A DNA stretch of 64,000 bases from positions 1 through 64,000 of the forward strand of contig NZ_JABJRA010000002.1 in assembly GCF_013155365.1 (NCBI RefSeq), given 5' to 3'. Of this stretch, positions 1-64,000 are shown in pieces. The notes under the pieces were generated by a model. That model had not been told where the DNA came from, did no database searches, and saw only the letters and a program-made list of their open reading frames with translations. A program made the translations under genes and the position numbers. How positions within the stretch are numbered: position 1 is the stretch's first letter; each line of letters begins with the position of its first letter. Origin of the DNA: Nocardioides sp. zg-DK7169. GTDB taxonomy: Bacteria; Actinomycetota; Actinomycetes; Propionibacteriales; Nocardioidaceae.

Positions 1-74
1 GCCTGGAACGACATCCCTGAACAGACCAGGTCGAAGACCTCGTTCACATCGTCGTACGGCACGAACTTCGGCAT
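1..74 (-). CDS. N-terminal fragment of an unknown protein
   Basis: An open frame reads leftward from an ATG at 74 and runs off the window, giving about 24 residues that begin MPKFVPYDDVNEVFDLV and continue CSGMSFQ. In-frame GTG codons lie just upstream, so the start is not certain, and no clear Shine-Dalgarno sequence is visible. The short helical segment ending in GMSFQ could open a helix-turn-helix of a transposase-like protein, but that is a guess. The fragment is too short for family assignment. Confidence 0.35.
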   Translation of the reverse strand, partial: MPKFVPYDDVNEVFDLVCSGMSFQ

Positions 75-117
75 CACCACACCGCCAATCACTCAGCGTT
101 GCTTCGACCGCCTGACT

Positions 118-175
118 CCGCCCTCGACTCGACCGGTAGAAAGTCTCGATTCGACTCGTAGAAGTCTCGACTCAA
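118..175. repeat. Imperfect GTCGAGTCGAG-type repeats
   Basis: The intergenic stretch contains several variants of the words CTCGACTCGA and AAGTCTCGA, separated by GTAGAA-like spacers. Read on the minus strand it contains GAGTCGAGACTTCT and GGTCGAGTCGAGGG. Similar words recur near 48070-48116, so this looks like a dispersed intergenic repeat family rather than coding DNA. Confidence 0.5.
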
Positions 176-177
176 CG

Positions 178-218
178 CACGAGGCCCCCGGCTCGAGGAG
201 CGAGCCGGGGGCCTCGTG
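178..218 (-). terminator. Hairpin terminator after the nucleoside permease operon
   Basis: A perfect 18-bp inverted repeat (178-195 with 201-218, AGGAG loop) lies 17 bases beyond the stop codon of the permease gene ending at 236. No T-run follows, as is common for high-GC actinobacterial terminators. Confidence 0.8.
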
Positions 219-235
219 GGTGCTGCTGAGGGGCG

Positions 236-1531
236 CTAGGACTTTCGGTACGGCAGGCCCACGGCGGCCGGACCGCGGGAGATGCCGACCAGGCCGGCCA
301 CCGCGACCACGGTCACGATGTAGGGCAGCATCAGCATGAACTCGCTCGGCACCGGCGAGCCGATCACCGACAGCACGCCCTGCAGGTTGGACGCGAAGCC
401 GAAGAGCAGCGCGGCCAGGGTGGCGCGGATCGGGTCCCACTTGCCGAAGATCACCGCGGCGAGGGCGATGTAGCCGGCGCCGCCGGTCATCTCGCGGTTG
501 AACTGCTGCACCGACACCAGCGTGTAGAACGCACCGCCCATGCCCGCGATCGCGCCGCCGAGCAGCAGCGTGCGGTAGCGGGTGGCGATCACGTTGATGC
601 CCACGGTGTCCGCGGCCTTGGGGTGCTCGCCGACCGCGCGGACCCGCAGGCCCCACTTGGTGCGGTAGAGCGCCCACGCGACCACGGCGACCGTGACGTA
701 GAGCAGGTAGACGATCGGGGACTGACGGAACAGCACCGGGCCGATGAGCGGGATGTCGCCCAGCACGGGGATCGCGTACGGCGCGAGGCGCGGCGGGCTG
801 TTCAGGGCCTCGGCGTTGGGCGCGAGCACCTGGCCGAACATGAAGCTGGTGAAGCCGATGATCAGCACGTTGAGCACCACACCGACGATGACCTGCTCGA
901 CGTAGTAGCTGATGGCGAAGACGCCCAGGATCAGGGCGACCAGGGCGCCGGCGGCCATCGCGCCGACCACACCGGCCCACGAGGAGCCGATCACCGAGGC
1001 GACCATCGCGGCGGCGAAGGCGCCGGCCAGGAGCTGGCCGTCGATGGCGATGTTGACCACGCCGGCCCGCTCGCCGAGCACGCCGCCGAGGGCGCCGAAC
1101 ACCAGCGGTACGGCGAGCGCGATCGAGCCCGCGATCAGCCCGACGACCGGCAGCGTGCTGCCGGCCGCGGCCCAGGCGAGGAAGCCGATCATCGCGAGGA
1201 TCGCGAAGACGACCACCAGCCAGACGGGGGTGGTCCGGGTGCGCAGGTAGCGGCGGGTGGACTCGGCGGTGATGAGCGCGAGCAGCACGACCATCGTCCA
1301 GGTGGTGCCCATGGCGGGCACGGTCACGTTCGGCAGCTCGAAGAAGTCGTTGCGCGTCGCGAGCCGGAACGTCGTGTCACCCTCCTGCGGCCCGAACAGC
1401 GCCGCGGCGGCCAGGGCGAGGGTGACGACGGCGAGGACGATCGGCGTCTTCTTGCTGACGACGGTGATGACCTCGAGGTCGGCGCTCACCGTGCCCGGGG
1501 ATGAGGCAGGGGCGGGGGCGGGGGTGCTCAC
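236..1531 (-). CDS. Nucleoside ABC transporter permease (second permease)
   Basis: This 431-residue integral membrane protein is a permease of the BMP/RbsC-like superfamily (BPD_transp_2). A short N-terminal tail and a first hydrophobic segment (about residues 20-37) are followed by a hydrophilic insert, then eight or more membrane helices from about residue 65 on; the family signature region includes GERAGVVNIAIDGQLL and AVGEHPKAADTVGIN. The GTG start overlaps the stop of the upstream permease by 4 bases (GTGA), so the two are translationally coupled. With the ATPase and the BMP lipoprotein it forms a complete importer. Pairing with cdd, deoA, add, deoC and punA points to nucleosides, as for B. 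subtilis NupQ; the substrate is inferred from context. Confidence 0.9.
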   Translation of the reverse strand: MSTPAPAPASSPGTVSADLEVITVVSKKTPIVLAVVTLALAAAALFGPQEGDTTFRLATRNDFFELPNVTVPAMGTTWTMVVLLALITAESTRRYLRTRTTPVWLVVVFAILAMIGFLAWAAAGSTLPVVGLIAGSIALAVPLVFGALGGVLGERAGVVNIAIDGQLLAGAFAAAMVASVIGSSWAGVVGAMAAGALVALILGVFAISYYVEQVIVGVVLNVLIIGFTSFMFGQVLAPNAEALNSPPRLAPYAIPVLGDIPLIGPVLFRQSPIVYLLYVTVAVVAWALYRTKWGLRVRAVGEHPKAADTVGINVIATRYRTLLLGGAIAGMGGAFYTLVSVQQFNREMTGGAGYIALAAVIFGKWDPIRATLAALLFGFASNLQGVLSVIGSPVPSEFMLMLPYIVTVVAVAGLVGISRGPAAVGLPYRKS

Positions 1532-2793
1532 GAGGCCTCCTTCGCGGGCAGACGGAAGATCGCCCGGACCAGCGGCGGGGCCGCGATGAACAGCACGATC
1601 AGGGACTGGATGACCAGGACGATGTCGACGGGGATGCCCTGGGATGCCTGCATGGAGAAGCCGCCGGCCTTGAAGGCGCCGAACAGCAGGCCTGCGCCGA
1701 GGATGCCCAGCGGGCTGGAGCGGCCGAGCAGCGCGACGGTGATCGCGTCGAAGCCGATGCCGGCGTCCAGGCCGGAGTTGACGCCGCTGGTGACGGTGCC
1801 GAGCACCTGGTTGCCGGCGGCGAGGCCGACCAGCGAGCCGGCGATCAGCATCGCGAGGACGTAGGTGCGCCCGACGTTGATGCCCGCGGTGCGGGCGGCG
1901 TGCGGGTTCTCCCCGACGGCGCGGAAGCGGTAGCCCAGCGAGGAGCGGTTCAGCAGCCACCAGACCACGACCACCGCGACCAGCGCGAGGACGAAGCCGA
2001 GGTGCAGGTTGAACCGGTCACCGAGGAGCTTGGGCAGCTGGCCCTCGTCGGGGATGGGCTGCGACTGGGGGTTGATCGTGTTCGGCGCCTGGAGCAGGCC
2101 CTGGGTGGAGAGGGCGTAGAGCACCAGGTAGTAGCCGACGTAGTTGAGCATGATCGTGACGATCACCTCGTGGGCGCCGGTGCGGGCCTTCAGCACGCCG
2201 GCGATGCCGGCCCACAGGCCGGCGGCGACCATGCCGGCCAGGATCGAGACGATCAGCAGCAGCGGGAACGGCAGGTTGGCGTTGATGGCCACCCAGCCGG
2301 CGAACGCGCCGCCGATGAGCATCTGGCCGCGACCGCCGATGTTGAACAGGCCGGCGCGGAACGCCAGGCCGACGCCGAGGCCGGCGGCGATCAGCGGACC
2401 GGCGAACTTCAGGGTCTCGGTCAGGGGGCGGATCGCGGTCTGGAAGTCGTCGACGCGGGTGTTGTAGATCGAGCCGCGGAACAGCGCGCCGTACGCCCCC
2501 GAGATCGCCTCCCACGCGGCGGTGAAGAAGTCACCGGGGCGGGCGAAGAGGTACTGCGCGCTCGCGCGGACCTCCTCGTTGGTGGCCAGGATCAGCACCG
2601 AGCCGACCAGGACGGCCAGGAAGACCGAGAGCACGCCGACGGCGGCGTTGCCGGTGGTGATCGAGCGCAGGACGTGGTGCCAGGGTCCGTTGGCGCGGTC
2701 GTCCTCGTCGGGACGGTGCGGCGCCTCCTCGACCTCCGGCGGCGGCGAGCCCTGGGCCTCCGGGGCGGGCTGCGGGTTGTCGGGGTTGCTCAT
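1528..2793 (-). CDS. Nucleoside ABC transporter permease (first permease)
   Basis: This 421-residue permease is homologous to the downstream one, as shown by the shared AVGENPHAARTAGIN motif and the GLFNIGGRGQMLIGG region. It starts with a cytoplasmic Pro/Glu-rich tail of about 35 residues, then a first helix (about 45-67), an extracytoplasmic stretch, and a bundle of further helices. It resembles NupP-type permeases of nucleoside importers. Its ATG overlaps the stop of the ATPase gene by 4 bases, and its own stop overlaps the next start, so ATPase and both permeases form one tightly coupled operon. Confidence 0.9.
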   Translation of the reverse strand: MSNPDNPQPAPEAQGSPPPEVEEAPHRPDEDDRANGPWHHVLRSITTGNAAVGVLSVFLAVLVGSVLILATNEEVRASAQYLFARPGDFFTAAWEAISGAYGALFRGSIYNTRVDDFQTAIRPLTETLKFAGPLIAAGLGVGLAFRAGLFNIGGRGQMLIGGAFAGWVAINANLPFPLLLIVSILAGMVAAGLWAGIAGVLKARTGAHEVIVTIMLNYVGYYLVLYALSTQGLLQAPNTINPQSQPIPDEGQLPKLLGDRFNLHLGFVLALVAVVVVWWLLNRSSLGYRFRAVGENPHAARTAGINVGRTYVLAMLIAGSLVGLAAGNQVLGTVTSGVNSGLDAGIGFDAITVALLGRSSPLGILGAGLLFGAFKAGGFSMQASQGIPVDIVLVIQSLIVLFIAAPPLVRAIFRLPAKEAS

Positions 2794-4304
2794 GCGACGG
2801 CTCCTGCCGGTCGTTCGCCGGTCATCATCAGGCCGAGGACCTCACGGGGGGTGTCGGCCGGGACGATGCCGACGATCCGGCCGCGGTAGAGGACCATGAT
2901 CCGGTCGGCCAGGGCGACCACCTCGTCGAGCTCGGTGGAGACGACGAGGACGGGTACGCCGGCGTCGCGGGTGGCCACGATCTGCTGGTGGATGAACTCG
3001 ATCGACCCCACGTCGACGCCGCGGGTCGGCTGGGCCGCGACCAGCAGGCGCAGGTCGCGGGAGAGCTCGCGTGCGACGACGACCTTCTGCTGGTTGCCGC
3101 CCGAGAGGCGCTCGACCGGCGTCGTGATGCCGGGCGCGCGGACGTCGTACTCGGCGAGCTTCTGGCGGGCGAACTCGTCGCGCTCGCGCAGCTGCAGCGA
3201 GCCGCCGCGGACGAACGGCGCGCTGAAGCTGCGGTCGAGCATGAGGTTCTCGGCGATGCTGAAGGCGCCGACCAGGCCGTCGACCTGACGGTCCTCGGGG
3301 ATGAACCCGACGCCGGCCTCGAGCACCTGGCGCACGCTGCGTCCGACGAGCTCGCGCCCGTCGAGGCGGATGGAACCGTGGACGTGGTCCTGCAGCCCGA
3401 CCAGCGCCTCGGTGAGCTCGGTCTGGCCGTTGCCCTGGACACCGGCCACGGCGAGCACCTCGCCGGCACGGATGGAGAAGCTGAGGTCGTTGAGGTGGAC
3501 CAGGCCGTCCTTGTCGGTCACGGTCAACCCCGAGACGACGAGTGCCTCGTCGCCGAGCTTGGGGGTGTCCTTGCGGACGGTCAGCTCGACCGGGCGGCCG
3601 ACCATCAGCGCGGCGAGCTCGGCGTTGCTGGCGGTGGGCTCGGCCTCGCCGACCACCTTGCCCAGCCGGATCACGGTGATCCGGTCGGCGACCTCGCGGA
3701 CCTCGCGGAGCTTGTGGGTGATGAAGACGATCGCCGTGCCGGACTCGCGCAGCTGGCGCATGATCTGCATCAGCTCGTCGGTCTCCTGCGGGGTCAGCAC
3801 GGCGGTCGGCTCGTCGAAGACGAGGACCTTGGCGTCGCGGGAGAGGGCCTTGATGATCTCGACGCGCTGCTGCACGCCGACCGGCAGGTCCTCGACGACG
3901 GCGTCGGGGTCGACGTGGAAGCCGAACCGGGCGGAGATCTCGCGCACCTTGGCGCGGGCGGCCTCGAGGTCGAGGGAGCCGGCGAAGCCGGTCTCCTCGT
4001 GGCCGAGCATGACGTTCTCGGCCACGGTGAAGACGGGGATCAGCATGAAGTGCTGGTGCACCATGCCGATGCCGGCCGCCATCGCGTCGCCGGGGCCGGC
4101 GAAGTGCTGCACCTCGCCGTCGAGGACGATCTCGCCCTCGTCGGCCTGGTAGAGGCCGTAGAGGACGTTCATCAGGGTGGACTTGCCGGCGCCGTTCTCA
4201 CCCAGCAGGCAGTGGATCTCGCCGGAGTCCACGGTGAGGGAGATGCGGTCGTTGGCGACCAGGCTGCCGAAGCGCTTGGTCACGTTGCGCAGGGCCAGTT
4301 GCAT
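2790..4304 (-). CDS. Nucleoside ABC transporter, duplicated ATPase
   Basis: This 504-residue protein carries two ABC ATPase domains in tandem, as in RbsA/MglA/NupO-type importers. The N-terminal half has Walker A GENGAGKST, signature LPVGVQQRVEI and Walker B VLVFDEPTA. The C-terminal half has the degenerate Walker A typical of the family (GVQGNGQTE), signature LSGGNQQKVV and a Walker B-like LLVAAQPTRGVD where the usual Asp-Glu is lost. It energises the two permeases encoded downstream. A strong hairpin separates it from the upstream lipoprotein gene, which probably lowers its expression relative to the binding protein. Confidence 0.95.
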   Translation of the reverse strand: MQLALRNVTKRFGSLVANDRISLTVDSGEIHCLLGENGAGKSTLMNVLYGLYQADEGEIVLDGEVQHFAGPGDAMAAGIGMVHQHFMLIPVFTVAENVMLGHEETGFAGSLDLEAARAKVREISARFGFHVDPDAVVEDLPVGVQQRVEIIKALSRDAKVLVFDEPTAVLTPQETDELMQIMRQLRESGTAIVFITHKLREVREVADRITVIRLGKVVGEAEPTASNAELAALMVGRPVELTVRKDTPKLGDEALVVSGLTVTDKDGLVHLNDLSFSIRAGEVLAVAGVQGNGQTELTEALVGLQDHVHGSIRLDGRELVGRSVRQVLEAGVGFIPEDRQVDGLVGAFSIAENLMLDRSFSAPFVRGGSLQLRERDEFARQKLAEYDVRAPGITTPVERLSGGNQQKVVVARELSRDLRLLVAAQPTRGVDVGSIEFIHQQIVATRDAGVPVLVVSTELDEVVALADRIMVLYRGRIVGIVPADTPREVLGLMMTGERPAGAVA

Positions 4305-4400
4305 GGGCCGATCCTAGGGAGGACACGTCGGGGCGGGACGGCGCGCGGGCTCGCCGCCGCCGGGGACAGGACACGCGCACCGAGCCGGTGTCCAAGAGAA

Positions 4401-4437
4401 CGGGGGGAGGCCGACCGTGGCGGTCGGCCTCCCCCCG
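4401..4437 (-). terminator. Intra-operon hairpin after the BMP lipoprotein gene
   Basis: A perfect 16-bp stem (4401-4416 with 4422-4437, loop GTGGC) starts 8 bases beyond the lipoprotein stop codon and lies upstream of the transporter ATPase gene. It may stop most transcripts or stabilise the 3' end of the lipoprotein message, giving excess binding protein over transporter. Confidence 0.8.
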
Positions 4438-4444
4438 TCGGAGA

Positions 4445-5533
4445 TCACTGCAGGTAGGACTTCACCTTGATGGAGCCGTCCTGGATCTTGGCGCGGATGT
4501 CGTCGAGCTCCGCAGGCAGGGTGTCGGAGATCTTCGACTCCCAGTTGTGGAACGAGGCGATGTCGACGCCCTCGTTCTCCAGGGTGCCGATGTACGGCGC
4601 GTTGTCGAAGTTGTCGTCCGCGGCGGCCATGAGGGCCTCGTAGGTCGACAGGTCCATCGCCTTCTGGATCGAGGTCAGCGCGAGGTCGGCCGCCTTCGGG
4701 TCCTTCTCGACGATGTCGGAGTCGACGCCGACCAGGGCGGCGTCCGTGCCGGAGTCGGCGATCGCGGTGATCGCGCCCTCGTAGATCGGGCCACCGACGG
4801 GCAGGAGGACGTCGGCGTTCTGGTCGAGCAGCTGCTTGGCGGTGTTGGTGGCCTTCTCGTTGGCCTCGAAGCCGCCGGTGAAGCTGCCGTTCTTGCCGTC
4901 CCAGCCGACGACCTTGACGTCGGCGTCCTTCTGCTCGTTGTAGTAGTCGACGCCCTGCTTGAAGCCGTCCATGAAGATGGTGACGGTCGGGTACGGCTCG
5001 CCGCCGTAGGTGCCGACGACGCCGGTCTTCGAGGTGTCGGCGGCCGCGTAGCCGGCGAGGAACGCCGCCTGCGAGGTGTCGTAGAGCAGCGGCTTGATGT
5101 TGTCGGCGTCCGCGGTGCCGTCGAAGTCGGCGTCGGCCGCGTCGTCGATGAGGATGTAGTCGATGTCGGGGTTGTTGTTCGCCGACTCGATGGTGGCAGC
5201 CGCCAGGGCGAAGCCGACCGAGACGATCGCGTCGCAACCCTCGGCAACGAGGCTCTCGAGGTTCGGGGCGAAGTCGTTCGGGCTGTTGGACTCGACCTCG
5301 ATGAGGTCGGTGCCGAGCTCCTCGGCCGCGCGCTGCACGCCCTCGTAGCCGAGCTGGTTGAACGACTTGTCGTCGAAGCCGCCCGCGTCGGACACGATGC
5401 AGGGGAGGAAGTCGCTGGCCTGGTTGCCGGACTCGTTGTTGTCCTCCTCCGGGGCCTCGCCGCACGCGACGAGTGCGCCGGACGTCGCCAGGACCGCGAC
5501 GCTGCCGATGACGGCCTTCCTCAACTTCTTCAC
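4445..5533 (-). CDS. BMP family nucleoside-binding lipoprotein
   Basis: This 362-residue lipoprotein is the substrate-binding component of the importer. The GTG start is preceded by GGAGG at good spacing. A signal sequence ends in the lipobox LVAC with Cys24, followed by an acidic linker. The body has PnrA/Med/BMP features: VSDAGGFDDKSFNQLGYEGV near the N-terminus, DYILIDDAA, VVGTYGGEPYPTV and a central VGWDGKNGSFTGGF segment. It should be anchored outside the membrane and deliver nucleosides to the permeases. A longer in-frame open stretch upstream is rejected because it lacks a signal-peptide start. Confidence 0.93.
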   Translation of the reverse strand: MKKLRKAVIGSVAVLATSGALVACGEAPEEDNNESGNQASDFLPCIVSDAGGFDDKSFNQLGYEGVQRAAEELGTDLIEVESNSPNDFAPNLESLVAEGCDAIVSVGFALAAATIESANNNPDIDYILIDDAADADFDGTADADNIKPLLYDTSQAAFLAGYAAADTSKTGVVGTYGGEPYPTVTIFMDGFKQGVDYYNEQKDADVKVVGWDGKNGSFTGGFEANEKATNTAKQLLDQNADVLLPVGGPIYEGAITAIADSGTDAALVGVDSDIVEKDPKAADLALTSIQKAMDLSTYEALMAAADDNFDNAPYIGTLENEGVDIASFHNWESKISDTLPAELDDIRAKIQDGSIKVKSYLQ

Positions 5534-5844
5534 ATCTGCCTCCAGATCAGTGGCCCCCACCAGCCGGGGGCAACGCACGCACCGTAGTCGCTGCCGCGAG
5601 TGCTGGTGACCGCTCCGGGGCGCTGGAGCCAAAGGGTTATCGACTTGGAACCTTCGGGGAGGTGTGGGCCGCTCCGGGAGCGGCGTGGGTCACGCGCGGA
5701 GGGCTCGCTGAGCGGTGTGGGTCACTTTCCGCTCGCACCGGGGCCATCACAGGCCGCCTCCGCCGGGACCGCCCCGGATTGCCCTGCCGGGCGGCGTCGG
5801 GGACGCTGTGCTCCCGCGGGTGCGCCGCGGGGGAGGAGACCACC
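5534..5844. promoter_or_regulatory. Divergent control region of importer and cdd-deoA
   Basis: These 311 bases between divergent operons must hold both promoters. Three GTGTGGG-like words occur at 5662-5670, 5683-5693 and 5715-5725; the last two share TGGGTCAC. They could be operator half-sites. No certain -10/-35 pair or open reading frame was identified. Confidence 0.4.
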
Positions 5845-6300
5845 ATGCCCGAGACCCCAGCAGCCCGCCCCACCGACACGTCGGCCGAGCCCTGGCCCGC
5901 GCTGCGCGCCGCCGCCGTCGAGGTGGCCGGGCGCGCGTACGCGCCGTACAGCCGCTATCCCGTGGGGGCCGCGGCCCTGGTCGACGACGGGCGGGTCGTG
6001 GTCGGGTGCAACGTCGAGAACGCCGGGTACGGCGTGACGCTGTGCGCCGAGTGCGGCCTGGTCTCCTCGCTGGTCGCCGGCGGCGGCGGGCGGCTGACGC
6101 ACTTCGTCTGCGTCGACGGGGCGGGGCAGGTGATCATGCCGTGCGGGCGCTGTCGCCAGCTGCTCTTCGAGCACGGCGGGGGCGACCTGCTCGTCTGGAC
6201 CGTCGTCGGGGTGCGGACGATGGCGGAGGTGCTGCCGGACGCCTTCGGCCCCGACGACCTGCGCACCGCCGGGGGCGGGACCGCGGCTACCGGCGCGTAG
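5845..6300 (+). CDS. cdd: Cytidine deaminase
   Basis: This 151-residue protein deaminates cytidine and deoxycytidine to uridine and deoxyuridine in the cytoplasm. The zinc site is visible: CAE with Cys67 and the proton-shuttle Glu69, then PCGRC with Cys100 and Cys103, and the substrate loop NVENAGYG. The third position after Glu differs from the common CAER form (CAEC here), a mild variation. The ATG is preceded by GGGGGAGGAG. It is followed after 10 bases by deoA, so the two are probably co-transcribed, feeding pyrimidine salvage after import by the divergent transporter. Confidence 0.93.
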   Translation: MPETPAARPTDTSAEPWPALRAAAVEVAGRAYAPYSRYPVGAAALVDDGRVVVGCNVENAGYGVTLCAECGLVSSLVAGGGGRLTHFVCVDGAGQVIMPCGRCRQLLFEHGGGDLLVWTVVGVRTMAEVLPDAFGPDDLRTAGGGTAATGA

Positions 6301-6310
6301 GGTCGAAGCC

Positions 6311-7597
6311 ATGTCCGGTCACGACGCCATCGAGGTCATCTCCGCCAAGCGCGACGCCATCGCGCTCACCGACAGCCAGATCGACTGGGTCGTCGACGCC
6401 TACACCCGTGGTGTGGTCGCCGACGAGCAGATGTCGGCGCTCGCGATGGCGATCCTGCTCAACGGCATGGACCGCCGCGAGATCTCCCGCTGGACCGCGG
6501 CGATGATCGCCTCCGGCGAGCGGATGGACTTCTCGACCCTCTCGCGGCCCACCGCGGACAAGCACTCCACCGGCGGCGTCGGCGACAAGATCACGCTGCC
6601 GCTGGCACCGCTGGTCGCCGCGTGCGGAGTCGCGGTCCCGCAGCTGTCCGGGCGCGGCCTGGGCCACACCGGCGGCACCCTGGACAAGCTCGAGGCGATC
6701 CCGGGCTGGCGCGCGACGCTCTCCAACGAGGAGATGCTCGCCCAGCTGGAGTCGATCGGCGCGGTCATCTGCGCGGCCGGCGACGGCCTCGCCCCGGCGG
6801 ACAAGAAGCTCTACGCGCTGCGCGACGTCACCGGCACCGTCGAGGCGATTCCGCTGATCGCCTCCTCGATCATGAGCAAGAAGATCGCCGAGGGCACCGG
6901 CGCGCTGGTCCTCGACGTCAAGGTCGGCTCGGGCGCCTTCATGAAGGACCTGGAGCGGGCCCGCGAGCTCGCCGAGACGATGGTCGCACTGGGCAAGGAC
7001 GCCGGCGTGCACACCGTCGCGCTGCTCACCGACATGGCCACCCCGCTGGGCTACACCGCCGGCAACGCGATCGAGGTCGCCGAGTCGGTCGAGGTGCTCG
7101 CCGGCGGGGGACCGGCCGACGTGGTCGAGCTGACCGTCGCGCTGGCCCGCGAGATGCTCGCCGGGGCAGGCGTCACCGACGTGGACCCCGCCGAGGTGCT
7201 CGCCTCCGGCAGGGCGATGGACGTGTGGCGCGAGATGATCCGCGCCCAGGACGGCGACCCCGACGCCCCGCTGCCGGTGGCCAAGGAGTCGCACGTCGTG
7301 ACCGCTCCGGCCACCGGCGTGCTGACCCGCCTCGACGCGATGTCGGTCGGCCTCGCCGCCTGGCGCCTGGGCGCCGGCCGGGCCCGCAAGGAGGACCCGG
7401 TGCAGGCCGGTGCCGGCGTGGTCTGGCACGCCCGCCCCGGTGACGAGGTCACCGAGGGCCAGCCGCTGCTCACCCTGCTCACCGACGAGCCCGAGCGCTT
7501 CGACCGGGCGCTGGCCTCGCTCGAGGGCGGGTACGACGTGGCGGCCGGAGGCGCGGCGTACGAGCCGGCGCCGCTGGTCATCGACCGGATCGGCTGA
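6311..7597 (+). CDS. deoA: Thymidine phosphorylase
   Basis: This 428-residue enzyme cleaves thymidine or deoxyuridine with phosphate to base and deoxyribose-1-phosphate. It has the family signature SGRGLGHTGGTLDKLE and the phosphate-binding KHSTGGVGDK loop, an N-terminal helical domain, a central alpha/beta domain and a C-terminal domain (from about residue 330) with the usual GRARKEDPVQAGAGV motif. Length is normal. It sits 10 bases after cdd; products of cytidine deaminase are its substrates. Confidence 0.95.
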   Translation: MSGHDAIEVISAKRDAIALTDSQIDWVVDAYTRGVVADEQMSALAMAILLNGMDRREISRWTAAMIASGERMDFSTLSRPTADKHSTGGVGDKITLPLAPLVAACGVAVPQLSGRGLGHTGGTLDKLEAIPGWRATLSNEEMLAQLESIGAVICAAGDGLAPADKKLYALRDVTGTVEAIPLIASSIMSKKIAEGTGALVLDVKVGSGAFMKDLERARELAETMVALGKDAGVHTVALLTDMATPLGYTAGNAIEVAESVEVLAGGGPADVVELTVALAREMLAGAGVTDVDPAEVLASGRAMDVWREMIRAQDGDPDAPLPVAKESHVVTAPATGVLTRLDAMSVGLAAWRLGAGRARKEDPVQAGAGVVWHARPGDEVTEGQPLLTLLTDEPERFDRALASLEGGYDVAAGGAAYEPAPLVIDRIG

Positions 7598-7644
7598 CCC
7601 GGACCCCTCGCGCCGGGCGGCACGGCTGCCTAGCATCGTGGGGC

Positions 7645-8601
7645 ATGGACGTGACCGCCTGGCTGCTGGACGGTGATCCAGCGGTCCGCTGGCAGACGCT
7701 GCGCGACGTCGTCGGCGCGCCCGAGGACGAGGTGGCCCTCGAGCGGGCGCGCGTCGCCACCGAGGGCTGGGGCGCGCGGCTGCTGGAGCTGCGTGGTGCC
7801 GACGGCCTGTGGGCGGGCGGCGCGTGCTTCCCGCGCTCGGTCCTCGACGCCTGGCGCGCCGGCCTCGAGCCCGACTTCTCCGAGGGCCAGCCGTGGACGG
7901 CGACCCTCCCGCAGCTCGCACTGCTGCGTGAGCTGGGCCTGGACCCCGGGAGCGAGGTGGCCCGGCAGGTGGTCGCGCAGGTCGCCGCGGGCTGCCGCTG
8001 GGAGCACGACGACGAGGCCTTCTTCGACGGGGAGGTCGAGGCCTGCATCAACGGGCGCACGCTGGCGATCGGGGCGTACTTCGGTGCCGACGTGGACGCC
8101 CTGGCCGCCCGGCTGCTCGACGACCAGCTCGGGGACGGCGGCTGGAACTGCTGGACCGAGCACGGCGCCACCGTCTCGTCGTTCGACTCCACGATCTGCG
8201 TGCTCGAGGGGCTCCGCGAGGTCGAGGCGGCGCACGGGTCGCCCGCCGTCACGGAGGCTCGTCGCCGCGGGGAGGAGTACCTGCTGGAGCGCGGGCTGTT
8301 CCGCAGCCTGCGCACCGGCGAGGTGCCGGAGCAGCGGTGGCTGGAGCCGGCGTACCCGACCCGGTGGCACTACGACGTGCTGCGCGCCCTGGACCACCTG
8401 CGCGCGGCCGGCGGCTCCCCGGACCCGCGCGCGGCCGAGGCCGTCGCGCTGGTCCGGGACAAGCAGCAGGCGGACGGCAGGTGGCTGCTCGAGCGCGTGC
8501 ACCCGGGGGAGAGTGACCTCCTCATCGAGGAGGCGGGGCGCCCGAGCCGCTGGACCACGCTGCGAGCGCTGCGGGTGCTGGACTGGTACGACGGGCGCTG
8601 A
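7645..8601 (+). CDS. Prenyltransferase/squalene-cyclase repeat-like protein
   Basis: This 318-residue soluble protein is often annotated as squalene-cyclase-like in actinobacteria. It has repeated helix pairs with motifs such as LRGADGLWAGGACFPRS, LGDGGWNCWTEHGA and KQQADGRWLLE, consistent with an alpha/alpha toroid. No complete catalytic DXDD motif of squalene-hopene cyclases is seen, and the protein is half their length, so terpene cyclisation is unlikely. It follows deoA by 47 bases and ends 9 bases before the convergent oxidoreductase gene. Its biochemical role is unknown. Confidence 0.65.
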   Translation: MDVTAWLLDGDPAVRWQTLRDVVGAPEDEVALERARVATEGWGARLLELRGADGLWAGGACFPRSVLDAWRAGLEPDFSEGQPWTATLPQLALLRELGLDPGSEVARQVVAQVAAGCRWEHDDEAFFDGEVEACINGRTLAIGAYFGADVDALAARLLDDQLGDGGWNCWTEHGATVSSFDSTICVLEGLREVEAAHGSPAVTEARRRGEEYLLERGLFRSLRTGEVPEQRWLEPAYPTRWHYDVLRALDHLRAAGGSPDPRAAEAVALVRDKQQADGRWLLERVHPGESDLLIEEAGRPSRWTTLRALRVLDWYDGR

Positions 8602-8610
8602 CCGGGGAGG

Positions 8611-9684
8611 TCAGCGGGGCGCGGCGCGGCGGTACTGCACCGGCCAGAGGTCGGTGGCGTCCTCGCCGAGCTCGCGCGCGGCGTGCAGCGGCCAGTGCGG
8701 GTCGCGCAGCAGCTCGCGGCCGAGCAGGACCACGTCGGCGGAGCCGTCGGCGAGGATGTCCTCGGCCTGCTTGGCGTCCGTGATCAGGCCGACCGCGCCC
8801 GTGGGGACCTGGGCCTCGGCGCGCACCCGGCGCGCGAACGGCACCTGGTAGCCCGGACCGACCGGGATCTCGGCGGGTGCGTTGCCCCCGGTGGAGGTGT
8901 CCACCAGGTCGACGCCCTCCTCGCGCAGCAGTGCGGCCAGCTGGACCGTCTCCTCGACGTTCCAGCCGTCGTCGAGCCAGTCGGTGGCGGAGAGCCGCAC
9001 GATCACCGGCACGCCGGCGTCGACGCGGCCGCGGATCTCGCGCACGACCTCGAGCGCGAGGCGGGCGCGGTGCTCGAAGGGGCCGCCGTACTCGTCCTCG
9101 CGGTGGTTGGACAGCGGGGAGAGGAACTCGTGGATCAGGTAGCCGTGGGCCGCGTGCACCTCCAGCACGTCGAACCCGGCGGCCACCGCCCGCTCGGCGG
9201 CGTCGCCGAAGGCGGTGACCACCCGGGCGATGCCGGCGGCGTCGAGCGGCTCGGGGTCCTCGTGCAGGCCGGGGTACGGCGCCGCGGACGGCCCGACGGG
9301 GCGCCAGCCGCCGTCGGCCTCGGGGACCGCGCCGCGCGCGGCGGTGAAGCCGGAGTACGTCGAGGCCTTGCGGCCGGCGTGGGCGAGCTGGATGCCCGCG
9401 GTCGCGCCCTGGTCGTGCACGAACTCCACGATCCGCGCCCACGCCGCCTGCTGCTCGTCGTTCCACAGCCCGGCGTCGTCGGGGGAGATGCGTCCCTCCG
9501 GCACCACGGCCGTCGCCTCGCTGATCACCAGCCCGGCCCCGCCGCGGGCGAAGGAGCCCAGGTGCACCAGGTGCCAGTCGTTCGGCAGGCCGTCGACGGC
9601 GGAGTACTGGCACATCGGCGCCACCCACACGCGGTTGCGGATGGTCACGTCGCGCAGGGTGATCGGGGTGAAGAGCTGGCTCAC
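8611..9684 (-). CDS. Old Yellow Enzyme family NADH:flavin oxidoreductase
   Basis: This 357-residue FMN enzyme reduces activated double bonds with NAD(P)H. The start is placed at GTG 9684 because the OYE family begins with LFTPITLRDVTIRNRV; a GGAG lies upstream. Visible motifs are APMCQYSA (the Cys of the YqjM subgroup), QLAHAGRKAS, HAAHGYLIHEFLSP with the active-site His pair, and a C-terminal phosphate-binding LLGRELLRDP. The combination fits the YqjM/NamA class. Substrate cannot be deduced; neighbours do not suggest one. Confidence 0.9.
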   Translation of the reverse strand: MSQLFTPITLRDVTIRNRVWVAPMCQYSAVDGLPNDWHLVHLGSFARGGAGLVISEATAVVPEGRISPDDAGLWNDEQQAAWARIVEFVHDQGATAGIQLAHAGRKASTYSGFTAARGAVPEADGGWRPVGPSAAPYPGLHEDPEPLDAAGIARVVTAFGDAAERAVAAGFDVLEVHAAHGYLIHEFLSPLSNHREDEYGGPFEHRARLALEVVREIRGRVDAGVPVIVRLSATDWLDDGWNVEETVQLAALLREEGVDLVDTSTGGNAPAEIPVGPGYQVPFARRVRAEAQVPTGAVGLITDAKQAEDILADGSADVVLLGRELLRDPHWPLHAARELGEDATDLWPVQYRRAAPR

Positions 9685-9907
9685 GGGGGTGCTGTCTCCT
9701 GAGGGTTCGGGGGTGTGCTCGGGCAACCACGTCCGCGGCCGGAGCATTCCGGCTGCCGTCCTCCCGTGGCCGGGCGGGCAGAAGTCGTCGCCGCGAGGTG
9801 TCGGCACGCTCGGCGTCCGCCAGTGCGCGGACCTCTGCCCGTCGGCACCCGAACGACAGCGCGACCAGCAGCGGTACGCCGGCGCGCGGCGGGGTACCGC
9901 GCGGAGC

Positions 9908-10282
9908 ATGAGCGACCACGACTCCGGCTTCCTCGGCCTCATCGGCGCGGGCGACCCCACGGCCACCGACGGCGAGGCGCGCCTCGAGGTCGAGGTCGAC
10001 GAGCGGCACCTCAACCCCGCGGGCACCGTCCACGGCGGGCTGCTCGCCACCCTCGTCGACACCACGATGGGCGCCGCCGTCCGCAGCATGGCCGAGGGCG
10101 AGGTGCCGGCGACCAGCCAGCTCTCCGTGACCTACCTGCGGCCGGGCAAGCCGGGGCCGTTGGAGGTCACCGCCGCGGTGCGCAAGCGCGGGGAGAGCAT
10201 CGTGGTGTGCGAGGCCGACGTGACCCAGGAGGGGAAGTCGCTGGTGCACGCGCTGGCGACGTTCGCGCTCATCGACGGCTGA
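9908..10282 (+). CDS. PaaI-type hotdog thioesterase
   Basis: This 124-residue single-domain hotdog protein probably hydrolyses an acyl- or aryl-CoA thioester. The PaaI/4HBT signature is clear: NPAGTVHGGLLATLVD, with the conserved His-Gly-Gly, followed by TTMGAAV and LSVTYLRP. Length is normal for the family. It is divergent from the OYE gene and convergent with the DUF1801 gene. The native thioester is unknown. Confidence 0.85.
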   Translation: MSDHDSGFLGLIGAGDPTATDGEARLEVEVDERHLNPAGTVHGGLLATLVDTTMGAAVRSMAEGEVPATSQLSVTYLRPGKPGPLEVTAAVRKRGESIVVCEADVTQEGKSLVHALATFALIDG

Positions 10283-10304
10283 GCCCCGACCGCAGCGGGC
10301 GGGG

Positions 10305-10664
10305 TCAGTCCGACGACCGGCCGGCGTGGTGGGCCCGGTACGGCGGGTAGAGCCGCGCGAGGAACGCCTCGAGCTCGGCGGCGAGCTCGTCGTCCAGGGT
10401 CGGGAACGAGAACGTCGCCTTGCCGGTACGCCGCGCGCGGAAGCGCTCGGAGGAGCCGTCGAGCGCCTCCGGCCAGGTGTCGACCGCGATCGCGTAGAGG
10501 CTGACCTTGCGAGCGCTGCGGGCCACCGAGGCGAAGTAGTCGTGGCTGCCCGTGCCGGGCCACCGCAGCGACGGCATGCCGTAGATGGTCGCCTCCTCGA
10601 GCTCGTCGCGGTACGGCTCCAGCAGGGTCCAGATGCGGGCTTCCACCGTGTCGAGGTCGGTCAT
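10305..10664 (-). CDS. DUF1801 family protein
   Basis: This 119-residue protein resembles the YdhG/DUF1801 fold: a helical N-terminus, EEATIYGMPSLRWPG, a Tyr-Ala aromatic core (VSLYAIAVDTWPE) and a C-terminal helix. Members are small soluble proteins of unknown function. It is the downstream partner of the MaoC gene on the same strand with 48 bases between them, but no functional link is evident. Confidence 0.7.
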   Translation of the reverse strand: MTDLDTVEARIWTLLEPYRDELEEATIYGMPSLRWPGTGSHDYFASVARSARKVSLYAIAVDTWPEALDGSSERFRARRTGKATFSFPTLDDELAAELEAFLARLYPPYRAHHAGRSSD

Positions 10665-10712
10665 CTCGCGAGCATAGGGCGGGCCGGGCCCTCCGTTGCG
10701 CGATGCGGACCC

Positions 10713-11168
10713 TCAGTCCGCGAGCAGCAGCACGACCGTCTCGGCGACGCAGGCCGGCTTGGGCTCGTCCTCGATCTCCACGACCTGGCCGAGGGTGAGC
10801 TGGTGCCCGGCCGGCAGCTCGGTGAGCGAGCCGACCGAGACGGAGAGCCGGATCCGTCGTCCGACTCGCAGCGGGCTGGGGAAGCGGACCTTGTTGACGC
10901 CGTAGTTCAGCTTCGCGCCGGGGGTGTCGAGGGTGAACACCCCCTGGCCGAGGAACGGGATCAGCGACAGCGTGAGGTAGCCGTGGGCGATGGTGCCGCC
11001 GAAGGGACCCGCGGCCGCGCGCTCGGTGTCGACGTGGATCCACTGGTGGTCGCCGGTGGCCTCGGCGAACGCGTCGACGCGGGCCTGGTCGACCTCCAGC
11101 CAGTCGCTGGTGCCGAGCACCTCCCCGACGGCATCGGCGATCTCGTCGACCTTCGTGAAGACGCGCAT
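10713..11168 (-). CDS. MaoC-like enoyl-CoA hydratase
   Basis: This 151-residue hotdog-fold protein has the hydratase-2 signature [16 protein letters not shown], with the catalytic Asp/His pair, and [14 protein letters not shown]. It closely resembles M. tuberculosis Rv0130/HtdZ-type single-domain hydratases, which act on (R)-3-hydroxyacyl-CoA or trans-enoyl-CoA. A role in lipid degradation is inferred. The gene is divergent from adenosine deaminase. Confidence 0.85.
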
Positions 11169-11233
11169 CCAGGGCTCCTCGGGATCGGCCCAGGGAATGC
11201 CTGGGCGTGCAGGCGGGGTGGTTGGATGGCGCC

Positions 11234-12343
11234 ATGAGCGCCAGTGCCGTCGAACCTAACGCCCCCACGCGCGATCTGGTGCTGCGTGCGCCGAAGGTCC
11301 TCCTCCACGACCACCTCGACGGAGGCCTGCGCCCGCAGACGGTGATCGACCTCGCCGCCGAGTGCGGCCACGAGCTGCCCGCGACCGACGCCGACGAGCT
11401 CGGCGCCTGGTTCGCCGCCGCGGCCGACTCGGGCTCCCTGGAGCGCTACCTGGAGACCTTCGACCACACCGTCGGGGTGATGCAGACCGCCGACTCGCTG
11501 GCCCGGGTGGCCCGCGAGTGCGTGACCGACCTCGCCGCCGACGGTGTGGTGTACGCCGAGATCCGCTACGCCCCCGAGCAGCACGTCGAGCAGGGCCTGT
11601 CCCTCGACGACGTGGTCGAGGCCGTCCAGCGCGGCTTCGACGAGGGCACGGAGGCCGCCGGCGGGCGGATCCTGGTGCGCCAGCTGCTGACCGCGATGCG
11701 CCACCAGGCCCGGTCCATGGAGATCGCCGAGCTCGCGGTGGCGTGGCGCGACCGCGGCGTCGCCGGCTTCGACATCGCCGGCGCGGAGGCCGGCTACCCG
11801 CCCACCCGCCACCTCGACGCCTTCGAGTACCTCCAGCGCGAGAACGCCCACTTCACCATCCACGCCGGCGAGGCGTTCGGGCTGCCGTCGATCTGGCAGG
11901 CCCTCCAGTGGTGCGGCGCGGACCGCCTGGGCCACGGCGTGCGCATCATCGACGACATCACGGTGCGCGAGGACGGCCGCGTGGAGCTCGGCCGGCTCGC
12001 GGCGTACGTGCGCGACAAGCGGATCCCGCTGGAGATGTGCCCGGCGTCCAACGTGCAGACCGGCGCCGCCAAGTCGATCGCCGAGCACCCGATCGGGCTG
12101 CTCACCAGCCTGCGCTTCCGGGTCACCGTCAACACCGACAACCGGCTGATGAGCCACACCTCGATGACCGACGAGATGTGGAACCTGTGCGAGGCGTTCG
12201 GCTTCGGCCTGCCCGACCTCGAGTGGTTCACGCTCAACGCGATGAAGTCGGCGTTCCTGCCCTTCGACGAGCGGCTCGCGCTGATCAACCAGGTCATCAA
12301 GCCGGCGTACGCCGCCCTGGCCGCGGAGTCCGCCGCCTCCTGA
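11234..12343 (+). CDS. add: Adenosine deaminase
   Basis: This 369-residue enzyme converts adenosine and deoxyadenosine to (deoxy)inosine. Metal ligands are visible: HDHLDG (His25 and His27), the HAGEAFG motif, DRLGHGVRI with the catalytic His, and [11 protein letters not shown] near the end. The ATG at 11234 is chosen over an in-frame ATG 27 bases upstream because it sits directly before the conserved N-terminus. It works with punA (26 kb) and deoC in purine nucleoside salvage. Confidence 0.93.
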
Positions 12344-12373
12344 TCGCGCCACGAGTGCCGACTCGGCGAGGGG

Positions 12374-12973
12374 TCAGGTGGACTCGAGGGCGCGGATGTC
12401 GGCGAGGGCCTGCTCGGGGGTGACCGGGCGGCAGCCGCGGGCCTCGGCGCGGGCCACGACGCGGCGCTCGCCGCGCATCAGGTCCAGGCCGCGGCGCAGC
12501 AGCACCAGCGGCGGCTTGCGCCGCTCGCGCAGGTCGCGGGTCAGGCGCAGCGTGAAGGTCACCAACGGGTGGCGCCGGATGCAGTACGCCGCGGCGAGCA
12601 GGCCGTCCGCGGCGGCCGGGCGCACCACCAGCTCGGCGAAGATCCCCTCGGCGACGAAGAGCCGGTGCTCGCCGAGGTCGAGCTCGCGCGAGCCGGTGCG
12701 CCCGTCGTGCGCGATGTCGTAGACCGGCACCTGGGCGCGACCCTCGCGGCACAGCTCGGCGATGGTGGCGAGCGCGTCGTCGAGGAGCCAGGCGTCGACG
12801 TGGTCCCAGTCGACCATCCCGGCGTTCGCGCCGACGGTGATCACCGGCAGCGTCGGGTCGGAGCCGTCCTTGTAGAAGTCGTCGAGGCGCAGGACCGGCA
12901 ACCCGGTCCGCGCCGCGAGCCTGCTCTTGCCGGAGCCGGACGGCCCGGCGAGGACGATGACCCGGGCGTGCAC
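12374..12973 (-). CDS. Uridine kinase-like P-loop phosphotransferase
   Basis: This 199-residue protein has a Walker A loop at its N-terminus (GPSGSGKS), followed by LPVLRLDDFYKDG and DWDHVDAWLLDDAL, the arrangement of uridine kinase and phosphoribulokinase-type enzymes. The GTG start at 12973 places the P-loop at residue 9; an in-frame upstream extension is low-complexity and rejected. In a nucleoside salvage neighbourhood, uridine/cytidine phosphorylation is plausible. Gene and protein are shorter than E. coli Udk, so substrate is uncertain. Confidence 0.75.
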   Translation of the reverse strand: MHARVIVLAGPSGSGKSRLAARTGLPVLRLDDFYKDGSDPTLPVITVGANAGMVDWDHVDAWLLDDALATIAELCREGRAQVPVYDIAHDGRTGSRELDLGEHRLFVAEGIFAELVVRPAAADGLLAAAYCIRRHPLVTFTLRLTRDLRERRKPPLVLLRRGLDLMRGERRVVARAEARGCRPVTPEQALADIRALEST

Positions 12974-13016
12974 CGGATCATTGTGCCCGATGTCCGCGCC
13001 GTGGCCGGGCCCGGGC

Positions 13017-13712
13017 TCAGTAGCCCGCGGCACCGCCCGCGTCGCCGCCGAGCAGCGCGCGGCTGCCCGAGACGCCGAGGCGCGAGGCACCGGCCGCGAT
13101 CATGGCGCGGGCCTGCTCCAGGGTGCGCACGCCACCGGAGGCCTTGACCTTGGCGCGGTCGCCCACGGTCTCGGCCATCAGGCGCACGGCGTGCTCGGTG
13201 GCGCCGCCGGCGGGGTGGAAGCCGGTGGAGGTCTTGACGAAGTCCGCGCCCGCCTCGACCGCGGCGCGGCACACCGCGACGATCTGCTCGTCGTCCAGGG
13301 CGGCGGACTCGATGATCACCTTGAGCACGGTGGGCGCCGGGGCGGCGGCGCGCACGGCCGCGATGTCGGCGCGCACGTCGTCGAAGCGGCCCTCGCGGGC
13401 GGCGCCGATGTCGATGACCATGTCGATCTCGTCCGCGCCGCGGCTGACGGACTCGGCCGCCTCGGTGGCCTTCACCGTCGAGGTGTGCTTGCCGCTGGGG
13501 AAGCCGCAGACGACGGCGACCTTGAGGTCGCTGCCGGCCGGCACGTCCAGGGGCAGCATCGAGGGGGAGACGCACACCGAGTAGGTGCCGAGCTCGACGG
13601 CCTCGGCGACGAGGGCGGCCACGTCGGCGCGGGTGGCCTCGGGCTTGAGCAGGGTGTGGTCGATGGTGCGGGCGACGTCGGCGGGGGAGGGTGCACTGGT
13701 GGAGGCGGTCAC
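13017..13712 (-). CDS. deoC: Deoxyribose-phosphate aldolase
   Basis: This 231-residue TIM-barrel aldolase splits deoxyribose-5-phosphate to acetaldehyde and glyceraldehyde-3-phosphate. The Schiff-base lysine is Lys160 in [16 protein letters not shown]; the proton-relay lysine is Lys190 in [10 protein letters not shown]. The N-terminal [11 protein letters not shown] signature is typical. The gene is followed at 43 bases by the uridine-kinase-like gene on the same strand. It is the last enzyme of the deoxynucleoside pathway begun by deoA and punA. Confidence 0.95.
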
Positions 13713-13784
13713 CGCGCCAGCATAGGCTCGTCGGCGACAGGCCCGACATCGCTGGCGCCCCGCGCCGGCTCCGAGGAGAGTGGC

Positions 13785-14396
13785 GTGACCGAGCAGGTCG
13801 TGGAGCGGTTCAAGCCCACCAGTGGACGGATCATGGGGACGGTCGGGATGGTCCTCGTCGCCCTCGTCCTGGTGTTGGGCCTCATCGACCCCGACAGCGG
13901 TTTCGGCGGGCCGGTCTTCGCCGGCGCCGTCGCCATCGGGGTGCTCACCTGGGCCTCGACGCTGCGCCCCGCGATGTGGGTCACCACCGAGTCCCTGGTG
14001 ATGCGCAACATGTTCGAGACCGTCACGATCCCGCTGGCCGCCGTCGAGCAGGTCGCGGTCCAGCAGGTCACCGCCGTCCGCGCCGGCGACCGCCGCTACA
14101 TCTCCCCGGCCGTCGGTCGCAGCCTGCGCCAGGTGATGAAGACCCGCCGTGGCGCCGGCGCCCCGGGCGACACGGGTGACGACGCCGCGGCGAGCGCGGT
14201 GACCACGTCGTACGCCGACATGGTCGAGGACCGGATCCGCAGCCTGGCCGCCGACGCGGCCGCCGCCCGCGGCATCCGCCCGCGCTCGGACGAGCAGGTG
14301 GGGCTCGGGCGCGAGGTGCGCCGTCGCCCGGCCTGGGCCGAGATCGTGCTGCTGGTCGCCGCGGTCCTGGCGCTGGTCGTCAGCCTGGCGGTGTAG
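13785..14396 (+). CDS. Membrane protein with PH-like domain
   Basis: This 203-residue protein has two N-terminal membrane helices (about 15-32 and 39-57), a bacterial PH-like segment ([18 protein letters not shown]) and a single C-terminal helix (about 183-201). The GTG start follows GAGGAGAG. Function is unknown; bacterial PH-domain membrane proteins often act in envelope-associated complexes. It lies between the divergent deoC and convergent phosphohexomutase genes. Confidence 0.7.
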
Positions 14397-14421
14397 CCGC
14401 CCCAGGCGGAAGGGCCTGCGC

Positions 14422-16089
14422 TCAGATCCCCGCCGCAGCGCGGATGTCGCCCCGCAGGGCGTCGAGGCGCCCGGCGGCGTTGATGCGGGCGGCGTCGACC
14501 GCGTCGGTGCCGGAGCCGGACTGCTCGACCGGGACGACCACCTCGAGGTAGCACTTCAGCTTGGGCTCGGTCCCGCTCGGTCGTACGACGACGCGCGCGC
14601 CGCCCGCGAGGGAGTAGCGCAGCCCGTCGGTCGGGGGCAGCGCGGCGCTGCCGAGCTCGAGGTCGTCGACGCGCTCCACCGCGAGGCCGCCCAGGGTGGT
14701 GGGCGGCACGCTGCGCAGCCGGGCCATCGCGGCGGCGATCTCGGCGACGTCGGTGACCCGCACGGAGAGCTGGTCGGTGGCGTGCAGACCGTGGCTGCGG
14801 GCCAGGTCGTCGAGCAGGTCGGTGAGCGTGCGGCCCTCCGCCTTGAGGCTCGCCGCCAGCTCGCACAGCAGCAGCAGCGCGGAGACGCCGTCCTTGTCGC
14901 GCACGTGCTCGGGGTCCACGCAGTAGCCGAGCGCCTCCTCGTAGCCGAAGGCCAGGCCCTCGACGCGCCCGATCCACTTGAAGCCGGTCAGGGTCTCGGC
15001 GTACGGCTGACCGGCGGCGGCCGCCATCTTCGACAGCAGGGTCGAGGACACGATCGTGGTCGCGTAGACGCCCTCGGCGCCGCGGGCGAGCAGCGCGTGG
15101 GCCAGCAGCGCGCCGACCTCGTCGCCGCGCAGCATCCGCCACCCGTGCGGGCCGGGCACCGCCGCGGCGCAGCGGTCGGCGTCAGGGTCGTTCGCCACGA
15201 CCAGGTCGGCGCCGTGCGCGGCGGCCAGGGCCATCGCCAGGTCCATCGCGCCCGGCTCCTCGGGGTTCGGGAACGCCACGGTCGGGAAGTCGGGGTCCGG
15301 CTGCTCCTGCTCGGCGACCACGCGCGGCGTGGAGAACCCGGCGGTCTCCAGCACCTGCACGACCGAGGCGCCGCCCACGCCGTGCAGCGGCGTGTAGACG
15401 ATGTCGAGGTCGCGGGGCCCGTCACCGGCGAGACCGGCGACGACGTCGAGGTAGCGGTCCACGATCGTCTCGTCGAGCACGTGGCCGGGCGCCCCGCGCG
15501 GCACCGAGGACAGCGGGCCGACCGCGTCGATGCGGGCGGCGATCTCGCGGTCCGCGGGCGCCACGATCTGGCTGCCGTCGCCGAGGTAGACCTTGTAGCC
15601 GTTGTCCTGCGGCGGGTTGTGGCTCGCGGTCACCATCACGCCGGCCACGCAGCCGAGCTCGCGGATCGCGAACGCCAGCAGCGGGGTGGGCAGCGGGCGG
15701 GGGAGCAGGTGGGCGGTGAAGCCGGCCCCGGTCATCACCTCGGCGGTGTCGCGGGCAAAGACGTCGGAGTTGTGGCGTGCGTCGTAGCCGATCACCACGG
15801 CGCTGCCGGGGCGCGCGCCGGTGTCGCGCAGGTACGCCGCGAGCCCGGCGGCGGCGCGCAGCACGACCACGCGGTTCATCCGGTTGGGGCCGGGGCCGAG
15901 GGCGCCGCGCAGGCCGGCGGTCCCGAACTCCAGGGTGCCGCGGAACGCGTCGGCCAGGGACGCCGCGTCCCCGCCCGCCTCGACGTCTCGCACCAGGGCC
16001 TCGAGGTCGGCGCGGGTGCGCTCGTCGGGGTCCTCGCTCGCCCAGGCACGGGCGCGGGAGAGGAGCTGGTCCACCTCGGGGGTCGTCAT
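14422..16089 (-). CDS. Phospho-sugar mutase (phosphopentomutase/phosphomannomutase)
   Basis: This 555-residue alpha-D-phosphohexomutase has the phosphoserine loop [16 protein letters not shown], the metal loop NDPDADRCA, the sugar loop [14 protein letters not shown] and the C-terminal phosphate loop [13 protein letters not shown]. The long form resembles PgcA/PmmB of Gram-positives, which can isomerise hexose or pentose 1- and 5/6-phosphates. Beside deoA, deoC and add, a phosphopentomutase role connecting nucleoside phosphorolysis to ribose-5-phosphate and deoxyribose-5-phosphate is likely. Exact sugar preference is inferred. Confidence 0.88.
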
Positions 16090-16151
16090 GGACCGAACGC
16101 TAGTACGTCGTGGTCCGGCGCCGCCCACCACCGCGACGGCATGCTGGCCGG

Positions 16152-16598
16152 ATGCGCGCGACGTACTCCTTCCGTGACTCCTGGCCGGTGGCGGCGAGCC
16201 CGGAGGAGGTGCGCGACGTGGTCGTCGACCTGGAGCGCTACCCGCTGTGGTGGCCGCAGGTCGTGGCGGTGGCCTCGCTGGGCCCCGACGCGGCGCGGGT
16301 GCTGTGCCGCTCGGCGCTGCCCTACACCCTGGACCTGGTGCTGCACGCGGTCACCCGCGAGCTGCCGGTGCTGGAGGTCGAGGTCTCCGGTGACCTGGCC
16401 GGCCGGGTGCGGTTCACGGTCACCGAGGAGGACGGCGGGGGAGCGCGGATCGACTTCGCCCAGGACGTCGAGGTCACCGGGGCGCTCGCGCTCGCGTCCC
16501 GGGTCGCGCGCCCGCTGCTGACGTGGAACCACGAGCGGATGATGCGCGGCTGCGCCGAGGGCCTCGCGCGGCGACTGGCGGGCCTCCCGACGCACTGA
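16152..16598 (+). CDS. SRPBCC/polyketide cyclase-type protein
   Basis: This 148-residue protein has the START-like layout: ATYSFRDSWPVAASPEEVRD at the N-terminus, DLERYPLWWPQ, a beta-rich centre and a long C-terminal helix from about residue 118 (RVARPLLTWNHERMM). It probably binds a small hydrophobic ligand. It is divergent from the mutase and followed by a hairpin terminator. Confidence 0.75.
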   Translation: MRATYSFRDSWPVAASPEEVRDVVVDLERYPLWWPQVVAVASLGPDAARVLCRSALPYTLDLVLHAVTRELPVLEVEVSGDLAGRVRFTVTEEDGGGARIDFAQDVEVTGALALASRVARPLLTWNHERMMRGCAEGLARRLAGLPTH

Positions 16599-16627
16599 CC
16601 GCGGCCGGCCGGAGGCCGACCGCGGTC
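16597..16627 (+). terminator. Hairpin between SRPBCC and haem oxygenase genes
   Basis: A 14-bp stem with one mismatch and a GGA loop overlaps the SRPBCC stop codon region and lies between two convergent genes. It may serve both, although no T-run is present. Confidence 0.55.
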
Positions 16628-16667
16628 GTGGTGGAGCTGGGGGCAGCCGGGTGTGGCTGCGGGGCGC

Positions 16668-17327
16668 TCAGCGGCGGTAGGCGTCCATCGAGGCGCTCAG
16701 CTCGTCGAAGAGGGCCTGGTTGCAGCGGAACGCCTCCTGGACCTCGGCCACGACCTCGGCGCGCTGGGCGGCGTCGAGGGGGAGGGCGTCGAGGCGGGCG
16801 CGGTAGCCGTCCTTGTAGTCCTTGGGCTTCGCGATGGTCTCGAAGTCGTAGAAGGCGATGCCCTGGCCGGTGGAGCCGTAGGTCCGGTCGATCACCCGGC
16901 CGATGGCGAGGCCGCCCGACAGGTCGCCGAGGTAGCGGGTGTAGTGGTGGGCGATGAACCTCAGCGGCGAGGACGCGGCTGCGCGCACCCGCTCGGCGTA
17001 CGCCGTGGCCGCCGGGCTGTCGATGTCGAGCGAGCCGCCACCGCTCCAGTGCGCGATGTCGGACTCGATCGCGGCCAGCCGGTCGAGGGCCGGGTCGTAG
17101 AGCTCCGCGGCGATCGGGTCGTCCGCCAGCTCACGTCCGACGGCCTCCAGTGCCGCATAAACTCTGCGCAGCAGGCGCAGGTAGTCGGTGTAGCCCGCCT
17201 CGTTGATGCGCCCGGCCATCAGCTCGGAGGTGAACGTGGCGCTCTCGGCGTCGCTGTGCTGAGCCAGCGATCCCTGGCGCATCGCCGTCGAGAGCGGGAT
17301 GTCGAGGTCGGCGTCGACGGTGGTCAT
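16668..17327 (-). CDS. hmuO: Haem oxygenase
   Basis: This 219-residue enzyme opens haem to biliverdin, CO and iron in the cytoplasm. The proximal-His region is MRQGSLAQHSDAES; the distal helix is in HHYTRYLGDLSGGLAIG, with the conserved Gly residues. The ATG 17327 is preceded by GCAGGAG, which selects it over an upstream in-frame ATG. It is divergent from hmuTUV, whose transporter supplies the substrate, so co-regulation by iron and haem is expected. Confidence 0.93.
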   Translation of the reverse strand: MTTVDADLDIPLSTAMRQGSLAQHSDAESATFTSELMAGRINEAGYTDYLRLLRRVYAALEAVGRELADDPIAAELYDPALDRLAAIESDIAHWSGGGSLDIDSPAATAYAERVRAAASSPLRFIAHHYTRYLGDLSGGLAIGRVIDRTYGSTGQGIAFYDFETIAKPKDYKDGYRARLDALPLDAAQRAEVVAEVQEAFRCNQALFDELSASMDAYRR

Positions 17328-17404
17328 GGGAACTCCTGCGAGCGGGGGGCCGGGTACGGCCGGGTTGGTGTCGGGCACGACAAGCATGCCCGGGATTAGA
17401 CACA

Positions 17405-17440
17405 GTGTCAGAAAGATAGTGACACCTTGTCAACAAGGTG
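17405..17440. promoter_or_regulatory. Two overlapping palindromes upstream of hmuO
   Basis: GTGTCA-N9-TGACAC spans 17405-17425, and a perfect CACCTTGT-CA-ACAAGGTG palindrome spans 17423-17440. The second contains TTGACA on the minus strand (17428-17433), a possible -35 element of hmuO. The arrangement looks like a repressor site for a TetR-type or similar regulator; two TetR genes lie downstream of the haem locus, but linking them is inference. Confidence 0.55.
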
Positions 17441-17451
17441 GAGGGATTCAT

Positions 17452-17487
17452 TTAGGTGAACCTAAGTAATGTTAGGCTCGGCTTACT
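17452..17487. promoter_or_regulatory. Iron-box-like site in the hmuO-hmuT region
   Basis: The palindrome TTAGGT-GA-ACCTAA (17452-17465) is followed by TTAGGC (17472-17477) and further CTTA. These half-sites match the TTAGG/CCTAA core of DtxR/IdeR operators, although the spacing differs from the canonical 19-bp box. Its position in the divergent promoter of haem uptake and degradation genes supports iron control. Confidence 0.5.
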
Positions 17488-17566
17488 GGCCTGGCCAGCG
17501 TTCTCAGATTCCCATGATGGAACCGGCCCGCTCGGGGGGCTGCTCACGGAAACGGATGGATGTCTC

Positions 17567-18682
17567 ATGACCACCCCCGCGCGCCGACCGAGGTCCCGTG
17601 TCCTGATCCCGGTCGTGATGGCAGCCGCCCTGCTCGCCGGGTGCGGCATCTCCGTCGGGGACAGCGGGTCCCCGGACGGGGAGGGCAGCGGCGCCGCCGC
17701 GCCCCCGCTCGCCGAGGTCGAGGCGCTGGACGACGTGCGTGGCTGGGAGGGATCGGTCAACGCGGTCGCCGAGGAGCAGGTCGAGCCGGTCGTCGAGCAG
17801 GCCGAGCCGAAGCTCCCCGTGACCGTCACCGACGCCCAGGGCACCAAGGTCACCATCACCGACGCGAGCCGGATCCTGCCGCTGGACATCTACGGCACCC
17901 TCTCGCGCACCGTCTTCGAGCTCGGCCTGGGCGACCAGGTGGTCGGGCGTGAGATCGCCACCCAGTTCGACGCGGCCGCCGACCTGCCCCTGGTCACCCA
18001 GAACGGCCACGACCTCAACGCCGAGGCCATCTTGGAGCTGGACCCGACGGTGATCATCACCGACACCTCGCTCGGGCCGTGGGACGCGATCCTGCAGATG
18101 CGCGACGCCGGGATCCCGGTCGTGGTCGTCGACTCCAAGCGCTCGCTGGACACCGTGTCGAGCCTGATCGAGGAGGTCGCCACCGCGCTCGGCGTCCCCG
18201 AGCAGGGCGCCGCGCTGGCCGAGCGCACCCAGGCCGAGGTCGACGCCGTGACCGAGCAGATCGCCGACGTGGCCCCCGCCGAGCGCGGCGAGCGGCTGCG
18301 CACCGTCTTCCTCTACGTCCGCGGCCAGTCGGGCGTCTACTACATGTTCGGAGAGAAGTCGGGCGCCGACTCCCTCATCGACGCCCTCGGGCTCTACGAC
18401 GTGGCCGGCGAGATCGGCTGGAACGGCATGAAGCCGGTCACCGACGAGGGCCTGGTCGACGCGCAGCCCGACCTGGTGCTGATGATGACCAAGGGCCTGG
18501 AGTCGGTCGACGGCGTCGACGGCCTCCTCGAGCGGTTGCCCGCGCTCGCGCAGACCCCCGCCGGCCAGAACAAGCGGATCGTCACGATGGACGACTCCCA
18601 GATCCTCGGGTTCGGCCCCGCGGCCGCCACCACCTTGAACTCCCTCGCCGTCGCGATCTACGCGCCGGAGGCCATCTCGTGA
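17567..18682 (+). CDS. hmuT: Haemin-binding lipoprotein of ABC importer
   Basis: This 371-residue lipoprotein is the periplasmic-type binding component for haem. The signal ends in LLAGC (Cys26). After an acidic linker comes an unusually long spacer (to about residue 85), then a class III binding-protein fold with VTITDASRILPLDIYGTLS, LNAEAILELDPTVIITDT and a C-terminal PEAIS. The ATG at 17567, preceded by GGATGGA, replaces an earlier in-frame start that would bury the signal peptide. It overlaps hmuU by 4 bases. Confidence 0.9.
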   Translation: MTTPARRPRSRVLIPVVMAAALLAGCGISVGDSGSPDGEGSGAAAPPLAEVEALDDVRGWEGSVNAVAEEQVEPVVEQAEPKLPVTVTDAQGTKVTITDASRILPLDIYGTLSRTVFELGLGDQVVGREIATQFDAAADLPLVTQNGHDLNAEAILELDPTVIITDTSLGPWDAILQMRDAGIPVVVVDSKRSLDTVSSLIEEVATALGVPEQGAALAERTQAEVDAVTEQIADVAPAERGERLRTVFLYVRGQSGVYYMFGEKSGADSLIDALGLYDVAGEIGWNGMKPVTDEGLVDAQPDLVLMMTKGLESVDGVDGLLERLPALAQTPAGQNKRIVTMDDSQILGFGPAAATTLNSLAVAIYAPEAIS

Positions 18683-19770
18683 CAGGCGTGTCCGTCGCGC
18701 CGGGCAGCGGCACCCGCCCGCGCGGCGCGATCGCCTCGCTCGCGGGCCGGGTCGGCCTGCTCGGCGGCCTCGGCGTGGCGCTGGTCGTCGCGGTGGTCCT
18801 CGCCGCCGGCCAGGGCCAGCTCGACGTGCCTGCCTCCGAGGTGCTCGGCTCGGTGCTGCACCGCGTCGGGCTGGACGTCGGTCCGCTGCCCAGCCACCCC
18901 CAGGGCGAGAACACCCTGTGGCAGGTCCGGTTCCCCCGCGTGGTGATGGCGGCGCTGGCCGGCGCCGCGCTGGCCACCGCCGGCGCGCTGATGCAGGGCG
19001 TGTTCGGCAATCCGCTCGCCGAGCCCGGCGTGGTCGGGGTCTCCTCGGGTGCGGCGTTCGCCGCCGCCGCCGTCATGGTCTTCGGCTGGACCTTCGCCGG
19101 CACCTGGACGATCGCCCTGTGCGCCTTCCTCGGCGGCCTGGTCACCACCCTCCTCGTCTACGTCATGTCGCGCTCGGGCGGGCGTACCGAGGTGGTCACG
19201 CTGGTGCTGACCGGCATCGCGATCAACGCGGTGACCAGCGCCGGCCTGGCCTTCCTGCTCTTCCTCGGCGACCAGCAGGCCCGCGAGGAGATCGTCTTCT
19301 GGCAGCTCGGCAGCCTCAACGGCTCGCGCTGGGAGTACGTCGGCGTCGTCGCGCCGCTCGTGGTCGGCGGCATCCTCGCAGCGCTGTTCCTGGCCCCCCG
19401 CCTCGACCTGCTCGCGCTCGGGGACCGCGCCGCGCGCCACGTGGGCGTCGACGTCGAGCGGCTGCGCATCGTGGCGATCGTCGTGGTCGCGCTGCTGACC
19501 GGCGCGGCCGTCGCCTTCTGCGGGATCATCGCCTTCGTCGGCCTGGTCGTGCCCCACCTGATCCGCATGGTCGCCGGCCCCGGGCACCGGATGCTGGTGC
19601 CGGCCAGCGCTCTCGGCGGCGCGGTGCTCCTGGTCCTCGCCGACCTCTGGGCGCGCACCGCCATCGCCTACGCCGACCTGCCGATCGGCATGCTCACCTC
19701 GCTCATCGGCGGCCCCTTCTTCTTCTGGCTGCTACGCCGCGCCCGTCGTACGGCGGGGGGCTGGGCATGA
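18679..19770 (+). CDS. hmuU: Haemin ABC transporter permease
   Basis: This 363-residue FecCD/BtuC-family permease has about ten membrane helices and the family motifs RFPRVVMAALAGAALATAGA, MQGVFGNPLAEPGVVGVSSG and GLVVPHLIRMVAGPGHR. The GTG overlaps the hmuT stop (GTGA) and its TGA overlaps the hmuV start (ATGA), so hmuTUV are translationally coupled. Confidence 0.95.
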   Translation: MTGVSVAPGSGTRPRGAIASLAGRVGLLGGLGVALVVAVVLAAGQGQLDVPASEVLGSVLHRVGLDVGPLPSHPQGENTLWQVRFPRVVMAALAGAALATAGALMQGVFGNPLAEPGVVGVSSGAAFAAAAVMVFGWTFAGTWTIALCAFLGGLVTTLLVYVMSRSGGRTEVVTLVLTGIAINAVTSAGLAFLLFLGDQQAREEIVFWQLGSLNGSRWEYVGVVAPLVVGGILAALFLAPRLDLLALGDRAARHVGVDVERLRIVAIVVVALLTGAAVAFCGIIAFVGLVVPHLIRMVAGPGHRMLVPASALGGAVLLVLADLWARTAIAYADLPIGMLTSLIGGPFFFWLLRRARRTAGGWA

Positions 19771-20600
19771 GCGCCTTCCTCTCCGCCCACGGGGTCGGGG
19801 TCGTCATCGAGGGCCGCGCGATCCTGGCCGACGTCGACCTCGAGGTGCGTCCCGGCGAGGTCGTGGCCCTGGTCGGGCCCAACGGCGCCGGCAAGTCCAC
19901 GCTGCTGGGCGTCCTCTCCGGCGACCTGGGCCCGAGCGAGGGTCACGTCGAGCTGGGCGGGCGGCGCATCACCAAGCACTCCGCCAAGGACCTCGCCCGC
20001 CAGCGCGGCGTCCAGCTGCAGAAGCAGGGCCTGGCCTTCGGGTTCCGCGTCGAGGAGGTGGTCCGGATGGGCCGCTCCCCGTGGTACCGCACCCCGGCCG
20101 CCGATCGCGACGAGGAGGTCGTCGAGGAGAGCCTGGGCCGCGCCGACGTCGCCGGGCTCGCCGAGCGGCTCTTCCCGACCCTCTCCGGCGGTGAGCAGGC
20201 GCGCACGTCGTTCGCGCGGCTGCTGGCCCAGGAGACCCCGCTGATGTTCCTCGACGAGCCGACCGCGGCCCTCGACATCCGCCACCAGGAGCAGCTCCTG
20301 GGCGTCGTGCGCGAGGCCGCCGAGGCCGGTGCCGCGGTGGTGGTCGTGCTCCACGACCTCTCCCTCGCCGCGGCGTACGCCGACCGGGTCTGCGTGCTCG
20401 CGGACGGCCGGCTGCGCGCCGACGGCGCGCCCGCCGACGTGCTCACCGGCGAGCTGCTCACCGAGGTCTACGGCCACCCGGTCGACGTCCTGCACCACGA
20501 CGGCAACCTGGTCGTCGTCCCGGTCCGCGCGCGTGGCGAGCGCCCCGCCGCGACCCCCACCGCCACCACCGACGAGGAGGCATCGTGCTCCGCCGTGTGA
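19767..20600 (+). CDS. hmuV: Haemin ABC transporter ATPase
   Basis: This 277-residue ATPase has Walker A GPNGAGKST, signature LSGGEQARTSFARLLAQ, Walker B LMFLDEPTAALD and the switch His in VVVLHDLSLAAAYADR. A 16-base overlap of its 3' end with the next gene extends the operon into the surface-protein genes. It powers haem import together with HmuT and HmuU. Confidence 0.95.
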   Translation: MSAFLSAHGVGVVIEGRAILADVDLEVRPGEVVALVGPNGAGKSTLLGVLSGDLGPSEGHVELGGRRITKHSAKDLARQRGVQLQKQGLAFGFRVEEVVRMGRSPWYRTPAADRDEEVVEESLGRADVAGLAERLFPTLSGGEQARTSFARLLAQETPLMFLDEPTAALDIRHQEQLLGVVREAAEAGAAVVVVLHDLSLAAAYADRVCVLADGRLRADGAPADVLTGELLTEVYGHPVDVLHHDGNLVVVPVRARGERPAATPTATTDEEASCSAV

Positions 20601-21754
20601 CCGCCGCGCTCGCGGCACTGGCCACCGCCGCCCTGATCGTCCCCGCGACCGCGCCCCCGGCCCACGCGGCCGGGAAGGTGACGGTCGTCAACGACCGCGG
20701 CGGCGCTGCGATCGACGGCCGTTACTCGACCACGCTCACCGTCAGCGGCAGCGGCTTCCAGTCCGTCAAGGGCGGCCACGGCGGCGTCTACGTCTGGTTC
20801 GGCACCGTCTCCGGTGCCTGGCAGCCGAGCAAGGGCGGCGTCTCGGGCGAGAACTACGTCTACGTGCCCGACAGCGAGGCCAAGAACAACGCCGGCCACC
20901 AGCGCTACGTCGCGTTCCCTGGCTCCGACACCGCCGCCTCGGCCAACGGCGGCTCGATGAGCGAGAACGGCTCGTGGCGCGTGCAGCTGCTCGTGCCCGG
21001 CCCGGTCTTCGAGGCCGTCGGGCGCAACGGCTCGGTGCGCACCGTCGACTGCCGCGAGGTCACCTGCGGCGTGATCACCATCGGCGCGCACGGCGTCAAG
21101 AACGCCAACAACGAGACCTTCACCCCGCTGCCGGTGCGCGAGGTGTACGCCGAGCAGCCCGGCGACGACGGCGACGACGGCGGCGACGGCTCCGAGGGGT
21201 CCGACGACACCGGCACGTCCGGTGCCGCGGACGGCGCCACCGGCGAGACCGGGACGGGCGCCGGGACCGGCCTCGGCTCCGGGGTCGGCGCGGCTCCGGG
21301 TGCCACGACGCCGAGCACGGCCCCCGGGTCCGGGAAGCCGGGGCGGAGCGCGAAGCCCGTGCTGGAGGTCGACCGCGGCTCGGCGACGGCCGGCAACGTC
21401 TTGTCCTTCGTCGGCAGCGGGCTGCCGGCCGGGCGCCAGGTGACGGTCGTCCTCGACGACGGCGCCGCGGCAGCCGGGCCGTTCCTCGTCGGCGCCGACG
21501 GCGGCATCGCCGGCGTGGTCGGGCTGCCCGCCGACACCCGGCCGGGCACCCACGAGCTGCGGGTCTTCGGCGTCGAGGACGCGCCCACGGTCAGCTTCGC
21601 GGTCACCGTCGCCGACGACGCCGACGAGGTCTCCTCCGAGGAGGACGGCGACCGCGCCGCGATCGTCTTCGCCGGGGCCGCGGCCGTCGTGCTGCTCGCC
21701 GCCCTCGTGCTCACGTTCCTGCGCCTGCGGAGGTCGCGCCGTGCCCCGCGCTGA
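20585..21754 (+). CDS. Exported, membrane-anchored protein of haem locus
   Basis: This 389-residue protein starts with a signal peptide (AHAA at about residues 26-29), followed by a beta-rich domain of about 140 residues (LTVSGSGF, GVYVWFGTV, GAHGVKNANNETFTPL), an acidic Gly/Ser/Thr-rich linker (about 190-250), a second beta domain with a sortase- or Ig-like pattern, and a C-terminal helix followed by Arg-rich residues. The first domain resembles the second half of the protein at 23220-24584. The GTG lies inside hmuV. A role in haem capture or relay at the surface is inferred from the locus. Confidence 0.75.
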   Translation: MLRRVTAALAALATAALIVPATAPPAHAAGKVTVVNDRGGAAIDGRYSTTLTVSGSGFQSVKGGHGGVYVWFGTVSGAWQPSKGGVSGENYVYVPDSEAKNNAGHQRYVAFPGSDTAASANGGSMSENGSWRVQLLVPGPVFEAVGRNGSVRTVDCREVTCGVITIGAHGVKNANNETFTPLPVREVYAEQPGDDGDDGGDGSEGSDDTGTSGAADGATGETGTGAGTGLGSGVGAAPGATTPSTAPGSGKPGRSAKPVLEVDRGSATAGNVLSFVGSGLPAGRQVTVVLDDGAAAAGPFLVGADGGIAGVVGLPADTRPGTHELRVFGVEDAPTVSFAVTVADDADEVSSEEDGDRAAIVFAGAAAVVLLAALVLTFLRLRRSRRAPR

Positions 21755-23180
21755 GCGACGTGCCCGCGCTCGCCGGGTCCTCGCGGCCGGCGCCGCCGCG
21801 CTCGCCCTCGCCTGCTTCGGCGTCGCCGCCGTCGGGCCCGGCGCGGTCGCGGCCGACGCGACGGTGCCGGGGGAGGAGCCGACCGCGACCGCCACCCCGA
21901 GCCCGGAGGCGACCCCGAGCGCCGATCCCACTGCCGAGCCGACGCCCGAGGCCACCCCGGATCCGACCCCGAGCGGGGAGCCGACCGCGACGCCGTCCGA
22001 GGACCCCGACGACTCCGGGGACCCCGACGAGGGCGTCCTCGAGGTCAGCGAGGCGGTCTTCCGCTGGGGCGTCAGCAACCAGTCCAACGCCCGCTCGCAC
22101 AACCCCGTGTCGATCAACTTCCTCGCCGCCGGCGTGGCCAACCCGGGTGGCGGCGGCCGCCAGCTGCGCCAGGACCAGTGGCGTGCGGTGCAGGGCAACG
22201 CCGAGATCCAGAAGCGCCGTCCCGACGGCCGCTACGCGCGCGCCACCTGGGCCGGCCTGGGCACCACCCCCGACGGGCGCCGGATCGGCATGGAGCGCGA
22301 CTTCAGCGACCACCACGTGGTGATCCGCGGCGGCACCGGCACCGTCGACCCGGCGTCCGGCGACGCCGAGGTCGCCTGGACCGGCACCTTCACGGTCGTC
22401 TACTACGGCGGCAACACCGTCTTCACGGTCAGCAACCCGCGTCTCGTGGTGAAGGACGGCGTCGGCCGGGTCACCGCCACGATGGGCGGCTTCTACGCCG
22501 ACCGCAACGACACCACGCTGTGGAAGAAGGCCCCCCAGCGTCAGGCGACCATCGCGGACCTGCCCGACGTGGACCTCGGCGCGCTGGGCGCGACCGTGCA
22601 GCCGGCGTACGACCGGGTCGAGACCAGCGGCGGCAGCGAGCCGCAGCGGCGCGAGGGCGCGGACTGGGGCTCGTTCCCGCAGAGCCTCGTGAGCTACCTG
22701 GTGCCCCTCAACACCGACCAGTTCTGGTACTCCACCGGCCTGTCGACCGACGGCACCAAGCGGCCGCTGCCGATCACGTTCAGCTGGACCGCCCGCGAGG
22801 TGGCGCCGCCGGCGCCCGAGCCGACCACGGCGCCGCCTGCCACCCCGAGCAACCCGGTCGTGACCCCGCCGCCGGCCACCAGCGTCCCCGTCCCGGGCGG
22901 CAGCGTCCCCGTCGCCGGCGCGCCGGTGAGCGGCTCGCTCTCCGCGGGCGGCCTGCCCGGCACCGGCGTCCCCGCCGGCCCGGTCGGGACCGTGCCCGGC
23001 GCCGCGGGCACCGGCAGCCTGCCGGCCTCGACCCAGCTGGTGGCCACCGCTCCCGTCACCGCCCCCGCGGCGGTCGCGGGCTCCACGTGGTGGTGGGTGG
23101 GCGGCTCGCTGCTGCTCCTCAGCGCCCTGCTCCTGCTTCTTCCCGGTGGGGTCCTCCTTCCGGTCTCCCGGCGTCCCTGA
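21741..23180 (+). CDS. HtaA-domain haemin-binding surface protein
   Basis: This 479-residue exported protein has an N-terminal signal, a Pro/Glu/Thr-rich linker (about 40-100), one HtaA-like domain beginning LEVSEAVFRWGVSNQS and extending to SWTAREVAPP at about residue 355, then a Pro/Gly/Val-rich stretch and a C-terminal transmembrane helix (about 448-472). HtaA domains in Corynebacterium bind haem. An LPGTG word occurs about 70 residues before the C-terminus, too far from the helix for a standard sortase signal. It overlaps the previous gene by 14 bases. Confidence 0.8.
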   Translation: MPRAERRARARRVLAAGAAALALACFGVAAVGPGAVAADATVPGEEPTATATPSPEATPSADPTAEPTPEATPDPTPSGEPTATPSEDPDDSGDPDEGVLEVSEAVFRWGVSNQSNARSHNPVSINFLAAGVANPGGGGRQLRQDQWRAVQGNAEIQKRRPDGRYARATWAGLGTTPDGRRIGMERDFSDHHVVIRGGTGTVDPASGDAEVAWTGTFTVVYYGGNTVFTVSNPRLVVKDGVGRVTATMGGFYADRNDTTLWKKAPQRQATIADLPDVDLGALGATVQPAYDRVETSGGSEPQRREGADWGSFPQSLVSYLVPLNTDQFWYSTGLSTDGTKRPLPITFSWTAREVAPPAPEPTTAPPATPSNPVVTPPPATSVPVPGGSVPVAGAPVSGSLSAGGLPGTGVPAGPVGTVPGAAGTGSLPASTQLVATAPVTAPAAVAGSTWWWVGGSLLLLSALLLLLPGGVLLPVSRRP

Positions 23181-23219
23181 CGCCACGACACCACCCACCC
23201 GTCCCGCGAAAGGAAACCC

Positions 23220-24584
23220 ATGTCCCACCTGACCCGAGGCCGCCGCATCGCGGCCCTCGGCGCCACCGGTGCGCTCGTCGCCGCCGGCCTCGCCATCGCC
23301 CCCGCCGCCCAGGCCGCGGAGAGCGCCCCCAGCCTCCGCTGGTCGATCTCCGAGCAGTTCGTCTCGCACCTCTCGACCCGCACCCTCGCCGACGGTGCGG
23401 CGTTCGACGCCGAGCAGGGCACCTTCACGTTCCCGGCCGACGAGCGCCGGGTCGCCGGTGACACCGTGACCTACGTCTACGACGGCACGGTGGACGGCGC
23501 CTTCGCCATGGCCGGGACCGAGTTCTACGGCGTGCGGATCAGCGACCCGGCCGTGTCGGTGGACACGGACGGCTCGGGCGAGATCACCGCCGAGGTCTCC
23601 GCGCGCAACGCGGCGGCTCAGGGGAACCCCCTGGCCAGCACGAGCCCGGTCCGGGTGACCGTCGCCGAGTTCGCCTCGTCCACCTCGACCGACGGCGTCC
23701 TCGCCGCGACCCCGGCCTGGGAGGGCGTCCTGCCCGCCGACTCCGATGCGGCCCTCGCGCTCGGCATCGCCGCCGGCAAGCCCGTCTCCGGCGGCGCGTT
23801 CCACCCCGAGTTCCTCGGCCAGCTGACGGCCGGTGTGCGTGCGCACTTCTACGCCAGCGGCTCCGGCTCGGACGCCAAGAAGGTCGCCGGCTCCGTCGCG
23901 GCCGGCGAGATCAGCGCCGCGCCGAAGGTCACCACCTCCGTGGCCGGCGCCCGCCCGTCCTCCGGCGTGGACCTCAAGGTCACCGGCACCGGCTTCAGCG
24001 CCACCGACGGCAACCCCAGCGACGACGGCGTGTACGTCGGCGTCGCTCGCGCCGACGCCCAGATCGACTTCGACGACATGGACTCCGGCATGGCGCAGAT
24101 GGTCGGCATCAACTGGGTCGAGGGCCGCTTCTTCGACGGCGACACCTTCAGCACCGTCGTGAACGTACCGACCGCCAACCTCAAGAAGGGCACGAAGTAC
24201 GCCCTCTACACCTGGCGCGCGCACACCCACTCGACCGACTCGCAGGACACGGTCACCCCGGTCTCGATCCCGTGGGCGCGGCTCACCAAGGTGAAGGCCG
24301 CCACCAAGGTCGCCGCCACCAAGCCCACCACCAAGAAGGCCGGCAAGATCGCGGTCACCTTCGGCGGCAAGTACGGCAAGGCCGCCGGCAAGGCCAAGGT
24401 CACCGTGAAGAAGGGCGCCAAGAAGGTCGGCGCCGTCCGCACCGTCACCCTGAACAAGGCCGGCAAGGTCAACGTGAAGCTGGCCAAGGCCAAGAAGGGC
24501 ACCTACACCGTCGCCGTGAAGCTGCTCGCGACGCCGGACTACAAGGCCACCGTGGTCAAGCGTCAGTACAAGGTCACCACGTGA
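23220..24584 (+). CDS. HtaA-domain exported haemin-binding protein
   Basis: This 454-residue secreted protein has a signal ending near AQAAES, an HtaA-like domain starting LRWSISEQFVSHL (about residues 38-220), a second beta domain (about 235-365; LKVTGTGFSATDG, GVYVGVARADAQ) shared with the first surface protein of the operon, and a lysine-rich Ig-like C-terminal domain (about 370-454) with no membrane anchor. Start ATG follows AAAGGAAA. It probably captures haem outside the cell and hands it to the anchored proteins and HmuT; the route is inferred. Confidence 0.8.
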   Translation: MSHLTRGRRIAALGATGALVAAGLAIAPAAQAAESAPSLRWSISEQFVSHLSTRTLADGAAFDAEQGTFTFPADERRVAGDTVTYVYDGTVDGAFAMAGTEFYGVRISDPAVSVDTDGSGEITAEVSARNAAAQGNPLASTSPVRVTVAEFASSTSTDGVLAATPAWEGVLPADSDAALALGIAAGKPVSGGAFHPEFLGQLTAGVRAHFYASGSGSDAKKVAGSVAAGEISAAPKVTTSVAGARPSSGVDLKVTGTGFSATDGNPSDDGVYVGVARADAQIDFDDMDSGMAQMVGINWVEGRFFDGDTFSTVVNVPTANLKKGTKYALYTWRAHTHSTDSQDTVTPVSIPWARLTKVKAATKVAATKPTTKKAGKIAVTFGGKYGKAAGKAKVTVKKGAKKVGAVRTVTLNKAGKVNVKLAKAKKGTYTVAVKLLATPDYKATVVKRQYKVTT

Positions 24585-24604
24585 CCGTCTGACCCGGCTG
24601 CATG

Positions 24605-24643
24605 ACGACGGCCCCGGCACTCAGCGAGTGCCGGGGCCGTCGT
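24605..24643 (+). terminator. Terminator of the haemin operon
   Basis: A perfect 18-bp stem (24605-24622 with 24626-24643) with a three-base loop lies 20 bases after the last haem gene and before the convergent TetR gene. It could act in both directions. Confidence 0.85.
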
Positions 24644-24697
24644 GCGTCCTGGTTGCGGCGCGGGACGGCGCCGTACGCCGCGGACCGAGCCGTCGCC

Positions 24698-25264
24698 TCA
24701 GGCGTCGGCGCCGACGCCGCGGAGCACGAACCGCTCGATCGCGGACGGCGGCAGGTGCCGCGGGTTCAGGCAGGCGTGGATCAGCGACATGGTGCTGTCC
24801 AGGTCGACGATGCGGAACCGGCCGCCCTCGGTGCCGGCGACGAGGATGCGGCGCAGCACGTCCTCGACCGCGACGACGTGGCCGCGGATCGCCCGGCGGG
24901 CCTCGTCGGAGAGCAGGCCGTAGACCTGGGTGCCCAGGCCCATGTGGAACTGCTCGCCGGCCGCGAGCTGGTGGCGCAGGTAGACGCGCAGCTGCTCCTC
25001 GGGCTCCGCGATCCCGTCGAGCAGGTCGTCGAGCTGCTCGAGGTAGCGCGCCGTCTCGTGGCTGGCGAACGCGACCATCACCGCTTCCTTGTCGGGGAAG
25101 TGGTGGTAGATCGCGGTGCGGCCGATCTCGGCACGCTGCGCGATCGCGGCCATCGAGATCGCATCGAAGCTGTGCTCGGCCATCAGCGCGGCGAAGGCGT
25201 CGAAGACCCGTCGGTGCAACAGCTCGCGGTGCTGCTGGAGGGAGTCGCCGGAGATGCGGGGCAC
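24698..25264 (-). CDS. TetR family transcriptional regulator
   Basis: This 188-residue repressor-type protein has an N-terminal TetR DNA-binding domain (about residues 14-60) with the helix-turn-helix SMAAIAQRAEIGRTAIYHHF and an all-helical ligand domain. It lies directly after the haem operon on the opposite strand and 9 bases downstream of a second TetR gene. It could control the haem locus or the nearby purine gene; no ligand can be inferred. Confidence 0.85.
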   Translation of the reverse strand: MPRISGDSLQQHRELLHRRVFDAFAALMAEHSFDAISMAAIAQRAEIGRTAIYHHFPDKEAVMVAFASHETARYLEQLDDLLDGIAEPEEQLRVYLRHQLAAGEQFHMGLGTQVYGLLSDEARRAIRGHVVAVEDVLRRILVAGTEGGRFRIVDLDSTMSLIHACLNPRHLPPSAIERFVLRGVGADA

Positions 25265-25273
25265 GGACGCAGG

Positions 25274-25915
25274 CTATCGGGTCGGCCCAGCGGGCGCCGC
25301 GACGCTGAGCATCGCCAGGCACATCGCCTTGAGGTCGGCCTCGAAGGTCTCGTCGTCGAGCCACTCGATCTGCGGGGAGTCGACCTGGCCCTTCGCGCGC
25401 TCGGCGACGGCGCGCACCGCGAAGCCGATGGTCAGGGTGGTCCGCAGCTCGCGGACCGCCGGGGGCAGCGCGTCGAGCTGCTGGTCGAGCAGGTGCGAGA
25501 CCTCATAGACCCGGGTGCTGGCGATCACGTCGTACACCGCCGGCGGGAGGGAGGTCTCGGACTGGGTGGCCAGCAGCTCGGCGACGATGCGCAGGAAGCA
25601 CTGGCCCTTCCACCCTTGGGCGGCGAGGGCCACGGCCGGCTCGACGAAGGCGTCGACCAGCGGCTCGAGCTCGCCCGGCCGGGCCTCGGCACGGGCGAGC
25701 AGGTCGCCGACGCACTCCCGCAGGAACTCCACCTGCTCCTCCAGGACCGCCACGAGCACCCCGGCACGCGAGCCGAAGTGGTAGTGCACCGCGCCGCGGT
25801 TGCGCTGCCCGGCCTGCCGGGTGATCTCGAGGAGCGAGGCCCGCTCGACCCCGTTCTCGGCGAACGCCCGGCAGGCGGCGTCGATCAGCAGCTGACGCGT
25901 GGTCTCCGACGACAT
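25274..25915 (-). CDS. TetR family transcriptional regulator
   Basis: This 213-residue protein has a TetR HTH with ASLLEITRQAGQRNRGAVHYHF and a helical C-terminal domain (PAVYDVIAS, RTTLTIGF). The arrangement HYHFGSRAGVL is typical of the family. It is placed 6 bases after the purine nucleoside phosphorylase stop on the same strand, so it may be co-transcribed with it. Confidence 0.85.
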   Translation of the reverse strand: MSSETTRQLLIDAACRAFAENGVERASLLEITRQAGQRNRGAVHYHFGSRAGVLVAVLEEQVEFLRECVGDLLARAEARPGELEPLVDAFVEPAVALAAQGWKGQCFLRIVAELLATQSETSLPPAVYDVIASTRVYEVSHLLDQQLDALPPAVRELRTTLTIGFAVRAVAERAKGQVDSPQIEWLDDETFEADLKAMCLAMLSVAAPAGPTR

Positions 25916-25921
25916 CGGGAC

Positions 25922-26722
25922 TCAGATCCGGGGGACGATCCGGCCGAGCAGGTCGCCCATCCGGGTCGCGGCGGCGCGCCCGGCCTCGAGGACCTCCTCG
26001 TGGTTCAGCGGCTGGCCGCTGAGGCCGGCGGCGAGGTTGGTGACCAGGCTGATGCCGAGCACCTCCATGCCGGCCTCGCGGGCCGCGATCGCCTCCAGGG
26101 TGGTGCTCATGCCGACCAGGTGGCCGCCGATCGCGCGGACCATGCCGATCTCGGCGGGGGTCTCGTAGTGCGGGCCGGGGAACTGCACGTAGACGCCCTC
26201 GTCGAGGCTCGACTCGACCTCCCGGCACATCGCGCGCAGGCGGCTGGAGTACAGGTCGGTGAGGTCGACGAAGTTCGCGCCCTCGATGGGGGAGCGGCCG
26301 GTGAGGTTGATGTGGTCGCTGATCAGCACCGGCGTGCCGGGGGACCAGGTCTCCTTGAGCCCGCCGCAGCCGTTGGTCAGCACGATCGCGCGGCAACCGG
26401 CCGCGGCCGCGGTGCGTACGCCGTGCACGACGGCGGGGACGCCGCGGCCCTCGTAGTAGTGGGTGCGGCTGAGGAACACCAGCAGGTTGCGGTCGCCGGC
26501 GCGCACCGAGCGGATCTTACCGGAGTGCCCCGCGACGGCGGCGGCGCTGAAGCCCGGCAGGTCGGTGGTGGCGATCTCGGCGGTGGCCTCGCCCAGCGCG
26601 TCGACGGCGGGGAGCCAGCCGGAGCCCAGCACGAGCGCCACGTCGTGACGCTCGACGCCGGTCAGTTCTGCGAGCCGCGTGGCGGCTTCGTCGGCCAGGG
26701 TGTAAGGAGACTGCTCGTTCAC
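25922..26722 (-). CDS. punA: Purine nucleoside phosphorylase
   Basis: This 266-residue trimeric-type PNP releases purine base and (deoxy)ribose-1-phosphate from inosine or guanosine. Motifs are [42 protein letters not shown] and [23 protein letters not shown] codon directly precedes the chosen GTG and could be used instead. It is separated from the main salvage island at 5-16 kb by the haem locus but completes that pathway downstream of adenosine deaminase. Confidence 0.92.
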
Positions 26723-26799
26723 CAAGGAAGCGTAAGCCCGGTGCGGCCCCGGACGAAGATTCGTGGCGCCCGGCGCCCGGAGCTCACGAAATCGTCCGG

Positions 26800-27252
26800 T
26801 CAGTGCCCGATCGAGCGGCAGGGCCGGCGCCGCAGGGCGGCGACGTAGTCCGCGGGGGCGTCGGCGGCCTCGGCCGCGTCGGCGAGCACCCCGAGGTACG
26901 ACGCGGAGGGCAGCCCGCCCTCGTAGGCGTCGAGCACGTAGGTCCAGGTCACGACCTCGCCGGTCAGCGTCGACACCCGCACCTTGGTCTTGCGGTACAG
27001 GCCCAGGTCGGCCGCCTCCCAGCCGTCGAGGTTCGCCTCGTCCTCGCGGGTGATGTCGTAGACCGCGACGTACACCTGCTCGAAGGGGTCCTGGACGATC
27101 GTGGAGAGGGCGCCGTCCCAGCCGTGCTCCTCCCCACCGAAGGTCAGGCGCCAGCCCTGCAGCCAGCCGGTCGTGCGCAGCGGCGAGTGGGGGCAGCGCT
27201 CGCCCATCCGGGCGGGGTCGAGGTTGGTCCCGTAGGCGGCGTACAGCGTCAC
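26800..27252 (-). CDS. Gamma-glutamylcyclotransferase-like protein
   Basis: This 150-residue protein has the GGCT/AIG2 fold signature [10 protein letters not shown] at its N-terminus and the conserved acidic residue in [14 protein letters not shown]. Family members act on gamma-glutamyl or pyrrolidone groups, though many have unknown substrates. It starts at GTG and is divergent from lpdA. Confidence 0.78.
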
Positions 27253-27321
27253 GTCCGACAGGTTAGTGCCCGCCGCGGCCCGCCTTGGGGTGACGCACGC
27301 GACAGCCCTACGCTAAGGCCC

Positions 27322-28731
<1,410 letters not shown>

Positions 28732-28784
28732 CCGCCCGTTTCGACGCGGTCACAGCACTCAGGAAGCGGGAGCAGGAACAGAAG

Positions 28785-30185
28785 ATGGCGATTGACCGGG
28801 CAGTGATCCTCGGCGGCGGCCCGGGCGGCTACGAGGCCGCCCTCGTCGCGGCGCAGCTGGGTGCCGAGGTCACGATCGTCGACTCCGACGGTCTGGGCGG
28901 CTCCGCAGTCCTCACCGACTGCGTGCCGAGCAAGACCCTGATCGCGACCGCCGAGGTGATGAGCGACCTCTCCGGGGCCGCCGAGCTCGGCGTCGCGTTC
29001 GCCGGCGAGGGCGGCGACGCGGCCACCGAGATCCGCGTCGACCTCGCGCGCGTCAACGAGCGGGTCAAGCGGCTCGCCGCCGAGCAGTCGCGCGACATCC
29101 ACCGCCGCCTGGTCCGCGACGGCGTCCGCATCGTCTCGGGCCGGGGCCGTCTCGACGGCCCGCACCGGGTGGTCGCCTCCCTCGCCGACGGCGGGGAGGA
29201 GACCATCGAGGGCGACGCGATCCTGGTCGCCACCGGCGCGGCGCCGCGGACCCTGCCCTCGGCCCAGCCCGACGGCGAGCGGATCCTCACCTGGGAGCAG
29301 GTCTACGACCTCACCGAGGTGCCCAGCGAGCTGATCGTGGTCGGCTCCGGCGTCACCGGCGCCGAGTTCGCCAGCGCCTACCTCAACCTCGGCATCCCGG
29401 TCACCCTGGTCTCCTCGCGCGACCGGGTGCTGCCCGGCGAGGACGCCGACGCGGCGAGCGTGCTCGAGGACGTGCTGCGCCGCCGCGGCATGACGGTGCT
29501 CTCCAAGTCGCGCATGGAGTCGGTGCAGCGCGACGGTGACGTCGTCACCGTCACCCTCACCGACGGCCGCAAGGTCCAGGGCTCGCACTGCATCCTCGCG
29601 CTCGGCTCGGTGCCCAACACCGGCGGCATCGGGCTCGAGGAGGCCGGGGTGCTGCTCAAGGACGGCGGGTTCGTCTACGTCGACCGGGTCTCGCGCACCT
29701 CGGCGCGGGGCGTGTACGCCGCCGGCGACTGCACGGGCGTGCTGATGCTCGCCTCCGTGGCGGCGATGCAGGGACGCATCGCGATGGCGCACTTCCTCGG
29801 CGACGCGGTGCACCCGCTCAACCTCAAGTCGGTGTCGTCCAACGTCTTCACCGCCCCCGAGATCGCCACCGTCGGCATCTCCCAGCAGGCGGTCGAGAAC
29901 GGCGAGATGGACGCCGAGACGATCATGCTGCCGCTGTCGGGCAACCCGCGCGCCAAGATGCAGGGCGTCCACGACGGCTTCGTGAAGCTCTTCTGCCGCG
30001 TCGGCACCGGCATCGTGGTCGGCGGCGTCGTGGTCGGGCCGCGGGCCAGCGAGCTGATCCACCCGGTCTCGATCGCGGTCGCGGAGTCCCTGACCGCCGA
30101 CCAGCTGGCCGGCGCGTTCACCGTCTACCCCTCGATGAGCGGCTCGGTCGCCGAGGCGGCCCGCCGCCTGCACCGTCGGGGCTGA
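28785..30185 (+). CDS. NAD(P)H-quinone dehydrogenase-type flavoprotein (Lpd paralogue)
   Basis: This 466-residue protein is a paralogue of lpdA with FAD and NAD motifs (GGGPGGYEAAL, GSGVTGAEFAS, YAAGDCTGVLMLA). The first cysteine of the redox pair is lost (GGSAVLTDC in place of the GGxCxxxxC form), and the catalytic His-Glu dyad is replaced by YPSMSGSVAEA. It cannot be a classical lipoamide dehydrogenase. It resembles M. tuberculosis Rv3303c (LpdA), an NAD(P)H:quinone reductase. It lies 53 bases after lpdA, starting with ATG after GGGAGCAGG. Confidence 0.85.
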   Translation: MAIDRAVILGGGPGGYEAALVAAQLGAEVTIVDSDGLGGSAVLTDCVPSKTLIATAEVMSDLSGAAELGVAFAGEGGDAATEIRVDLARVNERVKRLAAEQSRDIHRRLVRDGVRIVSGRGRLDGPHRVVASLADGGEETIEGDAILVATGAAPRTLPSAQPDGERILTWEQVYDLTEVPSELIVVGSGVTGAEFASAYLNLGIPVTLVSSRDRVLPGEDADAASVLEDVLRRRGMTVLSKSRMESVQRDGDVVTVTLTDGRKVQGSHCILALGSVPNTGGIGLEEAGVLLKDGGFVYVDRVSRTSARGVYAAGDCTGVLMLASVAAMQGRIAMAHFLGDAVHPLNLKSVSSNVFTAPEIATVGISQQAVENGEMDAETIMLPLSGNPRAKMQGVHDGFVKLFCRVGTGIVVGGVVVGPRASELIHPVSIAVAESLTADQLAGAFTVYPSMSGSVAEAARRLHRRG

Positions 30186-30220
30186 CCGGGTCCGCAGCAC
30201 CTCCCGCAGCACCTCCCACG

Positions 30221-30252
30221 CACGCCGGGGCCGCACGCGCGGCCTCGGCGTG
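30221..30252 (+). terminator. Hairpin after the flavoprotein genes
   Basis: A 14-base inverted repeat with one mismatch or wobble and a 4-base loop follows the Lpd paralogue by 35 bases. Two copies of a 12-base direct repeat GCAGCACCTCCC precede it (30194-30217). It probably ends the lpdA transcript. Confidence 0.6.
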
Positions 30253-30324
30253 TCGTGCGTGTCACTGGTAGAACGGACCGGGTCCGACCCTCCGCGGCTG
30301 CGGCCGCACCCTCCCGGGAGTGAC

Positions 30325-31512
30325 ATGACCCCTCGACTTCGCGTGCTCGCCGCCGGCCTCGGCCTGGCCCTCGGTGCCGCCCTCGTCCCGCCGGCCGCGG
30401 CGGCCACCCCCGAGCCGCGGCCGCACCCGCGCAAGCTCGCCTCGGTGACCTTCGAGGGGCGCGGCTACGGCCACGGCAAGGGCCTCTCGCAGTACGGCGC
30501 GAAGGTCGCGGCCGAGAAGGGCGTCGGCTACCGCGAGATCCTCGACTTCTACTACCCGGGCACGACCTGGGGCCGGATCGCGGGCAAGGTCTCGGTGCTC
30601 GTCAGCGCCGACACCTCCGACGACGTCGTCGTCGACGCCCGCTCCGGGCTGCGCGTCACCGCGCTGCGCAACCGGCGCACCTGGGACCTCGCCGCGGTCC
30701 GGCCGGCCGCGGTGCGCTGGCGCCTGGTCGCCGCGTCCCCGACCCGCACCCGCGTCGACTTCCGGGCCCGCACCGGCGGCTGGCGCACCTGGCGCACGGT
30801 GGGCGGCGACGCCCAGTTCGCCGCCGGCGGGCGTCCGGTGACGCTGCGGACACCGAGCGGCGTGGTCGCCTACCGCGGCGCGCTGCGCTCGGCCAGCGCC
30901 CAGCCCGGCAGCAAGACCCGCGACACCGTCAACATCGTCAGCCTGCACAACTACCTCAAGGGGGTCGTGCCGCAGGAGGTCCCCGCGCTGTGGAACCCCG
31001 ACGCGGTGCGGGCCCAGTCGGTCGCCGCCCGGACCTACGCGGCCTTCGAGCGGCGCCAGCCGCTGGCCCGGCACTACCAGATCTGCGACACCACCAGCTG
31101 CCAGGTGTACGGCGGTGCCTCGGCCGAGCACCCCGCCTCCAACGCGGCCATCGACGCGACGCGGGGCGAGGTGCTGCTGCACGGCGGCACCCCGGCGTTC
31201 ACCCAGTTCAGCTCCAGCAACGGCGGGTGGACGATGGCGGGGTCCTTCCCCTACCTCCAGGCCCGCAAGGACCCCTGGGACCCGGTGAACCCGTGGCGCG
31301 CCACGATCCCGGCCGCCGCCTTCGAGAAGGCCTGGCCCGGCCTCGGGCCGCTGGAGACGGTCAGCGTCACGGCCCGCAACGGCGACGGCGCGTGGGGCGG
31401 CAGGGTGAGCCGGATGCGGATCGTCTTCCGTGACGGCGCCGTGAACGCCACCGGCGACCAGGTGCGCTCCTACCTCGGGCTGCGCTCGACCTGGTTCCGC
31501 CCGGCCGGCTGA
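30325..31512 (+). CDS. SpoIID/LytB domain exported protein
   Basis: This 395-residue secreted protein has a signal peptide ending near PPAAAA, a GRGYGHGKGLSQYGA motif of the SpoIID N-terminal region and a SpoIID/LytB domain with HNYLKGVVPQEVPA, WNPDAVRAQSVAARTYA, CDTTSCQVYGG and FSSSNGG. B. subtilis SpoIID is a peptidoglycan lytic transglycosylase; here, in a non-endospore former, a wall-remodelling role is inferred. Its end overlaps the convergent benE gene by 43 bases. Confidence 0.88.
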   Translation: MTPRLRVLAAGLGLALGAALVPPAAAATPEPRPHPRKLASVTFEGRGYGHGKGLSQYGAKVAAEKGVGYREILDFYYPGTTWGRIAGKVSVLVSADTSDDVVVDARSGLRVTALRNRRTWDLAAVRPAAVRWRLVAASPTRTRVDFRARTGGWRTWRTVGGDAQFAAGGRPVTLRTPSGVVAYRGALRSASAQPGSKTRDTVNIVSLHNYLKGVVPQEVPALWNPDAVRAQSVAARTYAAFERRQPLARHYQICDTTSCQVYGGASAEHPASNAAIDATRGEVLLHGGTPAFTQFSSSNGGWTMAGSFPYLQARKDPWDPVNPWRATIPAAAFEKAWPGLGPLETVSVTARNGDGAWGGRVSRMRIVFRDGAVNATGDQVRSYLGLRSTWFRPAG

Positions 31513-32750
31513 GCCCCGGTCCCGGGGCCGGTCCCCGGCTCGGTCATGGCCGGGGCCGAGCGGTCGCGCACGAACGGCAGCACCACCAGCGCGGCCACCA
31601 GCGCCCAGGGCGCCGCCCCGATGCCGAGCACGGTGACCCCCGAGGCGGCCACCACGAAGCACACCACGCTCGCCTCCCGGGTGTCCTCGTCGGCGAGCGC
31701 GCCGGCCAGCGAGGCGCCGAGGGTGCCGAGCAGGGCGAGCCCGGCCGCGGCCGGCAGCACCTCCGGCGGGGCCGCGGCCAGCAGCGCAACCAGGGCGCCG
31801 GAGGCGAGCGCGAGCACGGCGTACGTCGCGGCGGCGGAGACCGACGCCAGCCAGCGCCGGGACCGGTCCGCCCCGGCGAGCGGTCCGGCCGCCATCGCCG
31901 CGGTGATGGCGGCGAGGTTGACCGCGTGGCCGCCGAACGGGGCGGCCGCGACCGTGGCCAGGCCGGTGACGCCCATCGACTCGCGCCACGGCACGGCGTA
32001 CCCGTGGCCGGCCATCACGGCGACGCCCGGGACGTTCTGGGAGGCCATCGTGACGACGTAGAGCGGCAGCGCGATCGCGAGCACCGCGCCGAGGGTCCAC
32101 TCGGGCGTGGTCCAGGTCAGGGTGGGCACGAGGGCGGCGGAGTCGAGGCCCGGCCCGCCGAGCACGTCGACCAGCGCGACGAGCAGGGCCACGGCGAGCG
32201 CGGCGGGGACCGCCCAGCGCCGGGAGACCAGGTGGACCAGCAGCCAGGTGGCCACGACCGGGCCGACCAGCAGCGGCGCGTCCACCAGGCCGGTGACCGG
32301 CTCCAGGCAGATCGGCACGAGCACCCCGGCCAGCATCGCCCGCGCGATCGGCGGCGGGATTCGGGCGACGAGCGCGCCCAGCCACGGCACCAGGCCGGTG
32401 AGCGCCACGAGCACGCCGCAGAGCACGAACGCGCCCACCGCCGCCGGCCAGCCGCCGTCGGCCGCGCCGCTGGTCAGCAGCAGCGCGGCGCCGGGGGTGG
32501 ACCAGGCCAGGGTGAGCGGGGTGCGGTGACGCAGGCTGAGCCAGAGCATCCCCGCGGCCTGGGCCAGGCACAGCACGAGCAGGCCCGAGGCGGCCTCCGC
32601 AGGGGAGGCGCCGACGGCGCCCAGGCCGGCGAGGACCACCACGAAGGAGCTGGAGAACCCGACCACGGCGGTCACGACGCCGGCCAGCCACGGGGTGCCG
32701 CGGCCCGCCTGGGGAGCCCGGTGCTCGGCGGCGCTGCGGGTCCGGCGCAT
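31470..32750 (-). CDS. benE: BenE family benzoate:H+ symporter-like protein
   Basis: This 426-residue integral membrane protein has about twelve helices and BenE features including STPGAALLLTSG, ARAMLAGVL and NVPGVAVMAGHGY. The family imports benzoate or related aromatic acids with protons; no degradation genes are nearby, so the substrate is uncertain. It is divergent from an XRE-cupin regulator, 70 bases away, with a palindrome in between. Confidence 0.88.
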   Translation of the reverse strand: MRRTRSAAEHRAPQAGRGTPWLAGVVTAVVGFSSSFVVVLAGLGAVGASPAEAASGLLVLCLAQAAGMLWLSLRHRTPLTLAWSTPGAALLLTSGAADGGWPAAVGAFVLCGVLVALTGLVPWLGALVARIPPPIARAMLAGVLVPICLEPVTGLVDAPLLVGPVVATWLLVHLVSRRWAVPAALAVALLVALVDVLGGPGLDSAALVPTLTWTTPEWTLGAVLAIALPLYVVTMASQNVPGVAVMAGHGYAVPWRESMGVTGLATVAAAPFGGHAVNLAAITAAMAAGPLAGADRSRRWLASVSAAATYAVLALASGALVALLAAAPPEVLPAAAGLALLGTLGASLAGALADEDTREASVVCFVVAASGVTVLGIGAAPWALVAALVVLPFVRDRSAPAMTEPGTGPGTGAQPAGRNQVERSPR

Positions 32751-32788
32751 CGGTCCTCCGCGCTAGGGTCGGGCAGGCGGACCGGGTG

Positions 32789-32804
32789 GTTCCGCAAACG
32801 GAAC
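32789..32804. promoter_or_regulatory. Candidate operator between benE and XRE-cupin gene
   Basis: A perfect inverted repeat GTTCCG-CAAA-CGGAAC lies in the 70-base divergent region between benE and the regulator gene. It is well placed for binding by the regulator encoded at 32821. Confidence 0.6.
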
Positions 32805-32820
32805 ACTAGTCGGAGGCGCC

Positions 32821-33363
32821 GTGCCCGACCAGCAGATCGTCGCCGTCGGCGCCCGGGTCCGGGAGCTGCGCCGCGAGCGCGGGCTCTCGCTCTCCGCGCT
32901 GGCCCGCGAGGCCGGGATCGGCAAGGGCTCGCTCTCGGAGCTCGAGACCGGGCACCGCAACCCCACCCTCGCGACGCTGTACGCCGTGGCGGCGCCGCTG
33001 CGGGTGTCCCTGGGCGCGCTGCTCGACTTCCGGGTCGGGGCCGCCGTCGCGGACGGGGGCTTCGAGGCCACGCTGCTCCACGCCGAGCGCGGCCCGTCCG
33101 CGGTCTCGGAGACGTTCCTGCTGGGCGCCGCCCCCGGCACCACCCGCAGCTCCCCGGCGCACGGCCCCGGCGTGAGCGAGCAGCTGGTCGTGCTCGAGGG
33201 CAGCTGCCGGGTGCGCTGGGGCGCGCCCGGGCAGGAGCAGGAGCAGGTGGTCGCCGCGGGCGGCCACCTCGCCTGGCCGGGGGACGTCCCGCACGGCTAC
33301 GACGTCGTGGGGGAGACGGAGCTGCGTGCGATCGACGTGGTCCGCACGCCGATCACAGACTGA
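32821..33363 (+). CDS. XRE-family regulator with C-terminal cupin
   Basis: This 180-residue protein has an N-terminal Cro/CI HTH (residues 10-65; LSLSALAREAGIGKGSLSEL) and a C-terminal cupin beta-barrel (VVLEGSCRVRWG, HLAWPGDVPHGY). This HTH-cupin architecture usually senses a small metabolite and controls an adjacent transporter or catabolic gene. The divergent benE makes autoregulation and control of benE likely. Start is GTG. Confidence 0.85.
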   Translation: MPDQQIVAVGARVRELRRERGLSLSALAREAGIGKGSLSELETGHRNPTLATLYAVAAPLRVSLGALLDFRVGAAVADGGFEATLLHAERGPSAVSETFLLGAAPGTTRSSPAHGPGVSEQLVVLEGSCRVRWGAPGQEQEQVVAAGGHLAWPGDVPHGYDVVGETELRAIDVVRTPITD

Positions 33364-33649
33364 CTCACCCGGCGGCGGATCGAGGTCGTAGATCCCCACA
33401 ATCAGGTAGGTCTCCAGCCGCTGGACCTCATCGGTCTAGATAGGTGGTTGCGGTGCCGGGGGCCGCGTTGGAGCGTGGAGAGGTCGACCGCGCGCGAGCG
33501 CCGCGGTCCAGCTGCACCTCGAAGAGTCCCAGGTGCCGGCGCGGGTGCCGGCCTCGGCTCGCACCCGTGCGCGACGGCCCCTGCGGCCCCGCGGTCGCCG
33601 TTGCGGCGACCTCCCGTCGAGCCCGCACCCGATCCCGAGGGTCCCCGTC
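33364..33649. other. 286-base intergenic leader, less GC-rich at its start
   Basis: The stretch between the regulator and the small downstream gene begins with AT-richer DNA (33365-33445, including TCTAGATAGG, a possible -10) and continues GC-rich to the ATG at 33650. No terminator, RNA gene or convincing leader peptide was recognised. Confidence 0.35.
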
Positions 33650-33982
33650 ATGACCTCTTCCACCACGCCCACCTCGACCTCGGGGGCACCCGCCCCCGAC
33701 CACGGCGCGCGCGAGCACCCGCGTTACGTCCTCGGCCACCTGCACCACGGCGGCCACGCCGTCCCCGACTCCGCCCCGCGCGCCCAGGACGCCGACCGGC
33801 GCGACGCCGGGGTGTCCCTCCTCAGCGCGGCGCTCCCCGCGGCGCCCGAGCCCCGGACGACCGCCTTCGACTACCTGTTCCCCGGCCTCGTCGGCAGCGC
33901 CGAGGCCCACCTCCCGGCCGGCAGCGCGGAGGTCCGGGCGGCCGTCGTACGCGCCCTGCGCGCAGCCGGACCTGGGCGGTAG
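33650..33982 (+). CDS. Small hypothetical protein
   Basis: This 110-residue protein begins with a Thr/Ser/Pro-rich region, then has His-rich RYVLGHLHHGGHAVPDS and a C-terminal helical part FDYLFPGLVGSAEAHLP. No family is recognised. A start at ATG 33650 is chosen; a longer in-frame extension is Arg/Pro-rich and looks non-coding. The stop lies at the beginning of the 23-bp inverted repeat. Confidence 0.5.
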   Translation: MTSSTTPTSTSGAPAPDHGAREHPRYVLGHLHHGGHAVPDSAPRAQDADRRDAGVSLLSAALPAAPEPRTTAFDYLFPGLVGSAEAHLPAGSAEVRAAVVRALRAAGPGR

Positions 33983-34037
33983 TCCGCCACACCGGTGTCG
34001 TGGATCGGGCGATTCACGACACTGGTGTGGCGGACTA
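33980..34037. terminator. Long inverted repeat between convergent genes
   Basis: A 23-base arm (33980-34002) matches the complement of 34015-34037 at 22 of 23 positions around a 12-base spacer. It lies between the small gene and the pyruvate carboxylase gene that ends at 34074 on the other strand. It is suited to bidirectional termination but is longer than usual and has no T-run; it may be a repetitive extragenic palindrome. Confidence 0.7.
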
Positions 34038-34073
34038 TCCGGATCGGCCCGGGACTACCCGGCTCGGGTCGGC

Positions 34074-37000
34074 TCAGGAGACCACCAGCACCAGGTCCCC
34101 GCCCTCGACGGACTGGGTCCCGCTGATCGCGAGGCGCTCCACGGTGCCGCTCACCGGGGCGGTGATCGCGGCCTCCATCTTCATCGCCTCGATGGTCGCG
34201 ACGGTGTCACCGGCCTCCACGGTGTCCCCGGCCTCCACGGCCACCGTCACGACGCCCTGGAACGGCGCACCGACGTGGCCGGGCTTGGAGGAGTCGGCCT
34301 TCTCGGCGGTCGCGGCCTCGGAGGCGACGCTGGTGTCACGGACACTGACCGGGCGCAGCTGGCCGTTGATCAGCGCCAGCACGTTGCGGAAGCCGCGCTC
34401 GTCGGGCTCGCCGATCGCCTGCACGCCCAGCAGCAGGGTCACGCCCGGCTCCAGGTCCACCCGGTGCTCCTCGCCGAAGCGCAGGCCGTAGAGGTAGTCC
34501 AGCGTCGGCAGCACCGAGATGTCGCCGTACGTCGCCCGCGACTCGTTGAAGGAGCGCGTCGGGCCGGGGAAGAGCAGCTCGTTGAGTGTGCGGCGGCGCA
34601 GCGGCCGGCTCTCGCCGGGGGCCGCCTCGAGGGCCTCCTCCTGCTCGGGGGTGAGCTCCTCGTCCTGCATCTTCCAGGTGCGGCCCTCGAGCGCCTTCGC
34701 GCGGAACTCCTCGGGCCAGCCGCCGGGCGGGTCGCCCAGCTCGCCGCTGAGGAAGCCGATGACGGAGTCGGGGATGTCGAACTTCTGCGGGTTCTCCGCG
34801 AACTCCGCCGGGTCGGCACCCGCCGCGACCAGCGAGAGCGCGAGGTCGCCGATCACCTTGGAGGACGGCGTCACCTTCGGGACGTTGCCGAGGATGTCGT
34901 TCGCCGCGGCGTACATGTCCTCGATCTGCTCGAACTTCTCGCCCAGGCCCAGCGCGATCGCCTGCTGGCGCAGGTTGGAGAGCTGGCCGCCGGGGATCTC
35001 GTGGCGGTAGACGCGGCCGGTCGGAGCGGGCAGGCCCGACTCGAACGGCGCGTAGACGCGGCGGGTCGCCTCCCAGTACGGCTCCAGGGCGTTGACCGAG
35101 GCCAGCGACAGGCCGGTCTCGCGCGCGGAGTGGTCGGTGGCCGAGACCAGCGCGGAGAGCGCCGGCTGGGAGGTGGTGCCCGCGACCGCGGCGCAGGCGG
35201 CGTCCACCGCGTCGACGCCGGCGTCGATCGCCGCGGTCAGGGTGGCCAGCTGGCCGCCCGGGGTGTCATGGGTGTGCAGGTGCACCGGCAGGTCGAAGTT
35301 CTCGCGCAGCGCGGTCACCAGGCGGCGCGCCGCGGGGGCGCGCAGCAGGCCGGCCATGTCCTTGATCGCCAGCACGTGCGCGCCGGCGTCGACGATGCGC
35401 TCGGCCAGGCGCAGGTAGTAGTCGAGGGTGTAGATCTTCTCGTTCGGGTCCGACAGGTCGCCGGTGTAGCACAGCGCCACCTCGGCGACGGTGGTGCCGG
35501 TCGCCAGGACCGCGTCGATGGCCGGGCGCATCTGCTCGACGTCGTTGAGCGCGTCGAAGATGCGGAAGACGTCGAGTCCGCTCGCTGCGGCCTCGGCGAC
35601 GAAGGCGTCGGTGACCTTGGTGGGGTACGGCGTGTAGCCCACGGTGTTGCGCCCGCGCAGCAGCATCTGCAGGCAGATGTTGGGCACCGCCTGGCGCAGC
35701 GACGCGAGCCGCTCCCAGGGGTCCTCGCCGAGGAAGCGCAGCGCGACGTCGTACGTCGCGCCGCCCCAGGCCTCCAGCGACCAGAGCTCGGGGGTGGTGC
35801 GGGCGACGTGCGGCGCCACGGCCAGCAGGTCCTTGGTGCGGACCCGGGTGGCGAGCAGCGACTGGTGGGCGTCGCGGAAGGTGGTGTCGGTGACCGCGAC
35901 CCGGTCCTGGGCGCGCAGCCGGCGCGCGAACTCCGCGGGGCCGACCTCGAGCAGCAGCTGGCGGGTGCCGTCCGGGGCGGGGACCTCGAGGTTGGTCGGC
36001 GGCAGCTTGGTGGCGGGGTCCAGGCTGACCGGCGCCGGGCCGTGCGGCTGGTTGACGGTGACCTCGGCGAGGTAGGTCAGCAGCTTGGTGCCGCGGTCGC
36101 CGGAGCGGCGTGCCTGGAGCAGCTGCGGGTGGGTCTCGATGAAGGAGGTCGTGACGTGGCCCGCGATGAAGTCGGGGTCGGCGAGCACGGCCTGGAGGAA
36201 GGCGATGTTGGTGGAGACGCCGCGGATGCGGAACTCCGCGATCGCGCGGCGCGCCCGCTCGACGGCCTTCTCGAAGGTGCGGCCGCGACAGGTGAGCTTG
36301 GCCAGCATCGAGTCGAAGTGCGCCGAGACCTCGGCGCCGGTGTAGGTGGTGCCGCCGTCGATGCGCACGCCGGCGCCGCCGGGGGAGCGGTAGGTGGTGA
36401 TGACACCGGTGTCCGGGCGGAAGTTGTTGGCCGGGTCCTCGGTGGTGATGCGGCACTGCAGCGCCGCGCCGCGCAGGGTGATGGAGTCCTGGCTGAGGCC
36501 GAGGTCGGCCAGGGTCTCGCCGGCGGCGATCCGCAGCTGGGCCTGCACGAGGTCGACGTCGGTGACCTCCTCGGTCACCGTGTGCTCGACCTGGATGCGC
36601 GGGTTCATCTCGATGAAGACGTAGTTGCCCGCGGGGTCGAGGAGGAACTCCACCGTGCCCGCGTTGCGGTAGCCGATCTCGCGGGCGAAGCGCACCGCGT
36701 CGGCGCACATCCGGTCGCGCAGCTCGGGGTCGAGGTTGGGCGCGGGGGCGATCTCGACGACCTTCTGGTGACGCCGCTGGACCGAGCAGTCGCGCTCGAA
36801 GAGGTGGATCACGTTGCCCTCGCCGTCGGCGAGGATCTGCACCTCGATGTGGCGCGGGTCGACGACGGCCTGCTCCACGAAGACGGTCGGGTCGCCGAAG
36901 GCGGCCTCACCCTCGCGCATGCAGGTCTCGACGGCCTCGCGCAGCTTGGCCGGGTCGTCGACGCGGCGCATGCCGCGCCCGCCGCCGCCGGCGACGGCCT

Positions 37001-37472
37001 TGACGAAGAGGGGGTAGGGCAGCTCGGAAGCGGCCTCGACGAGGGCGTCGACGTCGGTGGACGGCTCCACGCTGGCGAGCGTGGGCACCCCGGCGGCCTT
37101 GGCGGCCGCGATCGCGCGGGCCTTGTTGCCGGTCAGCTCCAGGACGTCGGCGGTCGGGCCGACGAAGGTGATCCCGGCGTTCGCGCAGGCCTCGGCGAGC
37201 GCGGGGTTCTCCGAGAGGAAGCCGTAGCCGGGGTAGATCGCGTCCGCGCCGGCCCGTACGGCGGTCTCCACGATGCCCTCGGGGTCGAGGTAGGCGCGCA
37301 CCGGGTGGCCGCGCTCGCCGATCTCGTAGGCCTCGTCGGCCTTGAGCCGGTGCTCGGAGCCCCGGTCCTCGTAGGGGAAGACCGCGACCGTGCGCGCGTT
37401 CAGCTCGTAGGCCGCGCGGAACGCCCGTACCGCGATCTCGCCGCGGTTTGCCACCAGCACCTTGGAGAACAT
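34074..37472 (-). CDS. pyc: Pyruvate carboxylase
   Basis: This 1132-residue single-chain enzyme makes oxaloacetate from pyruvate, bicarbonate and ATP. Order: biotin carboxylase ([42 protein letters not shown]) to about residue 460, carboxyltransferase with DTTFRDAHQSLLATR and the KDMAGLLRAP metal/lysine motif (about 530-800), linker, and BCCP with EAMKMEAA near the C-terminus. The start follows a GGAG-like sequence; a long open frame upstream is rejected. It is separated by 53 bases from the PH-domain gene of the cassette run. Confidence 0.96.
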   Translation of the reverse strand: MFSKVLVANRGEIAVRAFRAAYELNARTVAVFPYEDRGSEHRLKADEAYEIGERGHPVRAYLDPEGIVETAVRAGADAIYPGYGFLSENPALAEACANAGITFVGPTADVLELTGNKARAIAAAKAAGVPTLASVEPSTDVDALVEAASELPYPLFVKAVAGGGGRGMRRVDDPAKLREAVETCMREGEAAFGDPTVFVEQAVVDPRHIEVQILADGEGNVIHLFERDCSVQRRHQKVVEIAPAPNLDPELRDRMCADAVRFAREIGYRNAGTVEFLLDPAGNYVFIEMNPRIQVEHTVTEEVTDVDLVQAQLRIAAGETLADLGLSQDSITLRGAALQCRITTEDPANNFRPDTGVITTYRSPGGAGVRIDGGTTYTGAEVSAHFDSMLAKLTCRGRTFEKAVERARRAIAEFRIRGVSTNIAFLQAVLADPDFIAGHVTTSFIETHPQLLQARRSGDRGTKLLTYLAEVTVNQPHGPAPVSLDPATKLPPTNLEVPAPDGTRQLLLEVGPAEFARRLRAQDRVAVTDTTFRDAHQSLLATRVRTKDLLAVAPHVARTTPELWSLEAWGGATYDVALRFLGEDPWERLASLRQAVPNICLQMLLRGRNTVGYTPYPTKVTDAFVAEAAASGLDVFRIFDALNDVEQMRPAIDAVLATGTTVAEVALCYTGDLSDPNEKIYTLDYYLRLAERIVDAGAHVLAIKDMAGLLRAPAARRLVTALRENFDLPVHLHTHDTPGGQLATLTAAIDAGVDAVDAACAAVAGTTSQPALSALVSATDHSARETGLSLASVNALEPYWEATRRVYAPFESGLPAPTGRVYRHEIPGGQLSNLRQQAIALGLGEKFEQIEDMYAAANDILGNVPKVTPSSKVIGDLALSLVAAGADPAEFAENPQKFDIPDSVIGFLSGELGDPPGGWPEEFRAKALEGRTWKMQDEELTPEQEEALEAAPGESRPLRRRTLNELLFPGPTRSFNESRATYGDISVLPTLDYLYGLRFGEEHRVDLEPGVTLLLGVQAIGEPDERGFRNVLALINGQLRPVSVRDTSVASEAATAEKADSSKPGHVGAPFQGVVTVAVEAGDTVEAGDTVATIEAMKMEAAITAPVSGTVERLAISGTQSVEGGDLVLVVS

Positions 37473-37525
37473 GGGGCCAACGCTATCGGTCGCGTGCGTG
37501 GCGCTCCGCACAGCCCGACTGCTGG

Positions 37526-39049
37526 TCAGTCGCGGGTCGACGGCGGGTCGGGGAGACGCTCGGGGACGGCGAGGAACTGGCTCACCAGCCCGGGCACGGC
37601 GTCGTCGGCGAGCCGCAGCGCCGCCTCGAGCGGTACGTCGGGGACCGTGACCGCCTGGTCGCCCCCGGCCGTGGTCGCGGTGAGGGTGACCAGCCCGGCG
37701 CGTCGCTGCACGACCGTGTCGCGCAGGGTCCAGCCGATGACGTGGCGGGTGGCGAGCACCTCGCGGGAGCGGGCGAGGCTGCCGGAGCGGGCGACCAGGT
37801 GGCCCGCGACGAGCGCGTGGCCGAGGGACCGGGTGCGGTCGTGCGCCAGGCCGGCGGCCACGGGCAGCGCGAGCACGGCGAGGACGACGCCCCAGATGCC
37901 GACCGGCAGGGTGAGGGTGGCGACGACGCCGAGAGCGGCGAGGAGCACCGCGGGTCCCAGGGCGCGGGCCCAGCGGCGTCGCGTTGCCGCCGGTCCGTGG
38001 GTCCGCAGGGCGACGTCGAGCGGCTGCGGGGTGCCGACGACCTCGCCGCCGACGCCGGCGGCGACCGCGGCCGGGGCCGGCGGGACCAGGGTGGCGCTGC
38101 CCGCCCGGCTGCGGTCCAGCCCGGTGACGATCGCCGACAGGTGAGCCGCGCCCGCCAGCCGCAGCCCGAGCGGCTCGTGGAGCACCGCCCCGGCCACCCG
38201 GTCGTCGTCGAGAGTGGTCTCCCGGGTGGTGAGCAGGCCACGCACCAGGTGCCACGCGCCGGGTCGGTGGCTGAGCACGAGGTCCCAGCTGGTGAGCAGG
38301 TAGGCGGCCACCGAGAGCGCGGAGACGACCAGCAGCGTGACCACCAGGCCGATCAGCACGACCAGCCAGCCGGCGACCGGCAGCGAGGTGCCGGGCAGGT
38401 CGTCGGCATGCAGCCGCAGCTCGATCCCCAGCGTGGTCGCGAGCTGCAGCCCGCCGCCGACGACGGTGGCCAGCAGCACCAGGCCGGTGCCGGTCAGCGG
38501 CGCGTAGCGGGCCCAGGCCGGGTCCAGGCGCAGGACCGTCCGCACGGCCCGGTCCGGGTCGGGCCGGAGCAGGTCGTCGTCGGGTCGGTGCCCGTCCGCC
38601 GGCTCGCCGGCACGCAGCAGCGCGGCGCGCAGGGTGCGGGCGGCAGCGACCGGCAGGCCGTCGAGGTCGAGGGAGTCCTCCTCGCGGGAGGAGGCGGTGC
38701 CGGTGCCGATGCGCACGGTGACCAGCCCGAGCAGCCGGTGGACCGGGGGCGCGGTGAGGTCGACGGTGCGGACCCGGTCGACGGGCACCGCGAGCGTGCG
38801 CCGGCTGAGCAGGCCGCGGCGCAGCTCCACGCGGCCGTCGGCCACGCGGTAGCGGGTGGTGAGGTAGCGGACCGTGCCCAGGACGACCGGCACGACGAGC
38901 GCCAGCAGCTGCCAGCCGCGTACGCCGATCGCGGTGCCGGCGACCAGCAGGCCGAGGAGCGCGGGCAGGAGCTTCATGAACTCCTGCACCGGGTTGACCA
39001 GCAGCATCCGCCGGTCGAGGCGCTGCCAGCCGTCGGTCTCGCCGTTCAC
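37526..39049 (-). CDS. Membrane protein with repeated bacterial PH (bPH2) domains
   Basis: This 507-residue protein has several pairs of membrane helices (near 28-60, 200-265 and 360-410) separated by bPH2-like domains, with TTRYRVADGRVELRRGLL and RTVDLTAPPVHRLLGLVTV in the first and related segments later. It resembles YdbT. The GTG overlaps the stop of the smaller PH gene by 4 bases, as in YdbS-YdbT pairs of B. subtilis. The YdbS-YdbT pair is linked to resistance to some bacteriocins, but here the role is unknown. Confidence 0.82.
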   Translation of the reverse strand: MNGETDGWQRLDRRMLLVNPVQEFMKLLPALLGLLVAGTAIGVRGWQLLALVVPVVLGTVRYLTTRYRVADGRVELRRGLLSRRTLAVPVDRVRTVDLTAPPVHRLLGLVTVRIGTGTASSREEDSLDLDGLPVAAARTLRAALLRAGEPADGHRPDDDLLRPDPDRAVRTVLRLDPAWARYAPLTGTGLVLLATVVGGGLQLATTLGIELRLHADDLPGTSLPVAGWLVVLIGLVVTLLVVSALSVAAYLLTSWDLVLSHRPGAWHLVRGLLTTRETTLDDDRVAGAVLHEPLGLRLAGAAHLSAIVTGLDRSRAGSATLVPPAPAAVAAGVGGEVVGTPQPLDVALRTHGPAATRRRWARALGPAVLLAALGVVATLTLPVGIWGVVLAVLALPVAAGLAHDRTRSLGHALVAGHLVARSGSLARSREVLATRHVIGWTLRDTVVQRRAGLVTLTATTAGGDQAVTVPDVPLEAALRLADDAVPGLVSQFLAVPERLPDPPSTRD

Positions 39050-39567
39050 GTGGCGTCGTCCCCGGCGGCTCGCGGCGCGGGACCGGGCGCCGGGCCGGTG
39101 GCGTCGGCGCGCAGCGTCAGCTCGTCGACCAGCGCCCGCGCCACGTCGAGGTCGAGGCCGGGGATGGCCAGCGGCCCCGCGGCCGAGGCGGTGGTCACCG
39201 TGACGGTGGCCAGCCCGAACACCCGCGCGGCCGCGCCCTGCTCCAGGTCGACGGTCTGCACCCGCGAGATCGGCGCGATCCGGCGCTCCCGCGCCCACCA
39301 GCCGGTCTGGGTGTAGACGGCCGTCGCGGTCACCTCCCAGCGGTGCACGAGGTAGCGCCACTGCGGCACCGCCACGGCGTACGCCGCGAGCACGACGGCC
39401 ACCGGTGGGACCAGCCACCAGCGCAGCGTGTCGGTGAGGACGACGCCCACGACCAGGACGGCGAGCAGCACCGTGGCGCCGATCGCGTGCGTGCACCACC
39501 ACATCAGGCGCGCACGCGGGCAGACCCGCTCGTGCGGCTCGCGGAGGTCCGACGTCGCAGTGCCCAT
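39046..39567 (-). CDS. Small membrane protein with bPH2 domain
   Basis: This 173-residue protein resembles YdbS: two membrane helices (about 25-65) followed by a bPH2 domain with HRWEVTATAVYTQTGW and RVQTVDLEQGAAARVFGLAT. Its ATG at 39567 is 32 bases after the stop of the C2 gene, and it overlaps the larger PH protein gene, so both PH genes may belong to the cassette transcript. Confidence 0.82.
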   Translation of the reverse strand: MGTATSDLREPHERVCPRARLMWWCTHAIGATVLLAVLVVGVVLTDTLRWWLVPPVAVVLAAYAVAVPQWRYLVHRWEVTATAVYTQTGWWARERRIAPISRVQTVDLEQGAAARVFGLATVTVTTASAAGPLAIPGLDLDVARALVDELTLRADATGPAPGPAPRAAGDDAT

Positions 39568-39599
39568 GGTCAGGAGCGTAGGGAACCCCCGACCCGCGG

Positions 39600-40787
39600 C
39601 TACCCGCGGCGGTCGAGCAGCCGCCCGAGCAGGTCGGTGTCCAGGGCCCCGTAGCCGGTCCTGCTCCACGCGCCCAGGTCGAGGTGGAAGTAGTGGGTGG
39701 GACGGCCGTCGGCCACGAAGTCCAGGACGTCGGCCGGCTCCCGGCCGGCCTCGAGGGCGGACGCGCAGCGCGCGCAGGCCGGCACCTGGACCGCCGTCGC
39801 GCCGTCGTGCCACGGTGCCGTGGCGACCGGTCCCTCGTGCAGGGGGTTGAGGTAGCACCCCGGCGACGGGCTCCACCCGCGTCCCCGCACCGCCGCGTCC
39901 AGTGCGGCCCGGCCCCGGCCGGCCAGCACGATCGCCCCGACCGCGTCGGCGGGGGAGTGCTCGCGGTCGAGGATGCGCCGGGCAACGTCGTAGTGGTCCA
40001 GTGCGGCCTGCCAGGCCGGCAGCGAGGCGGCGCGGCGGGGGTCGAGGTGGGCGGCGTCGACGGCCTCGCCGAGCGCGAGCACGTCGGCGTGGGCGCGCGC
40101 CTCGTTGCGCCGGTCCTCGGCGGCGCGGACGGTGCTCAGCACCGCCGGCGGCAGGGTGAAGGGCGATCCGTCGGCGGTCGGGAGCGCTGCGGGTGCGCGC
40201 CGGCGGCGTACGCCGATGACCACGGCGACGGCCACGACCACCACCGCGACCAGGACGCCCACGACATCCGTCCCGGCCCCGGCGTCGTCGCTCGGCGCGG
40301 CCGGGACGGTACCGGTGCCGCTCTCGGTGCCGGTGTCCGTGCCGTTCATCTCGTCGTAGAGCCGGTCGGCGTCCCCGGACTCCACCAGCTCCAGGGCCCG
40401 CAGCGTCTGGGCACCGAGGTCGTCGGGGTGCTCGGCCTGAGCGACCGCGGAGGCGGTGAAGAGCCCGTCATCCTTGGGGTAGGAGACGAGCTCGAGGCGG
40501 TACGGCTCGTCGCTGATGCGTGGCTGCGGCACGACGTAGATGCCCGAGCGGTCGGTGTCGTCCCGGATCATCCCGGCCAGCTGCCCAGGGTCCCCGTCGG
40601 TCAGGTCGCGGTGGTCGAGCTCGACGAGCGCGACGTACGTCGGGGTCGAGGCCTCGGCGACCGCTGCCTCGAGACGTGCCTCCTGTGCGGGTGAGACCTC
40701 AGCGCGCAGCTCGGGCGCGACCCAGACCCCGTCGTCGCCGAGCTCGGCCTCGATCTCGCGCAGCAGCGGCTCGTCGATCCAGGTCAT
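39600..40787 (-). CDS. Cassette protein C2: outer domain, TM, Cys/His C-terminal domain
   Basis: This 395-residue protein is unrecognised beyond the local family. It has an N-terminal soluble domain (about 1-145; DDGVWVAPELRAEVSPA, SGIYVVPQ), a Thr/Gly-rich linker, one membrane helix (174-193) followed by RRRR, and a C-terminal domain. That domain carries Cys311, Asn314 and His317 in CYLNPLHEG, Cys338 and Cys341 in CARC, then W374 and TGYGA. A three-Cys/one-His metal site is inferred. It is a paralogue of C1 (42876-44090) and overlaps B2 by 4 bases. Confidence 0.75.
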   Translation of the reverse strand: MTWIDEPLLREIEAELGDDGVWVAPELRAEVSPAQEARLEAAVAEASTPTYVALVELDHRDLTDGDPGQLAGMIRDDTDRSGIYVVPQPRISDEPYRLELVSYPKDDGLFTASAVAQAEHPDDLGAQTLRALELVESGDADRLYDEMNGTDTGTESGTGTVPAAPSDDAGAGTDVVGVLVAVVVVAVAVVIGVRRRRAPAALPTADGSPFTLPPAVLSTVRAAEDRRNEARAHADVLALGEAVDAAHLDPRRAASLPAWQAALDHYDVARRILDREHSPADAVGAIVLAGRGRAALDAAVRGRGWSPSPGCYLNPLHEGPVATAPWHDGATAVQVPACARCASALEAGREPADVLDFVADGRPTHYFHLDLGAWSRTGYGALDTDLLGRLLDRRG

Positions 40788-41488
40788 GACCGGGCCTCCA
40801 GGGCGTGCCGCGAGCGGGCGGTCACCAGGGCGCCCAGGAGACCGAGCACGAGCAGCAGCCCGAGGTAGCCGATGAGCGCGAAGATCAGCCCGGCCGCGAG
40901 GGCGCCGAGGGCACCGCCCCAGTCGTCGGAGTCGGGCCGGGGCTCCCCGGGCCGGGCGGCCTCGGTCTCCGCCAGCTCGGTGACCACCCGGGTCAACGCG
41001 GCGGCGGGCCGGCCGGTCCCGTCGGCCTCGATCCTCGGCTCCTGGTAGCCGAGCGCCGCGAGTACGGGCGGGCGCCCCGGCGACAGGACCGCGTAGAACC
41101 CCTCGCGGAAGACGCCGGCGCGCAGCTGGTCCATCGCGCTCTCCGGCTGGGCGTACCCGGCGTGCCACGTCTCCTCCCACCAGACCACGAACAGCGGCAC
41201 CGGTGCGTCGGCGATGATCTCCTCGATCTGCTCCACCTCGTCCGCGTCGAGCTCCCCGCGCAGCTCGGGGCCGACGTGCAGACCGGTCTCCTGCACGGCG
41301 TCGATCGCGGCCTGCACCCGGTCGCCCGGCGTGGCGGCGGCGGCCGCGGCCAGGACCGCCTGGTCGTAGGGGTGCGGCTCCGGCGTCGGGTGGTGGCCGG
41401 GCACGGCCCCGGCGAGCAGTCCGGCGCCCAGGGAGACGACGAGCGCGAGGCCCGCGGTGGCCGGTCGCAGCCGGCGGCGCCCGGTCAC
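40784..41488 (-). CDS. Cassette protein B2: two-helix membrane protein
   Basis: This 234-residue protein begins with an Arg-rich tail and a membrane helix (about 10-29), followed by a soluble domain (about 52-150; GLHVGPELRGELDADE, DAPVPLFVVWW) and a second helix region (191-222) with a short positive tail. The positive-inside rule places the domain outside the cytoplasm. It lacks the Cys/His motif of A and C proteins. The GTG and stop each overlap neighbours by 4 bases. Paralogue of B1. Confidence 0.72.
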   Translation of the reverse strand: MTGRRRLRPATAGLALVVSLGAGLLAGAVPGHHPTPEPHPYDQAVLAAAAAATPGDRVQAAIDAVQETGLHVGPELRGELDADEVEQIEEIIADAPVPLFVVWWEETWHAGYAQPESAMDQLRAGVFREGFYAVLSPGRPPVLAALGYQEPRIEADGTGRPAAALTRVVTELAETEAARPGEPRPDSDDWGGALGALAAGLIFALIGYLGLLLVLGLLGALVTARSRHALEARS

Positions 41489-42720
41489 CGGAGCCGCCGC
41501 TCGCCGGCGACCTGGCGGGCCAGGTCGGCCAGGTCCGTGGTCAGGCTGCCGTACCCGGTGCGGGCCCACACGCTGTCCTCCTCGTAGTAGGGCCGGAGCC
41601 GGCCGCCGTGCCCGACCATCAGGGCGGTCGGCGGCTGCTCGCCGACGAACGCGCGGTGGCACGCGGCGCAGACCGGGACCTCGATCTCGGCGTCGCCGAA
41701 CCGCCACTGGGCGACCTGCTCCGCGGCGCCGTGCAGCGGGTTGACGAAGCAGGGCCGATAGGAGTCTGCATAGGGGTCCGCGCTCAGGAGGGCGTGTCGC
41801 CCGGCGTGGACCAGCACCAGGGCGCCGACCACGTCGCGCACGTCCTCGGAGCGCAGCAGCGGTTCGGCCGTCTCGCGGGCCAGCGCGGCCTGGACCTGGC
41901 CCGGCCCCGCGGGGGCGCCGACGAGGGCCTCTGCCAGGTCGGTGAGCCCGGCGTCGGCCTCCTCGCGGACCTCGGCGAGGTCCGGGGGCAGCACGACGGG
42001 CGCGGGGACCTCGCGGACCGGGGCCAGGAGGCGGCGCCAGCCCGGCCAGCCGCGCATGGACTGCAGCAGCACCGCCAGCAGCAGGCCGGCCACCAGGGAC
42101 CCGACCATCCACCGCTGGGTGGGGTGCCAGTCCACGGGCGGCGCCGGCCTGGCGTACTCCTCGGACCAGGCCGGGGACTCATAGTCCGGCAGCGCATGCT
42201 CCCGGGCGACGAGCTCCTCGACGGTCTCGTCGTCGAGCGTGGGTTCCTGCCAGGGCCTCTCGTCGTCCGGCCCGGCCGGCTCGGCCAGGGCGGTGCGCAG
42301 GATGGTCTCGACCTCGACCGTGGGCGCCAGGATGCTGACTCCGGCGCCGTCGGTCACCGCCCGCCGGTCGATGTCGGCCTGCAGGGCGAAGTACGTCTCG
42401 TCCCACTCGGTACCCACCACCCGGAAACCGGTGACGGCCTCCCGGGTGGCGACGACGTAGAGCCCCGGCTCGCCGACGCGACGGCTCAGCGCGGTGGCGA
42501 GGTAGCGGCCGGAGTCGATGCCCGCGTCCACCTCGGGCGGGCTCTCGATGATGGCGACGTAGGTGCGGAACGGCACCTGCTCCACGAGCCGGGTGATCCG
42601 GTCGAGGGCTCCGGCGGTGTCCCCGCCGCCGAGGGTCTCGTGGACGATGACCTGGTCCTCGCGCAGCGCCTCGGCGAGCGCCTCGACGGTGTCCGGATAG
42701 GGGACATCGGCTGAGATCAT
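41485..42720 (-). CDS. Cassette protein A2: outer domain, TM, Cys/His C-terminal domain
   Basis: This 411-residue protein has an N-terminal domain (about 1-150; REDQVIVHETLGGGDTAGAL, FRTYVAIIESPP, EPGLYVVA), a membrane helix (about 204-221) and a C-terminal domain with Cys324, Asn327 and His330 in CFVNPLHG, Cys351 and Cys354 in CAAC, then a YYEEDSVWARTGYGS ending. Similar C-terminal regions occur in uncharacterised actinobacterial membrane proteins. It is the second copy of A1, preceded by a 155-base gap after C1. Confidence 0.75.
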   Translation of the reverse strand: MISADVPYPDTVEALAEALREDQVIVHETLGGGDTAGALDRITRLVEQVPFRTYVAIIESPPEVDAGIDSGRYLATALSRRVGEPGLYVVATREAVTGFRVVGTEWDETYFALQADIDRRAVTDGAGVSILAPTVEVETILRTALAEPAGPDDERPWQEPTLDDETVEELVAREHALPDYESPAWSEEYARPAPPVDWHPTQRWMVGSLVAGLLLAVLLQSMRGWPGWRRLLAPVREVPAPVVLPPDLAEVREEADAGLTDLAEALVGAPAGPGQVQAALARETAEPLLRSEDVRDVVGALVLVHAGRHALLSADPYADSYRPCFVNPLHGAAEQVAQWRFGDAEIEVPVCAACHRAFVGEQPPTALMVGHGGRLRPYYEEDSVWARTGYGSLTTDLADLARQVAGERRLR

Positions 42721-42875
42721 CTGTGCCCGGGACCGCTCAGTCCGTGGTCTCGCGGTCGGTGGCGCTCACCGCGTCGCGGTGCGCCGCCGGCGCCTGGGAG
42801 GACATGGCGCACACGCTAGCCGGGCGCCCGGCCCGGCAGGTCACGAGGTCTCGGAGTCCACCGCCGCCCGGCCGG
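42721..42875. other. Gap between the two cassette copies
   Basis: The 155 bases between C1 and A2 contain no strong hairpin and no clear promoter. A 22-codon minus-strand frame (42737-42805) exists but has no ribosome-binding site. Whether transcription reads through is open. Confidence 0.4.
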
Positions 42876-44090
42876 TCAGCGGGTCCCGCGGGACCCTCGA
42901 CCCCGCAGGGCCGTCAGCAGGTCCGGCTCCAGGGCGCCGTACCCGGTCGAGGCCCAGGGCTCGGCGTCGGTGGCGAAGTAGTGCACCGGCTCGCCGTCGC
43001 GGACCACGTCGAGGATGTCGGGCCGACGGCCCGCGGCGAGGTCCTTGCCGCACTGCGCGCACACCAGTACGTCGAGGGCGCGACCGGCGTCGTCGAGCTT
43101 GCGCCGGGCGCCGGCGCGGCCGTGGAGGGGGTTGAGGAAGCAGGGCGCGTCGGGGGAGAAGGCCCGGCTCCGTCCGGCGGCGTCGAGGGCGGCCCCGCCC
43201 CGAGCGGCCAGGACGATCGCCCCGATCACGTCCAGCAGGTCCGGCGACGCGGCGGGGTCGCGGCCGAGGACCCGGCGGGCGGCGTCGTAGTGGTCCAGCG
43301 CCGCCTGCCAGGCGTCGGCGTTCGCCGTCCTGGTCAGCTGGGTGCCGTCGATGCGCTCGCCGAGCGCGAGGACGTCCTGCTCGGCGCGGGAGCGCAGCCG
43401 TGCGTCGTCGGCGCTGCGCACCCGCTCCAGCACCGAGGGCGGGAGGGTGAAGCGCGGCTCGGGGCGGCCGCGAGCCCCGGCGGGGCGGCGTCGGCGCCGG
43501 ATGGCCAGGGCGGCCAGGGCGCCGACCACGAGCGCGGCCACCACCGCGCCGACGATCACGGGACCGCCGGCCCCGTCGCCGTCACCACCGTCGGGGCCGG
43601 GAGCCGTCGTGGTGGTCTCCGGTCGGGCCTCGTAGGCATCCCGGGCCTCGGCAGCCTTCGCCGGGACGGTCCCGTCGGCGATGGCGGTGGTCAGCTCGAC
43701 CAGTCCGGCGCCGACGTCCTCGGGGTGCAGCCAGTGCGCGATGCCATAGGCGTTGTAGGGCAGGTCGAGGCGGCCCTCGTCCCCGGTCCACTCCTTGGAC
43801 TCCAGCGAGTACTCCCCGGTCGAGAAGATGTAGGTGGGGGCGACGAACCAGCCGGGGGTGCCCAGGTCGTCGTGCACCCGGGTCAGCATGTCGCCGGCGT
43901 CGCCGCTGAAGACGTCGCCGTCCTCGAGCGCCCGGACCACCACGTGCACGGGCACGTCGATGCGGGCCACCGCGGCCTCGATCGCCGCCTCCTCGGCGGC
44001 GTCGACGTGCCGGGCCATGCCGGGGCCGATGTGGACGCCGTCCTCGCGCAGGTCCGCGACGATCTCGGTGACGGGGTCGGTCTGGGTCAT
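42876..44090 (-). CDS. Cassette protein C1: outer domain, TM, Cys/His C-terminal domain
   Basis: This 404-residue protein matches C2 in layout: N-terminal domain (about 1-145; REDGVHIGPGMARHVD, VPVHVVVRAL, TPGWFVAP), a Thr/Gly linker, a helix (177-197) followed by RRRRR, then a C-terminal domain with Cys317, Asn320 and His323 in CFLNPLHG, Cys344 and Cys347 in CAQC, W379 and TGYGA. Basic residues after the helix indicate a cytoplasmic C-terminal domain and therefore an extracytoplasmic N-terminal one. No signal peptide is present. Confidence 0.75.
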   Translation of the reverse strand: MTQTDPVTEIVADLREDGVHIGPGMARHVDAAEEAAIEAAVARIDVPVHVVVRALEDGDVFSGDAGDMLTRVHDDLGTPGWFVAPTYIFSTGEYSLESKEWTGDEGRLDLPYNAYGIAHWLHPEDVGAGLVELTTAIADGTVPAKAAEARDAYEARPETTTTAPGPDGGDGDGAGGPVIVGAVVAALVVGALAALAIRRRRRPAGARGRPEPRFTLPPSVLERVRSADDARLRSRAEQDVLALGERIDGTQLTRTANADAWQAALDHYDAARRVLGRDPAASPDLLDVIGAIVLAARGGAALDAAGRSRAFSPDAPCFLNPLHGRAGARRKLDDAGRALDVLVCAQCGKDLAAGRRPDILDVVRDGEPVHYFATDAEPWASTGYGALEPDLLTALRGRGSRGTR

Positions 44091-44872
44091 CGGGTGCCCT
44101 TCGCGAGGGGTCGGGGGCGGTTGCGGAAGGGCCGGCCGGTGGCTAGCCGGGCCAGCCCGGTGAGCAGGTAGGCGCCGGCCGCGACCGGGGCCGCGACCAT
44201 CAGCAGGGCCGCGGCGATCCCACCGCCGACCCCGCCCCAGTAGTCGTTGGACTCGGCGTCCTCGAGGACGCCGTCGGCGGGCAGGCCGCCGATGAACTCG
44301 CTGAGTCGGGTCTCGGCGTCGCCCAGCGGCTGGAGGTCGGGCACCTCCCAGCCGAGCCGCTGGTCCTCGGGGACGCCGACGCCGACGTCGTCCGGACCTT
44401 GCCAGACGATGTAGATGCCCGGCTCGCCGAGCTCGGTGGCCAGCTGGTCGGGCAGGGTGAAGGAGTACGGCTCCGGGCCGGCCTGCATGCTCGCCTCCCA
44501 GACCAAGATGTGCACCGGCACGGGCGCGGCTGCGATGAGCTGCTCGAGGCGCCGTTCGCCCTCGACCGAGACCATGTCGCGACCGTCGGGCGCGACGTAC
44601 ACGGGGTCCTCGCGCAGCGCGGCGATCGCCCCCTGCACCCGGTCGCCGGGCTCGCGCGCGGTCTGCTCGCCGCGCTCGTCGACCAGGTGGACGCCGAGCG
44701 CCGCACCCCCGAGGCCGAGCAGACAGGCGAGCCCGAGGTCGACGGCGTGCCGCCCGGTCAGCTCGACCCCGCCCCGGGCGAGGTCGAGGAGGTTGTCGGT
44801 GGACGCCTTCTTGGCGTTGGCGTGCGTCCGCCCGGGGTGGCCCGAGCGGGTACGGCGGGTGCGGGCGCTCAT
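44087..44872 (-). CDS. Cassette protein B1: two-helix membrane protein
   Basis: This 261-residue protein has a basic N-terminal tail, a first helix (about 43-64), a middle domain (about 78-165; REDPVYVAPDGRDMVSVE, PVPVHILVWEAS, GEPGIYIVWQ) and a C-terminal helix region (214-241) with a basic tail. The middle domain has the same pattern as the N-terminal domains of A and C. It overlaps A1 and C1 by 4 bases each. Paralogue of B2. Confidence 0.72.
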   Translation of the reverse strand: MSARTRRTRSGHPGRTHANAKKASTDNLLDLARGGVELTGRHAVDLGLACLLGLGGAALGVHLVDERGEQTAREPGDRVQGAIAALREDPVYVAPDGRDMVSVEGERRLEQLIAAAPVPVHILVWEASMQAGPEPYSFTLPDQLATELGEPGIYIVWQGPDDVGVGVPEDQRLGWEVPDLQPLGDAETRLSEFIGGLPADGVLEDAESNDYWGGVGGGIAAALLMVAAPVAAGAYLLTGLARLATGRPFRNRPRPLAKGTR

Positions 44873-46128
44873 CGTGCCGCCTGCCGGTCCTCGAGCACGG
44901 CGCGCCACAGGTCGTCGCTGATCGCGCCGAAGCCGGTGCGCGCCCAGACGTCGTCGCCCTCCCAGTAGGGCCGCAGCCGCCGGAAGCGGGTGCGCACCTG
45001 GAGCGGGTCGGCCAGCTCGGGACGCGACTGCGCACGGCGGCACCGCTCACACACCGGCACCTCGACCTGGTCTCCGCCCCCGGCGGCCGTCACCCGGGCG
45101 CTGGCCTCGCCGTGCCAGGGGTTGAGGAAGCACGGGCGGTACGGCGTCTCCGGGTCCTCGAGGGCCCGGCGGGCGGTGCGGACCAGGACCAGGGCGCCCA
45201 GCGTCGCGAGGAGGTCGGCCTCGTCGTCGGCGCTGGAGTCCAGCAGGGTGCGGGCCGCGGTGCGTGAGCCGTCGAGGCGCTGCTCGCGGGCCGGATCGGT
45301 GAGCGCCGGCGAGACGGTGACCGAACGGCGCAGCAGCGCCCGGTCGAGGTCCGCCAGGTCCTTCTCGGCGCGGCGGCGCACGTCGTGGACGGCGGGTGCG
45401 GCGCGGTTGGCCGGGCCGGCGCCGGGGGTCGTGCCCCGGGGGACACCCGCGGCCACCGGGGTGGCCGGGGCGAGCTCGCGCCAGCGGGCGATGGTGCGCA
45501 GCACGAACCAGGCGAGGATCGCCACCCCGACGCCCAGCCCGGTGGCGACCACCGCGTAGGTGCCCTCCGTGGGTGCGCTGATGTCCTCGCTGAGGGTGCT
45601 GCCGCGGTCCACCCAGAGATCGCCGGTGCGGTACTCCGCGACCTGGTCACCGGGCAGCGGCTCGGCGTCGTTGAGGGCGGTCGCGACCAGCTCGGCCGCC
45701 TCGCCGGCGGCGCTGGAGGTCCGCTCGCCGTTCTCCGGCGCCGCGTTCACGGCGTAGATGTCCCACTTGCCGGGGACCTCGGCGCCGTACGTCTGCCACC
45801 CCAGGTGCCCGACGACCGTGTCGACGGCCACGACGTAGAGCCCGTCCTCGCCGATCTCGGCGTGCAGCAGGGAGGCGAGCTCCTCCTCGGGCTGGTCGTC
45901 GGCGAGCCCGCCTGGCCGCTGGACCAGGGCGACGTACACCGGGAAGTCGGCCCCGTCGATGAGCTCGGTGAGGGCGTCGTCGACGGCGTCGCGCTGCCCG
46001 TTGCCCATGATCTCCTGGACGATCACGGGGTCCTCACGCAATGCGGCGGCGAGCCCCCCGACGCTCCAGGTGGGGGCGTCGAGGGGCTCGTCCTCACGCG
46101 GCTGGGGTGCCGGCGGGAGGGAGCTCAC
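44869..46128 (-). CDS. Cassette protein A1: outer domain, TM, Cys/His C-terminal domain
   Basis: This 419-residue protein has an N-terminal domain (about 20-160; REDPVIVQEIMGNGQRDAV, DFPVYVALVQRPG, EDGLYVVAVD), a membrane helix (about 190-212), a helical segment, and a C-terminal domain with Cys333, Asn336 and His339 in CFLNPWHG, Cys360 and Cys363 in CERC, and WARTGFGA. The GTG at 46128 lies 29 bases after the acyl-CoA carboxylase alpha gene, suggesting co-transcription. Function is unknown. Confidence 0.75.
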   Translation of the reverse strand: MSSLPPAPQPREDEPLDAPTWSVGGLAAALREDPVIVQEIMGNGQRDAVDDALTELIDGADFPVYVALVQRPGGLADDQPEEELASLLHAEIGEDGLYVVAVDTVVGHLGWQTYGAEVPGKWDIYAVNAAPENGERTSSAAGEAAELVATALNDAEPLPGDQVAEYRTGDLWVDRGSTLSEDISAPTEGTYAVVATGLGVGVAILAWFVLRTIARWRELAPATPVAAGVPRGTTPGAGPANRAAPAVHDVRRRAEKDLADLDRALLRRSVTVSPALTDPAREQRLDGSRTAARTLLDSSADDEADLLATLGALVLVRTARRALEDPETPYRPCFLNPWHGEASARVTAAGGGDQVEVPVCERCRRAQSRPELADPLQVRTRFRRLRPYWEGDDVWARTGFGAISDDLWRAVLEDRQAAR

Positions 46129-46157
46129 CGCCGGTCACTACCCGAGAGGTGGATCGC

Positions 46158-47933
46158 TCAGTCCTTGATCTCGCAGATGACCTCGCCGTTGCTGACCGTG
46201 GCGCCGACCTCGGCCTTGAGGCCGGTGACGGTGCCGGCCTTGTGGGCCTTGAGGGGCTGCTCCATCTTCATCGCCTCCATGACGACCACGACATCGCCCT
46301 CGGCGACCTCCTGGCCCTCCTCGACGGCGAGCTTGACGATGGTGCCCTGCATCGGGCTGGTCACGGCGTCGCCGCTGACCGCCGCGCCGGACTTCTTGCC
46401 GGCCGCACGCTTCGGCTTCTTGGCGCCGTTGGCCGCGCCGCCGCCACCGATCGAGCCGAGCCCGCCGGGCACGACGACCTCGAGCCGGCGTCCGCCGACC
46501 TCGACGACGACGGTGTGGCGGTCCTCGGCCTCGGGGGCCTCGGGGGTGTCGCCGGCGTACGGCTGGATCTGGTTGTCGAAGTCGGTCTCGATCCAGGTCG
46601 TGTAGACGTCGAACTTCTCGCCGTCACCGATGAACGCCGGGTCCTCGACCACGGTGGCGTGGAACGGGATGACGGTGGGCATGCCGTCGACCTTGAACTC
46701 GGCCAGGGCGCGGCGCGAGCGCTCCAGGGCCTGGGTGCGGTCGCGGCCGGTGACGACGAGCTTGGCGATGAGGGAGTCGAACGAGCCCGGGATGGTCTCG
46801 CCCTTCTCGTAGCCGCCGTCGACGCGGATGCCGGGGCCCTGCGGCGGCGCCCACTCGGTGAGGGTGCCGGGGGCCGGCATGAAGTTGCGGCCGCCGTCCT
46901 CGGCGTTGATGCGGAACTCGATGGAGTGGCCGTGGATCTCCGGGTCGTCGTACCCGAGCTCCTCGCCCGCGGCGATGCGGAACATCTCGCGGACCAGGTC
47001 GATGCCGGTGACCTCCTCGGAGACGCAGTGCTCGACCTGGAGGCGGGTGTTGACCTCGAGGAAGGAGATGGTGCCGTCGGCGGCCACGAGGAACTCGCAG
47101 GTGCCGGCGCCGACGTAGCCGGCCTCGCGCAGGATCGCCTTGGAGGAGGTGTAGAGCTTCTCGACCTGCTCGTCGGTCAGGAACGGCGCGGGCGCCTCCT
47201 CGACCAGCTTCTGGTGGCGGCGCTGCAGCGAGCAGTCGCGGGTCGACACGACGACCACGTTGCCGTGGGAGTCGGCCAGGCACTGGGTCTCGACGTGGCG
47301 CGGGCGGTCGAGGAACTTCTCGACCAGGCACTCGCCGCGACCGAACGCGGTGACGGCCTCGCGGACGGCGGACTCGTAGGCGTCGGGGATCTCCTCGAGC
47401 GTGCGGGCGACCTTGAGGCCGCGGCCGCCGCCGCCGAAGACCGCCTTGATGGCGACCGGCAGGCCGTTGGCCTTGGCGAACTCGACGACCTCGTCGGCGT
47501 CCTTGACCGGGTCCTTGGTGCCGGGCGCGAGGGGCGCGTTGGCCTTCTGCGCGATGTGCTTGGCCTTGGCCTTGTCACCGAGCGCGTCGATCGCCTCGGG
47601 CGAGGGACCGATCCAGATCAGCCCGGCGTCGAGGACGGCCTGGGCGAACTGGGCGTTCTCGGCGAGGAAGCCGTAGCCCGGGTGCACCGAGTCGGCGCCG
47701 GACTTCTTCGCGACCGCGATGATCTTCTCGATGTCGAGGTAGGACTCGGCCGGGGTCGCGCCCTGGAGCGAGTGGGCCTCGTCGGCCATGCGGACGAACA
47801 CTGCGTCGCGGTCGGGCTCGGCGTACACCGCCACGCTCCCGATCCCGGCGTCCTTGCACGCGCGGATCACCCGGACTGCGATCTCACCGCGGTTGGCGAT
47901 GAGAACCTTCTGCAACGGCTTGCTCTCCGGCAC
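46158..47933 (-). CDS. Acyl-CoA (acetyl/propionyl-CoA) carboxylase alpha chain with biotin carrier
   Basis: This 591-residue chain has biotin carboxylase (to about 450; [46 protein letters not shown]), a linker and a C-terminal BCCP domain with biotinylated Lys in [12 protein letters not shown]. It supplies the carboxybiotin for AccD-type beta chains such as the one at 57594-59222. GTG is preceded by AGGAG, and a huge in-frame upstream open stretch is rejected. It heads the minus-strand run leading into the A-B-C cassettes. Confidence 0.95.
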
Positions 47934-48069
47934 CTTTACTCCTGGTCGTCGTGACGCGCTCGATGTCTCCGCGCGGCAGGCTACCTCCTGCTCTCTCGCG
48001 GCTTCGGGATGGTCGCATCCTGAACCGTCCCCGCGCCGACCATGCCCGGTCAGCGGGAGACCCACCCCT

Positions 48070-48116
48070 CGGTCGAGTCGAGACTTCTGACGCCTTGAGT
48101 CGAGGGTTCTGACCAC
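48070..48116. repeat. GTCGAGTCGAG-type repeat (second occurrence)
   Basis: GGTCGAGTCGAGACTTCT and TTGAGTCGAGGGTTCT occur here, closely related to the minus-strand reading of 118-175. Both lie in intergenic DNA, so a dispersed repeat family is likely. Confidence 0.5.
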
Positions 48117-48130
48117 GTACGTCGCCACAA

Positions 48131-48191
48131 GGGCCGACTCGCGCAACCACACGGGCCGACTCGGGCAACCACACGAGCCGACTCGGCGGTT
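48131..48191. repeat. 22-bp tandem repeat upstream of acyl-CoA dehydrogenase
   Basis: Two nearly identical 22-base units (48131-48152 and 48153-48174, differing at one base: GGGCCGACTCG[C/G]GCAACCACAC) are followed by a partial third, GAGCCGACTCGGCGG. They end at the promoter of the acyl-CoA dehydrogenase gene. Confidence 0.75.
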
Positions 48192-48218
48192 AACAAACGC
48201 TAACCGGAGGGCTAGTCT
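48187..48218 (+). promoter_or_regulatory. Leaderless-type promoter with inverted repeat
   Basis: TTAACA at 48190-48195 and TAGTCT at 48213-48218 are separated by 17 bases, and the -10 ends 6 bases before the ATG at 48225, as in leaderless actinobacterial transcripts. GGTTA-N8-TAACC (48188-48205) overlaps the -35 and spacer and could be a repressor site for a fatty-acid regulator. Confidence 0.65.
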
Positions 48219-48224
48219 GCCGAG

Positions 48225-49406
48225 ATGAGCACCGGATTCGAGCTGTCGCGTGAGCACGAGGAGTTCCGTCGCACCGTGCGGGAGTTCGCGGAGGCGGAGA
48301 TCGCGCCGTACGCCGCGCAGTGGGACCGCGAGCACCACTTCCCCGTCGAGGTGGTGCAGCGGATGGGCGAGCTCGGCCTGTTCGGGCTCACCGCCCCCGA
48401 GGAGTACGGCGGGGCGGGGGAGGACGGCGACTTCACCAGCCTCTGCGTGGCGATCGAGGAGATCGGGCGCGTCGACCAGTCGCTGGGCATCACCCTCGAG
48501 GCGGGCGTCGGACTCGGGATCAACCCGATCCTGACCTTCGGCACCCCCGAGCAGAAGCAGACCTGGCTGCCCGACCTCGTCGCCGGGCGGCGGCTGGCCG
48601 GCTTCGGGCTCACCGAGAACGGCGCCGGCTCCGACGCCGGGGCGACCCGCACCCGGGCCGTCCTCGAGGACGGGGAGTGGGTGATCGACGGCGCGAAGCA
48701 GTTCATCACCAACTCGGGCTCCTCGATCACCAGCCTGGTGACGGTGACCGCCCGCACCGCGGTGACCGGGCCCGGCGAGCGCCCGGAGATCAGCACCATC
48801 ATGGTGCCGGCCGGCACGCCCGGCTTCACCGCCGAGAAGGCCTACGACAAGCTCGGCTGGCACGCCTCGGACACCCACCCGCTCACCTTCGAGGGGGTCC
48901 GGGTCCCGGAGGCCAACCTGCTCGGCGCGCGCGGCCGCGGCTACGCGCAGTTCCTCGCCACCCTCGACGACGGCCGGGTCGCGATCGCCGCGCTCGCGGT
49001 CGGCTGCCTGCAGGCCTGCCTGGACCTGAGCGTCGCCTACGCGCTCGAGCGCGAGACGTTCGGCGGGCCGATCGGTCGCAAGCAGGGCGTCGCCTTCCAG
49101 ATCGCCGACCTCGAGGTGATGCTCGAGACCAGCCGGCTGCTGACCTACCGGGCGGCGGCGATGAAGGACGCCGGGGCGCCGGTCGAGCAGTTCAAGCGCG
49201 CCGCGGCGCTGGCCAAGCTGCACGCCACCGAGTCGGCGGTGAGCGCGACCCGGATCGCCACGCAGGTGTTCGGCGGCTACGGCTTCATGGAGGAGTACCC
49301 GGTCGCCCGCTTCTACCGCGACGCCAAGGTGCTCGAGATCGGCGAAGGCACCTCCGAGGTGCAGCGCATGCTCATCGCCCGGGGGCTCGGCCTGCCGGTG
49401 GAGTGA
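48225..49406 (+). CDS. Acyl-CoA dehydrogenase
   Basis: This 393-residue FAD enzyme introduces the alpha-beta double bond in acyl-CoAs. The FAD/substrate motif [24 protein letters not shown] and the C-terminal [20 protein letters not shown] with the catalytic Glu are visible. The chain has the three-domain ACAD layout and normal length. It is divergent from the carboxylase alpha gene, which suggests catabolism of propionyl- or methylcrotonyl-type CoAs, but the substrate is not fixed by sequence. Confidence 0.92.
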
Positions 49407-49475
49407 CCGGGCCGCGGCGGCGCCACGGAGCGCTCGCGCGCTGCGCCGCTCACCAGGGCTGTGTGACCATGCTGT

Positions 49476-50708
49476 ATGCCCCGCTCCCGCGTGCTCGCCA
49501 TCGTCCAGGCCGGAGGCTCCGGCGGTCGTCTCGACGTCCTCACCCGTGAGCGGGCCAAGCCCGCCCTGCCATTCGCCGGCTCCTGGCAGCTGGTCGACAT
49601 ACCGCTGTCCAACCTCGCCCACAGCGGGATCACCGACGTCTGGCTGGCGGTCCAGTTCCAGGGTTCGTCGCTCGAGGAGCAGGTCGCCAACGGCCGGCCC
49701 TGGGACCTCGACCGCAGCCACGGCGGGCTGCGCCTGCTGATGCCCCAGGAGGGGACCGGCACCGCGGACGAGGAGGGCTTCGCGCAGGGCAACGCCGACG
49801 CGCTGTACCGGATCCGCGACCAGGTGCGCGCCGCCGCCCCCGACGAGGTCGTCGTGCTCAGCGCCGACCATGTCTACCGCCTCGACTTCACCGACGTGCT
49901 CGAGACCCACCGGCGGGCCGGGGCCGAGTGCACGGTGGTCACCACCGCCGTGCCGCCGGGCGACCGCGCGGCGGACCACGCCGTCGTCCAGCACGACGAG
50001 GACGGCCGGGTCACTCGCATCGACTACAAGCCCGAGGACCCCGCGGGCGACACCATCGCGACCGAGGCGTTCGTCTACGACCGCGAGGTGCTGATCGAGG
50101 TGCTCGAGGAGCTGCACCGCAACCTCACCCACGAGGCCGAGGAGGGCGACACCGGGCTCGGCGACTTCGGCGAGCACCTGGTGCCCCGCCTCGTCGAGCG
50201 CGGCCGCACCGTCGTGCACTCCTACGACGGGTACTGGCGCGACCTCGGCCAGCCGCACCTCTACCTCCGCGCGCACCGTGACTTCCTCACCGAGGACCAC
50301 GGGGTGCTCGACGATCCCGAGTGGCCGATCCTGACCCGCCAGCCGCAGCGCACCCCGGCCCGGGTGCTCGACGGCGGGGTCGTGGTCGACTCCCTGCTGA
50401 GCCCTGGCGTCCAGGTGTCCGGGACCGTACGCCGCAGCGTGCTCGGGCCGGGCGTCGTCGTCGAGGCGGGCGCCGAGGTCTGCGACAGCGTGCTCAGCGC
50501 GGACACCGTCGTGCGCGCCGGCGCCCGGGTGGACTGGGCGATCCTCGACAGCGACTGCGAGGTGGAGGCGGACGCCGTCGTCGAGGGAGCCGGGGAGGCT
50601 GCCCTCGACGACCCGGACCTGATCACGCTCGTGGGCCGCGGGTCGGTCGTCGGCCGCGGCGTACGCCTGGAGCCGGGCAGCCGCCTGGAGCCGGGGACGA
50701 CCGCCTGA
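49476..50708 (+). CDS. glgC: Glucose-1-phosphate adenylyltransferase family protein
   Basis: This 410-residue nucleotidyltransferase has an N-terminal Rossmann domain with [16 protein letters not shown] and [12 protein letters not shown], the catalytic [11 protein letters not shown] and a C-terminal left-handed beta-helix ([31 protein letters not shown]). GlgC makes ADP-glucose for glycogen. The glycine loop differs somewhat from the usual GGxGTRL, so activation or substrate may differ. Confidence 0.85.
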
Positions 50709-50789
50709 GCGGCCCCGGCGCGGGCCCGGGCGGGGCGACACGGGTGCCGGGGCCGTGCCCCGGTCCCGGCCTTCAGTAGCCTGTCGCCC

Positions 50790-51386
50790 ATGTCGAGCCG
50801 CTGGCGCCGCTACCTGACCGAGGCGGGTCGCTTCCTCGCCGTCGGCGGTCTCGCCACGCTCGTCGCGCTGGTGCTGTTCAACCTGCTGCTCCACGGCTTC
50901 GGGTCCGGGCGCGTCGCGCTGCTGGAGAGCCAGCCGATCCTGGCCTACGTCCTGGCCAACACCGTCGGCATGGTGGTGAGCTTCCACGGCAGCCGCAACT
51001 ACGCCTTCAAGGACCGCTCGGTGCGTCCCGCGGACGGCGGCATCTCGGCGTTCGTGGTGATCAACGCGGTCACCATGCTGCTCCCGATCGCCTGCCTGAC
51101 GATCAGCCGCGAGGCGCTCGGGCTCACCGACCCGGTCTCCGACAACGTCTCCGCCAACGTCATCGGCCTGGTGCTGGGCATGGCCGCCCGGTTCTTCCTG
51201 TTCCGCACCTTCGTCTTCCGCCGCCCGCTGCCGCTGCCGGGCGAGGAGCGCGCCGCCGTCAGCGCCCCGGCCGGCTCGACGGCAGGCTCTCCGGTCGGTG
51301 CCCCGGTCAGTGCCGCGGGGTCGTCCACAGGCGCACCCACGAGTGCCCCAGCTGGGCGAGCAGCTCCCGAAGCACAGGCAGGCTGA
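50790..51386 (+). CDS. GtrA-like membrane protein
   Basis: This 198-residue protein has four membrane helices (about 16-38, 48-68, 85-104, 116-134), with [16 protein letters not shown] and [17 protein letters not shown] typical of GtrA, which is thought to flip lipid-linked sugars. A C-terminal Ala/Pro/Ser-rich tail of about 50 residues overlaps the convergent Maf gene by 80 bases. A role in cell-wall polysaccharide assembly is inferred. Confidence 0.85.
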
Positions 51387-51915
51387 GCCCGACCACGTTG
51401 TGGTGGTCGCCCTCGATGCCGGTGACGAAGGCGCCGCCGAGACCGTCGATGGTGAAGGCGCCCGCGACGTGCAGCGGCTCGCCGGTCGCGACGTACGCCG
51501 CGATCTCCTCCTCGCTCACGTCGGCGAAGTGGACGGTGGTCGAGGCGAGGGCCGTGGCCGTGCGCCCGGTGGCGGTGTCGCGCAGGCAGTGACCGGTGTG
51601 CAGCACGCCGCTGCGCCCGCGCATCGCGCGCCAGCGCCGGGTCGCCTCCGCCTCGTCGGCGGGCTTGCCGAGCGCCTCGCCGTCGAGCTCGAGCACCGAG
51701 TCACACCCGAGGACGAGTGCGTCGCCCGGCACCTCCGGGCGTTCCGCGACGGCTGCGCACTTCAGCTCCGCCAGGCCCAGGGCGAGGTCGGCGGGGGACA
51801 GGTCCTCGAGCTGGGACTCATCGACCCCGGAGACGATCACGACCGGGTGGACCCCGGCGCTGCGCAGGGTCGCGAGGCGGGCGGGGGAGGCGGAGGCGAG
51901 GACGAGGGTGGTCAC
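51307..51915 (-). CDS. maf: Maf family nucleoside triphosphate pyrophosphatase
   Basis: This 202-residue protein has the Maf signature [13 protein letters not shown] at its N-terminus, [16 protein letters not shown] with the catalytic Asp, and a [13 protein letters not shown] loop. Members hydrolyse non-canonical or canonical NTPs and are linked to septum inhibition. Start is GTG. Its 3' end overlaps the GtrA tail, so one of the two genes may be longer than needed. Confidence 0.88.
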
Positions 51916-51925
51916 CCGCCGGAGG

Positions 51926-52516
51926 CTACTGGGCGACGCCGAGGGTGACGTGGGTGAGCCCGGCCAGCGCGGTGCCGTCCTGCGCGTGCTCGGGGGCGCC
52001 GATGGAGAGCAGGACGTTGATCAGCATCCCGCGCGCCACCAGGTCGCGCACCTCCTCCTCGCTCCATCCGCCGCGGCGCAGCGTCTCGTGGATGCGCCCG
52101 AGCCCGGCCCGGGCGACCGTGGCGATGCGCGGGACGTGGCCGCCGGCGGAGAAGCCGTGCATGGTGACCTGGAGCAGGTCGCGATCGCGCACCAGGGCGG
52201 AGTACGCCGCCCCGAGCCGCTGCGGGGCGTTCGCCGGGGTCGGCTCGGTGCCGGTGGCCGCGGCCGGGGCCACCTGGTCGACCACCTGCTCGAGGGTCGC
52301 GGACACCCGCTCCAGGGCGCGCTCGAAGACCTGGAGGAACAGGTCGAGCTTGGTGCCGAAGATCCGCACGACGTACGGCTGGGAGACCCCCGCCTCGCGG
52401 GCGATCGCGTCGGTGCTGGTGGCGTTGTAGCCGCTGCGCGCGAACGCCCGGGTCGCGGCCTGGAGCACCAGCTCGCGCCGGTGGTCGGCGCTCATCCGTG
52501 CGGTCACCCGCGGCAC
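51926..52516 (-). CDS. TetR family transcriptional regulator
   Basis: This 196-residue regulator has a TetR HTH (TSTDAIAREAGVSQPYVVRIF) and a helical ligand-binding domain. GTG at 52516 is used here; GTG 52507 or ATG 52495 are equally possible and would shorten it by 3 or 7 residues. It lies 10 bases upstream of maf on the same strand and is divergent from the GH6 gene. Confidence 0.82.
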   Translation of the reverse strand: MPRVTARMSADHRRELVLQAATRAFARSGYNATSTDAIAREAGVSQPYVVRIFGTKLDLFLQVFERALERVSATLEQVVDQVAPAAATGTEPTPANAPQRLGAAYSALVRDRDLLQVTMHGFSAGGHVPRIATVARAGLGRIHETLRRGGWSEEEVRDLVARGMLINVLLSIGAPEHAQDGTALAGLTHVTLGVAQ

Positions 52517-52638
52517 GCTAGCAGCGCACGCAGACCGGCCCGACGATGTTGTGCCGACTCCGCGGAGAGCCCGCGGTGCGGTCCGCGCCGTGGTGCCCGC
52601 CCGCCCGCCCGCCCGCGGCGCGGCACCGGCCCCGGGCC

Positions 52639-53655
52639 ATGATGACGCCCGTGAGACTTCGAGGCCGTTCCTCCCGGCCGCTGCGTACGACGGGGCCGGC
52701 CCGGCTGCTGACCTGCGTGCTGGCGGGCGTGCTGCTGCTCGCCGGCTGCGGCGGCGACCAGGTCGACCCCCGCGAGGACAACCCGTTCGCGGCCCGGGCG
52801 CTGCTCGTGGACACCGGCTCGCGGACGGCCCAGGCGGCCGCCGCCGCGGAGGAGGCGGGCGCCACCCGGCGCGCCGAGGTGTTCCGCCGGCTGGCGGAGG
52901 TGCCGCAGGGGATCTGGCTGACGCCCGAGCGCACGCCGCCGGGCCGGGTCGGGGAGTACGTCGAGGGGGTGGTCCGCGCCGCCGAGGACGCCGACCGGCT
53001 GCCGGTCCTCGTGGTCTACGGGATCCCGGACCGCGACTGCACGGGCGGCCACTCCGCGGGCGGGCTGGACGCCTCGGGCTACCTGCCCTGGGTGCAGGAG
53101 ATCGCGGACGCCGCCGAGACCGGAGAGGTGGCGGTCGCGGTCCTCGAGCCCGACGCCCTCGCCTCGGCCCGGGACTGCCCGGACCCGGACCAGCGCGTCG
53201 GGCTGGTGCGTGGGGCCGTGGAGGTGCTGGCCGAGGCGGGCGTCTCGACGTACCTCGACGGGGGCCACTCGCGCTGGCTCGCGCCGCGCGAGATGGCCGA
53301 CCTGCTCACCGACGCCGGGATCGAGCAGGCCCGCGGCTTCGCCACCAACGTGTCGAACTACCAGCCCGACGACGACGAGCTCGCCTACGCGGAACGGGTC
53401 AGCGCGCTGGTGGGCGGGGCGCACTACGTCATCGACCGCGGGCGCAACGGCGCCGGCGCCGGCGAGGAGTGGTGCAATCCGCAGGGGCGCAGCCTCGGCC
53501 TGGAGCCCGGCCTGGTGCCCGGGGACGGCGGGCTGGACGCGTATCTGTGGGTGAAGCCCCCGGGAGAGAGCGACGGGACCTGCAACGCGGGCCCGCCGGC
53601 CGGCGACTTCTGGCCCGAGCGGACCCTCGAGATGGCGGACCGCTCGGGCTGGTGA
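52639..53655 (+). CDS. GH6 endoglucanase-like lipoprotein
   Basis: This 338-residue lipoprotein has a signal ending in LLAGC, then a glycoside hydrolase family 6 domain. Recognisable motifs are VVYGIPDRDC, VLEPDALA with the catalytic acid Asp, YLDGGHSRW, ATNVSNYQ, DRGRNGAG and WVKPPGESDG. It should cleave beta-1,4-glucan outside the membrane. The neighbouring response regulator and GT2 synthase suggest a role in making or trimming an exopolysaccharide, like Streptomyces CslZ, rather than plant cellulose use. Confidence 0.9.
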   Translation: MMTPVRLRGRSSRPLRTTGPARLLTCVLAGVLLLAGCGGDQVDPREDNPFAARALLVDTGSRTAQAAAAAEEAGATRRAEVFRRLAEVPQGIWLTPERTPPGRVGEYVEGVVRAAEDADRLPVLVVYGIPDRDCTGGHSAGGLDASGYLPWVQEIADAAETGEVAVAVLEPDALASARDCPDPDQRVGLVRGAVEVLAEAGVSTYLDGGHSRWLAPREMADLLTDAGIEQARGFATNVSNYQPDDDELAYAERVSALVGGAHYVIDRGRNGAGAGEEWCNPQGRSLGLEPGLVPGDGGLDAYLWVKPPGESDGTCNAGPPAGDFWPERTLEMADRSGW

Positions 53656-53709
53656 CCGGGGACGGCCGGTGATCGACGTGACCCCTCGATGCGTTGCTAC
53701 GCTCCAGCC

Positions 53710-54786
53710 ATGACTGGGGGAGACGCCGACTGGACGGCCGTGATCATCGAGGACGACCCGGATGTGCGTGATCTCATCGACATCGTGCTCACCCAGTCGG
53801 GCTTCCGCACGATCGTGGCCGAGGACGGCCCCGACGGCGTCGAGGCGGTACGCCGCCACAACCCGCTGCTGACCACCCTCGACGTGAACATGCCGGGCAT
53901 GGACGGCTTCGCCGTCGCCAAGCGGCTGCGCGAGTTCAGCAGCACCTACCTCATCATGATCACCGCGCTGGCCGACGAGATCGACGTCGTGCAGGGCTTC
54001 GAGGCCGGCGCCGACGACTACCTCGTCAAGCCGTTCCGCCCCCGCGAGCTGCGTGCTCGCGCGGACTCGATGCTGCGTCGCCCGCGCACCCGCCAGGAGG
54101 TCCCGGCCGCCTGGGCTCGGAGCGAGCCCCCGGTGGCGCCCAAGCCGGTCGAGAAGCTCTCCTGGGCGGCCCGCGCCGCCCGCGACCTCGGTCAGGGCAG
54201 CCCGCTGTCCCCGCTCGGCGCAGGCGAGCCCACGCCGCCCGCCGCGGCGCCTGTCGCCCCCGCCGCCGTGGTCGCGCCCCCTGCGCCGGTCGCACCCGCG
54301 CCGCCCGTGGCCGCGCCCGTCGTCCCGCCTGCCGCTCCCGTCGCGCCGCCCGCCCCGGTGGCGCCGGTCGTCCCGCCCGCGCCGGTTGCCGCCCAGTCCC
54401 CGGTCGCCCAGTCCCCGGTCGTCCAGTCCCCGGTCGCCCCCGCGGCGGTCGCCTCGGACGGGTGGCTGCGCTTCTCCGACCTCGCGCTCAACCCGGAGAC
54501 CGGCGTCCTGACGCTCAAGGGCGGGGTCGTCGACGTGACCCGCACCGAGCTCGACCTGCTGGTCTCCCTGATCGGCACCGGGCGCCGGGTCCGCAGCAAG
54601 GCCGACCTGGTGCTCACGATGCGCGGGGAGCAGTACGTCACGTCGTACTTCGTCAACGAGGCCGACAAGCGCGCCGTCGAGACCCACATCGCCAGCCTGC
54701 GCCGCAAGCTCGGCGACGACGGCGCCACCGCGCGCTACATCGAGACCGTGCGTGGCGTCGGCTACCGGATGGCCGAGCCGGTCTGA
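53710..54786 (+). CDS. OmpR/PhoB-type response regulator with long Pro/Ala linker
   Basis: This 358-residue regulator has a receiver domain (about 9-125; phospho-acceptor Asp58 in LLTTLDVNMPGMDGF, Lys in YLVKPFRP), a Pro/Ala/Val-rich linker of about 130 residues with QSPVAQSP repeats, and a winged-helix output domain (about 257-357; RTELDLLVSL, ETHIASLRRKLGDDG, ETVRGVGYRM). The linker is several times longer than usual. No histidine kinase gene is adjacent. ATG 53710 is preferred over an ATG 21 bases upstream. Confidence 0.9.
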   Translation: MTGGDADWTAVIIEDDPDVRDLIDIVLTQSGFRTIVAEDGPDGVEAVRRHNPLLTTLDVNMPGMDGFAVAKRLREFSSTYLIMITALADEIDVVQGFEAGADDYLVKPFRPRELRARADSMLRRPRTRQEVPAAWARSEPPVAPKPVEKLSWAARAARDLGQGSPLSPLGAGEPTPPAAAPVAPAAVVAPPAPVAPAPPVAAPVVPPAAPVAPPAPVAPVVPPAPVAAQSPVAQSPVVQSPVAPAAVASDGWLRFSDLALNPETGVLTLKGGVVDVTRTELDLLVSLIGTGRRVRSKADLVLTMRGEQYVTSYFVNEADKRAVETHIASLRRKLGDDGATARYIETVRGVGYRMAEPV

Positions 54787-54788
54787 GC

Positions 54789-54827
54789 CCGGCCGCCGCG
54801 CCGCCCCGTCGGGGTGGCGCGGCCGGC
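54789..54827. terminator. Hairpin between response regulator and lipoprotein genes
   Basis: An imperfect GC-rich inverted repeat of about 14 bp (GCCGCGCCGCCCCG / CGGGGTGGCGCGGC, one mismatch) lies between two convergent genes and may terminate both. Confidence 0.5.
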
Positions 54828-54850
54828 AACCGGTGACTGGCGGGCGGCGC

Positions 54851-55573
54851 TCAGTTCGCGTTCACCGGGATCTTGGTCACCGCGGTGCGCTCGGTGGACT
54901 CGAAGATCGCGATCGGCACGTTCTGGCGGATCTCCCTCTTGTAGAAGGACTCGCTACCGGCCTCGTCCTGGATCCACACGGTGGCGGTGAAGCTGAGGGT
55001 CAGGCCGCGGGTGTCGAGCGACATCGGGCCGATCCGCTGGTTGCGCAGCTCGAAGGCGCCCTTCGGCGAGGTGATCAGCATGCCGCGCTCGGTGGCCACC
55101 GGCTCGGGGTCGAAGGTGATCGCGCGGGCGGAGGCGTCGAGTCGGTAGGGCTTCTGCGTGCGGCCGTTGCCCACGGTCGTGGTCCGCGAGGTGACCTTGA
55201 TCCGGTCCAGGTAGACCTTGCGCTTGGTGGCGAACGGGTCGCGCAGGCGGCGGTCGAGGTCGTAGGCCTGGAAGGTGAAGGAGAAGAACTTGTCGCCGCG
55301 CGGGAACCACTCGTTGGTGCGCGGCGTCGACTTGGTCGGCCACAGCGTGTAGACGAAGTCCATCCCGTCGACGTCGATGTGGGACTGGAAGGTCCCGTCG
55401 CGGGTGAACTGGGAGTCGAACATCTTCTCCACGGCCGACGGCTCGGCGGTGGGGACCTGCTCGTCGTCCGGGGCGAGCGCGTCCCAGACGGCGCAGGAGC
55501 TGAGCAGGAGGGCGAGCACGCACATCAGCACGGCGTACGACGTGGTGCGAGCGCGGCGGGATCGGGTCTGCAC
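54851..55573 (-). CDS. Secreted lipoprotein of the GT2/GH6 cluster
   Basis: This 240-residue protein starts at GTG with a basic region and signal peptide ending in LLLSSCAVW (lipobox Cys about residue 27). The body is beta-rich with FTRDGTFQSHIDVDGMDFVY, TLWPTKSTPRTNEWFPRG and a C-terminal IPVNAN. No catalytic family is recognised. It is 29 bases after the GT2 gene on the same strand and is probably co-transcribed with it; an accessory role in polysaccharide export is inferred. Confidence 0.78.
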   Translation of the reverse strand: MQTRSRRARTTSYAVLMCVLALLLSSCAVWDALAPDDEQVPTAEPSAVEKMFDSQFTRDGTFQSHIDVDGMDFVYTLWPTKSTPRTNEWFPRGDKFFSFTFQAYDLDRRLRDPFATKRKVYLDRIKVTSRTTTVGNGRTQKPYRLDASARAITFDPEPVATERGMLITSPKGAFELRNQRIGPMSLDTRGLTLSFTATVWIQDEAGSESFYKREIRQNVPIAIFESTERTAVTKIPVNAN

Positions 55574-55602
55574 GGGAGTCCTTCGGTTCGGAGAGCTGCT
55601 GC

Positions 55603-57201
55603 TCAGGCCTGGAAGCCGCGGTAGGGGCGCATCGCCTTCAGCGCCATCCAGACGGTCTGCACGATGGTGATGATGCCGAGGACGGGCCAGCCGATCGCGA
55701 GGATCTCGGACTTGGTCGCCATCGAGATCGGGGCGTAGTTCCACACCGCGCCGAACCCGGCGAACACGACGGCGAGGGCGATGAAGGGGTACATCCACGC
55801 CGCGCCCTTGCCGCGCTCGGCCTTGGCCTGCGCCGCCCAGTTGTCGGTCTGCTGACGGCTGAAGAACTTCAGCCAGGCGCGCACGAAGTGGCCCATCCGG
55901 ATCAGCATGTAGATCTCGGCCGGGGCGATGAGCAGCGCGAACAGGTAGTCGCGCTTGTTGCGGAACTTCATCGAGTGCGCGACGCGCAGGTTCAGCAGCA
56001 CCGCTGCGGTCGGCGGGATCAGCCACCAGGCCCGGAAGACGAAGGCGTCGATGGAGACCGCGGCGATCAGCAGCATGAAGAACATCAGCCGCGTCACCAT
56101 GTTGAGCACCATCGACAGGTGCTCGAACCAGCGCAGCCGCAGGTTCGGGTGGAACGGTTGGCCGCGGGTGTCGCCGCGCTGGCCGGGCCACATCAGGTCG
56201 ATGGCGCCGAAGTTCCACTTCACCTGCTGGGCGTCCAGCGAGCGCAGCGTGGTCATGCCACCGACGTGGGCCCGGGCGTGCGCGGAGATCTTGGTCAGGT
56301 AGCCGGCGGACTTGATCTGCAGCGACAGCAGCGAGTCCTCGACCTCGGAGTCGTTGACCCACGGGGTGCGCTGGTGGCTGTCCTTGAGCACGTCGCGCAG
56401 CGCCTGGGTGGAGAAGATCGAGAACTGCCCGCCCAGCACCGCCATGTTGCGGCCCTTGAGCAGGTTCTGCATGTTGAACGCCGAGAACTGCGCGCGCTGG
56501 CCGGCGATGAGGAACTTCTCGACCGGGCCGCGCAGCGCGGAGTCGTCGATGGAGTAGATCGCGGAGATGCCGCCGATCCGGTCGTCGCTGGCGATCTCGT
56601 TGATCAGGTGCTCGACCGCGTCCGGCTCCGGCGTGGTGTCGCCGTCGACGCCGAGCAGGTAGTCCATGTGCTCGACCAGGGAGTAGCCGTAGTTGAGGGC
56701 GCCGACCTTCTTGTCGGGGTTCTTGCCGATGTCGTGGACGTAGACGACCGTCGACTGCTCACCGGTCGGCGTGGTGCGGGTGTGCGGCCCGGCGTAGTGC
56801 CCGGCGATCTCGACGGAGTCGTCGGTGGTGTTGTTGACGATGACGTGGATCGCGTCCGGCAGCCGGGTCTGCATGAGCAGCGCGTCCAGGACGCCGGCGA
56901 TGGTCTCGCCCTCGTTGTAGGCCGGGATGACACAGCCGATGGTCGGGCGGTACGTCGGCAGCTCGTCGACGCGCTCGAGGAACTCCTCGGCGTACGCCGC
57001 CAGCCGCGGGTCGAGGGTGCGGACGTAGGGGTTCTCGACGGGCGCGGCGGGGACGGGTGCCGTCGGCAGGGCCCCGACCGCCGGCGGGCCGGGGTGCGTG
57101 GGCAGACCCGGGTGCGCGGAGCGGGTCGGCTCGCCCATCGCGTCAGTGCCCCAGAGGGGCGAGGTGGGCGGTACCTGCTCGATCCCGTGGCGAGGGTCCA
57201 C
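55603..57201 (-). CDS. GT2 processive-type glycosyltransferase
   Basis: This 532-residue membrane enzyme has a cytoplasmic GT-A domain (about 90-330) with CVIPAYNEGETI, the D-x-D GVDGDTTPEPDAV, the TPWVNDSEVEDSLLS acceptor-Asp motif and a QQVKW variant of QxxRW, followed by several membrane helices. It resembles cellulose- or chitin-synthase-like enzymes. GTG 57201 follows GGGAG; ATG 57138 is an alternative. With the GH6 lipoprotein and response regulator it forms a beta-glucan synthesis-like cluster. Confidence 0.85.
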   Translation of the reverse strand: MDPRHGIEQVPPTSPLWGTDAMGEPTRSAHPGLPTHPGPPAVGALPTAPVPAAPVENPYVRTLDPRLAAYAEEFLERVDELPTYRPTIGCVIPAYNEGETIAGVLDALLMQTRLPDAIHVIVNNTTDDSVEIAGHYAGPHTRTTPTGEQSTVVYVHDIGKNPDKKVGALNYGYSLVEHMDYLLGVDGDTTPEPDAVEHLINEIASDDRIGGISAIYSIDDSALRGPVEKFLIAGQRAQFSAFNMQNLLKGRNMAVLGGQFSIFSTQALRDVLKDSHQRTPWVNDSEVEDSLLSLQIKSAGYLTKISAHARAHVGGMTTLRSLDAQQVKWNFGAIDLMWPGQRGDTRGQPFHPNLRLRWFEHLSMVLNMVTRLMFFMLLIAAVSIDAFVFRAWWLIPPTAAVLLNLRVAHSMKFRNKRDYLFALLIAPAEIYMLIRMGHFVRAWLKFFSRQQTDNWAAQAKAERGKGAAWMYPFIALAVVFAGFGAVWNYAPISMATKSEILAIGWPVLGIITIVQTVWMALKAMRPYRGFQA

Positions 57202-57351
57202 GCGCTGCTCCCGTCGGTTCGGCCCGCGGTACGCCGCGTGCTGCTCGCTCTCAGTGTGGCGGCGCTGCCTCAAGGCGCCGGACCGGAAAACCCAAGATCT
57301 CCTCAAGAGACCTCGGGCCCGGCGGTCCGGCGCCTCGGACGGGGTGTTGGT

Positions 57352-57597
57352 CTAGCGGGGCAGGCCGCTCGCGCGCCAGCCGCCGAGGCCGGGCGAGAGC
57401 GCGCGGCGGGCGGCCCGCTCGGGGGCGGACCAGGCCGAGACGGGGCGCTTGGGGGCCGGCGCGCCGGTGCCGAGCGAGGACAGGACCGCGACCAGGGCGG
57501 CGATCTCCTCGGGCGTGGCGTCGGGGTTGACCACCCGCAGGACCGGCGCGGCCGGTGCTGCGGGGGCCGTGCCCTCGGGGACCTCGGGGCCGCTCAC
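57352..57597 (-). CDS. Acyl-CoA carboxylase epsilon subunit
   Basis: This 81-residue small protein has a Pro/Ala-rich N-terminus and the [20 protein letters not shown] core that marks AccE/PccE epsilon subunits, with a [15 protein letters not shown] basic C-terminus. These subunits bind and stabilise the carboxyltransferase beta chain in actinobacteria. The GTG overlaps the beta-subunit stop by 4 bases, so it is translationally coupled to it. Confidence 0.88.
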
Positions 57598-59222
57598 AGC
57601 GGGATGTTCCCGTGCTTCTTGGCCGGCAGCGACTCGCGCTTGGAGCGCAGCAGGCGCAGGGAGCGGACCACCTCGGAGCGGGTCTCGTGCGGCGCGATGA
57701 CCGCGTCGACGTAGCCGCGCTCGGCCGCGATGTAGGGGTTGGCCAGGGTGGTCTCGTACTCGTCGATCAGCTCGGCACGCCGGGCCTCGACGTCGCCGCC
57801 CGCGGCCTCGACCGCGGCCAGCTCCTTGCGGTGGATGATGTTCGCCGCGCCCTGCGCGCCCATCACGGCGATCTGCGCACTCGGCCAGGCGATGTTCATG
57901 TCCGCGCCGAGGTGCTTGGAGGCCATCACGTCGTACGCGCCGCCGTAGGCCTTGCGGGTGATGATCGTGACCAGCGGGACGGTGGCCTCGGCGTAGGCGT
58001 AGATCAGCTTGGCGCCGCGGCGGATGATGCCGTTCCACTCCTGGTCGGTGCCCGGCAGGAAGCCCGGGACGTCGACGAAGGTGAGCACCGGGATGTTGAA
58101 GGCGTCGCAGAAGCGGACGAAGCGCGCGGCCTTCTCGGAGGCGTCGATGTCCAGGCAGCCGGCGAACTGCATCGGCTGGTTGGCGACGACGCCGACGGGG
58201 CGGCCCTCGACCCGGCCGAAGCCGACGATGATGTTCGGCGCGAACATCTCCTGGACCTCGAGGAAGTCCTCGTCGTCGACGATCGCCCGCACGACCTCGT
58301 GCATGTCGTAGGGCTGGTTCGGCGAGTCCGGGATGATCGTGTCGAGCGAGCGGTCCAGGTCGGAGACCTCGAGGTCGGCGACCTCGTCGTAGGACGGCAG
58401 CTCGTCGAGGTTGTTCTGCGGGAGGTAGGACAGCAGCGCCTTGACGTACTCGATGGCGTCCTCCTCGTCGGAGGCCATGTAGTGCGCGTTGCCGGACTTG
58501 GTGTTGTGGGTCCGGGCGCCGCCCAGGTCCTCCATGGTGACGTCCTCGCCGGTGACGGTCTTGATGACGTCGGGACCGGTGATGAACATGCCGGAGGTCT
58601 GGTCGACCATCACGGTGAAGTCGGTGACGGCGGGGGAGTAGACGTGCCCGCCGGCGCAGTTGCCCATGATCAGGCTGATCTGCGGGATCACGCCGGAGGC
58701 GTGCACGTTGCGCTTGAAGATCTCGCCGTACAGGCCCAGGGAGACGACACCCTCCTGGATGCGGGCGCCGGCGCCCTCGTTGATGCCGACCAGCGGCGCG
58801 CCGGTCTTGATCGCGAGGTCCATGATCTTGGTGATCTTCTCGCCGTACACCTCGCCGAGCGAGCCGCCGAAGACGGTGAAGTCCTGGGAGAAGGCGCAGA
58901 CCTGGCGGCCGTTGACCGTGCCGTAGCCGATGACGACGCCGTCGCCGTACGGGCGGGTCTTCTCCAGGCCGAAGGCGGTGGAGCGGTGGCGGGCCAGCTC
59001 GTCGATCTCGACGAAGGAGCCCTCGTCGAAGAGCAGCGCGACGCGCTCGCGGGCGGTCAGGCGTCCCTTGGCGTGCTGCTTCTCGACGGCCTTGGCGGAG
59101 CCGGCGTGGACCGCCTCGTCGATGCGTCGCTCGAGGTCCGCCAGCTTGCCGGCCGTCGTGTGGATGTCCGGGGCCCCGGGGCCCGTGGGGACGTCGGTGC
59201 CTTCGCCGGGTTGTGCGCTCAC
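57594..59222 (-). CDS. Acyl-CoA carboxylase beta (carboxyltransferase) subunit
   Basis: This 542-residue carboxyltransferase transfers CO2 from carboxybiotin to acyl-CoA. The crotonase-like halves show [30 protein letters not shown], a C-terminal half with [18 protein letters not shown] and [16 protein letters not shown], and a basic [20 protein letters not shown] tail. It resembles PccB/AccD5-type chains that use acetyl- or propionyl-CoA. It is divergent from birA, and its product pairs with the alpha chain at 46158-47933. Confidence 0.95.
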
Positions 59223-59276
59223 TGGGTCTGCTCTCCTCGCTGGCGTCCGTGCAGGGTGTGGGCCAATGTAGTGCCC

Positions 59277-60098
59277 GTGACCCCCTCCCTGTCGGCGCGC
59301 CCACCACTGGACAGGACCCGGATCACTGCCGGGCCCCGGGAAGCCGGGCCCGACCTGGTCGTGGAGGTGGTCGAGGAGGCCACCTCCACCAACGCCGTCC
59401 TCGCCCAGCGGGCCCGCGACGGCGCGCCCGAGGGGCTGGTCGTGGTCGCGGAGCACCAGAGCGCCGGACGCGGGCGGCTGGACCGCAGCTGGGAGATGCC
59501 GGCCCGCTCCGGGCTGATCGTCTCGGTGCTGCTGCGCCCGACGGTGCCGACGCGGTGCTGGCCGTGGCTGCCGCTGCTCACCGGGTACGCCGTGGGGCGC
59601 ACGCTGCGCGAGGCCGGGTTCCCCGCCGCCGGCGTGAAGTGGCCCAACGACGCGCTGATCCACGACCGCAAGGTCGCCGGCATCCTCGTCGAGGTCGTCG
59701 ACACGCCCACCGGGATGGCCGCCGTCGTGGGGATCGGGCTCAACGTCGACCTCGCCGCCGACGAGCTCCCGGTCCCGACCGCGACCTCGTTGGCGCTCGA
59801 GGCGGGGGAGCGCGGGACACCCGACCGTGCCGAGCTGCTCGGTGAGCTGCTGGACACCCTGATGGAGACGTACGGGGCCTGGCAGCGCGACGGCGAGGAG
59901 GGTGCGCGGCGCCTGCGCGCGGCGTACCGCGACGCGTGCGTGACGCTGGGGCGCGACGTGCGCGTCGAGCTGCCCTCCGGCGCCGCGCTCCTGGGCCGCG
60001 CCACCGACATCGACGACTCCGGCCGGCTGATCGTCGAGGGACCCGACGGCCCCGTCGCCGTCGGCGCCGGTGACGTGATCCACGTCCGGCCCGCCTGA
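59277..60098 (+). CDS. birA: Biotin-[acetyl-CoA-carboxylase] ligase
   Basis: This 273-residue ligase attaches biotin to carrier domains of carboxylases. The ATP/biotin loop [14 protein letters not shown] and [19 protein letters not shown] are characteristic, with a C-terminal beta domain. There is no N-terminal HTH, so it is a non-regulatory ligase. GTG at 59277 lies a few bases after TGTAGT, which could be a -10 giving a leaderless message; GTG 59271 is an alternative. It can serve both carboxylase alpha chains and pyc in this window. Confidence 0.92.
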
Positions 60099-60289
60099 GT
60101 TCGGGCGCGCCCGCCGGTTGGCGAAGTCGTTCGACAACACGACCATGTCGGCAACGGGCTGGTCGCAGGTTGCCTGCATCGCCACGACGTTGCGCCACCT
60201 GTCGCGGGAACGAGCACGCCGGTTCCCAGTCGACCTGGCGGCCTGGGCCCGCGCTCGTGCAGACCGCACCCCCGCGGCAGTTCCGCGAG
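60099..60289. other. 191-base stretch after birA without a clear gene
   Basis: Frames are open on both strands but have no ribosome-binding site, no conserved motif and no clear start. No hairpin stronger than neighbouring DNA was found. Confidence 0.4.
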
Positions 60290-60820
60290 TCATCTCGGCA
60301 GCGTGCACTTCCTCGCTAAGAAGACCGACCAGCAGAGATCGTTGCGACGGACCTGATCCGACAGGACCAGCTCGCGGACCGGGTCGGGGAGCCGTTGACG
60401 CTGCCAGTCTCGCTCGATGCGGCCGGCGTCATGGTCGCCCGCGGAGTCGGCTAGGACAGCCTTGATGGCGTAGGCGGCGGCACCGAGGTCGTGCTCGGCC
60501 ACGTGGCCAACGCAGGCGGCCTGACCGGCGGCATAAGCAGCGAATCGGGCGGCACCCGTCAAGGGGCGAGCCGCACCCATGGCATGACCTCCCGCGGCGC
60601 GCGCGTCCATCATGGCCATCTCACCGCGAGCCCACGCCCGACCGGCCTCGATGGCTCGCCGCGGACGGCTGTCCGCGGGGCTTTCCTCCTCGAACAGGTG
60701 CAGCACGTGCTCGGCGCACTCAGCAGCCCACAACGCGAGTAGCTGGTGATCGGCATCGGTCAGGCTGCCCCCTCGTCTGATCGTGACCATTCGGGGGTCT
60801 CGAACAGGGGGCAGAATCAC
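60290..60820 (-). CDS. Imm-5 type putative immunity protein
   Basis: This 176-residue helical protein matches the pattern of the putative immunity family Imm-5, with [35 protein letters not shown] and [18 protein letters not shown]. Such proteins are assigned to polymorphic toxin immunity by computational studies, often with no toxin beside them, as here. ATG at 60790 is an alternative start. Actual function is untested in this family. Confidence 0.75.
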
Positions 60821-61046
60821 AGGGCCAGCCTCTCAGCAGTCTCAAGGGCGAGCGGCCGAGTAGTGCGCGCGATCATCGGAAGATCAGGTGACTGACGGCG
60901 TCAACAGGGACACAACCAGTGAGTCCCGCCGTTGGTCGAGCGCTTCACGTGGGGCGAGCTCGTCGAGGCCCACGTCCGAGAAAGCTGAACCGAGCAGGGG
61001 TATGACCCCGCACGGCTGGCTGCTGGCGGGGTCCGGGGCGAGTGAT
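60821..61046. other. 226-base stretch between Imm-5 and DUF222 genes
   Basis: The region has no supported gene. A short minus-strand frame includes the His/Cys word THWLCPC, but it overlaps the DUF222 gene end and has no start signal. Promoter elements for the Imm-5 gene should lie here but were not resolved. Confidence 0.4.
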
Positions 61047-62348
61047 CTAGACGTCGGGTGGGTGCGCGGTGACGAGACGGGTCTCCCCGTGGTCCTTCAC
61101 GAGATGGAGCCCATGCGGTGAGCGCCAGAGGTACGTCACCGCGTCGGTCCTGTCGTAGATCCAACCGGTGTGGGTCTTGGCGCGATGGTGGCGCCGGCAG
61201 AGCGGAGCAAGGTTGCAGCTGCACGTCGGCCCGCCGTCACCGTGGGCGGTGACGTGGTCGGTGTCGCAGCGTCGGGCGGGTCGTTCGCACCACGGGAACG
61301 CGCACGCGCGCTGGGCCAGACGGGTCTGCTCGGCCAGCTTGTCCGGGATCGCGTAGGCGTCGGTGTGGTGGTGGGCGTCGAGGTCGAGGACCGGCGTGAT
61401 GACCACCTGGGCGTCACCGGTGCACCACGCACGGACCTGCTCGGTCGACACGATGGACCGGGTCTCCTCGATGCGGGCGATGCCCACCTCGTCGCGGCTG
61501 ATCGCGGCGTCGGAGAGGTGCACGTGGATCACCACCTGGCGCGGCTTCACCACGCTCGCGGCACCGTCACCGCCCTCGCCACGCAGGTCGAACGCGAGCT
61601 GGCGCCGGGCCAGCTCACCGGCCGCCACCGAGCGGCGTACGTCGAGCGACTCGGTGGACCCGAGCGCCGCGAGCTCCTCGGCCCCCTGACGGATCGCGGC
61701 GTCCAGATCCATCGCGTCGGCGAGGTCGAGCTCGCCGTCCACCCGCACGGTCCCGTCGTGGGTGGCCTCGTCGGTGTGCACGTCGAACCGGCGTCCGTCG
61801 GCCGCCTCCCGGCGCCGCCTCTCCGCACCCTCGGGGTCGAAGGCGACCCGGGCGTGGTCAACGAGCCGCTCGATGCCGGCCCAACCGACTCTTCCGACGC
61901 TCCCGGCGAGCTGGCGGTCCACGAAGTCCGCGCCGTCCGGCGGCAGGCTCACGGTGAGCTGCGCGAGCCGGCGCCCCTTCCAGACCGGGACCTCACCGGC
62001 ACGCATCTGCTGCCAGGTCCGCGGCAACCGGTGCGCCAGCTCCAGCGCCGCACCCACCAACGCACGCGCGGCGTCAGTGGACATCCCGAGCGCGGCACCG
62101 AGCTCCATCGGCGCGAACTCCGCGACCAGCGGCGTGCCCTCACCACCCAGCGGCACCGCCACCTCGGCGAAGATCCATCCGGTGGTCGGTGTCTGCGGCG
62201 AGATCGACTCGGCCGGGTGCATCGCCGCCCAGGCCAGCGCGGCCTCCAGGACTCCGAACTCCGCCCGCTGCACCGCAGTCCGCTGCTCCTGCGCGAACGC
62301 CAGCACGGCGGCTGGGGAGCCGCAGTCGGGGAGCTCGGGGGAGGCCAT
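61047..62348 (-). CDS. DUF222/HNH endonuclease family protein
   Basis: This 433-residue protein belongs to the actinobacterial 13E12-like family: an N-terminal DUF222 helical domain (to about 330) and a C-terminal HNH nuclease core with CAFPWCERP, CDTDHVTAHGDGGPT, CNLAPLCRRHHRAKTH, where Cys residues bind zinc and the DH and HH motifs are catalytic. A perfect SOS box lies 13 bases upstream of the start, implying DNA-damage induction. Members are often multicopy and mobile-associated; target specificity is unknown. Confidence 0.9.
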   Translation of the reverse strand: MASPELPDCGSPAAVLAFAQEQRTAVQRAEFGVLEAALAWAAMHPAESISPQTPTTGWIFAEVAVPLGGEGTPLVAEFAPMELGAALGMSTDAARALVGAALELAHRLPRTWQQMRAGEVPVWKGRRLAQLTVSLPPDGADFVDRQLAGSVGRVGWAGIERLVDHARVAFDPEGAERRRREAADGRRFDVHTDEATHDGTVRVDGELDLADAMDLDAAIRQGAEELAALGSTESLDVRRSVAAGELARRQLAFDLRGEGGDGAASVVKPRQVVIHVHLSDAAISRDEVGIARIEETRSIVSTEQVRAWCTGDAQVVITPVLDLDAHHHTDAYAIPDKLAEQTRLAQRACAFPWCERPARRCDTDHVTAHGDGGPTCSCNLAPLCRRHHRAKTHTGWIYDRTDAVTYLWRSPHGLHLVKDHGETRLVTAHPPDV

Positions 62349-62360
62349 GCCTCATCCTAC

Positions 62361-62376
62361 TCGAACGTACGTTCGA
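62361..62376 (-). promoter_or_regulatory. LexA (SOS) box
   Basis: TCGAACGTACGTTCGA is a 16-base perfect palindrome that fits the actinobacterial LexA consensus TCGAAC-N4-GTTCGA. It lies just upstream of the DUF222/HNH start codon, so LexA would block this promoter until DNA damage. Confidence 0.88.
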
Positions 62377-62627
62377 CAGAAAGAGGTTGTGGGAAGGCAA
62401 GGCAAGGACTTCCGGGCCCCGGGTATCGCCACCGCCGGGGTGTCTCGACGCTGGGTCGCGTCTCCTGGTGCGGAACGGCGAGCGCCACACGCGCCGGCTG
62501 GGCGTGCCACACGTCGGCATGGTCGAGCAGCGAGTGCCGGCGAGCTTTGCGCGCGCCCCGGGGTCCCGCTTTCCGCGAAGTGAGTCTCGGGTCACACGCC
62601 GGGGGCGGGGGATGGGATGATCTCGCC

Positions 62628-63134
62628 GTGCCCCTCAATCCGAAGCTCCTCAACGACGGCGAGGTCGTCGTGGTGTCGACGCGCACCCACGCCAAGGCGC
62701 TGCTCGTGCCGGTGCTCGCGCTGGTGGTGCTGCTCGCCCTCGGACTCGCGGTGCAGCTGCTCGTCGACCACGAGGTCGTGACCCTGGTCGCCTGGGTCGT
62801 GGTCGCGCTGGCGGCGGCGCGCTGGTTCCTCTGGCCGCTCCTGGAGTGGCTGACCGGCACCTACGCCTTCACCGACCGGCGGCTGATCACCCGCACCGGG
62901 GTGTTCGTGCGCCGCGGCCACGACATCCCGCTCTCGCGGATCAGCGACATCGAGATCGAGCTGCACCTCAGCGACCGGCTGCTCGGCTGCGGGACGCTCG
63001 TGATCAGCGACGCCAGCACCCACGGCCGGGTCGTCCTGCCCGACATCCCGCGCGTCGAGGACACCAAGCGTCGCGTCCACCAGCTGCTCCACGACCAGGC
63101 CACGGAGGCCACCTCCCGACATGAAGGAATCTGA
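62628..63134 (+). CDS. PH domain (DUF304-type) membrane protein
   Basis: This 168-residue protein starts at GTG and has two membrane helices (about 25-65) followed by a bPH2 domain: TGTYAFTDRRLITRTG, HDIPLSRISDIEIELHLSDR and GCGTLVISDAS. Arrangement and length match the common actinobacterial PH-domain membrane protein. It overlaps the nucleotide cyclase gene by 14 bases, suggesting a functional pair. Confidence 0.85.
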   Translation: MPLNPKLLNDGEVVVVSTRTHAKALLVPVLALVVLLALGLAVQLLVDHEVVTLVAWVVVALAAARWFLWPLLEWLTGTYAFTDRRLITRTGVFVRRGHDIPLSRISDIEIELHLSDRLLGCGTLVISDASTHGRVVLPDIPRVEDTKRRVHQLLHDQATEATSRHEGI

Positions 63135-64000
63135 GTCCCTCACCCAGGCCGCGAACCTCGAGCGCGCGATCCTGGGAGCGACCCCGACCTACACCGCCTC
63201 CGACGTGGCGGCCCAGACCGGCGTCACGGTCGACCAGGCCCGCCGGCTCTGGCGTGCCCTCGGCTTCCCCGAGACCGGGGGTGACATCGCCTTCACCCCG
63301 GCCGACACCGACGCCGTCTCCCAGATCTTCTCGATGGTGAAGACCGGGCTGATCGACTTCGACCTCGCGGTCACGGTCACCCGTGCGGTGGGCCAGACCA
63401 TGTCGCGCCTCGCGGACTGGGAGACCACCGCGCTGCTGCACCGCGTCGAGGAGGTGATCGCCGAGGAGGACGACACCCCGCAGGGCCGCCTCGAGGCGGC
63501 CACTCGCATGTTCGAGGAGTTCTCCGGGCCCTTCGAGCAGCTGCTCATCTATGTCTGGCGCCGCCACCTCGCCGCGTCGGTCGCCCGGGTGGAGGCGCTC
63601 AGCGCCCGCGAGGAGGACCTGCACACCACCCAGCTGACCGTGGGCTTCGCCGACATCGTCAGCTTCACTGCGCTGTCCAACCAGCTCAGCGAGGACCGCA
63701 TCGGCGACCTCGTGGAGCTCTTCGAGTCCCGTTGCGCCGACGTCGTCGCCAACCAGCGCGGCCGGGTGATCAAGAGCATCGGCGACTCCGTGCTGTTCGT
63801 GAACGACGATCCGATCGCCGCCTACGACACCGCCGCCGGGATCATCAACGTGATCGGCCGCGACCCGCGGATGCCCGACGTGCGCGTCGGACTGGCCAGT
63901 GGTCTGGTCGTCATGCGGCTCGGCGACGTCTTCGGCCCGCCGGTCAACATGGCCGCCCGGCTCACCGCCGTGGCCCGCCGCAACCGCATCATCATCGACG
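63121..64000 (+). CDS. Class III adenylate/guanylate cyclase, cut by window end
   Basis: The first 293 residues are present. An N-terminal helical domain (about 1-160; TASDVAAQTGVTVDQARRLW, FPETGGDIAF) resembles the regulatory domain of M. tuberculosis Rv1264-type cyclases, which respond to pH. A catalytic domain begins at about 170 with VGFADIVSFTALS (metal Asp), RVIKSIGDSVLF (second metal Asp) and FGPPVNMAARLTAV (transition-state Asn/Arg region). It should make cAMP. The 3' end lies outside the window. Confidence 0.9.
   Translation, partial: MKESESLTQAANLERAILGATPTYTASDVAAQTGVTVDQARRLWRALGFPETGGDIAFTPADTDAVSQIFSMVKTGLIDFDLAVTVTRAVGQTMSRLADWETTALLHRVEEVIAEEDDTPQGRLEAATRMFEEFSGPFEQLLIYVWRRHLAASVARVEALSAREEDLHTTQLTVGFADIVSFTALSNQLSEDRIGDLVELFESRCADVVANQRGRVIKSIGDSVLFVNDDPIAAYDTAAGIINVIGRDPRMPDVRVGLASGLVVMRLGDVFGPPVNMAARLTAVARRNRIIID

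Follow-up and report, generated by a model that had tools for sequence, protein, structure and literature searches.

The window analyzed here is the whole stretch of 64,000 nucleotides from Nocardioides sp. zg-DK7169 (contig NZ_JABJRA010000002.1, positions 1 to 64,000). It holds two successive cassettes of three membrane protein genes each, A1-B1-C1 and A2-B2-C2, with carboxylase and bPH_2 genes beside them. In order of transcription, the features are as follows.

46158..47933, minus strand: acyl-CoA carboxylase-type biotin carboxylase with biotin carrier domain, directly upstream of A1; a recurring neighbor
44869..46128, minus strand: A1, 419 aa; TPM-like N-domain, TM 192-210, cytoplasmic helical and Cys/His domain (C333, H339, C360, C363)
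44087..44872, minus strand: B1, 261 aa; TM 43-61, TPM-like domain, TM 219-237, without Cys motif
42876..44090, minus strand: C1, 404 aa; predicted TPM-fold domain (about 5-150), TM 179-197, cytoplasmic domain (C317, H323, C344, C347)
41485..42720, minus strand: A2, 411 aa; built as A1, TM 204-222, motif starting at C324
40784..41488, minus strand: B2, 234 aa; built as B1, TM 11-29 and 197-215
39600..40787, minus strand: C2, 395 aa; built as C1, TM 175-193, motif starting at C311
37526..39567, minus strand: two bPH_2 membrane proteins (PF03703), between cassette 2 and pyruvate carboxylase
34074..37472, minus strand: pyruvate carboxylase, downstream on the same strand; a recurring neighbor

These coordinates agree with the preliminary description of this DNA, which reported two minus-strand triplets in A-B-C order: a 4-base overlap is present at all four within-triplet junctions, and 155 bases separate C1 from A2. 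Its helix counts (one predicted TM in A1, C1, A2, and C2; two in B1 and B2) and its placement of a Cys/His motif in A1, C1, A2, and C2, with none in B1 or B2, were also right. None of the six proteins scored over a Pfam or NCBIfam cut-off, with a few weak matches below it. The public names of their relatives are mostly 'hypothetical', a few being TPM domain-containing, DUF6676/Rv1476, or DUF4350. Protein searches with about 8000 scored candidates each gave at least 119 matches for C1, 47 for A1, and 28 for B1 (query counted for C1 and A1). Across the cassette stretch, which is GC-rich, sigma-70 promoters and terminators showed no excess over chance.

The N-terminal domain is common to all six proteins. 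With hhalign, C-type and B-type profiles matched at a probability of 98.5% (E = 2.5e-15), A-type and B-type at 97.6% (E = 2.9e-12), and full-length C-type and A-type at 100% (E = 1.3e-51). The preliminary description had let its reading depend on similarity among these N-domains, and homology among them is what we found. The motifs by which it defined the domain are less uniform. The L-x-x-D-x-V-x-V start is exact in four of the six (C1 ends in I, and B2 reads VQETGLHV), and the G-[IL]-Y-[IV]-V strand also occurs in four, with GWFVA in C1 and GFYAV in B2. Structure prediction indicates a TPM fold for the C-type N-domain; for A and B proteins, the fold is predicted through homology to the C-type. 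PF04536 (TPM_phosphatase) was absent among the matches of all six proteins at E values up to 10, and in the strain's own genome this model found one place only, on another contig.

The Cys/His domain is strongly conserved. Among 88 alignment rows, drawn from 138 non-redundant rows of 197 profile matches, C317, H323, and C344 are invariant (88/88), and the fourth ligand place holds C in 79 rows and D in nine; conservation of these residues was the other point on which the preliminary description had staked its reading. The motif is present in 196 of the 197 profile matches, the remaining one being a fragment that ends inside it. Its four possible metal ligands form a conserved set, as expected of a zinc-binding domain. 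Because C, H, and C are invariant and the fourth place is C or D, the pattern fits a zinc site, and on sequence grounds A and C are predicted to bind zinc inside the cell through their Cys3-His domains. It is not a classical zinc ribbon with two C-x2-C knuckles, the first half being C-x5-H. The nine rows with D come from single-gene forms rather than the three-gene set; a TPM domain is present in some of them and absent from others, and each of them shares its locus with an acyl-CoA carboxylase gene. Modeled in isolation, the cytoplasmic domain reached a pLDDT of 95.8 and a pTM of 0.90. Searches for a known fold gave no clear match to a PDB structure: most of what Foldseek and VIA returned were helical arrangements of a common kind, and profile searches of PDB sequences yielded nothing sound. 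Pfam searches with the 88 domain members gave scattered weak matches, none in more than two members (25 of 34 families listed). A fifth copy of this domain lies elsewhere in the same genome (L166:7717-8472; G000:C1:152716-153471). It belongs to a stand-alone protein of 251 aa that has an N-terminal TM, carries the motif C...H...C-x2-D, and ends in a Gly/Phe-rich stretch.

The charge distribution agrees with the orientation proposed earlier, with the shared domain outside and the Cys/His domain inside. In all 92 C rows and all 84 A rows, positive charge is higher in the 20 residues that follow the TM than in the 20 that precede it, and relatives carry signal-like segments, so called by a hydropathy rule rather than a signal-peptide program. 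On these sequence features, we predict that the N-domains face outward and the Cys/His domains inward. Among A rows, a signal-like segment precedes the TPM domain in Actinomadura/Actinocorallia (17/18), Jiangellaceae (9/13), Kribbella-like genomes (3/4), Mumia (2/2), and Streptomycetaceae (7/11), and in none of 34 Nocardioides or two other MAG rows. Among C rows, it occurs in Kribbella-like genomes (4/4) and Streptomycetaceae (10/15, one being the fused A of L098), and in two of the remaining 73, one of which is the remote relative L035. Nocardioides A proteins and most C proteins lack such a segment, although the N-domain that would follow it, about 175 residues long, is expected outside; its export is puzzling, a point against the receptor reading proposed below.

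The search of actinobacterial genomes for the gene order, as the preliminary description suggested, shows that the set recurs. Among the best 80 of 125 loci from a profile scan of genome contigs, three modules (two Cys/His and one Cys-less) are present in 77, and the other three (L062, L085, and L090) are truncated where their contigs end; recurrence in 77 of 80 loci makes the cassette more than chance. By six-frame profile matches, 58 of the 80 loci combine two Cys/His genes with one Cys-less gene, and in another 13 the Cys-less module shares a reading frame with A. In three loci (L060, L069, and L100) the C frame is split into pieces, through frameshift or assembly error; L073 and L111 have an extra gene, and the Cys-less TPM-like gene of L065 was recognized only by reading the gap. 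Modules occur in the orders A-B-C, C-A-B, and B-A-C and in the fused form, and the cassette is present in Nocardioides, Mumia, Jiangella, Phytoactinopolyspora, Kribbella-like, Streptomyces, and Actinomadura genomes. L031 and L034 are variants of two adjacent genes, both for TPM-TM-Cys/His proteins, of which one has a Gly/Ser-rich tail; a separate Cys-less gene was not seen there.

Fusions were found in 12 of 15 Streptomycetaceae-labeled loci and in one MAG; two of the other labeled loci are cut, and the third, L089, is Kribbella-like. This last locus (NZ_JAAGLV010000019.1, named Streptomyces sp. SID13031) groups with the f3 genomes in the tree, and its name may be wrong. The fused proteins that were read (L086 and L098) run signal, TPM, TM, TM, TPM, TM, Cys/His, an arrangement of TMs that would place both TPM domains on one side. 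From its make-up, we infer that the first module is the B counterpart. Given the conserved three-module set in 77 of 80 loci and the fusion of the Cys-less module to A in 13, A, B, and C likely assemble into one complex. The earlier reading, a single transmembrane complex with a cytoplasmic metal, is partly supported: its gene set and ligands are conserved, and the topology, the complex, and the metal are predicted.

That description also called the cassette duplicated. Two triplets of the same order are indeed present; C1 and C2, however, are only 41% identical, and each groups with copies from other species. In a tree of 90 C rows, C2 pairs with the Nocardioides soli locus L059 (support 100/99) and C1 with L021 of the same-genus genome G035 (support 100/100). 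N. soli and G035 have a single cassette each at the locus, each of its own type and flanked by the genes for acyl-CoA carboxylase and pyruvate carboxylase; the window has both types between these two genes. A recent tandem duplication was therefore rejected; the window's two cassettes may be a retained old tandem or the product of later recombination. Similar bPH_2 genes occupy the equivalent slot of L021 and L059, as judged by eye from gene lists.

Single-gene relatives of the cytoplasmic domain point to a possible role. Among 296 genomes drawn from the phylum, the domain was found in 32 (the strain's own, eight of the same class, and 23 of other classes). In eight of these 23 (G102, G135, G138, G171, G181, G224, G288, and G310), a PspA gene is located no more than 1 kb from the domain, and G240 has a weaker match at 4 kb; none was near the domain in the other 14, some of which are on short contigs. 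Among the 24 genomes of the class of G181, eight have the domain and six have PspA adjoining; the other two, G127 and G257, show no PspA on the visible side, and a contig end cuts the other. PspA neighbors were called by Pfam PspA_IM30 for five and PspAA for two more, with other calls by a profile of those five. The PspA-adjoining relatives that were read run signal, TPM, TM, Cys/His, followed in most cases by a Gly-rich tail, and hint that a role in membrane care is likely. No PspA gene was found in 96 cassette-side sequences (the window and L021-L115), so a PspA role of the cassette is carried over from these remote single-gene relatives. Nor was PspA found at the best locus of the eight same-class genomes with the domain. 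Co-occurrence within the genus was considered and dropped: PspA is present elsewhere in six of six strong-C genomes versus 22 of 31 others, which is not significant.

We tentatively propose, by analogy with YdjH, that A-B-C is a three-subunit TPM membrane receptor or scaffold serving membrane maintenance. A, B, and C would be three membrane proteins joined in one complex with their TPM-fold domains outside, there to bind and not to catalyze. In A and C, the Cys3-His domains would hold zinc inside the cell, and the cytoplasmic domains could dock cytosolic membrane-maintenance proteins, as YdjH likely does for PspA. The cassette would have kept the role of the PspA-linked single-gene form. A bolder version, which we regard as a long shot, is that an outward TPM heterotrimer signals damage across the membrane to two zinc-held domains in the cytoplasm that recruit PspA/ESCRT-III-like filaments and station biotin carboxylases. 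If true, this would define a new class of actinobacterial envelope receptor, with lipid precursors made where the membrane is mended.

Many cassettes have biotin carboxylases, not PspA, as neighbors, which weighs against the receptor reading and allows another explanation, that the cassette is a membrane tether or regulator of biotin-dependent carboxylases. Its cytoplasmic domains would keep the acyl-CoA carboxylase, and pyruvate carboxylase too, at the membrane, tying precursor supply to envelope state. In 23 of the 80 loci, the same strand encodes an acyl-CoA carboxylase biotin carboxylase no more than 3 kb upstream (within 300 bases in 19), and in 11 there is a pyruvate carboxylase within 3 kb downstream; moreover, both old paralogous cassettes of the window sit between the two carboxylases. 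The upstream gene is also found in the window, in L021 and L025, and in the remote stand-alone relatives L032 and L033, which directly follow it. Loci with the upstream carboxylase belong to Nocardioides, Mumia, Phytoactinopolyspora (three loci), and MAGs; among the 80 loci, however, the linkage is absent in Streptomyces, Actinomadura, Jiangella, Kribbella-like, and some Phytoactinopolyspora loci. As the linked loci are mostly from Nocardioidaceae, the linkage may reflect inherited gene order, and we consider a tether quite unlikely.

It is unlikely, too, that the cassette is an assembly or stability factor of membrane redox complexes, whose TPM domains would hold a respiratory complex or assembly intermediate from outside, a role that TPM proteins do play elsewhere. 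A TPM enzyme working outside the cytoplasm, as a phosphatase or nucleotidase, with zinc domains in a structural role, would draw on the B-type N-domain, where D77 and R78 are kept in 20 of 20 alignment rows and E110 in 19, so that an active or ligand site is possible there. Against an enzyme stand the missing PF04536 match and the scarcity of conserved polar residues in the other N-domains: none reaches 80% conservation in the C-type, and only D33 and two tyrosines are conserved in the A-type. We consider it highly improbable. Under the preferred reading, a receptor or scaffold for membrane maintenance, the cassette is a concrete candidate for anchoring PspA-type repair in actinobacteria, a question to which we know of no answer beyond the mycobacterial ClgR-PspA-PspM type. 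Beyond the preliminary description, our analysis adds the TPM identity, the age of the paralogs, the gene fusion, and the PspA and carboxylase contexts. The natural fusion gives a guide to which subunits may touch. Although the proteins are mostly named 'hypothetical' and the six score below every Pfam and NCBIfam cut-off, several genera keep the set, and its cytoplasmic domain combines a very confident model with no clear structural match in the searches made.

Known TPM proteins resemble the cassette in part. AtTLP18.3, Psb32, BA41, PG_0361, and Rhom172_1776, together with cg2496, are TPM-fold proteins with 7-16% identity; to our knowledge, none of them has a cytoplasmic Cys/His domain, and Rv1476 has no Cys/His domain either. 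For CcoZ and Msmeg_4692, we know of no three-gene cassette of the A-B-C kind. Rv1476 shares a TPM-like domain and a TM with the cassette proteins, and its single TM is placed at aa 148-157 (PMC10888442). Its family, PF20381, was matched by nine of 45 C-type proteins (44 of at least 119 C1 matches, plus C2) at E values up to 1, the best being 4.5e-7, and by none of the six window proteins; a PspA-linked relative in L175 exceeds the cut-off (28.9 versus 26 bits). CcoZ and Msmeg_4692 are alike in that a TPM domain is part of a respiratory membrane complex or close to one (PMC8267372), and differ in belonging to respiratory systems. A literature search for the Streptomyces 'TPM domain-containing protein' found no paper, and the accessible sections of a PSP survey (PMC11237479) name no cassette protein.

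The closest likeness is to the YdjH system of Bacillus subtilis, as presented in PMC8581546, PMC9239133, and PMC11237479. YdjH is a membrane TPM protein encoded with PspA; YdjG has a zinc ribbon and YdjI a zinc-finger motif, and more than one membrane protein is needed. In two-hybrid assays YdjH binds PspA and YdjI, loss of YdjH or YdjG abolishes PspA foci, and the SPFH protein YdjI is also required (PMC8581546); the survey counts YdjH among TPM proteins and suggests that it acts like a chaperone (PMC11237479). The cassette differs in its C-x5-H...C-x2-C motif and in having no adjoining PspA gene. Whereas the TPM and zinc parts of the B. subtilis system lie on separate proteins, the cassette carries both on one chain, within a set of three proteins.
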